From NCBI RefSeq assembly GCF_905475395.1, contig NC_058337.1, forward strand, positions 118,166,368 to 118,230,367: DNA of 64,000 nucleotides, read 5' to 3'. The notes beneath the pieces are model-generated. The model did not search any database. It had not been told where the DNA came from and saw only the letters and a program-made list of their open reading frames with translations. The stretch's first letter is position 1. The number at the start of each line of letters is the position of its first letter. Below are positions 1 through 64,000 of the stretch, piece by piece. The stretch comes from Chrysoperla carnea. Lineage: Eukaryota > Arthropoda > Insecta > Neuroptera > Chrysopidae. The translations under genes were made by a program, and so were the position numbers.

Positions 1-434
1 ACCCATATAATACTACAATTTGCGCATAATTAGCGCTCTCTAGGATAAACTGTGATGTTTACGAAAAAATGTTTCAAACAAAAATTGTTTATTTTTTTAT
101 AAGGAACATTTTTTACATTTAAACTTTTGTTCTATTTCTAACGGCTTACGAGATGGGTCCCAAGACCCAATTGACCTATGTTGCTCATTTACGAACTTGA
201 CCTCACTTTTTAGGCCCCCAGTAAGCTATAAAAATTTTAGCTTGATATCTCTTTTCGTTTTTGAGTAATCGTGATGACAGACGGACAGACAGACAACCGG
301 AAATGGACTAATTAGGTCATTTTATGAACACCTATACCAAAATTTTTTGCTTAGCATCAATATTTTGAAGCGTTACAAACTTGGGACTAAACTTAGTATA
401 TCTTGCATATTACATATGTGCAAGGTATAAAAAG
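1..434 (+). repeat. Interspersed repeat family A, copy 1 (5' truncated by window)
   Basis: This is the 3' part of a roughly 550-600 bp repeat found six times in the window (also at 10217, 11909, 29752, 42833 and 61243). Shared landmarks are a GACAGACGGACAGACAG tract, the phrase AAACTTGGGACTAAACTTA, and a terminal hairpin followed by an A run. Here the hairpin spans about 396-428. No coding capacity is visible. The class is not recognised; the terminal hairpin recalls Helitron 3' ends, but no clear CTRR end was seen. Confidence 0.75.
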
Positions 435-1150
435 ATCGGAAGATTTAACATCACGGTAGTCTGTTTTCTCCTCTAGCAAGCTAAGAGTATACCATTTTAC
501 TTCATAAGTGTCGGTGTATACATTGTACTGCAGAAAATTTTTCCAAAATGATTTTAAAAAATTCAAAAAATGAACACAAATTTTTTTTATTAAAAAATAT
601 ACGTATTTTTATAATTTCCTATAAAATATTTGACAACAATATTAACTTAAATAATTCCAAATTCTATTTAAAAAAAATTTAACAATAACATAGAACTAAC
701 AAATGGACTGCTTGAGAAAAATGATGTTTACTGACAGAAACTAAGTTTGGGTGCGATTAAACTCTTCACTAGAACCATGTTCCGTTGTGTTGAAAGTTAT
801 CAACGCCATTGAGAATTAATTGTCTATGTAGACTTATATAAATTAGTTTGAACCTTAAATCCTAACATAAACAGTAAATCCTAAAGGATGTTTAGGACAT
901 ACAATAGGCAGAGGTACTGAAAATTAGCAATTTGTGGATATATACGTTTTGTAGCATGCTACAAAGTAAATAAATAGTCTTATTTCTGTCTAACCAAATG
1001 TACTACAGCTGCTTGTATAGTATACATTAATTGATTTATCGAGTAAAAACCAGGTTTTCGATTTATTTTTAAATGTTTTCTCAACAACCGATTAGTTTAT
1101 GTAAAAAAAAAAATTGTGCAAAATCATTTCTATATAGACTTATAAATTAT
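435..1150. other. AT-rich intergenic stretch, nothing recognised
   Basis: No open frame of note, no RNA gene and no clear repeat structure is visible between the family A repeat and the hAT element. Confidence 0.5.
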
Positions 1151-2088
1151 CAGGGGCGGATTAATGGGTAGGCAAAGTAGGCCTGTGCCTACGGCGGAAA
1201 AAAAAATGGGGCGGCAAAAAATTCGTTTCAATTATTAAAAATTTTTTTGTTTAATAAAAATGTAAAAATGTGAATTTTTGTCAATTTTAGTCAATTTTGC
1301 GTGAAACAATCATTTGAAAAAGTCGCCACTTCACTTAAACTATATGTAGTCACTATGTTCGCGAATGTCACTATCCTGGAAGTTTTAGAACGTTTCTCAG
1401 AAAAACTATAACCTAACCTTCCTTCTTGTTTTGGTCAACTGTACCATGTCAGAGACTGTACTAAAGTATTTGAATCGTTTAAAATGAGTGATGGTAGACA
1501 ACGACTAAGCGGGTATCAGTACTCTAATTTAAGAAAAGAGAAAGATGAGAAATTGAAAAAAGATGTTAATTCATCGAGAAAAATAAACGACTTTTTCAAA
1601 TCGTTAAGAAAAGAAGTTGAATTATCGGATGAATTCACCATCCCCGTTCAAGTTTGCACCAGGTGTATCCGATGATCGATATTGCTGTTAGAATATTTAC
1701 TTGCACTGCACTAGCAAATTGTACTGCGGAACGTCCATTTTCATGCTTGAAACGAATTAAAACTTATTTGCGTTCCACGATGAAAGAGAACAGACTAAAT
1801 TCTTTGGCTATAATGTGTATTGAAGTTGCAACTTTGCTACAAGTTTATCTGAACAAAATCATCGATACATTTGCTGTTGAAAAAGTCTGGCGTAAAAATG
1901 TACATTGAAATAATTGAAAAATGAATTGTTTTTTTGTTTTGTAAACCTTACTTATGATTAAAAAGTTATTTCATTTATTATATTAAATATTTTTCAATTT
2001 CCAAATAAATAAAACAGATTTTTGTTTATAAAAAAAGGCGGCACTTTGATGCCTGCCTATGGGCGGCAAATTCATAAATCCGCCCCTG
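1151..2088 (+). mobile_element. hAT transposon, internally deleted, with remnant transposase
   Basis: Terminal inverted repeats begin CAGGGGCGGATT at both ends (1151 and, reversed, 2088). The flanking 8-mers TAAATTAT and TAAAAAAT agree at 6 of 8 positions, as expected for an aged 8-bp hAT target duplication. Two short frames remain. The one at 1484-1675 resembles the basic N-terminal leader of ZMYM1-like hAT transposases (RLSGYQYSNLRKEKDEK, then a DFFKS motif). The one at 1654-1908 is the C-terminal hAT dimerisation segment, with the diagnostic NCTAERPFSCLKRIKTYLR block at about residues 22-40. The zinc-finger and catalytic parts of the transposase are missing, so the copy is a deletion derivative that cannot move itself but might be moved by a full-length relative. 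Confidence 0.85.
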
Positions 2089-3620
2089 TAAAAAATTATA
2101 ATAACTTTTAAATGGCTTTAGTGAATTGTTTTAAAATTTCCGCAGTAGTTTTAGTATTATTAACTAAAAAACGCATATTGTAAGTGTAACAGCCAAATAA
2201 GCAGTCCAGTATTTTTATGTCTATGACAAATACAAACTTAAGTTTACAATCCCTATTAAAATTTTCTAATAATATTAATGAAAAAGTTAACAAAAAAGGA
2301 AAAAAAATGGATATATATTAATATAAATTTTTTTTTAAATAAACAGGGTATTTATAAAAACCCAATAACAAAAATAATTTGATCTGACCCTTTGGTAAAT
2401 ATATAATCATTTGTAAAAATATCTTCTTTTTATTTAATTAAGGCACTTTTTGGAATTTCTGGTCCCATGAAATTTTTTTATTACCCTGAGTGAATAAAAT
2501 GTTTAAAGAGCACTATATGGAATAAATTTTCATGAAAAATACTGGCCCAATAATACATTTTCTGATATAAAATTATACGAAACGTTTATAAAAGAAATGG
2601 AATGTTTGTTAAATTAAGTCACAGAAATTATGATATAAATTAGTAAGAGCTTATTTAAGTCCTACCTTAAAAGAAAGCTTCTTGTTAACCGGATATTTAA
2701 TCCGATCTTTATTATTTTTAATAGATTTTCGATACCTTTGACCTTGAATATCTAGCGACGCGAACGCGTTATCATTTGTGACTTTTGAGACAGCATTTGT
2801 ACTATCAAAATAAAGGTTTGTACAAAAAATTAGCTTATTCCGTTAGATTCCGAGGTTGATTACTTATTTTTACTAAGATGATCGGGTTATTTTGAAACAT
2901 ATTACATTTTAATTATGATTTTTTTTTAAAGAATAATTAAGTTATTTCAAATTTTATATTTTTTAGTACATTCAGTCTTTTAATTTTAAACGAGTGATCC
3001 TAAATAAAAATTGTAACATTCAAAAGATGAAAATAACAAATTGTGACACTCATTTTGTAAGAAATTGGTAACTTGTATAGAAATCAATTGAAGACATCGT
3101 GGGTTTATGTTCACAAGTTAACAAATTAATAGTGGAAATACAAAAAATAAATTTTATGACTTCTAAAAAATTAGTATTCAAAACTTCTACAATTGACAAA
3201 AGTTAAACCGGCGTAGATGAGTTTATTTAGTCCGATAATGACTTGAATTTTTATGTGAAAGGTTTCTCAATAACTTTCTGTTTTTTCTGTTTATTTTTAC
3301 TTTTTGTGACGTTAAAAGCTTAAATAGTTTGAATAGATTAACAATTGTGATTGAATAAAAAGGCTATTTGTTAGACTATTCGATTAACTAAGCGAATGAA
3401 TTCACAACACTTCACAAGCACCAAAAAAATTAGCCTTAATGCCTCAAAAAAATTATCGCCTCGAATTAATATGTACCATATAAACTCTATTAAAGATTAA
3501 CTCTTTGAAACAAATTTGTAAAATTATGATTGACCTTAGCTTTCTCTTGAGAATAAATAATTCTTACTAATTCGATATCACAAACTGTGCTAAAAGCACT
3601 CTAATGTTTTTAACTATTTG
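2089..3620. other. AT-rich region downstream of the zinc-finger gene, nothing recognised
   Basis: The short minus-strand frame at 2108-2293 has no recognisable domain. The stretch probably holds the 3' UTR of the zinc-finger exon ending at 3621, transcribed leftward. No further zinc-finger exon was found here. Confidence 0.4.
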
Positions 3621-3865
3621 CTAAACTTTATCGTCAGTAAAATCTAATTTAGCATCTAAACTTAATGTCATTTTATGGATACGAGTTAAATGTGATCGCA
3701 TATCATACGATCGACTGAAATGCCGTCGACATACAGGACATTCAGTTTTTCCTTCATGTGCATCTCGATGTAATGTTAAGGACATTGGATGTTTGAATCC
3801 TTTCCAACAGAGGCGACAACGAAATAGTAGTTCATCTTCACCATCAACGGCTTGTCCTTTCATAT
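3621..3865 (-). CDS. Alternative terminal exon, zinc-finger pair B
   Basis: The acceptor (TTTATGTTTAG) precedes 3865, and the exon is entered with two bases completing a codon. Finger 1 reads CRLCWKGF...HRDAH; finger 2 reads CPVCRRHF...HLTRIH. Both have complete C2H2 spacing. The exon ends at an in-frame stop 3621-3623. It cannot be joined in phase to the end of the 7416-7208 exon, so it is probably an alternative to that exon rather than a continuation of it. Confidence 0.75.
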
Positions 3866-6800
3866 CTAAACATAAATTTCGAAATCAAATTTGATGTAAC
3901 TATTTTATGTCAAAAAAATCAAATTCTAAACTAATATTTTCATTGAAATTTAATTTTTTAAGAAATTTAAATCGTTTTTTTTATTAACTGTATAGTTACA
4001 TCCTTACGTTTTGGATTTATAAATTCATCGTTTCAGAAGGGCGACAAAAAAGAGCATACTTCTTTTGAAATTTTTTAGAAAACTGAAAAATACACTTAAT
4101 TAGAAAGAATAGAATCATAACTAAAGCTAATATATCCAGGGCCTGATCTAAGGAGTTGCAAGCCGGGCAAAAGTAAGAGCGTTTGTACGCCCGAAGTTCT
4201 TAATTTTCCCTCTTGAAGATAAAATTTTTTTTTTAATGTTAGATACTTTTGCAGCTGTAAATCCTTAGACGGACCAACATATTTTAAAGTGCTGTCTTGG
4301 CTTATAATTTTTTGAATGCATTCTCCTAAGAAAATTATAAAATAGTACTTGAGCCAAGCCGTGAGAAAGAAGAAGAAATACCTAAGTATAAAAAAGAAAC
4401 AAACTTTTTCGATATATACCCAGATCACCCTGATTCATTTACTGAATATCGGGTTGTTTGTTTCCATGTAGTATTAACAAACAATTTATGATCGAATTCT
4501 TGAAGGATCAACCGCCCTAGATTTCGTCAGGTTATCAGAATAAATGCTGACATATGTACAATTGTTTCTTTTCATATTATTATTATGGGAATAATGTACA
4601 AGACCAAGAAGAATTTGTTCCTTTATTCTAGGTCCACAGATTCCCACTCCATTCACCTAATGATGAATTTGAAAAAACGCTAAAATATTTAAAAATTAAC
4701 GACAATTCTAAAATTTATGATGTTGGCGAAGTTTATTGAAAATATTCATTCAGAAGCGAAAAATTAAATTTCAATGAATCTAAATAAAATAGAGTAAGAT
4801 CCCGGTGCCCCCAGACGTTACTTATTTTCTTATAAGAAATATAAATGGGATACAGTAGTGTTAGTACGTACTTTGAGTGTGTGCATACCTGCTACCTTGG
4901 GTCGACGGCCAATTCATAGGTACCAGGTGCTAAAGGTAGATAAATACAGTACTGATTTTTCTCAAATTCTCAGTGCTGATTTTTACATATGTTTTAGATA
5001 TTTTTGTTAAAAATCAATAATCATTATTGCCAGACACTTTCCATCGGCACTTACCCTTACCAGACGCTTTAAAGCTTCAAAAAAAAACAACATATTCTTA
5101 CTTATGATCTCACTCTTGATTTTTATATATGATACTAAGGGAACTATTTGAACACCCCTGGTCAGCAGCCAGACCAATTGGAGGGGTCAAACATCCCCCC
5201 AGACACACATAAAGTGTCGCTATGTGTATAAGCGCGAGGGCATTATTTGTACGCTTGAGTGTGAGAGAGATATCTATTTATGGATATCTTTCTTTATTAT
5301 TGTCGTCTCTAGGCTACTCTATTCCGTGCTACTCGATTCAGTGCATCTGTGATTCTAAACTACATGAAGAAAATGAAAAGCATAAGGAGTTCATTAATAA
5401 ATTTGAAAATTATTCGCTTTCAAAAATTTACTATCATCATCCTTGCAAATTAGAGTTTTTTTATAAAACATCAGTAAAAAAAGAAACACCCAAAAGTGAT
5501 TGGCATGATCTTCGTCAGCATCATCAAACTGCTTTTGAGGAAATATCTGCTTTAATTAATGAAAATATAATAAAAAAAGGACGATGCTATTTTTTGACTT
5601 ATCTTCATAGATATTACATGGAAATATTAAATGAAAGTGAAGAAGGGAATTCTACAAAAATTAAAGGAAGTTTCACTCCACACAATTTAGAAATCAAGAT
5701 AATAAAAGCATTTGATAAGCAAATTAAATTTTTTATCATTCAGAATAAAAAATTAGTAGCTCCGAAAAATTTAATTTCTATTGATGACCAATAATTTCAG
5801 TATTTGAAGGATGAAGACATTTTACACAAAGCTGCTTTATTATTGCGAAAATCTATTTTGCAAACTGAAAAAAAAATTGCCACAACTTATAACCGCTCAA
5901 AACCTTAAAGAAGGTGAAATATCGATACCACAAGATTTATTAGACTTTTATTACACTCTGATAGCCGGTAGCAATCGAAAGCGCAAAAATAATCCAAAAT
6001 GTATTCGTCAAGTCAAATCTTACTGTGAAGATGTCGTGTATGGTGTTTATAACGGACAAGTCAAAACGTCGAAACATATTGTGCTCGGAATGTCCTTGAA
6101 AAGTTTAACAAGTAGTCGCAAAATTATTGATGTAATTCATAGGTACGGTCATTGCATTAGTTATCCAGCTGTAGAAGAGCTGGAAACCGAAGCAACATAT
6201 ACTTCAATACAGCAGTCAAGTATATGTCCTGAAGCAATTGTAAAATCACCACATCTCTGTACTGGGGTTGCTTTTGATAATTTTGATAGGTTTGTGGAAA
6301 CTAACAGTGGCAAAGATACATTGCACGATACTGTCGGGATCATCTATCAAAATATTGATTTAGATAATCCAGATGAATCCCAATTGATAAGTTTACCCGC
6401 TGTTAACAATGAGACACCTTTAAATTCGAAGACGAGGAGACGAAGAACTTGCCAACATTGGGTTGATGATGACTTATCAAACTTAGACGATGATGACAGT
6501 AAAGATCACGCTGAATTGTAAAATGACATGTATAGCTTTGTATAATTTTAAGATTTAATAAACATGAATTTTTTAAATAGTAGTATTCAATTTTACTCGA
6601 TGATAAGATGTTAAACATATTTTAAAGAAACTTATATTTATTATTCATAAAATTTTCTCAACCCAGATCACTTTAAAATACCTTGTAATCTTCAGGTTCG
6701 ATTCCATTTTGCATGTAACGAATCTTTAATCTCTCTTGATCATATCGAACAGAGCAGAATTTTAGCGACACTTTATGTGTGTCTGGGGGATGTTTGACCC

Positions 6801-9484
6801 CTCCAATTGGTCTGGCTGCTGACCAGGGGTGTTCAAATAGATCCCTTAGTATCATATATAAAAATCAAGAGTGAGATCATAAGTAAGAATATGTTGTTTT
6901 TTTTTTTGAAGCTTTAAAGCGTCTGGTAAGGGTAAGTGCCGATGGAAAGTGTCTGGCAATAATGATTATTGATTTTTAACAAAAATATCTAAAACATATG
7001 TAAAAATCAGCACTGAGAATTTGAGAAAAATCAGTACTGTATTTATCTACCTTTAGCACCTGGTACCTATGAATTGGCCGTCGACCCAAGGTAGCAGGTA
7101 TGCACACACTCAAAGTACGTACTAACACTACTGTATCCCATTTATATTTCTTATGAGAAAATAAGTAACGTCTGGGGGCACCGGGATCTTGGTCTAAAAT
7201 GTTAATATTATGGAAAATGGAAAATGATTACCAAAGTTTCTGTGATTTGATGTTTCTTAAACATATGTTTCTTGAGCTCAAATTTCCGTGACATAACAGC
7301 AGCGCAAATTGGACATTTTGTGCCGCCAGTATGTAATTGTAGATGTAACCGTAGACTATTCGGATGACGAAATACTTTCATGCATTTTGAACAAGGAAAC
7401 AATGTTGTTGTCTTACCTGCGGCACCAAACATATCCATTGGGATAGGGAGTCCCAAATTAAATAAAATGTAAAATCAAACATGAATCCAGAAATTTTCCA
7501 GATTATTCTTTTTGTTTGGGAGTGAATGGTTTCATGTTTGAGTGTACAACAGTTTCCCTTTCAATATACATCTAATCAATATTTTATGTTTTTTATAACT
7601 TACCATCTTGATCTGCAGAAGGTCCTGGGGTACTACTAGTTTCCGTTGTTTGTTCCGATATAACATTGCCTGTTTCGTCTTTGCGTTTATAAGTTGCTGT
7701 AGCTGTTGCCGTTACAGTTGCAGTTCGTCCTAAATTAAATGATCAAGATAAATCTGCGAAACTTCTTCGAAAGTTTTACTGAAAGTTCTAAATAATTTTA
7801 ATTTAAATGAACTTTTGATGTGATTAATTATGACTTCTTTGAACTAGGAGAGCTCAAAGCAATTAAGTAAAGTAATTAAGGGAAGTTTGCAAAAATAGGT
7901 TTTTCGCGTTTTTCAGCAAAACGATGAGTTTTACAGCAAAAATAGTTCAGACAAAAATTAGAGATAATCCGATTCTCTACCAAAAGTGTCTCTAAACCTT
8001 TTTTCATAAGTATTGCCATTTTCGTGATATAGCGGTTCAAAGAATTGAGCAAATAATTTTTTTCGTAATACTTACATTTTTGAACCGTTATACGAGTAAA
8101 AATATGAGGACTAATTTTTGATGAACCAGCTTCTCCATCTTGGCGCTGTCTTTTCACAGCATCAATGCTACTCTTTCGAGTATAATTTTTTCGACACTGC
8201 ACTTGAATTTTTACATATGTTTAGTCTTTCAAGTACTCCGAAAATTCACCACTTCTTTCAATACTTACGACTAACAGTATTTTGTGGAGTATGAGACCTT
8301 TGAAATGAGACAGATTTACGAGCATCACCACGCTGACAATTGAATGGAAGACAGACAGATGTTACTCAGGTCATGCTATTAAATAAAAATAGGGACGGAG
8401 TTCTTGATGTATAAGATATAGGGACTCATATTTTTACTCGTATAACGTTTCAAAAATGTATACAAACGTATTACGAATAAAATAATTTTTCCAATTTTTG
8501 AACCGCTATATAACGAAAATGGCAGCACTTATAAAAAAAGCTGCAGAGACACATTTTGTAGCAAATTGAATGATCTACAATTTTTGTCTGAACTATTTTT
8601 GCTGTTTAACTCACCATTTTGCTGAAAAACGCGAAAAATCTATTTTTGCAAACTTCCCCCCTCAATAAAATTTTTTGCACAAGGGAGATTGATGTGGACT
8701 TTTCACAATTCATTTATAATAGTATTCTGAACATTCATACCAATTTTTAGCTCTATGGGAATTTTTGTAACCTTCAAAGTGTAATTTGACTGGATAATAA
8801 ATTCATTTTTAATTACTAACCTGTAATAAAAGAAGTATTTTTTTGATTCAATTCAGAAACATCAATCAATTCTTTCCCGTAAACCTCTCCAACATAATTA
8901 TAATTTTCATTTGAATTTTCCATCATAGATGCATTTTCATTCAATTTATTAACCGACGAACCATCCAAAACATTTGTCTGTTCATCATTAGTAAGTCGCC
9001 GTTTTTTCTTATTATTTGGTGAAAATTTCTCAGGAATTCTTTCAACTTGCTGCTGTTGCGTTTCGTCTCCAATCGGTGGTAAACATCGATTATCAACTTC
9101 TTCTACAGGCAAAACTGGTGATTCTCGTCCAGAATCAGTTAAACCACGTACTTCTAAAAGCTCTGCCGTTTGCAAGAAAGAAGTTAATTGATCACTAATC
9201 ACAGACACCTCACCTTGGTACATAAACGATACAATCGCTGATAAATCTGTGTAGCTAACATTTCGTAAGATTACAATAGGATGTTGACATGGATTTTCTT
9301 TGAAAAGATCTCGAAAATACGGACTACATGCAGATAACATGATTTTATGGGCACGTATCTTGCCACCATCACAACTTAGTGTAACATCCACTAAGTTATC
9401 GTCGTGGCGAAGAGAATCGAATGCTCCGGAGATATGATTGGAATAGTTATTCCAACGTAAGGCATATTGTTCAGTACACATCAT
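3621..9484 (-). CDS. BTB/POZ C2H2 zinc-finger transcription factor (Broad/tramtrack/lola type)
   Basis: This is a sequence-specific nuclear regulator of the insect BTB-zinc-finger class. Exon 1 (9484-8821) encodes a BTB/POZ dimerisation domain at about residues 5-118. It has the class hallmarks RWNNY, FVDVTL-like VDVTLSCDGG, AHKIMLSACSPYF, HPIVILRNV and FMYQGEVSV, and is followed by a polar linker. Exon 2 (7729-7604) adds a Thr/Ala-rich linker (TATATATYKRK). Two alternative last exons can follow: 7416-7208 or 3865-3621, each with a pair of C2H2 fingers and both entered in the same phase, because exon 2 leaves one base (G). This matches the alternative C-terminal finger pairs of Broad, tramtrack and lola. 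The BTB block looks closest to Broad (RWNNY, CSPYFRxL, PCxHP), but I do not assign orthology. The start at 9484 (MMCTEQYALRWNN) fits the family. The introns carry two transposons. Confidence 0.85.
5222..5794 (+). CDS. Transposon ORF 1, N-terminal part of a putative transposase
   Basis: The frame encodes 190 residues and starts exactly where the left inverted repeat ends. No enzyme motif is visible. At about residues 69-76 a YHHPCKLEFFYK block resembles the H-x-x-C-R/K-x-x-Y motif near the N-terminus of an uncharacterised family of transposon proteins. Downstream, QTAFEEISALINENII and FLTYLHRYYMEIL match that family's next conserved helices as I remember them. The identical frame is present at 23613-24185 on the minus strand. 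Function is inferred only from position in the element. Confidence 0.5.
   Translation: MCISARALFVRLSVREISIYGYLSLLLSSLGYSIPCYSIQCICDSKLHEENEKHKEFINKFENYSLSKIYYHHPCKLEFFYKTSVKKETPKSDWHDLRQHHQTAFEEISALINENIIKKGRCYFLTYLHRYYMEILNESEEGNSTKIKGSFTPHNLEIKIIKAFDKQIKFFIIQNKKLVAPKNLISIDDQ
5811..6521 (+). CDS. Transposon ORF 2, central part of the same putative protein
   Basis: The frame encodes 236 residues. Residues 80-115 (YCEDVVYGVYNGQVKTSKHI, then GMSLKSLTSSRKIID) are the most conserved block of the uncharacterised family mentioned for ORF 1. The block VAFDNFDRFVETNSGKDTLH near residue 153 is the family's next hallmark. The last 30 residues are very acidic (DDDLSNLDDDDS). The text between ORF 1 and ORF 2, and an A9 run near 5870, look like sites where the original single frame was lost. 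Identical in the second copy at 22886-23596 (minus). Confidence 0.5.
   Translation: MKTFYTKLLYYCENLFCKLKKKLPQLITAQNLKEGEISIPQDLLDFYYTLIAGSNRKRKNNPKCIRQVKSYCEDVVYGVYNGQVKTSKHIVLGMSLKSLTSSRKIIDVIHRYGHCISYPAVEELETEATYTSIQQSSICPEAIVKSPHLCTGVAFDNFDRFVETNSGKDTLHDTVGIIYQNIDLDNPDESQLISLPAVNNETPLNSKTRRRRTCQHWVDDDLSNLDDDDSKDHAEL
7208..7416 (-). CDS. Alternative terminal exon, zinc-finger pair A
   Basis: The acceptor GCCGCAG lies just before 7416; the first two bases complete a Gly codon with the G left by the linker exon. Finger 1 is CSKCMKVF...HLQLH and finger 2 CPICAAVM...HMFKKH. The stop is at 7208-7210. The target duplication of the 2.4-kb transposon begins seven bases beyond the stop (7195-7201), so the 3' UTR of this isoform is essentially the transposon. 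Confidence 0.75.
7885..8800 (-). mobile_element. Long-TIR element, family C, copy 1
   Basis: This copy shares long inverted arms (about 350 bp) and a coding core with the element at 48638-49689, in opposite orientation. The arms carry phrases such as TTTTTCAGCAAAACG and ATTTTTACTCGTATAAC. The left arm is truncated: it starts within the TTTGCAAAAATAGG segment. The minus-strand core encodes MQCRKNYTRKSSIDAVKRQ, an H-x-x-C-R-x-x-Y-like motif (histidine present in the other copy). The right end, TCCAGTCAAATTAC in reverse, stops about 20 bases from the donor site of the BTB exon (GT at 8820-8819). Confidence 0.75.
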
Positions 9485-10216
9485 CTCGCAATATGGAATT
9501 TTTTTTTACTAAAACGTAGTTTAACTTGCCACCATTTAAATCAACAGGTTGTTGTTATTATTATTTTTTAATAAACTTTACAACATTTATTACAAAGTTA
9601 AATTTAATAATTTTGATTATATTTTAAATATAAATTGATTTAAAAAGCTGCTTTTAAAGTTATTTACTATTTATTAACTTCTTTTATAGGTTAACAACTT
9701 TTAACTCTAGATTATTGTGAAGTATTTTTTTAATCTGTGGCCTACACTGATAAATATTTTTATTTACTTGTTGAATATTGTTTACACGTTGTAAGATATA
9801 AATTTTTGTTAAATATAAAAGATGAAAAATTTATTAATTATAAATAATAAAAATATTATATTTTTATGTATTTCGTAATTATTTTGTGACCTCTAATTTT
9901 AAATAATAGAGAAAGGTAAATTATACAGGTAATGTTTTTTTTTCTATACATGTATATAGGGAATCATATAAAACAGAAAAATTTTATATAAAACTGCATT
10001 TTAATGTAAATTTTTAAATACAGTAACTTTTTTTTTTTATAAATAAATTATTTATTACGATATTTGAGGCGATTCTATAGAATTTTAAGTTTTAGTTTTA
10101 GAAACAAACTAATTTCGCTTTAAAAATGAAAATTTTATGAAAGCTCATAATATTTTGAAAATACCAGCTATTTTAAGTATTAAAAAAAATCCTATTTATA
10201 AATGAGGATTTGAATA
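9485..10216. promoter_or_regulatory. 5' flank of the BTB zinc-finger gene
   Basis: The 730 bases upstream of the BTB start codon are extremely AT-rich, with long T and A runs and no other gene. They presumably hold the 5' UTR, an upstream intron or the promoter. No specific promoter element could be assigned. Confidence 0.3.
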
Positions 10217-10809
10217 TTAAAATATTATGATAAATAAGTGAAAACAAACAATTGACTGAGTTAATTGTTGAAATACCACGCATAGACATTGTTGATTACT
10301 CTATCGCATTACACATATATACATGTCACACATACGTAACTGATATCCCCATATAATACAAATTATACAATTTACGCAATAATTTGCTCCCTAACGGGTA
10401 AACAGTGATATTTACGAAAAAATGTTTCAAACAAAAGTTGTTTATTTTTTTATAAGAAAGATTTTTTACATTTAAACTTTCGTTCTATCTCTAACGGCTT
10501 ACAAGAGGGGTTCTACGGACCCATAGGTCAAGACCCAAATGAAGTATGTTGCTCATTTACGAACTCGATCTCACTTTTTACGTCCTGAGTACGCAGTAAA
10601 AATTTCAGCTTGATATATTTTTTCTTTTTTGAGTTATTGTGTTGGTAGACAGACGGACGGACGGACAGACAACCGAAAATGGACTAATTAGGTGATTTTA
10701 TAAACACCTATACCAAAATTTTGTTCACAGCATGAATATTTTTAAGCGTTACAAACTTGGGACTAAACTTAATATACCTTGCATATTACATATATGCATG
10801 GTATAAAAA
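10217..10809 (+). repeat. Interspersed repeat family A, copy 2
   Basis: A nearly full-length copy. It starts AAGTGAAAACAAACAATTGA and ends in a hairpin (about 10772-10805) with 14-bp arms and one mismatch. It contains the GACAGACGGACGGACGGACAG tract at about 10647. It lies downstream of the aminotransferase gene and upstream of the BTB gene. Confidence 0.8.
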
Positions 10810-10849
10810 CTTAGGATTTATTAAAAATTTTGTTATATATTTTTTTTTT

Positions 10850-11230
10850 TTTTATAGGCAACTCTATACATCGCAATGTAGTTGAAATGGCATAAAATTT
10901 TGAACACATAAATGTATCAATACATAGTCTATAAAAAAGTTGCTTCTGTCTCGTCTGTCTGTTGTCCCTAATCCCTATATATGCTTAGATCTTTAAAACT
11001 ACAAAACGGATTTTGATTACGTTTTTCCTAATAGAAAGAATAAAGGGTTGAAATGGATATCCTTCAAAAACTTAAAAAGTTATGCATTGATTGAGCTCAA
11101 ATATTGACAAGATATACAACCAGCTTCATGGATTGTTTTTATATGTTTTTAACCTTCGAAGAATGGAAATGTGAAGCGCGAAAGTGGGAATTAATATTCG
11201 AATATTTTCAAATATACCCAATTGGGATAT
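10850..11230. repeat. Probable interspersed repeat remnant
   Basis: The segment contains CTCGTCTGTCTGTTGTCCC followed by an AAAACTACAAAACGGATTTTGAT phrase, wording I associate with widespread insect repeats (a Y-rich stretch, then 'act-act-acggattttgat'). No boundaries or duplication were identified. Confidence 0.35.
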
Positions 11231-11306
11231 CTAATCCCTACGCAAGGTGATATGAGGGAAAGGGATGAAAGTAAAAAACTAAATTTAAATTAGTGAAATA
11301 TAGATA

Positions 11307-11312
11307 TTTATT
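11307..11312 (-). terminator. Poly(A) signal of the aminotransferase gene
   Basis: AATAAA on the minus strand, about 230 bases past the stop codon at 11542-11544, is the nearest canonical signal. Confidence 0.45.
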
Positions 11313-11541
11313 AAAATTATACATGAGTACATGAGTACAGTGTGGTATATACAATATGACCACCTAACATACTTAAAATGAGCATAAAATTTATATAATA
11401 AATGCAATAATTGATATTTTTTCGTAACTTCTTTCTTTGTATCTTCTCACAGGCACGTATAATCAATAAAAATAATAAAATCTCTCTGTATACTCTTCTT
11501 TGATGAAGCATTTAAATCGTAACCATAATATCGTGTTTTTT

Positions 11542-14500
11542 TTACTTAGTAACTTCATGCATGGCATTAGCTAAATATTCAACATTCTTGGATGTAACGC
11601 CAGCCATTGAAATACGTCCATCTTTTGTTAAATATATACTGTAATCTTTTGTTAAACGTTCAACTTGATCGGGTTTCATGCCAGTATAACAGAACATACC
11701 AATTTGATCAGTAATATGGTCCCAATTATGTTTTGAACCAATTTTCTTTAGATTTGATTTTAATTGTTCACGACAGTTTATGATACGATCAGCCATTGTT
11801 TTTACATCACCCAACCTAAAAGTAAATACAATATTAAAACTCACTCATTACTGGAATTCAAATTCGAATAAATTCGCTAGATTATTTAATTATAACTATT
11901 TTTATACTATGTATATGAAATATACATAGTATATTAAGTTTAGTCCCAAGTTTGTAACGCTTAAAAATATTGATGCTACGAACAAAATTTTGGATTAGGA
12001 GTTCATAGAATCACCTAATTACTCCATTTCCGTATGTCTGTCCGTCTGTCATCACGATTTCTCAAAAACGAAAAGAGATATCAAGCTGAAATTTTTATAG
12101 TGTACTTAAGACGTAAAAAGTGAGGTCGAGTTCGTAAATGAGCAACATAGGTCAATTGGGTCTCGGGTCCGTAGGACCCATCTTGTAAACCGTTAGAGAT
12201 AGAACAAATATTTAAATGTAAAAATGTTCCTTATAAAAAAATAAACAACTTTTGTTTGAAACATTTTCTTGTAATCATCACTGTTTACCCACGCGATCAC
12301 TAATTAGGTGAAAATTTTGTAGTATGTATTAAAATGGGAATATCAGTTATGTGTGTGTGGCTATTTAAGAGTGGAAATCTTTCTTTATTTACATGACGTC
12401 AAAAACAAACGATTGCGTCATAAAAACTGTTTAACATGGTATTTCAACAATTAAGTCGATTTTCGATAAAATAAAATTTCAAATTTTCCGTAATGCTGAG
12501 ATTAATTTTTTGTATTATAAATACGTATTTCGACTAAATGTAGGTGTCTTCAGCATGGATAGTGTATTTTTCTCGTGCAGGCTTTCCGCTATCTCACAGA
12601 AAAAAGTTACGTCTTTACTAGAAACATTTTACATTCTATTTCTGAGCTATATAGCTTCGTAGGGTGCTGGCTCTTGATGCTAAAAGCCCTCTACTTGATC
12701 TCGACAAAAATGTATATATATCATTCTTTCAATTAGTTACCAGGCAGTTAAATTTTATTTAAATATTAAAGTAAGATTGAAGGTATCTTTACTATCAATG
12801 CATAAACGTCAGTTTAACCACTCAAAAATCTGTGAGGAGTGAAGCAGTTCAAGCATACTTAAAGTCTGTGAAAAAATAGCTAATAACCAAAGGGGTCGTA
12901 GATGAGAAACTTTACAAACTGCTTTTTTTGGTGTACTCTACCACTCCGCTTTCTTCGATACACCCTGTATATCTATTGTATATAATAAGAATAAGATAAT
13001 TACCATTGTTGATATAATTTTTTGTCGGTTAAAATTGTGGTAACAATACGTGCACCATGAATTGGTGGATTTGAGTACATTGGGCGAATTAAAATTTTCA
13101 ATTGTGACAAAATTCGTGCAGCTTCCTCCGGCGATTCACCAACAATTGAGAAGGCACCAACACGTTCACCATACAAGCCCATATTCTTGGCAAAACTTTG
13201 GCATAATGCAATTAGATGTCCATCGTTGATAAATAATCGTACGGCTGCAGCATCTTTTACAATATCACCTGATGCAAATCCTTGATAAGCCATATCAAAG
13301 TATGGGAATAATTTCTTTTTCTTGATTAACTGCGATAATTCTTTCCATTGTTCAAGATTTGGATCAACACCGGTTGGATTGTGTGCGCATGCGTGTAATA
13401 ATACTAGCGAATGTTCTGGTAATTGCTGAAAGAACAAAAATTTTTATTATTTCTCTATTCAAAAGTAGGAAATATTTTCTTTAAAAAAAAATCGCTACAA
13501 ATGATAGCACGTCTAAGTTACAGAATGTTTATGCTTACAAGATAAATAGGGAATATTCATGTATTTTTTTTATATTTTTAATTCATTGTTTACACCGTTA
13601 TAACAAAGTAAAACATATAAATACTGCTTAAAAATGCTGTATTTAAATGTAATAATACATTATAATTTTGAGATATTTAAACGCAGTTTTTTGGCGCTCT
13701 CTGTTGATGACGTATAAGTACGTGATCTGTCAATTGGTGACAGTTCAATGTATAATTAACACTTTAAAAAAATGAATTTACAACACAGAATTTACAAAAA
13801 AGCCGTGGAATAGTAGAATTTAATGAAATACCATATAAAATGTAAGTAATTAATATCATACAGTATTCAACAAATTTGACAAGCCCGTACTTTGATGTCA
13901 CGTCCGTATACAAATTTGAATTTCCATTTTAGAAATTTTTAATTACTAAAATAATGGTTTAGTTGAAATGTCCAGTCATTAAAGTTACGGAAGAAAAATA
14001 TTTGAACCAAATTTAAATTTCATGAATATTCCCTATTGTAGGGACATTCTGCTTAGAAAAAGAAAGTGATTCCTTGTAACATTACAAAAAAATTTGCTCC
14101 CAAATTGCGAAAATTTTTATTTCCCAGCTATTGTGTAGACTTGGATAAAAATCATTTTTAAGAGTAATTTTAACTCAAAAATACAAAATCGGATCCGTTT
14201 GATGATTGGACATGTAATTTCTGAGGTGACATTCAAAATCGTATACATAAGACCGGGAGCAATAATTCATATTACGAATCAAGGAATCACTCTTTAAATT
14301 TTCTTTTACATCCTAAGACTTACCGAAAGATTTTCACATAATCCCGCAAAATCAAGTGAGCAATTATTGGGATTATAATATTTATACTGTTTTGGTGTTA
14401 GTAACGAATGCGTGGCAAGTGGTACGTGATTACCCCATGTGGGTGTCGGCATATAAAGATCCTTACTCTTAAAGAATTTCGAAAAGAATGCATTTCCAAT

Positions 14501-15638
14501 ACGTAACGCTCCCGTTCCAGAAATACTTTGTACAGTTGCCACACGATCTAATGCCTTGCTATCATCACCAAGTGCCAATTTAATTGCAGCCTTACAAAAT
14601 TCCGGTGTGCCACTAATCGGTGCGTATTCTTTATTTAAACAAGCATCGCACACTTGACGATCTGCGGCTAGGACTGATGGTAGCACAAATGGATTTCCGT
14701 TGTCGTCACGGTAAGCACCCACACCTAAATTGATTTTCTTTGGATTGGTGTCTTTTTTGTATGCTTCGGTGATACCTAAAATTGCATCTGGTGGTCCCAT
14801 TTCGACGTGAGTGAACCATGATGACCTGTGACAAAAATATTCTTAATTAATCTCCTTCTAAAGTTACATATTCACGAAGAGCGTAAATAAACAAATTCTG
14901 GTCTCATAGGGGATTGAAAATTTTTCAGATATGTACAAATAAACAGTAAATAAAGAAATTCTGGTTATATGGGGGTTCAAATTTTGAAGAAAAAAAAAAA
15001 CATGGAATATAGGATCTCGCGCATAGTTTAAACAAAGCTCTTTAAAAGAAAATACGAAGTCTTTAAATTCATTCAAACGACCCGTACTTGAACGATTATG
15101 TTACAGCAGCATTCTTGGGAAATGCTACGAAGTAATCAAATTCTATCGGCATGCAAAAATGTTAAAAAAGGGATCTTTTGTATATAATGTATCCTCAGTG
15201 CTATAGCTAGAAACGCACATGAATTACGGATATATTTGGTCATCATTGGACATTTTCATAAATAGATTCACTTCTGAAAAATAAAGCACTTTTCGGTAAA
15301 GTTCAGTACAGCATTTTCTTAAAATAAATTCTATAACTTATTTTTAAGGATCAATATGCTTAGAATTTAATTTAGAAGCGAGTATTTTTTCTTTCGATTT
15401 TTTTTTCGAACTAACGCAAGTACTTTCTTTCAATACCAAAGTTCGAAAAAATTTTTTTCTGTTTTCAAAAGAAATAAAAATTGATATTGAAACATCTTGT
15501 ATATTGAAACGTCCCTGAGCACACCTTGATAAATTGAAACAACAATATTTACCCAAAACGTTGAGGAATTGTTTCAAAATAATTTGAATTTTGAAGTAAT
15601 TTTGTTGAAATTCGTAATTTATTTAACGATGAAGCCAT
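11542..15638 (-). CDS. Got2: Aspartate aminotransferase, mitochondrial
   Basis: A PLP enzyme that interconverts aspartate plus 2-oxoglutarate with oxaloacetate plus glutamate in the mitochondrial matrix (malate-aspartate shuttle). Exons are 15638-15553, 14825-14324, 13425-13004 and 11815-11542, all with GT-AG sites and agreeing phases; together they encode 427 residues, the family length. Exon 1 gives a typical import leader: [19 protein letters not shown] is rich in Ser, Lys, Arg and Leu and lacks acidic residues. Maturity starts near [15 protein letters not shown]. The PLP lysine is K276 in [14 protein letters not shown]. Further hallmarks are [38 protein letters not shown] and [10 protein letters not shown]. 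The C-terminus ends ANAMHEVTK, as in vertebrate GOT2. No disruption is seen. Introns 1 and 2 are plain AT-rich DNA apart from repeat B; intron 3 contains family A copy 3. Confidence 0.96.
11909..12460 (-). repeat. Interspersed repeat family A, copy 3
   Basis: An inverted copy inside intron 3 of the aminotransferase gene. The terminal hairpin (11912-11942) is a perfect palindrome with 14-bp arms around GAA. The copy runs through TGTCTGTCCGTCTGTCATC to TGGTATTTCAACAATTAAG. Confidence 0.8.
13768..13934 (+). repeat. Interspersed repeat B, copy 1
   Basis: About 165 bp in intron 2 of the aminotransferase gene. It is shared in inverted orientation with 29552-29741: common phrases are ATGAATTTACAACACAGAAT, GAAATACCATATAAAATGTA and GACAAGCCCGTACTTTGATG. 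The class is unknown. Confidence 0.7.
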
Positions 15639-17888
15639 TTTATTCAATAATTATTTAATAAATTTGGAAGTAATTAATTTAACCTTCACAAATGACACCG
15701 GCTTAATGGAGAGGGTACTCACAACTGATTAACAACTTAAGAATACTTGTAAAAATATTTTTAAAATTAAATATAAAAAAAAAATTTATTAGAAACGAAT
15801 TCGCTCGAGTATCACAGTTTTAAGAACTTGAATAAAATTTGTAAAATTACGATTTAATAAGCTTATCAAATAGTTTTTTTTTTTATTACTGAACTAGGGG
15901 GGTATATACGTAAGCACTTGTTTACTTAAAATTAAAATAATTAATTGCAATCAACAATACTAGTATTTTATCTTGAGAATATGCTTTATTTTAGATAGTA
16001 CCCAAGTTTGAACCGGCTTATTAAGTTTTTTTTTTCAATATTATATTTTTTTGCATCATTTATATAGAAACAGAGACGGGTGAGGGGTTAGGCATAAGGT
16101 GCAGTTATTTATGCCAAAAAAAAAATACGTCAATGAATTTTATTTTTATGCAAAAACTTTCATCTTCAATTAAATTATTAGAAAATCTTCTGAGAGTAAA
16201 TTTCTAAGGAATTAAAGTGACCATACACTGCTCGTGTGTTCATCGACCGAGAAATTCAAATTGAAAATTGAGAACATTGTCAATTGTTGCATAGAACAAA
16301 CCATTCATAAAGCTACGACTCACGTTCCTTAAGATCCATCAACTTTCCATAAATAAACTTTCCAGTAAAATAAATAAAATATAGATATTTTTTTATTGTA
16401 ACTCTTGAAGATTAAATATACTGTAGTTCCTCAAAAATATTTGCTTATGCAGTAATGCACTGTATCGAAGTTATAAGTCTGTTTTATGATCCCTAAAACA
16501 CGATTTATCCTAATTGAGATAAAAGTTCAGGATGTACTTTTTAGGGTGTCAACTTCTCAGATACTCCGCCTTTTTATGTCAAAATATCATGAATTTTTTC
16601 TTTTTTAAGGCTTTGCGCTTAAACAGCGCCTCCTAATTGAGCCCCAGAGTGATGGGAATCGATATACAGATTGGGTTCTTCTCAAGAAAGTGCTTTTTTG
16701 AAGTATCAACTTCCTTACCAAATTGAGTTAAAATTTTCTTAGGATTCATTTATGAAAGTGTCTTTTCCTTGTCGACTTACCGTCACCCTCTTCAATGTAA
16801 ATATTTCATGAGTTCAAGAATATGGAAAGGCAAAAAACTCATTTCAATAAAAAGCATCTTATGAGGGAAAATATATTAGAGGGAAATTAGGATGATAATT
16901 ATTATTATTAATGACCTTCATATAACTTGTTGGTACAAATATTGTAATGTATATGGGCTTCTTTAAATAATTTTTAAAATTACATCATACTACATAATTT
17001 ATATCATAACAGATCCGCCACTGTTACTGTTATAAAAAAAGCATAAATATTTTTCTTATCATTATTTTCGTTTGGTTCATTAAAATATAGATAATTTAAT
17101 AATAAAATCGAGTTTTAACAGCTCATTCTATGATTTATCGGATATTGCAATATATGAAAATATTTATGTTTAGCTAAAGCTTTTTTCTTTTTAAACAAAT
17201 TAATTGTTTTGCCACGAGTCACGACCACACTTTTTATTCTTCTTCTTACTATTCTTTTACTTCCGCGAAATAATATAATAAAACTCTTTATTTGAATCGA
17301 ATAGGTATATATAGGATTTGACAATTAGAAATATTATTGAAAGTTAGAATATATAGATATATATTTCTTATTCATTGTGGGATCCCATCGTGGAGATATT
17401 ATAAAAAAACCTCCATGGGTCCCATCCTATAATGTACTGGTATTTGTTCGTGATTAAGCTCCTAATATATCTTGATATCTAGATATATCGGCGTCTTAAT
17501 TATTAAAGAAACAACAAATTTTTTTTTAATTGGAAAATTTGATTTGATGGTGCCTGATGCGGAAGTCGGTGGACACTACTCGTACCACCACGTTTCGTTT
17601 AAATAGAGACATTTTCAATAATGCTAATTTTGGAATTCCACTATAAAGATTATGCTATACACCAAGTTTTGGGAGGATTAAAAATTTTACAATTATCACT
17701 CATTCGTTAAATAAACGCTGTTTTGTGGAAGGAGCTAGGCTAACTTGTGAACAAACCTGAGATCTAGCCATAAGTGCAGACAATACATTTCCATGACAAT
17801 GATTCTATGCTCTCAATAATTATAAACACGCAAAAATGTATTTGCTAAATAATGTAGATTAATTCGAAAATATGGTAAACAATCCACA
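15639..17888. other. Intergenic region between divergent aminotransferase and ABCH genes
   Basis: About 2.2 kb separate the two start codons, so the region must hold both promoters and 5' UTRs. It is AT-rich with many T runs. The minus-strand frame at 17115-17324 has no domain. No repeat boundary or RNA gene was recognised. Confidence 0.4.
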
Positions 17889-20800
17889 ATGGAAGGTAAC
17901 CAAAATGATTTAATTGCTCTAGAAGAAGAAGAAGAATTAGTAGAAAAAGTTTTACAAGAGCATTTCAGAGCCGATATTGATACCCAAGATACGCCAATTG
18001 AACCAGCTGAATTGATTACAATCCACAAACGTAGAAATACAACATTACCTGCGATTGAAATACGTGATGGTTTTAAAAATTATGGATATTTTACTCATTG
18101 GCGACAAGTTCTTAAAGGATGTAATTTAAAAGCAAATAATGGTGAAATGTATAATATAATTTTATGTTTGTTTATTTAAAACATACACAAGCGAAATTTT
18201 CTATAATAGACTATGAAAATTAGCCCAAAAAAGACCGTTTTTTTCTAAAAAATAGTACCAATCTGAAATTCATTTAGACGCCCCTATCTTGAACCAGCTT
18301 TGGGAATTTTTTAAGTAACAGTTATAAGAGGATACGAAATTTTTTGAGTGGAATTTAACTTTCAGGAGGGGGAAATACCTCGAAACAGTAATTTTTCAGT
18401 TATTCGCTTGATAACTCAAAAAACGGTGCATCCCATAGTATATTTTGGGATGCTCGTTAATTCAATTAAGTAGACAACCAATCGCCAAAATTTGGACATT
18501 TTTACCAACTGAAAAGTAAAATTTTGTTTTGTTGCATAAGAAACGTTCTTTTGGCATTACTTATTTGTTGTTGGAAAAATTTCTTAACTGTCCCAGATAA
18601 ACAAATCGAATTTAAAGACGATTACATTCGAAAATCGATTTAATGATTATACGGATTTATAATTACAAGGATTGTGGCCAATTCTTTCGTATTTATTTTT
18701 AAAATATTTCGCAGGTGTATGGAATGTCAACATGTGTGGCTTCAATTGACAATGCTTAAATTCTCAACATCTTAATGTTATGCCACTGGTCTAAAAAAAA
18801 AAGATTTATATATTTTTGATAGCACTGATTTTCAGATATGCCATTTTGGGTCCACATGCTTCAGGAAAAACTACCATACTTCATTTGCTATTAGGATTAA
18901 CACGATTAAATCATGGCGAGGTCGAGGTAATTTCACGAAAAATAAATTTATACTGCAAGGCGAGGTTACATTAAAGTTATAAAAGAAAGAATAATCGGAA
19001 AGTAACCTCAGCTTATGATATCTGAAAATAGTTACTATCGATATCTTAAATTAATATCAATTCGAAATGCTAATCACCGATTTTGTTTTTTATGGTTTAG
19101 ATTTTTGGCTACAATCCAAGAAATCCATTATGTGGAATACCTGGTATTCGTGTAGGTTTTGCGCCACAAAGAGAAGGCCTATATTTAGAATTTTCAATTG
19201 ATGAAATTTTACGATATTACGCATCCATTTTAAGATTAAGCAATGAATATTTAAATCATCGAATATCATTTTTAACGAATTTTTTGTCTTTACCCACGGA
19301 AAAGCATATTTTAAAATTATACGATGATAATATTCGGCGTCGTGTATCCTTTGCTATTGCTATATTACATGAACCACAATTGTTAATTTTAGATGAACCA
19401 ACGCGTGGTATTAATCCTGCAATACGTAACAGGTATTACACACTTTTTTTTTTAATTTTTAATTTTTGACAAAATTTGAAAAAAAGTTGTGTGTGCAGGG
19501 TAGAGAATTAAATGCAGCCTAGAATTTGGCAGGTTTTTCGACTACAGCCAACTTATTTTGGAGTTTTATTAAATTTCATTAGGAGTTTTTGAGTTCTGGC
19601 AAACCCCGACTCTTAGGCATATCTACAAACGACCATATAAACATCACATCTAACTTTGTTCTCTCAACCACCTTGCAAATGGCCTAAGATGGATTTCGAT
19701 GTCTTCATCATTTCAAATACATTTTTTTTTAAATTATGGAGGGTAGAGATAAGAAGGGCTAGCTCTATATTTAAAAGGTGTCCATCGAAAAGCAGCAAAT
19801 AAGGATAGACCATCTAGGTCCTAAACGACAAGCTATTTTAATAGTTCTTTTACATACTTCTAAATACTAACTTATTTAATATTTTAATCACCATAAGCTA
19901 AATCTTTTTTAGTATATGGAATCATTTACTGTTTTTATCAAACGAAAAGGATACAACAATAATAGTTGCAACCGCTAATTCAATAGAAGCTGAGTTTTCA
20001 CATCGCGTGGGACTTTTACGTGAAGGTCGTATTATAGTTGAAGGCCGTCCTAAAACCATACTTGATCGTAGCACTGAAAAAAGTTTAGATGCATTATACA
20101 CTCGTTTATATTCGAGAAAATTGGACAAATTTGATACAGTTGTGGATAATGTCATGAAACAAGCAATTATAATTACGCCAGAAATTTCAGAATTTAAACA
20201 AACTGCATCAGAAGGTTTTGATATTACATCAATATCATTACGTGAAATTTCACGACCAAAAGTAGAAACTAAACTGAAGAAATACGTTTCAAAATATGAT
20301 AAATGTAAAATATTTTTGGGCATTCAACGTCCCAAATGTTATAAGATTGTATCGGTATCCAAGAAAAATCTTTTAGTTATCGCACGCAACTTATCTTGGA
20401 GCGTCTATTTTCTGTTGGTTACTTTATCATTATTGGTCCTGTTCTATTATGGGATTGGGCATGAACCACGAAAACTACCCGTCGGTCTTTATAGTGGCGA
20501 AATTAAGGAATCCGATGAATGTAAGACTATATATTATAGCTGTCAGATTTTGTTTCGAATTGATACAAATATTATCGAATTTATTAAATTTAACGATGAA
20601 CGCTCATTATTGGAATCTGCGAGAAATGGTGAATTAAGTGGATATATTTTATTCCCGAAGGATTTTACACAATCTGTACGACAGGAATTAGCATCAGATT
20701 TATTTGCGGGTGAATTAAAACCATTAGCAGATTTAGCATTTATTAAAATTTCATTGGATTTGTCGAATGTGATTAATGCATTTGAAATTGAGAAGGAAAT

Positions 20801-23800
20801 TCGTCGAGCTGAAGTAGATTTTTTTAATAAAGTTGATTTGAATGAAGAAGCTTCTTTGGCCGCTGATTATCCTTTAAAAGTACGTTCGTAAAGTGAAATG
20901 ATTCTCTAGTCTTTTTTCCACCTTTTTCTCTAGTCCCATCTTTAAAGAGACAAAGCGAATACAGTTTTAATATATAGGATGTATCATAAATCACGCCGAA
21001 CATGAAGGTATTAAGCTTTCGGCACAATTAAATCAATGGTAAGTTCTGATCCAGGGTATGAAAACTGTCCTGACTCGCCTCCCTCGGCACGTCTATGACA
21101 ACGAATCTCTAGGCAGGTCAAAATAAATCGAATATTAAAGCTAAGCACAATACACTTTTTTAATAACAATATTTTTAACAGTTTATGGAACCTTTATTTG
21201 GTACAAAAAATACCACATATTCTGAATATGTTGGAACATCTTTGGTCGTATGCTGGCCAGTGTCAATATCATTTACAATTGTAGTCGCTTTCTATATGAC
21301 CGAACGAGAACGAAAATTACATCAAATGTCATATTTAATTGGTAAATTTTTAATCTAAAAATTAAAATTTAATTAGTTAAGCTCAAAAAGTGTCCACGAA
21401 ATTGCATAAAGTGACTGGAATGGTTCTCATGTAGCGGAGTGTATGATCTGAATCATAGACATATAAGGATAGACCGCGCTAGATTTTGGGCAGTCGTGTA
21501 AGTGGATGCGATATCTCGATAAATAAAGAATGCTACCTAAATGGCCCTCTGTCCTTGCCTTGGACGTGCACTCACCATCATATATTTAAAAAAATTTCAA
21601 GTTTTATTCGTCCACCCCAACGTCCTAATTTCAATGAGTCGCTGTTGTCCGTCTTTAAAGCACCGAAAAGCAAATCCGATATCGTTACCACCTTTTAGCC
21701 ACAAGAAATCGTGAACGAAAAGTTGCTTACGAATGAAACGAACACATGTACAGAGAATATAAAGATATGTTGAAAATTTTTATTTGATTTTTCGAATTCA
21801 TTATGAGAAAGCTTGACATATCCATAAATTCACCCGTATTTTCGTTCCTATTATAACAGGAATCAATAGGATGGAATCAATCATTGGGTATATTTTATCA
21901 TTTGGAATTATTTTGACTTTATATGCACTCCTTGGAATCGTTATTCTGGTATATGTATGTAATTTGGGGTCAGTTGGCAATGTATTTTATTTACTTCTAA
22001 TAATAATCGCGCAAATAACTTTTTCAACAACGTTTGGTAATTATAATATGAACTGCATCTGAGAACACAACAAAATACAAAAAATACAATATTTTAGGTT
22101 TGACAATTGCAAAAATTTGTAAATCGTGGATTGTAGCATCTTCATGTTTAATTTACGTTACTTTATTTTGTGCATCGATATGTGGTAAGCGAATTTTGGA
22201 AATTATTATAATAGACCAAGATCCCGGTGCCCCCAGACGTTACTTATTTTCTCATAAGAAATATAAATGGGATACAGTAGTGTTAGTACGTACTTTGAGT
22301 GTGTGCATACCTGCTACCTTGGGTCGACGGCCAATTCATAGGTACCAGGTGCTAAAGGTAGATAAATACAGTACTGATTTTTCTCAAATTCTCAGTGCTG
22401 ATTTTTACATATGTTTTAGATATTTTTGTTAAAAATCAATAATCATTATTGCCAGACACTTTCCATCGGCACTTACCCTTACCAGACGCTTTAAAGCTTC
22501 AAAAAAAAAACAACATATTCTTACTTATGATCTCACTCTTGATTTTTATATATGATACTAAGGGATCTATTTGAACACCCCTGGTCAGCAGCCAGACCAA
22601 TTGGAGGGGTCAAACATCCCCCAGACACACATAAAGTGTCGCTAAAATTCTGCTCTGTTCGATATGATCAAGAGAGATTAAAGATTCGTTACATGCAAAA
22701 TGGAATCGAACCTGAAGATTACAAGGTATTTTAAAGTGATCTGGGTTGAGAAAATTTTATGAATAATAAATATAAGTTTCTTTAAAATATGTTTAACATC
22801 TTATCATCGAGTAAAATTGAATACTACTATTTAAAAAATTCATGTTTATTAAATCTTAAAATTATACAAAGCTATACATGTCATTTTACAATTCAGCGTG
22901 ATCTTTACTGTCATCATCGTCTAAGTTTGATAAGTCATCATCAACCCAATGTTGGCAAGTTCTTCGTCTCCTCGTCTTCGAATTTAAAGGTGTCTCATTG
23001 TTAACAGCGGGTAAACTTATCAATTGGGATTCATCTGGATTATCTAAATCAATATTTTGATAGATGATCCCGACAGTATCGTGCAATGTATCTTTGCCAC
23101 TGTTAGTTTCCACAAACCTATCAAAATTATCAAAAGCAACCCCAGTACAGAGATGTGGTGATTTTACAATTGCTTCAGGACATATACTTGACTGCTGTAT
23201 TGAAGTATATGTTGCTTCGGTTTCCAGCTCTTCTACAGCTGGATAACTAATGCAATGACCGTACCTATGAATTACATCAATAATTTTGCGACTACTTGTT
23301 AAACTTTTCAAGGACATTCCGAGCACAATATGTTTCGACGTTTTGACTTGTCCGTTATAAACACCATACACGACATCTTCACAGTAAGATTTGACTTGAC
23401 GAATACATTTTGGATTATTTTTGCGCTTTCGATTGCTACCGGCTATCAGAGTGTAATAAAAGTCTAATAAATCTTGTGGTATCGATATTTCACCTTCTTT
23501 AAGGTTTTGAGCGGTTATAAGTTGTGGCAATTTTTTTTTCAGTTTGCAAAATAGATTTTCGCAATAATAAAGCAGCTTTGTGTAAAATGTCTTCATCCTT
23601 CAAATACTGAAATTATTGGTCATCAATAGAAATTAAATTTTTCGGAGCTACTAATTTTTTATTCTGAATGATAAAAAATTTAATTTGCTTATCAAATGCT
23701 TTTATTATCTTGATTTCTAAATTGTGTGGAGTGAAACTTCCTTTAATTTTTGTAGAATTCCCTTCTTCACTTTCATTTAATATTTCCATGTAATATCTAT

Positions 23801-25149
23801 GAAGATAAGTCAAAAAATAGCATCGTCCTTTTTTTATTATATTTTCATTAATTAAAGCAGATATTTCCTCAAAAGCAGTTTGATGATGCTGACGAAGATC
23901 ATGCCAATCACTTTTGGGTGTTTCTTTTTTTACTGATGTTTTATAAAAAAACTCTAATTTGCAAGGATGATGATAGTAAATTTTTGAAAGCGAATAATTT
24001 TCAAATTTATTAATGAACTCCTTATGCTTTTCATTTTCTTCATGTAGTTTAGAATCACAGATGCACTGAATCGAGTAGCACGGAATAGAGTAGCCTAGAG
24101 ACGACAATAATAAAGAAAGATATCCATAAATAGATATCTCTCTCACACTCAAGCGTACAAATAATGCCCTCGCGCTTATACACATAGCGACACTTTATGT
24201 GTGTCTGGGGGGATGTTTGACCCCTCCAATTGGTCTGGCTGCTGACCAGGGGTGTTCAAATAGTTCCCTTAGTATCATATATAAAAATCAAGAGTGAGAT
24301 CATAAGTAAGAATATGTTGTTTTTTTTTGAAGCTTTAAAGCGTCTGGTAAGGGTAAGTGCCGATGGAAAGTGTCTGGCAATAATGATTATTGATTTTTAA
24401 CAAAAATATCTAAAACATATGTAAAAATCAGCACTGAGAATTTGAGAAAAATCAGTACTGTATTTATCTACCTTTAGCACCTGGTACCTATGAATTGGCC
24501 GTCGACCCAAGGTAGCAGGTATGCACACACTCAAAGTACGTACTAACACTACTGTATCCCATTTATATTTCTTATAAGAAAATAAGTAACGTCTGGGGGC
24601 ACCGGGATCTTACTCTATAATACCGCGGAACATTTGGATATACAAGGTGTATTATAAGCGACGATGAATCTCTAGAAAATTAATTCGTCAAGTCAAAAAA
24701 TCCTTAAAAATTGTTGTTCAAAGTTCTAAAATGAAATTATTTAAAATTTTGATCAGCATTATATCTATTGTCTCTCCGGTTTGTAAATATTAAAATTAAA
24801 ATTTATTTTCTACAACTGTGCTTTTTACAAAAGCTTTCATTTTCTTTATGAAACTGTCGTTCTTGTAAATATAATTATTTTGATATTAAATTTTTTTTTA
24901 AATAGATAGACACTCTTTTTTGTTTGTTTAGGGATAATTTGGCCATCAGCAGCATTACCAAAGTGGTTACAAGTAGTTGCAGAAATTTTACCATTAACAC
25001 ATGGAATAAGATCGGGAAGAAATATTTTACAAAAAGGATTGAATATAACGCATATCAGTGTTTTTCCTGGATTTTATTTACCCTTATTATATGCTATTAT
25101 AAATACAATTATTATTTTACTTCTTATTAAATGTATACCAGAATTTTAA
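17889..25149 (+). CDS. ABC transporter, ABCH subfamily, with degenerate ATPase motifs
   Basis: A half transporter with the ATPase domain first and the membrane domain second, as in insect ABCH (and ABCG) proteins. These are thought to move lipids, for example to the cuticle surface. Exons: 17889-18148, 18836-18926, 19101-19432, 19913-20879, 21182-21341, 21860-22036, 22098-22184, 24932-25149; total 763 residues, with all phases agreeing. Walker A is GPHASGKTT (92-100), the Q-loop is Q140 in GFAPQ, and Walker B is LLILDEPT (211-218). The signature LSGGQ is replaced by LYDDN (190-194), the D-loop Asp by Asn (N222), and the switch His by Asn (N250 in VATANS). Membrane helices follow: the first near ARNLSWSVYFLLVTLSLLV, the rest in exons 5-8, which end IIILLLIKCIPEF. 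Intron 7 holds a 2.4-kb transposon. It may be an ATPase-poor paralogue that needs a partner; that is inference. Confidence 0.88.
22886..23596 (-). CDS. Transposon ORF 2 (copy 2)
   Basis: 236 residues, the same as the frame at 5811-6521, with the conserved blocks GVYNGQVKTSKHIVLGMSL and VAFDNFDRFVE and the acidic tail. Only the N-terminal and central parts of a putative transposase are represented in the element. Confidence 0.5.
   Translation of the reverse strand: MKTFYTKLLYYCENLFCKLKKKLPQLITAQNLKEGEISIPQDLLDFYYTLIAGSNRKRKNNPKCIRQVKSYCEDVVYGVYNGQVKTSKHIVLGMSLKSLTSSRKIIDVIHRYGHCISYPAVEELETEATYTSIQQSSICPEAIVKSPHLCTGVAFDNFDRFVETNSGKDTLHDTVGIIYQNIDLDNPDESQLISLPAVNNETPLNSKTRRRRTCQHWVDDDLSNLDDDDSKDHAEL
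23613..24185 (-). CDS. Transposon ORF 1 (copy 2)
   Basis: 190 residues, the same as the frame at 5222-5794. It begins at the inner edge of the inverted repeat and carries the YHHPCKLEFFYK block. Confidence 0.5.
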   Translation of the reverse strand: MCISARALFVRLSVREISIYGYLSLLLSSLGYSIPCYSIQCICDSKLHEENEKHKEFINKFENYSLSKIYYHHPCKLEFFYKTSVKKETPKSDWHDLRQHHQTAFEEISALINENIIKKGRCYFLTYLHRYYMEILNESEEGNSTKIKGSFTPHNLEIKIIKAFDKQIKFFIIQNKKLVAPKNLISIDDQ

Positions 25150-25381
25150 CCGTTAAGCTTTTATTTTAGGTAAAACTTTCGAATTTTTAAAAGTTAAATT
25201 AAGCTTTATAATAAACATGAAAATATGGTTAGTTAAATTTTTTTAATTTAGAAATTATTAGAAAGGATCTATTTTCTGAGAGAAGTAAGCACAATCAATA
25301 ACTAGATAGCAGCATCTTCGGAGAAGGGAATAAAATTAAAATCGAGTGATTACTTACTGTTTCTTGACTAAATGTTTTATT

Positions 25382-25965
25382 TTAAGCAAATGAAGTTGTA
25401 GAATTTTGGCGAGGCCAGACCCATAAAACCCACAGCTTCTCCGCCGGTATTTCTACCAGGATGGATAGATGACTGACGCCCTGCATGTTTCTGTATGTGA
25501 AAATAACACGTATGCAAGGTTTCATCGTCCTCTATATAGGCCCACCAAGTGGTATCATCATATATTCTCATGTTATAATTTAAAAAGATAGTTCAGTCGA
25601 CAGAGTCCTGCCAAGAGACTCACAACCCTTCTCGACTGTGCTCTAATGAGTTACAGGCGAGCGCAGTCGAATAGTCTAACTGTGGTTATACATAGTTTGA
25701 TCTGTCACATGACCTGCGCAAAGTCCCAGTAATCAAGATGGGCTTGTCATAGTCATTCCTTGATTCGGTAAATTACGGAGTATGTTTTGACGGGAATGGC
25801 AGGCTCGGGTAATAGGGGCGTTTTGGACGACCCCTCGTGCCAACGAATCCACTGCTTCAATCCCTTTAACAGCAGAGTGGCCCGGTGCCCAGATCCGCCT
25901 GAGTGTGTTATTCAGTGCTAGGCTATTCAGTTCCTCGAAGCATCTGATTAAAAACTTAATTATGT
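25382..25965 (-). mobile_element. 3' fragment of a non-LTR retrotransposon (LINE) with RNase H domain
   Basis: Read on the minus strand, 25960-25800 encodes the end of an RNase H domain typical of I/LOA/R1-like LINEs (WAPGHSAVKGIEAVDSLARG). Further on comes the zinc-knuckle-like C-terminal tail (EDDETLHTCYF, then GGEAVGFMGLASP). The frame is interrupted repeatedly, and the 5' part (endonuclease and reverse transcriptase) is missing, as in ordinary 5'-truncated dead LINEs. A related piece lies at 44860-45235 in the Ge-1 gene. It sits in the region between the ABCH 3' end and C2orf42. Confidence 0.75.
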
Positions 25966-26271
25966 ATAAAAAGTCAAAATAATAAAAGCATAATCAAAAT
26001 AAAACTTACTATTCCTATGATCTCTGATGGTCTGATGAACGAATATTGGTTTCAAGTATAATTTTCTTCGAAATTCATTTGCTTCAGATTTTATCTTCAC
26101 GTATCTTTGTCTCGACTAATTTTTTCTTGTATCCCAAGACAGCGTTTCTCCTAGATCCTAGGTCTACAATTTAAAATTATTATAGGTTTTCAAAACAAAA
26201 ATAATATCATAAAAAAGCCATAAAATTATACAAAAACAAAACAAAAAAACTATTTCCTTTTATTCAAAAAA

Positions 26272-29200
26272 TTAAAACAATTGTACAACAAAGTTATTTT
26301 TCTTTTTACAAACTTTATCTTGTCCAAAAGTCTTTAATTCACGGCTATGTCCAAATTCAAATTGTAATTTTAATTCACCAATTTGCATTTTTGGTATAAT
26401 ATCTGGTATCCATTCAATAATAAATGGTGTCGGTTCACTTTGATCCATTGATGTATTACCAACTTTTAAGAATGTTTTTAACTCTAATGGTTTTATTGGC
26501 ACATAACTATTATTGTAACAAAATACTTCTTCTTTGTTCATATTACATGGTGAATATGTACCATCTTTATTTTTAACAAAACTTCGTGTTATTTCAAGTG
26601 ATACCTGTTCAAAGAAATTCCGTTTTGTTAATAAAAAAAAACTTTTAACAAAAAGAAAAACCGACTTCAAAAGAAAAACTTTTCCAAAACAAATTAGCAT
26701 GCACTAAAAAGTAAAAAAATAATGATAATATAATGCATTTAAAATATTGTTATTTTTGGAGTCGGTGTCAGCCAAGAAACCAACTCTGACAGAACAGTTT
26801 TCTACATTAGCTTGGCTGACACCGACTCCAAAAACAACAATAATTTTAAATGCATTATATTATCGTTATTTTTTACTTTTTAGTGCATACTAATTTGTTT
26901 TGTAAAAGTTTTTCTTTTGAAGTCGGTTCTTCTTTTTGTTGAATTTTTTATTTATTTTATGATTTTTAGTGAATCTGAAGTACACTAACTAATTTGTCAC
27001 TAAAAAAGAATCATCGAAATCGGTTGGCGTGATTTTGAGTTATTCACCTTGTCGTGCATACTTAATGCAAATTTAAGACTTTTATTGTTTTCTCATGGAT
27101 GCCGTTATCAGAACTAGACCAAAATGAAATGAGACCCCATGGGAAGCACCAGCTTTCAAATAGATAAAGAATCATCAAAATCGGTTCACCCAGTCTAAAG
27201 TTCTGAGGCAACAAACATAAAAAATAAATACAGTCGAATTGAGAACCTCCTTTTTTTGGTTTGAAGTCGGTTAAAAATTCAAAAGACTCAAAAAGAATGT
27301 TTAGGCAGGCGTAGTATTTCCGACTGAAAATTAATGAATATTCATCAAGCCCGTATGTAGGAATCATCACAGGGTGGTGGATCTGACAAACTTTTGTTCA
27401 TCGTGTTAGGTCATAAAGTCAATAAAAATAAGAAACTCTTAGATCCAACCAAGAAAACAATGAAATTAATTACCCAACCATTTAAACCATCGAAAACTTC
27501 TACAACTTTCTCTAAAATATCCAGAACTTTTAATGAAATATCTTACCAAAGGTGTTTCAAAAATTTTTTTCAAATGAAATATATTTGTTATATGCCAAAT
27601 ATGTTTCGAATATGTTCCAAATGGTGGTTTATCCGTTCGAATTTCAGTCTTGATAAAATTTGGTAAGCGTTTTTTTGATAATCCTAATGATAATCGGTCA
27701 CGAAAACATTCAAAAAATGTCTGAAATAAAAATATACAAAAATTTCATATCAACAAAAAAATAAAGGAAATGTTTAAGACGTAACCCTGGCCTTCAGCAA
27801 TTTACTAGAATCTGCTAAAATCGTCTTTACGTATGGATATACTAAACAAATGATTAGAGCTCTTGACTTAACGAGTCTTTTTTTTTTTAAATTCAACAGC
27901 GGAGAGCAAATGTCTAGAGAATGGAGTTTAAATTATAATTGAAGAAGACAAAGAGTCGTGGGTTGGGGAAAATGTTTTGTAGACTGATTTCTATCGAACC
28001 AAAGTGGCACTGAGCAAGAGAGAGTGTAGATATGAGTGCACATACATATACAGTGTGTCTTCGGATAGAGGTAACTATACTTGTAAATTTTCTTATTTTG
28101 CATTTTAAGAAAAAAAGTCATTCTTTATAAGAAGTTTTGCTTATTATGAAAAGTATGTAGGCATATTTAAAACTTCTAAATAATGTGTAGGTAGGCAAAA
28201 ATTTGGTATCACTACTTTTTTTTGGGTAAACTACCCTTCCTTTTTCAAAGTTGACAAAATGTTACTTAAAAAAGTTACTCGAAATTAACAATTATGACTC
28301 TATACAAAATATCAAGAAGATCTGTCCAACTTTAACAATTCCATTCTAATTGAATGTTTATCCGAGAAAATAAATTTTCTTTTTCATTTTCTAAACTAGT
28401 CCACAAAAAATTACACTCTCGGATAGTACATGTTAGTTGATTAATTAATATTTTCTTTCTTACGTTTTTTTATAATTAGAGCTTTTGTTCAAATAAAAAA
28501 TTATGCTATAATTAAAGTACACGGATCTTCTTGATATTTTGTATAGAGTCATAATTTACCAAAAATAAAAATAGTGATTCAAAATTTTTGGCTACCCTGT
28601 ACATTAATTAGAAGTTTTAAATATACCTACATACTTTTCAGAATAAGCAAAACTTCTTATAAAGAATGACTTTTTTTCTTAAAATGCAGAATAAGGAAAT
28701 TTACAAGTATAGTTACCTCTATCCGGGGACACACTATATATATATCTTGCCCACTGCCACTTTGGTTTGATAGAACTCGTATATATCTTTAGCTTTTTAA
28801 AATAACTCCCTGTAGTCTCTGTTCCTCGGACCTCTCCTTTGCTAAACATGCCCTAAGATGTTAAATTTCAGGATTAAGTAACGCAAAAACAGATTTTTTT
28901 AGTCTTACCTTTGATACCATAAATTTTAATGGTTCTGGTTTACCATCAGCTTGAAAATGCATAGTTTCATTAATAGTTTCTGTAACAGATGCTAACCATT
29001 CTAAAAATGATAGTGAAACATTTTTCTCTTCTACAGAATTGATAAATGTATTCGGTTTTTTTGATTTTCGTCCAACATTTGCTTTCATATTACTATTCTC
29101 GTTGGATGTTACCAATTTTAAAATATCACAATCATCTGTTAGTGTTAACGCTGTACTATTATTTGAAGCTTGGAGTTTTGGTTTTTTCGATGAATACGAT

Positions 29201-31849
29201 TTTAATGTTTGTGGGGTTATTGCGGGCCGTTTTAGTTCAGATATTTCAATAAATTCAGAATCGATTGTACTAGAAAATACTTCGTTATAATTTTCGGTTA
29301 ATTCGGTTAAATTTAATATATCATCATCTAAATTTTCTTTTATAATTGTTATCTGAAAAATTCAATTTTTTCTATAAATAAATGATTCTAAATATTACTT
29401 CTAAGAATTGAATATTATGTCTTAAAAATTAATTCAAAAGTCCCTAATGTTCAGACAACATCTTTAAATCCCTCAAATAAAATTTCCTTCAAATATCGGC
29501 CTATAATACTAAAAAAATTTTTATACTCTCTCCTTTTTTAGACCCCTCCTCCCTAAAACGGAAATTCAAATTTTTATACGGACGTGACATCAAAGTACGG
29601 GCTTGTCAAATTTGTTGACATACTGTATGATATTAATTACTTACATTTTATATGGTATTTCATTAAATTATACTATTCTACGGCTTTTTATTAAAAAACT
29701 TAATAATAACGAGTGTAAATTCTGTGTTGTAAATTCATTTTATTAAATTGCGTACTCAGGGCGTAAAAAGTGAGGTCGAGTTCGTAAATGAGCAACATAG
29801 GTCAATCGGGTCTTGACCTATGGGTCCGTAGGACCCATCTTGTAAACCGTTAAAGATTGAACAAAAGTTTAAGTGTAAAAAATGTTCCTTATCAAAAAAT
29901 AAACAACTTTTGTTTGAAAATTTTTTTCGTAAATATCACTATTTACCCGCGAGGGTGCAAATTAGGCGTAAATTGTATAGTATGTATTTTATAAAGTTGT
30001 ATATGTATGTGCAATGTGAGAGTAATCAACACTATTTATGCATGGTATTTCAACAATTAACTCAGTCAATTGTTTGTTTTCAATTCTCTTTAGTTAAAAA
30101 AAATTTACCTCATTCGATGAATTTTCTTTAGCATCATTATTAAGCTGTTCAATATTTTGAATTGTACCCAATTCGGCAACAACTAAATCAGACACGTCCA
30201 TTAAATTCTCTTCAGTTAACACTTCAATGTTACAAACATTATTTGTCGTAATAAAATCGGTATTGAATATTGATGATATTGATACTAACGATTCATTTAC
30301 ATCTTCTGAATCTTCTGTTAAATTTTGTACATCTACTGAAAAAAAAACCGAAATTTTTGATTATATTCCCACTTGTAAAAAAAAAACAAATTTTAGGTTT
30401 CTTAATTAAGATTAAGTTTTTTAATCTTAGAGTCCCACTTCGCTGGGGCCTTCATTATAATCTCAGTGCAGATAAAATTCGGTGTATTCCTCTTTATAAT
30501 ATTAGTGCAGATAAAATTCGATGTATAGAATAATTTTGACCCAAATAATACCAAATCTTATGGAGGGTCTCCCAGAAGTAACAGGCGCCCTTGTTGAATC
30601 AGGAAGAAAATACAATTCTAAAACGCACTTAACCCGCCTCTTCCTACACATTCACACACTTGCACACGTATGCATAAGTACACACCAGCGTAACGTTGAA
30701 ACTCTCACGTCTCACTCTCGAGTGTCTTACTACCACCCCCTGTCTTGCCGCTGCAGCGCGCTTCTGTTTATCTATTTTAATTAATAGCTAATTATCCGTG
30801 CATCTGATCATAAAATGAAATAGGACTTTTTGACTTTGAGTTTTATGTTCTACCTGATACCCAAGAGGGTTCGTTCTCCTGGGAAACCCTGTACAAAGCC
30901 CTATATTTTGAAATGATTTTTTGTCTCATATGTTGAAAAGGTTGTGTTTACCTGTTGTGGTTAAATTTGTAGAAATAAACGGTTTTTCTTGGTTTACATA
31001 GTAATCAAACTCTTCTGATAAATTGGCATCGCTTGCAAATGCGCAAACACATGCATAATAATGTATACATTTTTTCGAAAAACCACCGAAATTCGTTAAA
31101 TCATCTTTCGGAAAATGACCTTTTCCAAAATCTGTACATCCACAAAAGAATTTATTTTCTAAACGTTCCTTATTTTTCGTTTGAATAAACGATAAATGCA
31201 AATAGCCTAATGGATGTTTCGGGCTAGTTTGACATTTAACAGCTAATATATTTTTTGAGACACGCTGTACTAATGGTCCAACAGTTTCAGTCGCTAATAG
31301 CCATAATTCTTGTTTAATTTCATTCGATACATTTAACGAACTTAGTATGCTATTCCGAACAATCAACGGTGTAGCTTCATTCGCACATTTTATGGCCGCT
31401 AAAACATGAGTACAGGATGATATGGACGAAGCGGAATGCTGTTCTGATTCATGACACTTTAAAATGGACGTATTAAACGAACGTTGACATGTATCCACAA
31501 AACATAGGGCCGCTGATTCGTTTATTAAATTAATCGTAGGATCTAAGTCAATACTGGTTAAATGTGTTTGAATATAAGGTAATTGAACAAATCCTCGATG
31601 ATCGGGTGCTCGATCACGGACACGAACTGAATACACTTGTGTCGTAGTACCGGTCAATAATTTCACAGCATCGGAACTTAATTTTCGTTTTAAGCCGATT
31701 TCCTTAAAAACTACATCACATTTTTTATTTTTACAACTAACACCGCGTGTACCATTGAATGTTCCACATTTTGGACATTTTCGTATTCCACGTAATGTGG
31801 CACGACCTAAATCGGCAAATACTGACTTTAATTTATCGTCATTGGACAT
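26272..31849 (-). CDS. C2orf42: C2orf42 orthologue (conserved nuclear-type protein of unknown role)
   Basis: Exons 31849-30952, 30335-30109, 29352-28909, 27720-27547 and 26604-26272 join in phase to 691 residues (human about 574). The N-terminus carries the family's zinc-ribbon-like block: [17 protein letters not shown] followed by SCKNKKC, four cysteines at about residues 25-44. Then come the conserved [38 protein letters not shown] and [14 protein letters not shown] blocks. Exon 3 encodes [20 protein letters not shown] and DGKPEPLKF; exon 4 [12 protein letters not shown] and HIWHITNIF; exon 5 [39 protein letters not shown] and EWIPDI. The middle (exon 2 and the start of exon 3) is an acidic, Ser/Thr/Asn-rich linker longer than in human. 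No biochemical function is established that I know of. Confidence 0.93.
26650..26937. repeat. Long near-palindrome inside C2orf42 intron 4
   Basis: Arms of about 125 bp (26650-26779 and 26812-26937) are inverted repeats with few mismatches. Each arm has AAAACCGACTTCAAAAGAAA at its outer edge and GTGTCAGCCAAG at its inner edge, around a 30-base centre. The outer ACCGACTTC phrase is common at the ends of short insect repeats. Confidence 0.8.
26900..27285 (+). repeat. Short interspersed element-like segment ending in AAGTCGGTT
   Basis: Bounded by two AAGTCGGTT phrases. It contains two related ATCATC(G/A)AAATCGGTT phrases and a 3' GAGAACCTCCTTTTTTTGG stretch, which I know from common insect short repeats. 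A similar pair of ACCGACTTC phrases brackets 33276-33570 in the racemase intron. Confidence 0.5.
27989..28775. mobile_element. Fold-back (long-TIR) non-autonomous element
   Basis: The outer arms match when reversed: TTCTATC(G/A)AACCAAAGTGGC at 27989 and at 28775. The match continues through AGAGGTAACTATACTTG(T)AAATTT, AAGTCATTCTTTATAAGAAG and the CATACTTTTC-type segment. An inner pair, ACTCTATACAAAATATCAAG (28290s) and its reverse (28530s), extends the fold-back. No coding capacity. It lies in C2orf42 intron 3. Confidence 0.75.
29552..29741 (-). repeat. Interspersed repeat B, copy 2
   Basis: The inverted counterpart of 13768-13934, lying in C2orf42 intron 2. It abuts, within about 10 bases, the truncated family A copy that follows. 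Confidence 0.7.
29752..30088 (-). repeat. Interspersed repeat family A, copy 4 (truncated)
   Basis: It starts inside the family at GCGTACTCAGGGCGTAAAAA and runs to the outer AATTGTTTGTTTTCA edge. The hairpin end and the GACAGAC tract are missing. The outer edge stops about 20 bases from the donor of C2orf42 exon 2 (30108). Confidence 0.75.
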
Positions 31850-32059
31850 AGTTCTACTTAATTATACAAAAATACATAACATTTATGTTATGAATTTGTT
31901 GAAATAAATTTCTAGAGCAAAGTTTAATGAATGTTTTGAACGTCAATAGAAATGTCAATTTTTTATTTCTGATAGAAATCAGCTGATTATTACCAACCTA
32001 AAGTTGAATTAATACCAACAGTTGAGGATGAATTCTTGTTGACTTCGAGTTGAGACATA

Positions 32060-32269
32060 GTTATTGAAATAAATACCACGATAATCGAAATAAAATTGTA
32101 TATTAAGAAATTCTATTTAAAAAATACAATTAAAAAACATACAACGGACTTACATGTCACTAAATATCGATATTTCGATTGCAACGCAATCATCGTCATT
32201 AGCAAAATTTTGATACTAGAATTTCTTAATTTTTTTTATTTCGAGTATCGTGGTATTTATTTCAATAAC
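32060..32269. mobile_element. Small MITE
   Basis: 210 bp with about 50-bp inverted ends (GTTATTGAAATAAATACCAC at both ends, continuing into TCGAAATAAAA and TTAAGAAATTCT). It sits about 210 bases upstream of the C2orf42 start codon, close enough to lie in its promoter. Confidence 0.7.
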
Positions 32270-32425
32270 CAACATTTGCTTTATTTGGCAATGCCAAAAT
32301 TATGAAGCCAATGAGTACAGAAAGTATAAAGTTTCCTTTTTCGCTTTTTATTTTGAGCAGAATGTCTATCGCGGTAATTTACACGTTAACTCGTAGCAAT
32401 TCATTATTCAAGCCATGCTGGTGAT

Positions 32426-32482
32426 GTGACAAATCCACGCGTTATATCATTTATGATGTGATATAACGCGTGGGTTTGTCAC
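32426..32482. repeat. 24-bp-arm hairpin
   Basis: GTGACAAATCCACGCGTTAT at 32426 and its reverse ending at 32482 form 24-bp arms with one mismatch (a G-U pair in RNA) around a 9-base loop. It lies between two promoters; origin unknown. Confidence 0.7.
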
Positions 32483-33107
32483 GTCAATCTTAATTAGGGC
32501 TCATAAAGATGTAATAAGAAGTTAGTTGCGTATGTAAAAATAGGCTAGGGGCTCAGCAATATTTCGACTTAACACGGCCTAAAATTTTCCTTGTTTTTCA
32601 TCTTCCATTTTTCGGCGCATTATGGTATTACATCTTCCGAATTTTCTGAGCCGAGATATTCCATTTGTTTATTAGCCCCTGTGGTTCCTATCGATAGGAG
32701 GAGGAAATTTTTATATGTGAAAAATCAAGCAAAATTCAGTTTAAGGGTTATATATTCTATAGTTTAAGGTTTTAGTGATATGGAGAGCCGTCGCGTCAAT
32801 GATTAAGATTGCGGATACTAAGACGTATATGATCAAGCCTTTAACATAATTATTAAAGCGCCCGAAACGATTGTTAATTAATTGAAGCTAAATACGATAA
32901 ATATGTAAATAAATCAAAATTAACAAGTTTTTTTGTAAATTAATGCCATAGAATAATATAACCTAGCGGAATTAATGCTAAATGAGGTCACAAAAGTCTT
33001 ACAATAAAATGAATATACTTAAGTACAATTCCTTTAGTATCGAACTTTGTACGCAATTTTAATCTTATTATCATTACCAATTTGGAAAAGTTTTAATTTG
33101 GAAAAAA

Positions 33108-34656
33108 ATGCCGTTAAAGGGGATTAAAGTTATCGAATTAGCTGGTTTAGCTCCAGTTCCATTTTGTGGTATGATTTTAGCTGATTTTGGAGCTACAGTT
33201 ATTCGAGTTGGGCGTGTAAGATAATAAAAATTATTTAATTTGTTTTATTTACAAATCCATAACTCAAAATATTTAACCGACTTCAAAAAACAAAAAAAAA
33301 CAGCTTGAATGTGCCTCAAGCTTTTTATTCATAATGCTATCATCTCGCTTATTATTAAATTATCTGTGGACGTAATTTATCTAATACGTCCAATACAGGA
33401 TATTTAAACAAGTTACTTTGTTGGCTGTTATGGGTATCTTAATTTGTTTTTACCCATAGACAAAAATCTCATTACTTAAGTGTTTGTTTATACTTAATAA
33501 CGGTAAAAGGAAGCATTTTGATTATCCTCTATCAGTTTAATATAAAATGATTTAAAACATTTAAAGTCGGTTGTATTTTTATGAAAAGATCCTTTTTTTA
33601 AAATGATATTAATAAATATAGGTAGGATCTGGAACCGATTTGGATGTTTTAACCAATGGAAAAAAATCCATATCTTTAAATTTAAAAAAACCGAAAGGTG
33701 TACAAATTTTAAAACAATTATGTAAAACAAGCGATGTTCTAATCGAACCATATCGACCTGGAATCATGGAAAAATTATCCCTAGGTCCTGACATACTATT
33801 AAAAGAAAATCCAAGATTAATCTACGCACGGTTAACAGGATATGGACAACATGGTTACTATGCTGATCGTGCAGGTCACGATATAAATTACGTTTCAGTA
33901 ACAGGTCTACTATCATTATTCGGTCGAAAAAATAGTAAACCAACACCACCTGTAAACTTAGCTGCAGATTTTGGCGGCGGCGGTTTAATGTGTGCATTTG
34001 GTGTTATGACCGCTTTATTTGAGCGTTCCAAATCTGGATTAGGACAAGTTATTGATGCCAATATGGTAAATGGGACAGCATATTTAGGTAGTTGGATTTA
34101 TAGATCTCAAGATCTACCAATATGGGGTAAACCGACCGGTGAAAATATTTTAGATTCAGGAGCACATTTTTATGACACGTATAAGACCAAAGATGGTAAA
34201 TATATGGCGATCGGTTCTATTGAATCACAGTTTTATGCTGAATTATTAGAAAAATTAAATTTAGATGCCGAATTTGATCAATATACAGATTTTGAAGAGA
34301 AAAAATCTAAATTAAGTGAAATATTTTCAACAAAAACACAAGCAGAATGGATGAAAATTTTTGATTCAAGTGACGCATGTGTAACTCCGGTCCTAAGTTT
34401 AGACGATGTAAAAACTCATCCTCATCATATACAAAATGAAACTTTTCAAATTAATCCAAATGGTTCCTTATGTCCAACACCTGCTCCAAAATTAAGTAAA
34501 ACACCTGGTATTAGCAAAGCTTTATTGCCACCACCTAAATCTGGGGAACATACTTTTGAAATTTTAAAAAATTTACATTATTCAAATGACGAAATTTCAA
34601 ATTTAGAAAAAGATGGAATCATAGAAATAACATCAAATTCCAAGTCAAAATTATAA
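33108..34656 (+). CDS. Amacr: Alpha-methylacyl-CoA racemase
   Basis: A CaiB/BaiF (family III) CoA enzyme that inverts the C2 configuration of 2-methylacyl-CoA esters, so that branched-chain fatty acids and sterol side chains can enter beta-oxidation in peroxisomes and mitochondria. Exon 1 (33108-33215) encodes [20 protein letters not shown]; exon 2 (33622-34656) the remainder; total 380 residues (human 382). The catalytic residues align with the human numbering: H122 in AGHDINY, D152 in AADFGGGG, E237 in GSIESQFY. Also present are [36 protein letters not shown] and DACVTPVL. The C-terminus is NSKSKL; a -SKL-like tail (here K-S-K-L) is consistent with a peroxisomal PTS1 signal. The neighbouring JMJD4 gene is convergent, 480 bases away. 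Confidence 0.95.
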
Positions 34657-35136
34657 TCCTGGTTAAGTGATTTTCATAGTCTGATATTCAGTGACTTTAA
34701 ATGGGTAATGTGGAGAAAACTAAGTGATATCTTAAGATTGATTCTTCCTTAAAATAATTCATGGATTCATTTCTTCTAAGCCTTGTTCAAATGAAAAGAG
34801 ACTGTTTTGCCAACATTTTATAGAAATTGTCACCGTTTAGCAGAAAAAATCGGAATCACTTAAAACCGTTGGACTTTTATACATTCGAGTTAGGTGATAG
34901 ATTATTAACTCGCCGGGAAAAAGGTAAAATTTCTTTTACCTAAAACGTTGACCATTGCTGGTTGCTATAGCTCCCTGTCTTTCGAAAAAAAGTCGGTGAA
35001 ATGGATTGAACTTTACTGTTGGCACAACTCCGGTACTATCGGTGAAGGGAGAAGGGAGAAGAAATTAACCATATTTTTGTTAACAAAAAATAAATATATT
35101 TACAAATATTTTTATAAATTTTTTTAAGTCTCATTA
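34657..35136. other. Shared 3' region of the convergent racemase and JMJD4 genes
   Basis: 480 bases between two stop codons. A plus-strand AATAAA at about 35089-35094 could end the racemase transcript, only about 40 bases before the JMJD4 stop codon. No other feature was seen. Confidence 0.4.
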
Positions 35137-36825
35137 TTAACTTGCACAATCCAACTGCAATTCACTCTTCCCCAAAATCGATTCCCACATACCTAACACT
35201 TGCAAAATTTTTTCTATTAATTCCAATAAATTCCCTTCAAACGTTGTATTCATATGAACAAAGACATCATTTTTAAGATAATCCACAAGAACTTGATGAA
35301 TTTGAATCAAATCAAAACGACAATGATTGACACCCAACGCGGATTTAAAGCATGTTACAGTTGCTGTATTTTTTAAACGTGTTATCCGTCGAAACGCGAT
35401 CTCATGTAAAAAATTATAAAAATCAAAATAATTCATGCCAAATGTTGCCCGTAATAATAATTGACAATGCTCCGACCAATTATCCATTTGTATACAATCG
35501 GAAATTTCTTTTTCTACTTTTTTGAGTTCTAATTGTAAGTTTTTCCACATAACATGTATATTACACGCATTGATCCAATTATGATTAATGGAAATTGTGT
35601 CATCCAAATTCCAAACTTGATGATACCACCCCGACGGGATAAATATGGCATCTCCCTTTTCTTGGATTATTTCTAAGTAGTAAACGTCTTTGGTTTTTGA
35701 ATCATATGTTGATACATCAAATGGAAGTTGTCCGTTTTGATCTCGTAGTAAATCTTCTTGGCCTGGTGGATATAATCGCCATTTTTTACAGCCAGTTATA
35801 TTTACTGACCAACTATATGAATTGTAGACATCTGCATGCAAAGGAGTCCTAAAATTTAAAAAAAAAAAAAAAAACCATTAGAATAGTTGTCCCTTGGTTT
35901 TCGAGAACAAAACAATTCCATCTTTTATTTTTTCGAAATGGTATTTGACGATTGTGTGCGTTATTTGTCTCCCTACAAGACCGACTATGACAGTCTTCAA
36001 AATTAGCCGATATAAAGAGTTTTATTCAAATCAGAATAAAAAATTTATTTTAAAATCGTATTTTCCGAATCAAAACCCAAAATTATCATTATATAAAAAA
36101 AGGTTCGGTGAATATTTAGCATTTATTTTTGGAAGTTTAAATTTCTACGAACTCTATGATTCCAAGATCTGAAACATTGTGGCAAACTAAAATAAGTTAA
36201 CTTACCAAGTTCCTGCCGGTCCCATATAAACAAACATATAATCATCTTGCATAGTCGCAAGAGCATATTCATTTAACCAATCCGAAGTAAATAATTTAGG
36301 CACTTCGTAAAAATCTTCAAGTGGAAATTCTTTTCTACAATGCCAGTCTTTTAAGTATAATAAATTTTCTTTATTTTCACTTTCAAAATAATCTAAATAA
36401 TCTGAGAATTTCATAGTAATTTTTTCATGCGAATCAAAATATTTCTTACTACAGTTAGCAACCGGCACCGAGGCATTTCCAAATTTACTGCGTAAATATT
36501 TGAAATTGATCTGACCTCCATCAATCCATGTTTTCATGCATGGCCAGTTAAGTGCTACATTCGTAATAACACAAGGAATATTCTGTAGTAGATTGCGTTC
36601 AAAAAAATGTGTATAACTATATACAGAATGTCGGATAGGTACTTTACGAACTTTTTCCAAAGTATACTTTGGAGTTACATATGGATTTGTTATTTCTATT
36701 GTACACCCACGAGTTTCCAAAAGTGTTTTTATTTGTTCATGACTCAATTGATTATCTCGATATAATGATTGTGATGAAACTTTCATTAATTCCAATTGTG
36801 ATTTTAAATCAGTTAAATGAGACAT
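35137..36825 (-). CDS. Jmjd4: JmjC-domain 2-oxoglutarate oxygenase JMJD4
   Basis: An Fe(II)/2-oxoglutarate dioxygenase; the human orthologue hydroxylates a lysine of translation termination factor eRF1. Exon 1 (36825-36206) and exon 2 (35848-35137) join in the middle of a Trp codon to give 443 residues. The N-terminal half has the cupin-type lead-in (PCVITNVALNWPCMKTWIDG, YLRSKFGNASVPVANC) and DDYMFVYMGPAGTWTPLHAD. The iron ligands are H211 and D213 (LHAD) and H283 (GWYHQVWNL). The cosubstrate-binding lysine is probably within CKKWRLYPPGQ. The C-terminal half is helical and ends SELQLDCAS. Length and motif order match JMJD4 and not JMJD6 or HIF1AN. No defect seen. Confidence 0.93.
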
Positions 36826-39769
36826 TTTTGGTTTTTAGGTTATGTTTTTTTGAATTTCCATTAGTTTTCAGAAATTATTTTTAAAGGCATAAAACATATT
36901 TTTCTCGTTAATTTAATATTTACCCCCAATCCGATAAAAATTTTAAATATTTTGAAGTTTTTTTATAAAGTTTAACTAATATACTGAAACGTCAAAGTTG
37001 GAAAAAGCAGCAGAAAATATGACAACCCATAAAATAATTCAAAAAAATTGGGAAATTTTCTTCTCTGATTCGATTTGGATAATAACTTTCTAGGGTAATT
37101 TAGAACCTAATAAATACAAAATTTCTTTAAGAATTGGATGAATGCTTTCTGAGATTATTCCCGTAACAATTTCTTCAGTCGACAAATTCAGATTTTCAGT
37201 TCCTTGGATTATTTAGACTAATTAGGCCTCAATCGACTACCATACTACTAGTTAAGGAACTGGCATGCAGCCTGAGAAACGGAGCTATTTTCTGTTATTA
37301 AATAGAGGCGGTTAGTTTTAACGATTACTAAATATATCATGAATGGTGGAGAGTGGAACAGGTTGAGGGAACGGGTTCATAAAAGCTCGGTGAAAATAGC
37401 TTACTTGCCAGGCTCCGACTTTCCTTTCGCTACTACGAGTAATACGAAGCAGCTTTGCCGTTTAAATCCCCGCATATTTATAAAGTTGGCCTTTCTCATA
37501 AAAATTTGTCTTTCCCCCCTCTCATTTGTTTAGTCTTCGTAAATCAACTTAGCACCGCCTCAAGTGTAAATCCCCCGGGCACTAGAGCCACTGCTACGCC
37601 CCTAGGCAGTTGCTTACTCCGCCACTAGTTGGAAAAATAACTTCTGAAATGGTTTCCATCTAAATAATAAGAATTTGAAATAACGGTTGAGTCTTTTATT
37701 TAAGAAAATAAAACACAAATAACTACAATTTCTCGGAAACATTTTCACAGAATAAAAACAGAAGCAAACAAACTTAAATGCGTCGCCATATTCGTGGTCA
37801 TCCCTATAAAAGTTCTCTAAAAACATGGCGTATACTGAAATGAATAAACAAATTTGTAATTATCTTTTCTTCGGTTTTATATCATGATTGTTGGTTGAAA
37901 GTGGCGGAAACACTTTTCCAATGAAAAATTTCTTAATGCGTCATTTAAATATTACCTAAATAAAGACAAAAAATGCATATCTTGATTAGCTTTAACTCAA
38001 AAATGTTTAAAGTAGGTACTGTTTTATTTGTTGTAAAGCGTCCTAGGATCAATTTACGTAAAAATAAAATAAATAAAATATCTTTCGGAAAAGTCGCTGT
38101 TTGATATGAAGACACCCTACTTGTAATTTAAAATCGTAAATATTGTTTTTAAATGAGGTTTTGGTTTTCATTTGAATCTTTAGAAAAGGTGGGGGCTTAA
38201 GCAAAGTAACCAAGGTCTTACTAAAAATTATAGTTATTTGATTAAAAACCATTTGATTGTGTACGTTGAAAGACAAGCGAAAATTCCTCAAGATCTCCGA
38301 AATATCGACATCCTGAACCAAGAAATTGAGGATCATTATTTAAAGTGGCACTATTCTTTAAGTCAAAATAGTTATAATTGAAAACTTGTCCAAATTCTGA
38401 TTTTCATTGGAAAAATGTATTAAGGGAACCCTTGCATAGGAAAATCTTGATCTAATTTTGAGAGTGAAATAAATAATATGTAGCAACGTTGTTTTTATTT
38501 TTAACCTTCGAATCAAAAAGAGATACACATACACCGAAACAAACCAAAGTATGTATGTTGTGTGTTGAAGTTGTAAAGTGATACAATGTTTAAGATTTTG
38601 TGTTCTGTATTACACAATTTATTCCCCCCTGCCCCGTACCTATATTAATATGAAATTTTATACCTCCCACATGTAACTGTCCATTGGTGAATTATTTTTT
38701 GTTTTCTTTATAAATAATAACAATAAAATATTTTTTTTAGTATTCACTACCCAATTAAATCAATTTACAATCAATTATTGTTTTATGAAAGTCTCCTCTA
38801 TATTCTAAAGTGACAACTACTAATTTAATGAATTTGATAGGTCTGTGAATTCATAAATCTTTCTATTTTCCCATAGTCACATCTCCCGAATCAGGACTCA
38901 GATCGAAATTTGGTAAAGAGCTTTTTTGTTCGTCTTTATGAACTTATTCTGTAGGCCAACGATCTGCAGTTAATAACAGAACGTCCTGTATATACAGTCT
39001 TGAAACATAGTTTAGAATGCCCGTTTAAAAGTAAAAGTTAAAATTTATAACACCCTTCATTTTGCATCGAAGGTTAATTAAAAGAGTGACTTATTAATAA
39101 AATAGTTGCCAAATCGTCTCGGACAAAGTGTGCTGAAATTTTGTACAGATTTAAAAAAAATCATATTAACATCATTGATTGAAAATAATATTCAATTCCT
39201 TTGAGAAGATCTCCCATTCAAGAGCTCCCTTAAAAGAAAACATTACGATAAAAAAATAAAAAATAAAATAAAATAATTTTCCATAGTAATTTATTATTAT
39301 TTTGTTATTGATCAATATCTTTTAAATTCATTTATTATTAAAAATATACTTTTTTTTTTGTTCAAACTAAAGACTTTCAAATAAATTACATATTTTAAAA
39401 CCATGATAATACTCTTCTCGTCTCTTGTATAACGTCAAATAATATTTTTTTTTTTTTTTTTTTTTTGTACAAAAAAGCCTCATAATTCTGTTACACATGC
39501 TTTAAAACAATACATATTTTTTATTGCTTTTTTTCATTTTTTTTAAAGTAAACTTTGTAATAAACCACATCGCGCGACGTTCTTTTTTTGAAATAAAATC
39601 TGATTTGCTTAAAAAATAATCATTTCGCATTTTGATTTATATGTCGTCATTTGGATCCTATTTGGATTCGATCGATTGACAACACCAGTCACCATTCTCA
39701 TTAATAAATCGTATATTTTGTTTAAAAAATCTTTTGGAAGTAATTAAGTTATTTATTCTTTTAATTTAA
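36826..39769. other. Intergenic region between JMJD4 and Ge-1
   Basis: 2.9 kb. Short frames at 37339, 37614 and 38049 show no domain. A GC-richer patch near 37330-37625 may be transposon debris (listed separately). The segment next to 39770 will include the Ge-1 3' UTR. Otherwise AT-rich sequence with T homopolymers, for example near 39450. Confidence 0.4.
37330..37625 (-). mobile_element. Possible hAT-like terminal fragment
   Basis: Read on the minus strand, the end CTAGTGGCGGAGTAAGCAAC followed by TAGGGGCGTAGCAGTGG and GTGCCCGGGGGATTT resembles the GC-rich termini of hAT elements. The other end and a target duplication were not found. Confidence 0.3.
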
Positions 39770-42700
39770 TTACTGTATTAAAGAATGTGTCGCCATTAAA
39801 AGCATTTTCATTTGCCGTGTAATTTTATTATTTGGATTACAATTTATAAATGTCGTTAATTGTCTTTGTAATTCTTTTAGAACAATTGGCATATGTTCTC
39901 GTGTCATTGGATTTGTTGTTTGTAAATTCATTACTGCTTCTTCTAAGTATCTGAAAACAAAAATTCAAAAGGTCATTACCACATCCAATAATTTTACACG
40001 ATGATCAATTAGAAGTTTTGGAGGAAATAATAGGTTACAATTCAAACGTGTTAGACATTCAACACCTTAAAAAGAGTAGGCAAGGTTGGTGTTGATTTCA
40101 TGCCCAGAACTAATAACTCTGATATCTCGAAGAATGTACGTTAACTACCTCGAAACATGTTCGCCTATTAAAAATTACACACTTAATTTTTTTATACTTT
40201 TTAGGTTTTTTTTATTTTTGTTTGTTACGATTATGGCGGATTTGAGATTTTAAATCTCAAATTTAAGAATATAATATAAAATATAAGTGGTATATTTTAA
40301 TGTTTTTAAAATAAGGGGTAAATCATGGTATTTGATACAGGAATAAGGAAGATGTCACCATGCGCTAGAGAAATAAGATATAAGCTTAGTAGATAGAAAT
40401 TTATGCACCCAAACATCATGCAAACCCGAGAATTTGTATTTTTCGGTTCAAAATTTCATAGATTTTTTGAAATTTAAAAGGAAAATCGAAACAAATTTAA
40501 GAAAGGATTTAATACAATTCGGTATAAAGAGTAATTTTAACTTAAAAAAAAAAACAATAGTCGAATTCATTGGACGATTTGTGAACTCTACAATATCGAA
40601 ATCCAATTCGCATCTGTATATTTTGCGGAAATTTTCGACGTTTTGGACGATTTGTGAACTCTACAATATCGAAATCCAATTCGCATCTGTATATTTTGCG
40701 GAAATTTTCGACGTTATCTTAATAAGACATTTATCCAACGGTTAAATAAATTGAATGTTTATGTTTTTATTGGGTTGTCTTTACCCTATATTGGAGATTT
40801 TCGGCGGGTTTCTTAAGCAATATTTATCTAACCGTTAAATAAAGAAGTAAAATTGAAAAATTTTGATTATGATTTAGATAAAAATCTCAATCAAAAAACT
40901 TTAACTTTTTCAAACTCTTTCGAAGGTTGATTGCCCTGAAGACTGTTAATCCGAGACTGTTTTCTAACCTTGTTGAGGTGTTCTCATTGTTATAGGATTG
41001 GAGTCGAAGACACACAATTTTTAAAATGTTTTTAACGAGGTTTCAATGAAAGATATTTTGAATTTTGAATAATCAAAACAAGGAAATTTAACTACAAAAA
41101 TTTAACAATAAAAATTCAATAATACTTACTTATATTTAATTTCCGTATGATTAGTCATATCAGCGGATAATTGTTGAATTAATGATAATAAAACGTTTTG
41201 TTGTAATAAACATGGCGTTTGATTAAATATTAATTGTGGATTCACTTTTTCACAAGTGTATACCACTAACGATAGATCCGAAGCTGATAATGCTTGCTGA
41301 AATGCTGCATTATATTTACCTTGTGATATTAATTGTTGAATTTGTGCTTGTTGAACCTAATTCAAAATAATTACAAGTTTTAAATAAATCATTTTTATTA
41401 TATTTATCTTTTGGATTAAGCTATATTTTTACCTGTGAATCAATTATATGTGGCGAAGGTGTGACAGCACGTGATTTAACAGCATTAATAACACTATCTT
41501 CTAGTACAGCAGCATGATTACGAAAACCTTTATCAATTTGATCTTTAACTTCTTGTCGAATTGCTAATTTTAAATTTTCTTGAAAACTGTAAAATTTAAA
41601 AATTATATTTAAATCAAAATTCATAAATAAAATTAATAAAGAATCTGTTTTGAGAAGAAAAATAACTGAAAGCAAATTTTTAGGCGCCAGATTTGAGATG
41701 ATTGATAATATTCTTTAACTTGTTGTAATTGTAAAAATTGGACGATTATGTGATGATATTTGTGAATTTCCTATTATTATCTACACATCTAAGAAGAGTT
41801 TGGTCCAAAAATAATAATATTAGAGGGAGTTCAATGGTGTTCCAATTCGATTTTGTCTAATTTTGGTAGTTAAGCGATTAAATACGTTTATTTTTAAATG
41901 CGTTATTAGCAAGGTTTAAGGATCTGAAGATTAAATCTTTCTTAACTTTAAATCTCCGAGCGAGATGTTATCTATAAATATAGTTTCACTACTCTAGCAA
42001 GGATTGAATCGGAGTAGAATTCTACATGAACTCAGGATCGGAACCTTTAGATTAGGTTTGCTGCAACAAACACTGCCCCTTTTCCTCTTTTAAAGATAAA
42101 TAGTTGACTTACCCAATAAATGTTTTTTGTATCTGCTGTTGTATTTCCAACGATAACGTACTCGATATATGTTCACAATTCGTTCTAATTGCCTCCACTG
42201 TAATTGTTTGTAATTGCTGTACCATATGATCTCGTCCACTTTTCTCATATTGTTGTTGAACTTTTCGTTGTTTTTCTAAATGTGTTTCTAGACAAACTGT
42301 ATACTCTTTCGTACCGCAAGTAAATGTATCATGTATTTGTTGAAACATTTGTTGGCATGTACGTTCCCAACCAGGTAAAATCGTGTTACCGATTGTATCC
42401 TTATAACAATTTTCAATATATGGACGTAACGATTGTGTTACAGATTGTCCGAGTACATCCATAACACTTTTACTATGTACTAATTTTGTTATGTTTTCCT
42501 TTAGTAAATGATCGGTGGTAGTTAATTTTTGTGTCATTTCCATATGTAGTTGTCGTTTTAATGGTTCCAGTGACCCAATTATTTCTGGGATTATATGTTT
42601 TTTTATTTCATTTGTGATTATTGTATCTAATTTATCAATAATATTGTTGCCTATAAAAATAATAACAATTAGGTTATATTTAACTGTTCAATATATCGAA

Positions 42701-45700
42701 TTTCATTTCTGAATAGATTTGAACTGTATTCGAGGTAATAAAATCGAAAAAACTGGTGCAAACTGTTCGTATGAAGGTGTAGAAAAAAATCTATAATCAC
42801 CAAATTTGTTGATAAAAAAATTTTAGCATAACAAGTGAAAACAAACAATTGACTGAGTTAATTGTTGAAATACCATATATAGACAGTTTTGACCATGTAT
42901 AGACAATCGTTTGTTTTTTGACGTCACGTAAATAAAGATTTCCACTCTTAAATAGCCACACATAACTGATATTCCCATATTAATACATACTACAAAATTT
43001 TCACCTAATTAGCGCCCTCGTGGATAAACAGTGATGTTTACAAGAAAATGTTTCAAACAAAAGTTGTTTATTTTTTTATAAGGAACATTTTTTACATTTA
43101 AACATTTGTTCTATCTATAACGGTTAACAAGATGGGTCCTACGGACCCAAGACCCAATTGACCTATGTTGCTCATTTACGTACTCGACCTCACATTTTAC
43201 GTCTTAAGCACACTATAAGAATTTCAGCTTGATATCTCTTTTCGTTTTAGAGTAATCGCGATGACAGACGGGCAGACGACAGACAGACAGACATACGGAA
43301 ATGAACTAATTAGGTGATTCTATGAACACCTAAACCAAAATTTTTTTCGTAGCACCAATATTTTTAAGCAATACAAAATTGGGACTAAACTTAATATACT
43401 ATGTATATTTCATATACATGGTATAAAAAGTGATTATTTTTGGAACGCCAACATCTCGAAAACGGCGGGGTTTGGTGAAAAAAGTCCCAACGTTAGGTTA
43501 TTACGAATGCGCGGCGTGGTTTAAAGACCACACTTTCTGGCCAAACTAACTTTTTCTACACCCTCTCACGAACATATTGAGCCCGGTTCTGTAAAAATTG
43601 GAATTTTAGTTTTAAATTTCGACCTCAAATGCCTTTTTTTCTGAACTAATTAGGCAATTTTTATCACGTATATAGCAGTGTGAAACGTTTGTTTGTTCTG
43701 TATACACAAACATACAAATAGAATAAAAAACGAAGAGGTTATATACAATTTGAGTCATTCGCATAAAACAGGATTGACGGAGTTGGTTACGGCCTAAACC
43801 GAATAGCTAGAGAACACGGATTCAAGCCTCGACTGTATAATTTTTTCGTATCTTTTTATTTGTTCAAATGAAACTATATCTTCTGCGTTTTCCATTGAAT
43901 TGAACAGTCTCATCCTCATATGTTAAGTAGTATAATGTGTTGAGATAGAAAAAGCTTTTAAAAATGTGTTTCATAATAAAAATGTGTAAATAGACAGTGA
44001 TTTTACAAAGAAAAAATCGCAAATTACAAAGTTTGTTATTTATAGCTGTCCTTTGCAAGAGAATCTATTAAAAATCTCTCGAAGCAAACCTTCTAATCTT
44101 TGTAAAAATATTTTATGAACTTACCAATAACTTGTGACACAATTGACATTAACGATTCTTGATACTCTCGTTCTTTTTTCGATCTAGACACCATCCACTG
44201 TTCCAACATAAGATTTTGTTCATGTGTATGCCGTTGAAAGCTTTGTTCAATCTGTTGCGTTAACTGTGTTTTCAGCTGATTAATCGCTGTTTGTGTTTGT
44301 GCACTATTATTTGTTGAATGATGTTTATCTAATTTATTCACTTCACTAATTTGCCGTGTTAATTCTAATAACAGTACATTCTGTTGTTTTATTTGTTCTT
44401 CTAGTGTGCACATTTTTAATCGTAACGTTTTATCGGTTAAATTATTGTTATTTGTGGAAGAAGTTGAATCGATTAAATCATTATTATTGGATGAAGATGA
44501 TGCACTAGGTGGTGCTGATGAAGCTTGTGGCGGAGGCTGGGGAGGTGGTGCGTGATGATGGAAATGATGTATATGATGATTTGGCATACGATTCTCTTCA
44601 CTTTTAATTACTTCATCGACTTTCATGATGGCCATTTTTGGCCATTCATCACCTTCTTCAATTGCTGAGATATTGTTATCTAAATTAAAAAAAAAAAAAA
44701 AATTCAAAATTTCTGATGATTTCAACCAATATCTTAAAAACAGTAAGCCAAATTGGTTAACATTTAATAAAAAGACCAAGGGGTCCTCTGTGTTCTCCTT
44801 GAGATCAACCTGTCACCCGAAAGCAAGACGTTTCCGAGTAAAAAATTCTCATTTAAGCAGATGAAACTATAGGATTCTGTCAAGATCAGACGCCACGCAG
44901 AAAGCCCACAGCTTCTCCGGCGGGATTTCTCCCAGATTTGATGGTTCCAAAGTTCCAGTTTCAAACATTCTGAACCTGGCGCTCTGCAGATTTCTGCTGG
45001 TGCAAGTAACATATATGCATGTTTCATCGTCCTCCATATAGGCTCTACAAGTGGGATCATTCAATCGGCAGTATCTTGTCAAGATTCCTGCCATCCTTCT
45101 CAACTGTGCTCTATTTTTTTTCCAGGAGAGCACAGTCGAATGGCCTAGCTGTGGTTATACACAGTTTATCCCGCTACATGTCCTGCGCAAAGTGTTAGTA
45201 ATCAAGATGAGCTGGTCGTAGCCATTCCTTGATTGATATCTTACAAAGTATACATCCAATTATCAAACAAACGCGAGTTTTGTAACTTTTGAGTTAGAGT
45301 TACCTCACGTACTGGATTTTATCCAAATTGCAAACAAACTCTTCAAAATTCAAATCATTTGACGATTGGCTGGTTATTTTCTAAGGTATCACCCGAAGTT
45401 TCATATCACTATCAGATGATCTATATCATCTGATATCACTGACTATAATTATGCGAAAATTACAGAGAGAGTCTATTTGCCTCAAATTCTGATAAAAATT
45501 ATTTTAGATAAATCAGAGCCAAAATTCAAAATTCTTAGGTTAACTTAGGGGGCTCGATAACAATTCGTTTAGAGAAGATCGGAAATTCAGGAATACCCTA
45601 AAATATAACGATGACCAGGCTAGAGATATTCTCACTTCTTGATTCTATATTCTTAATTTTCTAGTTAAATTCATTAGCTTACCTTGATCATGAGAATCAT

Positions 45701-48700
45701 TTGTTAAATTTTCAGTCTTAATAGTTTCCACATCCTCAATTTTCACATCACTTTCATCATAAAATTCATTATGATAATTTGTCGCTGAATTCAACGAAAA
45801 TATTTCTTGTACTTCCCGGCTAGGACTCGAGCCTCCACTAGCGAATGTTGTAGTTGAAGATTCTTTTGGCATACGTTGAAAAACAATTGATTCTTCGTCC
45901 ACACCTCCAGAATCATCAAGATCTGGCACCTTAGTAATAGGATCAGTCTTATCAACTGTGGATACCACCGCCGTTGTAGCCGGATCTATCGAGGAAGTTG
46001 ATGAACTCGCTGACGATGCTGTTGATTGTGGTTGAGATGTTGGAACTTGTACATTAGTTAATTCATCAGAATTATGTCGTATTGGTGAATTAAACGAATC
46101 TGGGGTCATTAAATTTAGCGGTGTCGTTGGATTCATAACCTCGAGCATTAAATGATTCGATGTGATTTCTGCATCCATTATATTGTTGACAACGGTAGAG
46201 CTTTGTTGAACCGATTCAACAATTGCATCATCATCTTCGTCCGCTTTTGAATTGCTGGTTGGTTTATCAGGTAAAAAAACAATGCTCTCTGTAATTGTTG
46301 AGATTGCTGAATTATTCGTAGCTAATTGAGGTTGATAAACAATACGACATTCTTGTAAACTTTTTGGCTGTACGATATACATACGTACACTTACTGCAAC
46401 TATGTTACCATCTTCGATTTCTATGCCATCCTAGAATGCAATAATCGTGTTAAATAAACAATGATGCTTAATATAGTTTGTTTTTGAGGATTAGTCGAGA
46501 AAATTAGGCATTAGACCAGGGCAAAATTCCGCGTTAATAGATTTTTAGAAAATGCAAACAAGTTCGTAGTTGAGTACTGTTTTTTCAGTTTTATTCCCTC
46601 GATTAGTTATACAACTACTAGAAGAAAGTTAAATTAAAATTTTGTTAATAGTATTCCTGGATAATTTCTAATTTTCTCAGTTTTGTGCCACTCTGAAATG
46701 AATTAAAACTTACTTGATATAAATCTTCAGTACTCGATGAACATTTTAATTTTCGTACACCTGCATCAATAATACCAAAACTCAAAATTGGAGCTTGTAA
46801 AAAAAATTGCGAAAGCATTTCCAACTTTGCCGATGGTTCATTTAAATCTTTATGTATTTGACACACATATAATATACGATTTTGTATGTCTGATAATATT
46901 AAATAACCAGCTGAATTATCTAGACCAGCTTTAAGGCAAATTGATGAAGATGACGAATTAGTTGTTGACGGTATGGGTGGTGTTGTTGTGGGAGCCGTGG
47001 ATGGTGTTAAGATTGTTGGATCCAATTTAAAATGTATGGTTTGTAAACATGTCCAGGATTCACATGACCATACTTTTAATTCGGAATTATTATCACATCC
47101 AGTTATTGCGAATTTCCAAAATTGCACACTAAAAATAAATCAAAATCTTATATTGATAAAAAAAATGAAAATAAATGTGGATATCGAGGCGATAATTTAT
47201 CGCCCCGAAAGTAAAAATTTAATTTTAAAATACATACTCTGGTATAAATGTTAATTGATCATCTAAGAAAAATAAACAAGACAATGCTTTGCCATCATGC
47301 GGTTGCCATTGATGAAGACAGCGTGGTTTTGATTCGTTATGCATATAAACTTGGAAAAATTTCACATCTCCATCTAAACTAGCCGTTGCTAGAGCCGTTC
47401 CATCTGGTGAAAATGCTGCATCAATTATTGGTAATTTATGTGCATTGATTTCCAGAAAACCTTCTTCAATATCATTAGGTTGATGTGGACCGGCACCTTT
47501 ATACTTATTCACTTGAGCCACATTCCACATTTCAGCTGTTTAAATAAGAAAATAATTTTGTTAGCAGTTATTTTAATCGATGCACATTTCAAATATTCGC
47601 AGGCGTAATAAGATTTGATGCTGTTGAAGAAGAACAACATCCGTGAACATGTAATGAAATTTTACCTTTGCTTCCTTGCGTTAAAACCAATAATTTAGCT
47701 GTATCTTCATCGGGTTCACAATTTGGTTCCTCGTCTGGTAAATACGGACACCATAGTATTCGATGATACATTGGATTCATAGTTGGATCCGGTGTATGGA
47801 CAATATGCAATAGTAGCGTACATCTAAATATTATGTGATTAAGGAGGTAATTAGACCAAATTGTAGAGTTAAAAACCCAATTTAAGGATATCATCGCAGT
47901 TCATCTATATTACGGACTAGTCTAACCAATTGTCGCTGTAGTTAAAACCATCTGGCTATAGAAATTACCTAAGCTGGTCAAATTTTAATCGAATATTTCT
48001 AGAATTAATTGCGTTATTTTCCTTAATTTATTTGTGTCCTCCTTTTCATTATAAAAAAGTGTGATATTTTGCCACTATTAAATAAATAAAAAGCCGCACC
48101 CGAAGAAAAGCTCTACAGTAATGTTTTTTTTCAGTAACACGGAACCAAGGCCAAAAGTCACCACGATAGTCAAAGGGGCAACACTTCTGCGAGTATTGTA
48201 CTGTAAAGCTTAAAAAAAGGATACATAATATTTTTATCTTCATCGTGATCCACATTGTGAACGAATAATGAGCCTTCTTCATCCACACATCCAAGGATGT
48301 ATTGAGTTGGAATGTATGCGAAAGCAATATCTTGTATCTGTCCTTTCATACCACGTAACAGAGCACGTTGTTCACTATCTCGACTAGCCACACGAACGAT
48401 TCCAATATTTTGTGCAGCTTTCTGTACTACTAGGCAAAATAATATATTAATAATAATTATCTACAGTAGACGCCGACAGCCGTTTTTTGGTTATGGATCA
48501 AAATTAACCAAAATGAGAGACAAATTTATCGAGAATATAATTGCAGTACGCTTTTAATGCCATTGCATCCTGCCCAATTTCATTACTTAAACTTTGTAAT
48601 GAAACAAAAATGTAATTTATTTAAAATAAATGACTAATTATCCAGTCAAATTACACTTTGAAGGTTACAAAAATTCCCATAGAGCTAAAAATTGCTATGA

Positions 48701-50301
48701 ATGTTCAGGATACTATTATAAATGAATTGTGAAAAGTCCCTATCAATCCCCCTTGTGCAAAAAATTTTATTGAGGGGGAGTTTGCAAAAATAGGTTTTTC
48801 GCGTTTTTCAGCAAAACGGTGAGTTTAACAGCAAAAATAGTTCACACAAAAATTGTAGATCATTTAATTTGCTACAAAATGTGTCTCTGCACTTTTTTTC
48901 AAGTGCTGCCATTTTTGTGATATAGCATAAAACTATTTTATTCGTAACATTCACGTTTATATACATTTTTGAATCGTTATACGAGTAAAAATATGATCAA
49001 ATTTAAATATTTTTAGAATATAAATCAACGTCAAGAAATCCGTCACTATTTTTATTTAGTAGCATGGCCTGAGTAACATCTGTCTTCCATTCAATTGTCA
49101 GTGTTGTTTCCTGCTTCGTTTCAAAGATATCATACTCCACAAAATACTTTTAGTCGTAAGTATTGAAAGAGGTGGTGAATTTTCGGAATACCTGGTTGAC
49201 CAGACATCTGTAAAAATTCATGTGCAGTGTCGAAAAAATTATACTCGAAAGAGTAGCATTGATGCTGTGAAAAGACAGCGCCAAGAAAAAGAATTTGGTT
49301 CTTCAAAAATAAGTCCTCATATTTTTACTCGTATAACGGTTCAAAAATGTATTACGAAAAAAATAATTAGTTCAATTCTTTGAACCGCTATATCACGAAA
49401 ATGGCAATAATTATGAAAAAAGGTGTATAGACACTTTTGGTAGAGAATCAGATTATCTATAATTTGTGTCTGAACTATTTTTGCTGTGAAACTCATCGTT
49501 TTGCTGAAAAACGCTAAAAGCCTATTTTTGAAAACTTCCCCCCTCAATAAAATTTTTTCCACAAGGGGGATTGATGGGGACTTTTCACAAGTCATTTATA
49601 ATAGTATTCTGAACATTCATACCAATTTTTAGCTCTATGCGAATTTTTGTAACCTTACTTATATTTTATGGACTAATTTGACTGTATAATAAATAGATAA
49701 CATGAAATTAAAAAATGGGTCACTCGATGAAACGGCAAATGGTGGGTCAATGGTAGTCGACGCCTAACATATAGTAGTATACAGGATGTTACAAGATCTT
49801 ACTAAACTAAAGCGTTCATAAAATTTTCCAATGCACTAAATCCAGTTTAAACTAGACTCAAGACTGTTTAAAAACATGTTTAATCATGTTTCAACATATA
49901 AATGATATATTTTTTTTATTTTAAATAAATATGAATAAAACACTACAAATTTTACCTTTAATTCCATATGCAATATATTTGCCACTCATATGTACAGAAA
50001 CCAATTGTCCCATATACAATCTAGACTCCCAATTATAATCGACAATACTCTTCAACTTAACTTTCGAACTCCCATGATTATGAACACCTCGCGTACAATT
50101 TACAATCACATCTTGGCCCACAATTTCTACTGCTTGCGTATCTTCAACTCCATTTAAGTTACTATCAACAAGAAAAAAAATTAACTTTACAAAAATTAAC
50201 TTTATTTGGAAACTCAAGTTTACATACATTGTTTGAGTAATAAGTTTTGTTGGTGTTTTATTTAACTCTTTTTTATCAGTAACTCTTGTCCATACATCCA
50301 T
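39770..50301 (-). CDS. Ge-1: Ge-1/EDC4, scaffold of the mRNA decapping complex
   Basis: A P-body protein that ties DCP1 to DCP2 and promotes cap removal. Twelve exons: 50301-50228, 50161-49956, 48429-48225, 47823-47666, 47535-47238, 47128-46714, 46430-45683, 44679-44125, 42650-42113, 41586-41433, 41356-41130, 39950-39770. They join in phase to 1252 residues. The N-terminal WD40 region (about 60-450) contains YNWESRLYMGQL, RALLRGMKGQIQDIAF, RILWCPYLPDEE, FSPDGTALATASLDGDVKF and ELKVWSCESWTCLQTI. A Ser/Thr-rich middle includes a LMTPDSF block also present in the human protein. Then come a His/Pro run (HHIHHFHHHAPPPQPPPQ), long coiled coils and the conserved C-terminal domain (AFQQALSASDLSLVVYTCE, YLEEAV). 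Introns 2 and 7-9 hold transposon, LINE and family A material. Confidence 0.95.
40572..40717. repeat. Two-copy 73-bp tandem duplication
   Basis: GGACGATTTGTGAACTCTAC starts at 40572 and again at 40645; the 73-base units appear identical throughout. It lies in the last intron of Ge-1. The identity points to a recent duplication. Confidence 0.8.
42833..43434 (+). repeat. Interspersed repeat family A, copy 5
   Basis: A full-length copy in the intron between Ge-1 exons 8 and 9. It starts at ACAAGTGAAAACAAACAATT, has the GACAGACAGACAGACA tract near 43275, and ends in a hairpin (about 43395-43428) with one wobble pair followed by AAAAAG. Confidence 0.8.
43771..43842 (+). repeat. Degenerate tRNA-like segment, possible SINE head
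   Basis: An A-box-like GACGGAGTTGGTTACGG and, about 50 bases on, a B-box-like CACGGATTCAAGCCTC have tRNA-type spacing. No acceptor stem or cloverleaf closes well, so this is at most a tRNA-derived repeat remnant. Confidence 0.25.
44860..45235 (-). mobile_element. 3' fragment of a LINE, related to 25382-25965
   Basis: The minus strand encodes a C-terminal LINE tail: CRAYMEDDETCIYVTCTS, then IPPEKLWAFCVASDL, which resembles the CxxC...H...C zinc-knuckle end followed by an ELPPxKLLRF helix. Only the last few hundred bases of the element are present. It lies in Ge-1 intron 7, in the same orientation as the gene. Confidence 0.7.
48638..49689 (+). mobile_element. Long-TIR element, family C, copy 2
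   Basis: 1052 bp with inverted arms of about 360-370 bp: TTATCCAGTCAAATTA at the left, TTATACAGTCAAATTA reversed at the right. A core of about 300 bp on the plus strand includes IHVQCRKNYTRKSSIDAVKR, with the histidine of an H-x-x-C-R-x-x-Y motif. The core is too short to encode a transposase, so the copy is non-autonomous. No convincing target duplication was found beyond a shared TAA. It sits in intron 2 of Ge-1. Confidence 0.8.
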
Positions 50302-52477
50302 TTTTTTGCTATTTTTTGGAGTTTGAAAAAGTTAAAAAGTCATTTATGCTTTCATATGTGTTACTAAATACTAGATTCTACTAAACTTACTACGTTTTAT
50401 TCGTTTTAAATTAGGGGATAGTATTTTTACAGTAAAAAAATTTTGTTCTAGTAATGAAAGAATGTTCTCGTTTTTATTAATTTTATTTTATTTGTAAATA
50501 AATTCCTATATAAAATATAGAGCCGGTTAGGTTTTTAAATGTTTGACACATGCCAAAATGGCCTCTTAATTTTAGTGCTTAATTCGTGTAGATAATATTC
50601 AGATCGTTCTGTGCATTTTTTATACAGACTGTAACACTCTCCAAATCCTTGTTATTTTGATTAGGTACTATTAATTTTTTTATTTATTTTCATTTTTCAA
50701 CAGTTTCCATTTTTTCAGCTTAAAAGTAGCTACAATAAATTAGAAATTATTTATAATGTATACTCATTCAAGAGTTTTCAGAATATTTTATGTGAAATAA
50801 ACTAGACAAAAAAAAAATTTTTGTTGTCCACTTTGTATCCAAAGAATGTAGTAAGAGTAAACTCCAGTTATAGTTTATTTAAATCTTATTTTATTTAAAT
50901 AAATATAATAGCTTATTTTTTATTTAGAAAGATATATTCATTCTTTCTAGCTGCTTAAAATATGCCTTGAGAAAATTGGAATTATATATTGCCATGCGCA
51001 ACCGGTGGCATGAAGTATAACTTTATCAATTAGGCTGTACACTAATTTAGTAACTGTGCATATTTTTTGTTTGCCTCGACCAATATAATATTGTTAAAAA
51101 TGGTAGAATAAAATTTGGGTGTAAGATTTTCAAAAAATTGCCCTATACAGTCAAACCTGGGTAAATGATAACTGGATAAGTGAGAAAACTCTATAAGTGA
51201 GAGTAATAGCCAGGGCCCGTCATTTTAAGCTCCCAAAATCTCTATTAGCGAGAAACAGAAACCTCTGTAAGAGAGAGTCGTTTTTCCCTCACGGACCCCC
51301 ATAAGTGAGACTGCTACTTATCTATACCTCTATAAGCGACAGTCGAGCTTTATTTATTTATATTATTTAGGAGGAACTATAGCTACAATAAATACAATAA
51401 ATATTATATATTTACTACATTCGTACTTGCTGTGACTGGCTGTGACTTATTATTGCTGCGTACCTCTATAAGAGAGAAATGCTACCCATGTATACTTGAT
51501 TCCAAAAAAACTGCCACAGTTAAAACATTCTAAGCGTACTCGTCATATGTTATGTTATATTAGTAACACTTAGAATGTTTTAAAACGAGCATTTTTTTTG
51601 ACATAGAGATACCTGCATTAGCGAGAAACTCGGGTTAGTGACAAACCTCTATAAGCGAGAATGAGATTGTGCTCCCTTGAACTCTCGCTTATCCAGGTTT
51701 GACTGTATATAAGTTTTATGAAAATACAGTGTGTAATTAATTATGGACCAACCGTATATGCATAGAATAAAATATAAAAACATCAAATTCCTGATAATTA
51801 TTGAAGAAATCGTTATTCGTTATAAGATTTTGTAATAAAAAAACTAAAATTTGCTAATATTTTGCAATATTAATTACTTAGAATTTTTATTTAGTTTTTT
51901 TTTTTTTTTTAAATTAAGCCTATATGCAGAAGTCGTGTGAGTATTTCACACCTTTAAGGTTTCTTTTCTATAACTTTTCACATAATTTAAAAACAGTTTT
52001 GCAATAATATTAAAAATAAAAATTTGTTTACATCAAAATTGACCCAAATAAAAAAAATTAGATGACATAGTCATGAATGAGTTATAATAAATAGTACACT
52101 TGCTTCCATCACAATTTCTCCAACCCCCTAAAATTCCGACCGTGAAATTACATATGAACAACGAGGTCGGCAAACTCCAACATCATCAGTCACGTGACTA
52201 AATCAAATGTATACGTGTATAGCGGTGTAGTCCGACGTCGGTGACTCGATGGTAAATGTAAACCAATCTTAAAAGTTGCGTGGACGATTGTCAATTTCAA
52301 AGCATTAAATTTTTATATTAAAGTCAGTGAGGTGTTGTGTTGGACCCATTTTGGGATTTACACAAAAGTAATTTATTTAATATTTATTTATTTTTTTAGT
52401 AAATTAATCCAATATTCTATTGGATTTTTGTTTTAGTTTTTTGATTTTTAAAACGAAATAAAATTTAAAAATTCACC
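50302..52477. other. Divergent intergenic region between Ge-1 and Sec61 alpha
   Basis: 2.2 kb between two start codons, so both promoters are here. It contains a pogo/mariner-type MITE (51148-51705). The last 400 bases before Sec61 alpha are less AT-rich (near GTCCGACGTCGGTGACTCG at 52230) and look like the most probable Sec61 alpha 5' UTR and core promoter. Confidence 0.4.
51148..51705. mobile_element. Pogo/Tigger-like MITE
   Basis: 558 bp with inverted ends CAGTCAAACCTGG(G/A)TAA, flanked by TA on both sides (51146-51147 and 51706-51707), the target of Tc1/mariner-pogo elements. Many internal variants of 'TCTATAAG(T/C)GAGA' in both orientations derive from the terminal repeat. A small internal palindrome (AAAACATTCTAAG and its reverse, 51525-51580) marks the centre. 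No coding capacity. Confidence 0.85.
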
Positions 52478-56150
<3,673 letters not shown>

Positions 56151-56310
56151 AGTAGTGTTTGTCAATTTTTTTTTTTATTTTGTCCAAAAAACATCTCATT
56201 TTCTGGAGAGGACAGAGATCAACATACTCACCTCTTTAGAAGTTCTCCCACTTCATCATTCATCATTTTTTAAATTAGAAATGTGTGTTGTGATTGGTTT
56301 CACGATTAAA

Positions 56311-56316
56311 AATAAA
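56311..56316 (+). terminator. Poly(A) signal of Sec61 alpha
   Basis: AATAAA about 160 bases beyond the stop codon; the nearest canonical signal. A longer 3' UTR using later signals is possible. Confidence 0.45.
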
Positions 56317-58519
56317 ACTTTGAAGTAACTTTGTGGATATGTTTATTTTTCTGGAAAATCAGCTTATATAGTAACTATTTATGGATGAAAGATGTAGGAA
56401 ATTTTTTTCAAATAAAACATGAAATTAGAAGAAATAACCGAAATTATTCGTTGACATCTGGGAATTATATTTTTGAAATATATTGATAAAATCTTTTGTA
56501 GATATTATTTACGTTTTTTCGGTTTATGAAAGATAATTTCTACAAAATTGATTGATAATTTTTACCCAAACAGTGTGACATTTCTGGTATTACGTTAGTT
56601 TTCTTCTGTTATTGCGCGTGTAATTGGATTTTGAGGGCATAATTTTGATGGGAAAGTTATTAAATGTGGATGCTAGTTAAAATTAATTTTGATGTTGAAA
56701 AATGAAGAAAATTTCTTATAACTTTCTTTTAATTTATTTATAAATTATCAACAATTTTTGTGTTATTGTTTTTGAAAAAAAAAAAAACTGTACAGTTTTC
56801 TTTTGTTTATAATAATACTGTGACGTTATAGGTACCTAATTAAGTTAAAAATAAAGGTCAAATTACAGTATCAAACTGTATTCGTAAGACGTAAGTGTTT
56901 TTGTGCAGGTGTGCCAATCATGATGTGTCGTTTTTATATATTTTTCAAATTTTTTCTCTTCTGTACGTAAAAAGTAGAGCAATATCAATATTTTTTCTTA
57001 CGTCATACGATAGTCATTTTGTTTGTGAAGAAGTGTGTAAAATGGCCTTTAGAATAAATAATTTAAAAGGAATTCTTTCTGTAAACTTAAAACGAATGAA
57101 CTGAAACAAAAAATAATGACGAGGACTTAATTTTTTTCCGTACAGTTAAGCTATTGTACGACATTAAAATGTGTGCGCGTGTGCGCTTACATTTTAAACA
57201 AACATTTTTTCTAATAAGATACAAAGAAAATGTTTTTGTATAGTTAATTAAAATATTATTTAGAATATTATAAATTTTTCTAATAAATCGAGATTTAAAA
57301 ACAAAAAAATTTTATATTTTTATTATTTATTTTTCAGAAATCCTATTTAAAGAATTCCCAAAAGATTCCCATATGGTTAAAAATACATTTTTTATTTTTC
57401 AACAATTTTTAATTTAAAATAATACTAATTATTTATTATTTACTATGCTATTTAGTCTTTAAAATTTTATGGCAGCATAATTGCCTGAGATAGCGAGTAT
57501 AAATTATTTTTTAACAAAAAACTTTGGCGCATTAGTTTCGATGGAATTTGAAATAATTGAAACTTATGTCAAATTAAATACCATTTACGTGTCACTAAGG
57601 ATCTTTTTTTTGGCTGCGCGTTTTCGGAATTTTGCTACTTCTACGAAATATTGTAATGATTTTCAGGGGTTTTGCTTTATACTGCAACTTTTTCGCAATT
57701 AACGTTAATTAACATAGAACCTCTTACCAGTTACAGTTAAAATCTTAATCAGGGATACTCCTATTTATAAGAACATTAACATGTGGTTAGAAAATTCGCC
57801 CTTTAATACTTGTTTCAATTATTTTAAAATCCATCATTACTTTTGTACCATAAATACTTTAATGTGAAAATAACCTAAGGTTTCCTAAAAAAATATATAG
57901 TAAAATAATCCAGTAATAAACGATTTGAAAAAACTCGTGTCAGAGAAAAAAGCCAGATTCACACGTACTAATCAAAGCATTATAACTTTAATTTGTAAAT
58001 GCGAACGTGGTTCAATTAAGACATATAATGAAGATTTTGATGATTCAATTTCAAGCAAACACCAAATAAAATGAGCCTTAATAATTGCACGAAATTTGAG
58101 TCACTACACAAAATAGTGTGTGTTATTAATAATTCAAACGATGATCCTTAACAATTGCACCTTCATACTCTATACCCAGTATTTTGAATACACCCTAATA
58201 TGTAAGAAAGAAAGCGTAGTACTAATGCATCTCATGTAATAACTTATATGATTTGTCTTTGTTCTAAATTAATGCCATACCATGAGAAACATCTTTCATC
58301 ATTCGCTATATCACGACCTTCTTCTAATGGACACTAGAATGGTAGAACCGCGTTCTTCAAGACAGCGGGTTCTCAAAGCCCCCCATACCGTTTATATGGG
58401 TATTATGAAACGCCCAAAATGCTGTTTGGTCGCCACACATTTCTAAAAAGATAGCTAAACTGGTACAAGAATGTGCACAGGCACGTATATTGTTGTGTAC
58501 CGTCCAGGGCCTAACAATA
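56317..58519. other. Gene-poor region downstream of Sec61 alpha
   Basis: Short plus-strand frames at 56895-57104 and 57481-57702 have no recognisable domain and no codon pattern like the neighbouring genes. No repeats with clear ends were found. Alternative Sec61 alpha 3' UTR could extend into the first part. Confidence 0.4.
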
Positions 58520-59000
58520 AACCATAAATAACTCTTTCAATTTGATTTTCCTCACAGTCCTTGGAAACAAGCTTCTGTTAACTTGTTCAAAGTCAAAGGG
58601 AAGTGGTTTTTAGCCATGATCGACAGGTATTTTCGACATCCAAAGGTAGCCGAGCTCGCTAATCTTAGTATGGACACAGTGATTTAAGAAATGTCAGCGA
58701 TAATGACTCGACACGGAATATCAAGAGAAATAATGAGCGACTGCGGTCATGTTAAATAGTTCTCAAACTCGAAAATAATTAAAAAATACAATTGTTAATT
58801 AATAACTAGTAGTCTCAAACATCCTCAATCGAACCGACTTGCCGAAGCGGGGGTTAAAATCGTAAAAAACATAATCAAGAATGAAGAGGATTATTTTTTT
58901 AGGTTATTAACTTATAGAAACGCGAAATTAGAAAATGGGTTTACACTAGCCCAGCTCAACATGAACTCCGGCTTAAGGACACGGTTTCTATCTTAAATTA
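58520..59000 (+). mobile_element. Fossil fragment of a Ty3/Gypsy-type LTR retrotransposon (integrase region)
   Basis: The conceptual reading resembles the integrase core region of Gypsy-family elements. Only this part is recognisable; neither LTRs nor other genes were found nearby. It is heavily decayed, with several breaks, and looks old. Confidence 0.6.
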
Positions 59001-59507
59001 AATACAATCACCTCAACTTAACAGGTAGCTAAGGCCGTAAATCACAATGAACATTATTTTTCAGATATAAAATAGAATACCCGTATAGAACGCTCAAATA
59101 ATTTGGTATTTACTAAAAATAATGAAACGTAAAGAAATATGAGCAACTTATTATTATAATGAGTATTTGAAATTTGAGGATAATTGGATAACCAAACGAT
59201 AAAAAAATCCTAAAATTAAAGTTATATTTTCATTATTATAAATAAATAAGGAAAAAAAAAACAAATATTATCTTTTAGTTGACTAGATTTATAAAATTAT
59301 CAAAAAAAAAAAATTTTCCTCCGATTGATAATAAAAAACAGGATGTTCCTTCCTATCATTTAACAAAAATTAAACTCTAGAATTGGGGGGACATCTCTAA
59401 ATATAGAAGTAAAGAGAGAAATTTATATATTTTTTACTACTGATTTTAGCACCTTAATCTAAAATGATTTGTTTTTTAAAACTAATATGCTTAACTCGTA
59501 AACATAA

Positions 59508-60670
59508 CACAGGTCTGCGACTAAAAAACTGCATAGGATTTTTTTACATTTTCTTATAGATTTTGACCTCCCAAAAACAGGGAAACTATTCAAAACATTC
59601 TATCACATAGGTTTTCATAGATATAAGTAACAACATAAACTAGTCTTAAAGTAGTATTATATAGTATTTTATAGTAATATTATATAAAACTAGTCTTAAA
59701 GTAGTATTATTGCACAATAAAAATAAATTAGCTTCGCTTCCAATGAATTATTCTGTGTATGTGGAAGACAACTAACTATAGCAATTACCCTATCCCATTA
59801 CCCTGGAAAGAATCAAATATCAGGACCATCAATGGATTATTTGTGGGGACTTGAAAATACTCACAATGCTTTTGGGTCAGCAGGCAGGCTATACTAAATA
59901 CCCATGCTTCTTATGCTTATGGGATAGTAGAGCCAGAAAACAGCACTGGACTAAAAGTGATTGGCCACCCCGAGAAACTTTAAAACCTGGGGAGAAAAAT
60001 GTTATCAATACTGGTGCCGCCAGAAAAAGTTTTGTTGCCACCTCTCCATATCAAATTGGGGTTGATGAAACAATTTGTAAAATCACTGCAAAAGGATGGA
60101 GACTGTTTTAAATATCTATGTACAAAATTCCCGAAGGTGTCAGAAGCAAAGTTGAAAGAGGGACACCTTCTTTGTGGAGACCTGACACCTTCTTTGTGGA
60201 AAGTATGATTGAGAAGGAAAAAGAAGCTTGGGTATCGTTCAAGGATGTAGTGCGAAAGTTTTTAGGAAATACTAAGGATCCTGACTACAAAACCATTGTT
60301 CAACTAGCAGCATACGAAGCTCAAGGCTGCAAGATAAGCCTGAAAGTCCATTTTTTACACTCCCACATAGAATATTTTCCTGGAAAAACCTGGGAGCTTA
60401 CAGTGAAGAACAGGGGGAGCGGTTTCTCCAGGATGTCCGCGATATCGAGAGACGGTACCAAGGAAGATGGGATGTCACCATGCTTGCAGGCTACTGTATA
60501 GTTTTTAATAAACAAATGCTTTTACCAATTTTTTGTGTTTGAATTTGCAAAAAAACCTTACGTGATAGAAAAAAATGACCATCATTTCTGAAATCAGCGC
60601 ATTATAAAACATAAAATTTAGTAAAAAAATCTCATGCAGCTGACAAAAAAATTTTTTTTGCAGACCTGTG
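59508..60670 (+). mobile_element. Deleted TIR element with CACAGGTCTGC ends
   Basis: Inverted ends CACAGGTCTGC lie at 59508 and, reversed, at 60670. A second matched segment, GCAT(A/G)-GATTTTTTTAC, lies inside each end. Direct TAA repeats (59505-59507 and 60671-60673) suit a 3-bp target duplication. CAC ends with 2-4 bp duplications are typical of the CMC (CACTA-Mirage-Chapaev) group; assignment here is tentative. The interior carries pieces of an uncharacterised protein that is highly repeated in insect genomes: LLGQQAGYTKYPCFLCLWDS at 59866-59925, then LLPPLHIKLGLMKQFVK and KEAWVSFKDVVRKFLGN. The pieces fall in different frames, so this copy is dead. Confidence 0.65.
59851..60501 (+). pseudogene. 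Broken copy of a repeated element protein (GQQAGYTKYPCFLC family)
   Basis: Three overlapping partial frames (59851-60111, 59999-60208, 60118-60501) each match successive parts of one arthropod repeat-encoded protein. The first contains a CxxC-like pair in YPCFLCLWDSRARKQHW. The last includes SLKVHFLHSHIEYFP, a conserved block near the end of the family protein. Its role in transposition is not known to me. Its position between inverted ends makes it the likely cargo or partial transposase of the enclosing element. Confidence 0.6.
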
Positions 60671-60932
60671 TAATTAGTGAACAGTGACGGTGTACGCAGC
60701 TTAAATATATTTCTATTATTTATAGTGATGGCCCAAGAATTAATAAATAAAATGTCTTATTTAGATTATACATGATTAAATTTTAACAAAAAAAAAAAAT
60801 ATTCCGACAATTCGGTTTCCCTGTTTACTTCGATATTCAAAGAAGTACAAAGGAATGAAAACACAATATTATGTTTTTATTTTTAACAAATAATTTTTAA
60901 AAAAACCAGTCAAAATCGTAAATATTTTTTTG

Positions 60933-63900
60933 TTATTTAGAATTTGAAGTTTTATTATTGTTTGTAAGTAATTTTTTCACTTTCACTATTTCTTGTGATA
61001 ACTTTTTAAAACGACTACTTAAACGTGCATTTTGTGTACGTAATTTTCGTATTAAAAATTTTTGACTTTCCATACGTGTCTTTGTTAATTCATAATAACG
61101 TTTAGCATTCTTTTCACATGACATATCTGCTACAGTGTAATCGCCCACATAGCGTGGTTGAGCAAAACGTCGTCGAACTGCACAACGTCTGAAACAAAAA
61201 CAGAATTTACAAATATTGAACTTCTTCCCTACATTTAGCAACTTTTTATACCATGTATATGAAATATACATGGTATATTAAGTTTAGTCCCAAGTTTGTA
61301 ACGCTTAATAATATTGATGCTATGAACAAAATTTTGGTATGGATGTTTATAAAATCACCTAATTAGTTCATATCTGATTGTTCGTCCGCCCGCCCGTCCG
61401 TCTGTCAACTCGATAACTCAAAAAACGAAAAAAGATATCAAGCTGAAATTTTTACAGCGTACTCAGGATGGAAAAAGTGAGGTCGAGTTCGTAAATGAAC
61501 AACATAGGTCATTAGGGTCATGGGTTCGTAGGACCCATTTTGTAAACCGTTAGAGATAGAACAAAAGTTAAAATGTAAAAAAATTCCTTATAAAAAAATA
61601 AACAACTTTTGTTTGAAACATTTTTTCGTAAACATCACTGTTTACCCGTGAGGGCGCAAATAAGGCGTAAATTGTATAGTATGTATTATATAGGAATATC
61701 AGTTATGTATGTGTGACATGTATGTATGTATAATGTTCAGTTAATTGTTTGTTTTCACTTGTTTAATAAAAAATGAATAATTTTCTCATTAACAAGGAAA
61801 TGGAAATTCAATTAACTTGACCTAATTATCTAATAACTCGATAATAACCTAATTAAATCGATAAGTTGATTTTGGATCAAGCGCGATTTATAACATCGGG
61901 TTCCAAACTAGAATGTTATTTTCATAAGCTAGTAGTTCTTTATTTAATTAATAAACTAGATTCAAAGAGCGTGAAATTTGTTAATTTGTAATATGACTGA
62001 AGTATACAGATCTAATAAAAAGATTGAAACGTTACTAAGTCTTACATTCTCTGTCACTGCCCATCTCTTGCCACAAGGAAGTGGACTCACTTAAACCAGC
62101 CTTTCTTTGACTCCTCCTGCAAAGCACTCCTGCTGTTCTTAAACAGTTCTAAATGGTTCTCATGGAGTAGTGGTCGGAGATAGGCCAATCTTTTTTTCGA
62201 TATCACAACGGACCCAGTGATCTAATTGTGTCCCACCCTAGCACAGCCACTCTAACCTAATCTAACCTATGGACGTGAATAAAGACATTGATTACCTTAA
62301 AAGTTCATCTGTATATACACCTTCACAACACAATGTATTTTCGTAGCTTTCAAATGGTGCCCTAGTAATTTTCTCCTCACTCGGCTTGATCCCAAAGGCC
62401 TCTTCAAACAACAAATTTGCTTTCTCCATACGATTTTCAGCTTTACTTGGTTTCAACAATTTCGAATTTAATAATACATACGTTGGTGTAAAAGGTATAG
62501 GTGCCAAATTGAATTCTGGTACACTATTTATCGTGACCTGATCCCGTAAATCACTATCAATTGGTTCCAAAATAAATAAATTCGGTTTAATCTCATCGAA
62601 TTTATCTGCTTCAATCTTTTCCCGACCAACTTGTGATAACAGGACACAATCAACTACCGGCGTCCGTTCTTCCAAACATAAATCATAACTGTTTATTTTA
62701 AAATTTCTTGGTGTTTCACGTTTCGGTTGAATGTTGGTTTCGGGTTTTAAATCAGGTGATGGTGATTTTTTAATATCAGTATTTTTAATTTTTTTATCTG
62801 ATTTTGAGTATGTATGATCTCGCAGATTTAAGCTCGTATTTTCTCGTAATTGTGGCCTATCATCAGGTTTATCATTTAAGTACGCATGATCAGTATGATG
62901 TTCAAGTACCTGTTCAAGGACCGGTGTTAGTTTTTCATTTTCATCGACTTTAGCCCCACGTTTCTTTTGACTGTTTAGCGAATAATTATGTTCATCATGA
63001 CGTAAAATGGTTGGCACTGTCTTATTGGCCGAAGGTTCCTTTCCAGCACTTAATCGAGTATAAGTATGATCAGTTTTCCCAGGTTTTGTTGCTGAATATC
63101 GATGATCTGTAGATACTTCGTTTCTTTGTGGCTCAGGTTTTGATGTTGAATATGTGTGATCATTGGTTTTAATCACCTTTGTTGGGGGTTGAGTATTCCC
63201 AAGAGCTTTTCGTTCACGGAAATTGTATTTGTTAGTTGGCTCGCTTATTTTTTGTAAAGGTGATTTTCGTTTTTTGCGAAGTACTTTCTTTTTCTGCTTG
63301 TTAAGTGTTTTATCGAAAATTGATGGAACTGCGCACGGTTTTAATATTAAACGGCCACATGGATCAATATTGAAATCGCTTGTTTTGAAATGTTTTGAAC
63401 AAATCACATGAAATGGTTTCACTTCTAAATTTTTTTGATTTAATACCGTTAACCATTTTTCTTGACGATCCTTATCTTTTGGAAAGCTGTAAATAAATTA
63501 TTTATCAAACATAATAGATCATTTTATATAGGATGCATGTAAACTAATCGCATCTAACCCTGTGATCGAGTTAGCAAGGGTCTGGAGATTTTTTGGCCCT
63601 TGAGTTCACCTTGTGTTTAGTAGCAGCACTCGATTACTATTCGGTAAGGATTATTAATAACCTGTATTTTATTGTGGAAAATAATGATTGTTACTCTTTT
63701 CAAATTTTAATCTCGACATTAATGCATTTTCGAATTTAATTTTATTAAAATAATTCTTAGAGCATGGTTAAATACTTAAATTACACCCTGTATAAAAGAA
63801 ACGTGGACTAAACTCAAAAAAATTTTTAAAGATCTTAATTTGAAATAGATTCATCTAAATTTTAAATTAAAAAAAGAATTACTTACTTATAAAAGAATAC

Positions 63901-63957
63901 TTCAGTATCATTTGTAAATTTTTGCCCACATCCAAAAGCTGAACATAGTTTAACCAT
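60933..63957 (-). CDS. THAP-domain protein with six HCF-1-binding-type motifs
   Basis: A DNA-binding THAP zinc-finger protein. Exons 63957-63887, 63486-62296 and 61188-60933 join in phase to 505 residues. The N-terminal THAP finger is complete: C5 and C10 (KLCSAFGCG), C53 and H56 (CSKHF), then FNIDPCGRLILKPCAVPSIF, which includes the AVPTIF-type box (76-81). A basic stretch (KKKVLRKKRK) follows and may be a nuclear signal. Residues 133-250 hold six copies of (D/E)HxY: DHTY 133, DHRY 151, DHTY 163, EHNY 189, DHAY 223, DHTY 247. In THAP1 and THAP3 a single motif of this form recruits HCF-1. The last exon encodes a basic coiled coil (about 440-500). Intron 2 holds family A copy 6. I cannot match it to a specific named THAP gene. 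Confidence 0.88.
61243..61765 (-). repeat. Interspersed repeat family A, copy 6
   Basis: An inverted copy in intron 2 of the THAP gene, starting about 55 bases from the exon 3 acceptor (61189-61190). The terminal hairpin (61246-61276) is perfectly paired: TATACCATGTATAT around GAA. It then follows the family through CCGCCCGCCCGTCCGTCTGTC to AATTGTTTGTTTTCACTTG. Confidence 0.8.
61766..62295. other. Remainder of THAP gene intron 2
   Basis: AT-rich intron sequence between repeat copy 6 and the end of exon 2. Contains a CTAACCTAATCTAACCTA run near 62250. No gene or element boundaries recognised. Confidence 0.4.
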
Positions 63958-64000
63958 GTTAAAAATATTCAAATTTTGATAATAATTTTTGCAAAATAAT

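Follow-up and report, generated by a model that had tools for sequence, protein, structure and literature searches.

The ligands of HCF, a general co-regulator, make contact with it via a peptide of four residues, and the basis of stable, selective recruitment by so small an element is not obvious. Among human THAP proteins, THAP1 and THAP3 carry an HCF-1-binding motif. THAP7 and THAP11 bind the Kelch domain of HCF-1 via this motif, according to an excerpted account in which human THAP proteins having both features place the motif 1-13 residues before a coiled coil (PMC6944463). In that same account, THAP5 contains the motif, yet failed to associate with HCF-1, and THAP8 does not contain the motif, yet associated with HCF-1 (PMC6944463). 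Further, C. elegans SET-24 is described as binding the Kelch domain of HCF-1 without an identical motif (excerpts of PMC12886896). The case of THAP5 means that the motif alone is no proof of binding, and that of SET-24 means that motif and binding can separate in either direction.

The motif is not confined to THAP proteins. Available portions of the literature describe it in VP16 (EHAY), E2F1, MYC (QHNY) and MLL5, and the ASXL transframe products (EH[N/S]Y) are proposed there as HCF-1 ligands (PMC7793627, PMC2082077, PMC12886896, PMC5644247). From similarly partial sources, HCF is tied to activating as well as repressing chromatin activities (PMC2814863, PMC3234250, PMC2082077), and the motifs of Drosophila repressive domains include one resembling the HCF-1-binding motif (excerpt of PMC9890238). 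In this report, we describe a THAP-family gene of the lacewing Chrysoperla carnea whose predicted product contains six copies of (D/E)HxY. The gene lies in a 64,000-nt stretch of chromosome 1 (C1:118166368-118230367; hereafter the window, in whose coordinates positions are given). Genome searches covered the C. carnea assembly (337 contigs, 559,487,470 bases).

Gene Structure and Protein Architecture

The gene is on the minus strand, as are all of its features given below. A three-exon model with GT-AG introns and matching phases yields a protein of 505 aa. Exon 1 (63887..63957) has an ATG frame and a GTAAGT donor, and it supplies the start codon and the first zinc ligands, C5 and C10; its residues 1-24 were recovered by a genome search with the 505-aa query. 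Exon 2 (62296..63486), bounded by an AG acceptor and a GTAATC donor, has a 401-codon open frame and carries the remainder of the THAP domain, the motif array with all six motifs, and a linker. Exon 3, including the stop (60933..61188), has a TTTCAG acceptor of matching phase and encodes a C-terminal helix predicted to form a coiled coil. The join of exons 2 and 3 is predicted from these splice signals and from phase. A possible poly-A signal, AATAAA (60876..60881), is found about 50 nt past the stop.

Intron 2 contains a high-copy repeat that reaches to about 55 nt from exon 3. A search with this interspersed repeat (61240-61700, minus strand) gave 9239 first-look candidates, 40 of which were scored. 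Leaving aside the repeat itself and a short self-match, the copies among the matches listed are 88-90% identical. A related stretch (87%) occurs in the window at 12064-12331.

The order of parts in the protein is an N-terminal THAP zinc finger, the motif array and the C-terminal helix. THAP is the sole Pfam family in the spliced protein (PF05485; residues 5-81, profile positions 1-87), and its score of 55.3 bits exceeds the cut-off (23.9). The translation contains the C2CH ligands of the finger (C5, C10, C53 and H56) as well as P26, W35, F57 and AVPSIF at residues 76-81; we take the P, W and F and an AVPxIF domain end to be THAP signature residues. By sequence (phmmer), the nearest solved domains are those of THAP2 (2.2e-10) and THAP1 (3e-10).

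A downstream coiled coil is predicted in most human THAP members. For exon 3 alone, AlphaFold2 in single-sequence mode predicted one long helix spanning residues 440-504 (mean pLDDT 86.3, pTM 0.50). Of the seven heptad registers of this helix, the best has hydrophobic residues at 11 of 18 a/d positions. Provided that the predicted join of exons 2 and 3 is correct, the modelled helix would be the downstream coiled coil of the THAP family, and the protein may dimerise through it.

The Motif Array

An earlier note on this DNA had called attention to six tetrapeptides of the form (D/E)HxY between residues 133 and 250 (62808-63161) with spacings of 12-34 residues, and our translation of the minus strand agrees on all of these points. 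Motif 1 is DHTY (residues 133-136; 63150..63161), motif 2 is DHRY (151-154; 63096..63107), motif 3 is DHTY (163-166; 63060..63071), motif 4 is EHNY (189-192; 62982..62993), motif 5 is DHAY (223-226; 62880..62891), and motif 6 is DHTY (247-250; 62808..62819). Their start-to-start distances are 18, 12, 26, 34 and 24 residues, such that linkers of 14, 8, 22, 30 and 20 residues separate successive motifs. As the note had also stated, each tetrapeptide matches the HCF-1-binding consensus, including its D/E position. Motif 4 has the form EHNY, which the accessible part of one report describes as matching the consensus perfectly (PMC7793627).

Two other descriptions in the note require correction. 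The motifs were said to be mostly followed by an S/T-x-x-K/P tail, which only two of the six have; S/T is found at +1 in five of six, motif 5 being the one without it, and K at +4 in three of six. The setting was also described as of low complexity, which entropy does not bear out. K, T, D and S abound in this polar region, and its entropy in 20-residue windows has a mean of 3.44 bits (minimum 2.87), compared with 3.48 bits for the THAP domain and 3.38 bits for residues 266-420. A 12-nt tandem micro-duplication (62899-62922, minus strand; 92%) is present just before motif 5 in the reading direction; it falls within LEQVLEHH and places an extra EHH beside DHAY.

The six-motif array is real and exceeds chance. 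The maximum number of (D/E)HxY matches was two (in 24 shuffles) when the whole 505-aa protein was shuffled 20,000 times, and three (in 2 shuffles) when residues 91-330 were shuffled equally often, versus the six observed. Within residues 91-330, the motifs account for six of the nine His and six of the eight Tyr. We also allowed for every pattern of the form a-b-x-d: DHxY is present five times, a count that the commonest pattern reached in 3 of 5000 shuffles. When the alphabet was merged, so that the array counts six copies, some pattern occurred at least six times in 241 of 5000 shuffles. This control performs well with exact residues but is weak with the merged alphabet, and the strong chance figure therefore depends on the motif being defined beforehand; (D/E)HxY was indeed a previously defined motif, as portions of two papers attest (PMC6944463, PMC2082077). 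A survey of open frames of at least 100 residues in the window and in the own-genome loci examined (181 distinct frames with 31,927 residues, the array counted in; many of the frames are not genes) found three (D/E)HxY matches outside the array, each single in its frame.

Origin of the Array

The note had proposed that the motifs may have arisen by repeat expansion. This proposal holds for motifs 1 and 2, which are associated with two copies (63080-63107 and 63134-63161, together 63080..63161) of a 28-nt unit; the copies are 82% identical and 54 nt apart, and on the plus strand they end in motif 2 and motif 1, respectively. As a general origin it is not supported; most flanks do not align. Two shorter families, one of 16 nt that groups motifs 1, 2 and 6 (81%) and one of 14 nt that groups motifs 3 and 5 (86%), consist mostly of the motif codons themselves. 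Downstream similarity had p <0.05 in three of 15 unit pairs (1-2, 1-5 and 2-5), and pair 1-2 alone survives correction for 15 tests (16/24 nt, p 0.0004). Upstream, the lowest p was 0.011, for pair 4-5. The codons of the motifs vary across the units (CAC/CAT, TAT/TAC, GAT/GAA).

On this comparison of flanks and repeats, we reject a recent tandem-repeat origin of the array except for units 1-2. Because the flanks are mostly unalignable and the codons differ, most of the array must be either old or of independent origin. The units share D/E, H and Y, a pattern that would fit selection on the tetrapeptide.

Genomic Context and Relatives

There are at least 142 THAP matches in the C. carnea genome, and some of them form families of near-identical scores. 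Apart from the three exons of the gene itself, the 505-aa query retrieved a single THAP exon, and that weakly (E 1.6e-4); a second copy or paralogue of the protein was not found in this genome search. We rejected a transposon origin on the grounds that this search found no second copy of the protein despite the THAP families in the genome, and for the same reason the gene is treated here as an intact host THAP gene. Of the 141 other THAP matches, 28 were examined for (D/E)HxY in the THAP-bearing frame only, and none contained it; at one locus (L033), a separate frame downstream of the THAP match has a single DHDY.

Orthologues were sought with exon 2 (396 aa) in a genome-contig collection that holds no insect genomes, which yielded 87 pattern stretches, none of them confirmed, and no relative. 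The same query had one match in a viral-contig collection (L051; 28% identity, E 5e-4). We reject this match as a relative and ascribe it to chance: the contig is 56% GC, and the match shares the search peptide AKVDENEK. Two frames of more than 100 residues at the match have no (D/E)HxY.

The window has other features. An element of about 2.4 kb is present at 4777-7209 (plus strand) and 22202-24622 (minus strand), in opposite orientations and 15.6 kb apart; the copies are 100% identical over 2118 nt and have terminal inverted repeats of about 310 nt. Its two open frames (193 and 237 aa) have no Pfam match, and the 237-aa frame has 94 genome matches, some within frames of 1241-1588 residues. 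A 311-aa open frame at 30926-31861 (minus strand) contains a zinc finger of the zf-tcix family (PF14952), which scores 72.8 bits with a cut-off of 31.2. Just past the 3' end of the THAP gene, on the opposite strand, are adjacent open frames of 86 and 129 aa (59851-60501, plus strand) with no Pfam family above cut-off; our guess is that they are possibly the relic of a decayed mobile element.

HCF in the Lacewing

A search with the Kelch_HCF profile (PF13854) identified four consecutive exons on C6 that cover profile positions 3-343 of 345. They score 304.5, 93, 78.1 and 75.2 bits, the first alone exceeding the cut-off of 113, and the best has an E of 1.8e-88. The best of 14 other Kelch_HCF matches scores 47.4 bits. 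The search thus points to one HCF gene in the genome, and with an HCF Kelch propeller encoded there, the expected partner of the array exists in the lacewing. In the PDB, the lacewing HCF exon has 19 matches, and HCF is not among their names. The lacewing segment RNGKPPCPRLGHSF keeps a proline that we take to align with P134 of human HCF-1. In the available text of one study, changing P134 of human HCF-1 to serine blocks association with motif-bearing proteins (PMC6944463).

Discussion

Judged from its sequence, this protein is best explained as a transcription factor of the THAP family in which the array serves to dock HCF, a reading to which we assign a probability of about 0.6. The N-terminal THAP zinc finger would bind DNA, the C-terminal helix would dimerise the protein, and the six tetrapeptides of the polar middle would fit the Kelch propeller and so dock HCF. 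Multiple sites would at least increase avidity and rebinding. It is more doubtful that several HCF molecules occupy one chain simultaneously. The propeller is some 45-50 angstroms wide, and the 12 residues of the motif 2-3 spacing would extend to about 41 angstroms (an estimate, not a model). This reach being less than the width of the propeller, joint occupation of motifs 2 and 3 is probably impossible, but other motifs may be occupied jointly. Our estimate of the occupancy ceiling is about five HCF molecules per chain.

Only tentatively, and on balance against the odds, do we go further and suggest a high-valency HCF recruiter, with docking that is away from the coiled coil, six-fold, and offered at twelve sites per dimer. 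One DNA site could then gather several HCF molecules together with methyltransferase and deacetylase partners, and local HCF clusters might be nucleated. HCF is linked to both activation and repression, and thus the presumed effect on transcription could run either way.

An unlikely alternative to docking by the array, although the most probable of the three considered, is that HCF is bound by just one or two of the tetrapeptides and that the remainder are roleless relics of duplication or drift in an otherwise ordinary THAP protein of the single-motif kind. Relics should lose H or Y, however, and all six units retain D/E, H and Y while most of their flanks have diverged. We do note that motifs 1 and 2 share the duplicated, 82%-identical unit of 28 nt, that motif 5 is without the S/T that comes after the other five, and that human THAP proteins with both features, as excerpted, have the motif at a single place before the coiled coil (PMC6944463).

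The exact HCF consensus, D/E included, is found here in a THAP protein, and the genome that encodes this protein also encodes an HCF Kelch domain. These facts make it distinctly improbable that the repeated DHxY serves a ligand other than HCF, whether another propeller protein, a tyrosine kinase or phosphotyrosine reader, or a metal bound by His. Such a ligand would be in keeping with the little information that four residues hold, with an array that, unlike the motif of human THAP proteins, does not adjoin the coiled coil, and with THAP5, which in the excerpted account has the motif without HCF-1 association (PMC6944463). Least probable is that the array has no binding role and instead reflects composition and short duplications. 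The polar, K/T/D/S-rich sequence, the one clear 28-nt duplication, the 14-16-nt families around the motifs and the weak merged-alphabet control (241/5000) could be cited in favour of this view. Against it, shuffles that preserved the composition never exceeded three matches, the motifs hold six of the nine His and six of the eight Tyr in the segment, and most units have unrelated flanks.

If the array docks HCF as we propose, the six-copy protein would be a tool for measuring the avidity and stoichiometry of HCF docking. Further, it would show that the coiled-coil-adjacent motif position of human THAP proteins is not general.

Comparison with Known HCF Ligands

Like human THAP7 and THAP11, the lacewing protein has a THAP zinc finger, (D/E)HxY and a predicted C-terminal coiled coil. 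Unlike the human THAP proteins, it has six motifs, the last of which ends at residue 250, about 190 residues ahead of a helix that starts at residue 440. The place before the lacewing helix that corresponds to the motif position in human THAP proteins reads RYVGDYTVADM; the sequence there is GDYT, with no histidine. The spacing of 1-13 residues is a position rule of the human THAP proteins and lies outside the definition of the motif. This odd position, together with THAP5, THAP8 and SET-24, counts more against the lacewing protein being a standard HCF-binding THAP than against its working like one.

VP16, E2F1, MYC and MLL5 present a tetrapeptide of the kind that, in the portions of the literature available, is recognised by the N-terminal propeller region of HCF-1, and the lacewing protein resembles them in this respect. 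For these four and the ASXL products, the same portions describe one motif per protein in otherwise unrelated sequences, whereas the lacewing THAP protein has six. Our literature search, which was of partial coverage and thus leaves absence unproven, found no HCF ligand with several motifs per protein. The repetition of a single docking peptide along a polar stretch also makes the lacewing protein comparable to the multivalent scaffolds built on short motifs.
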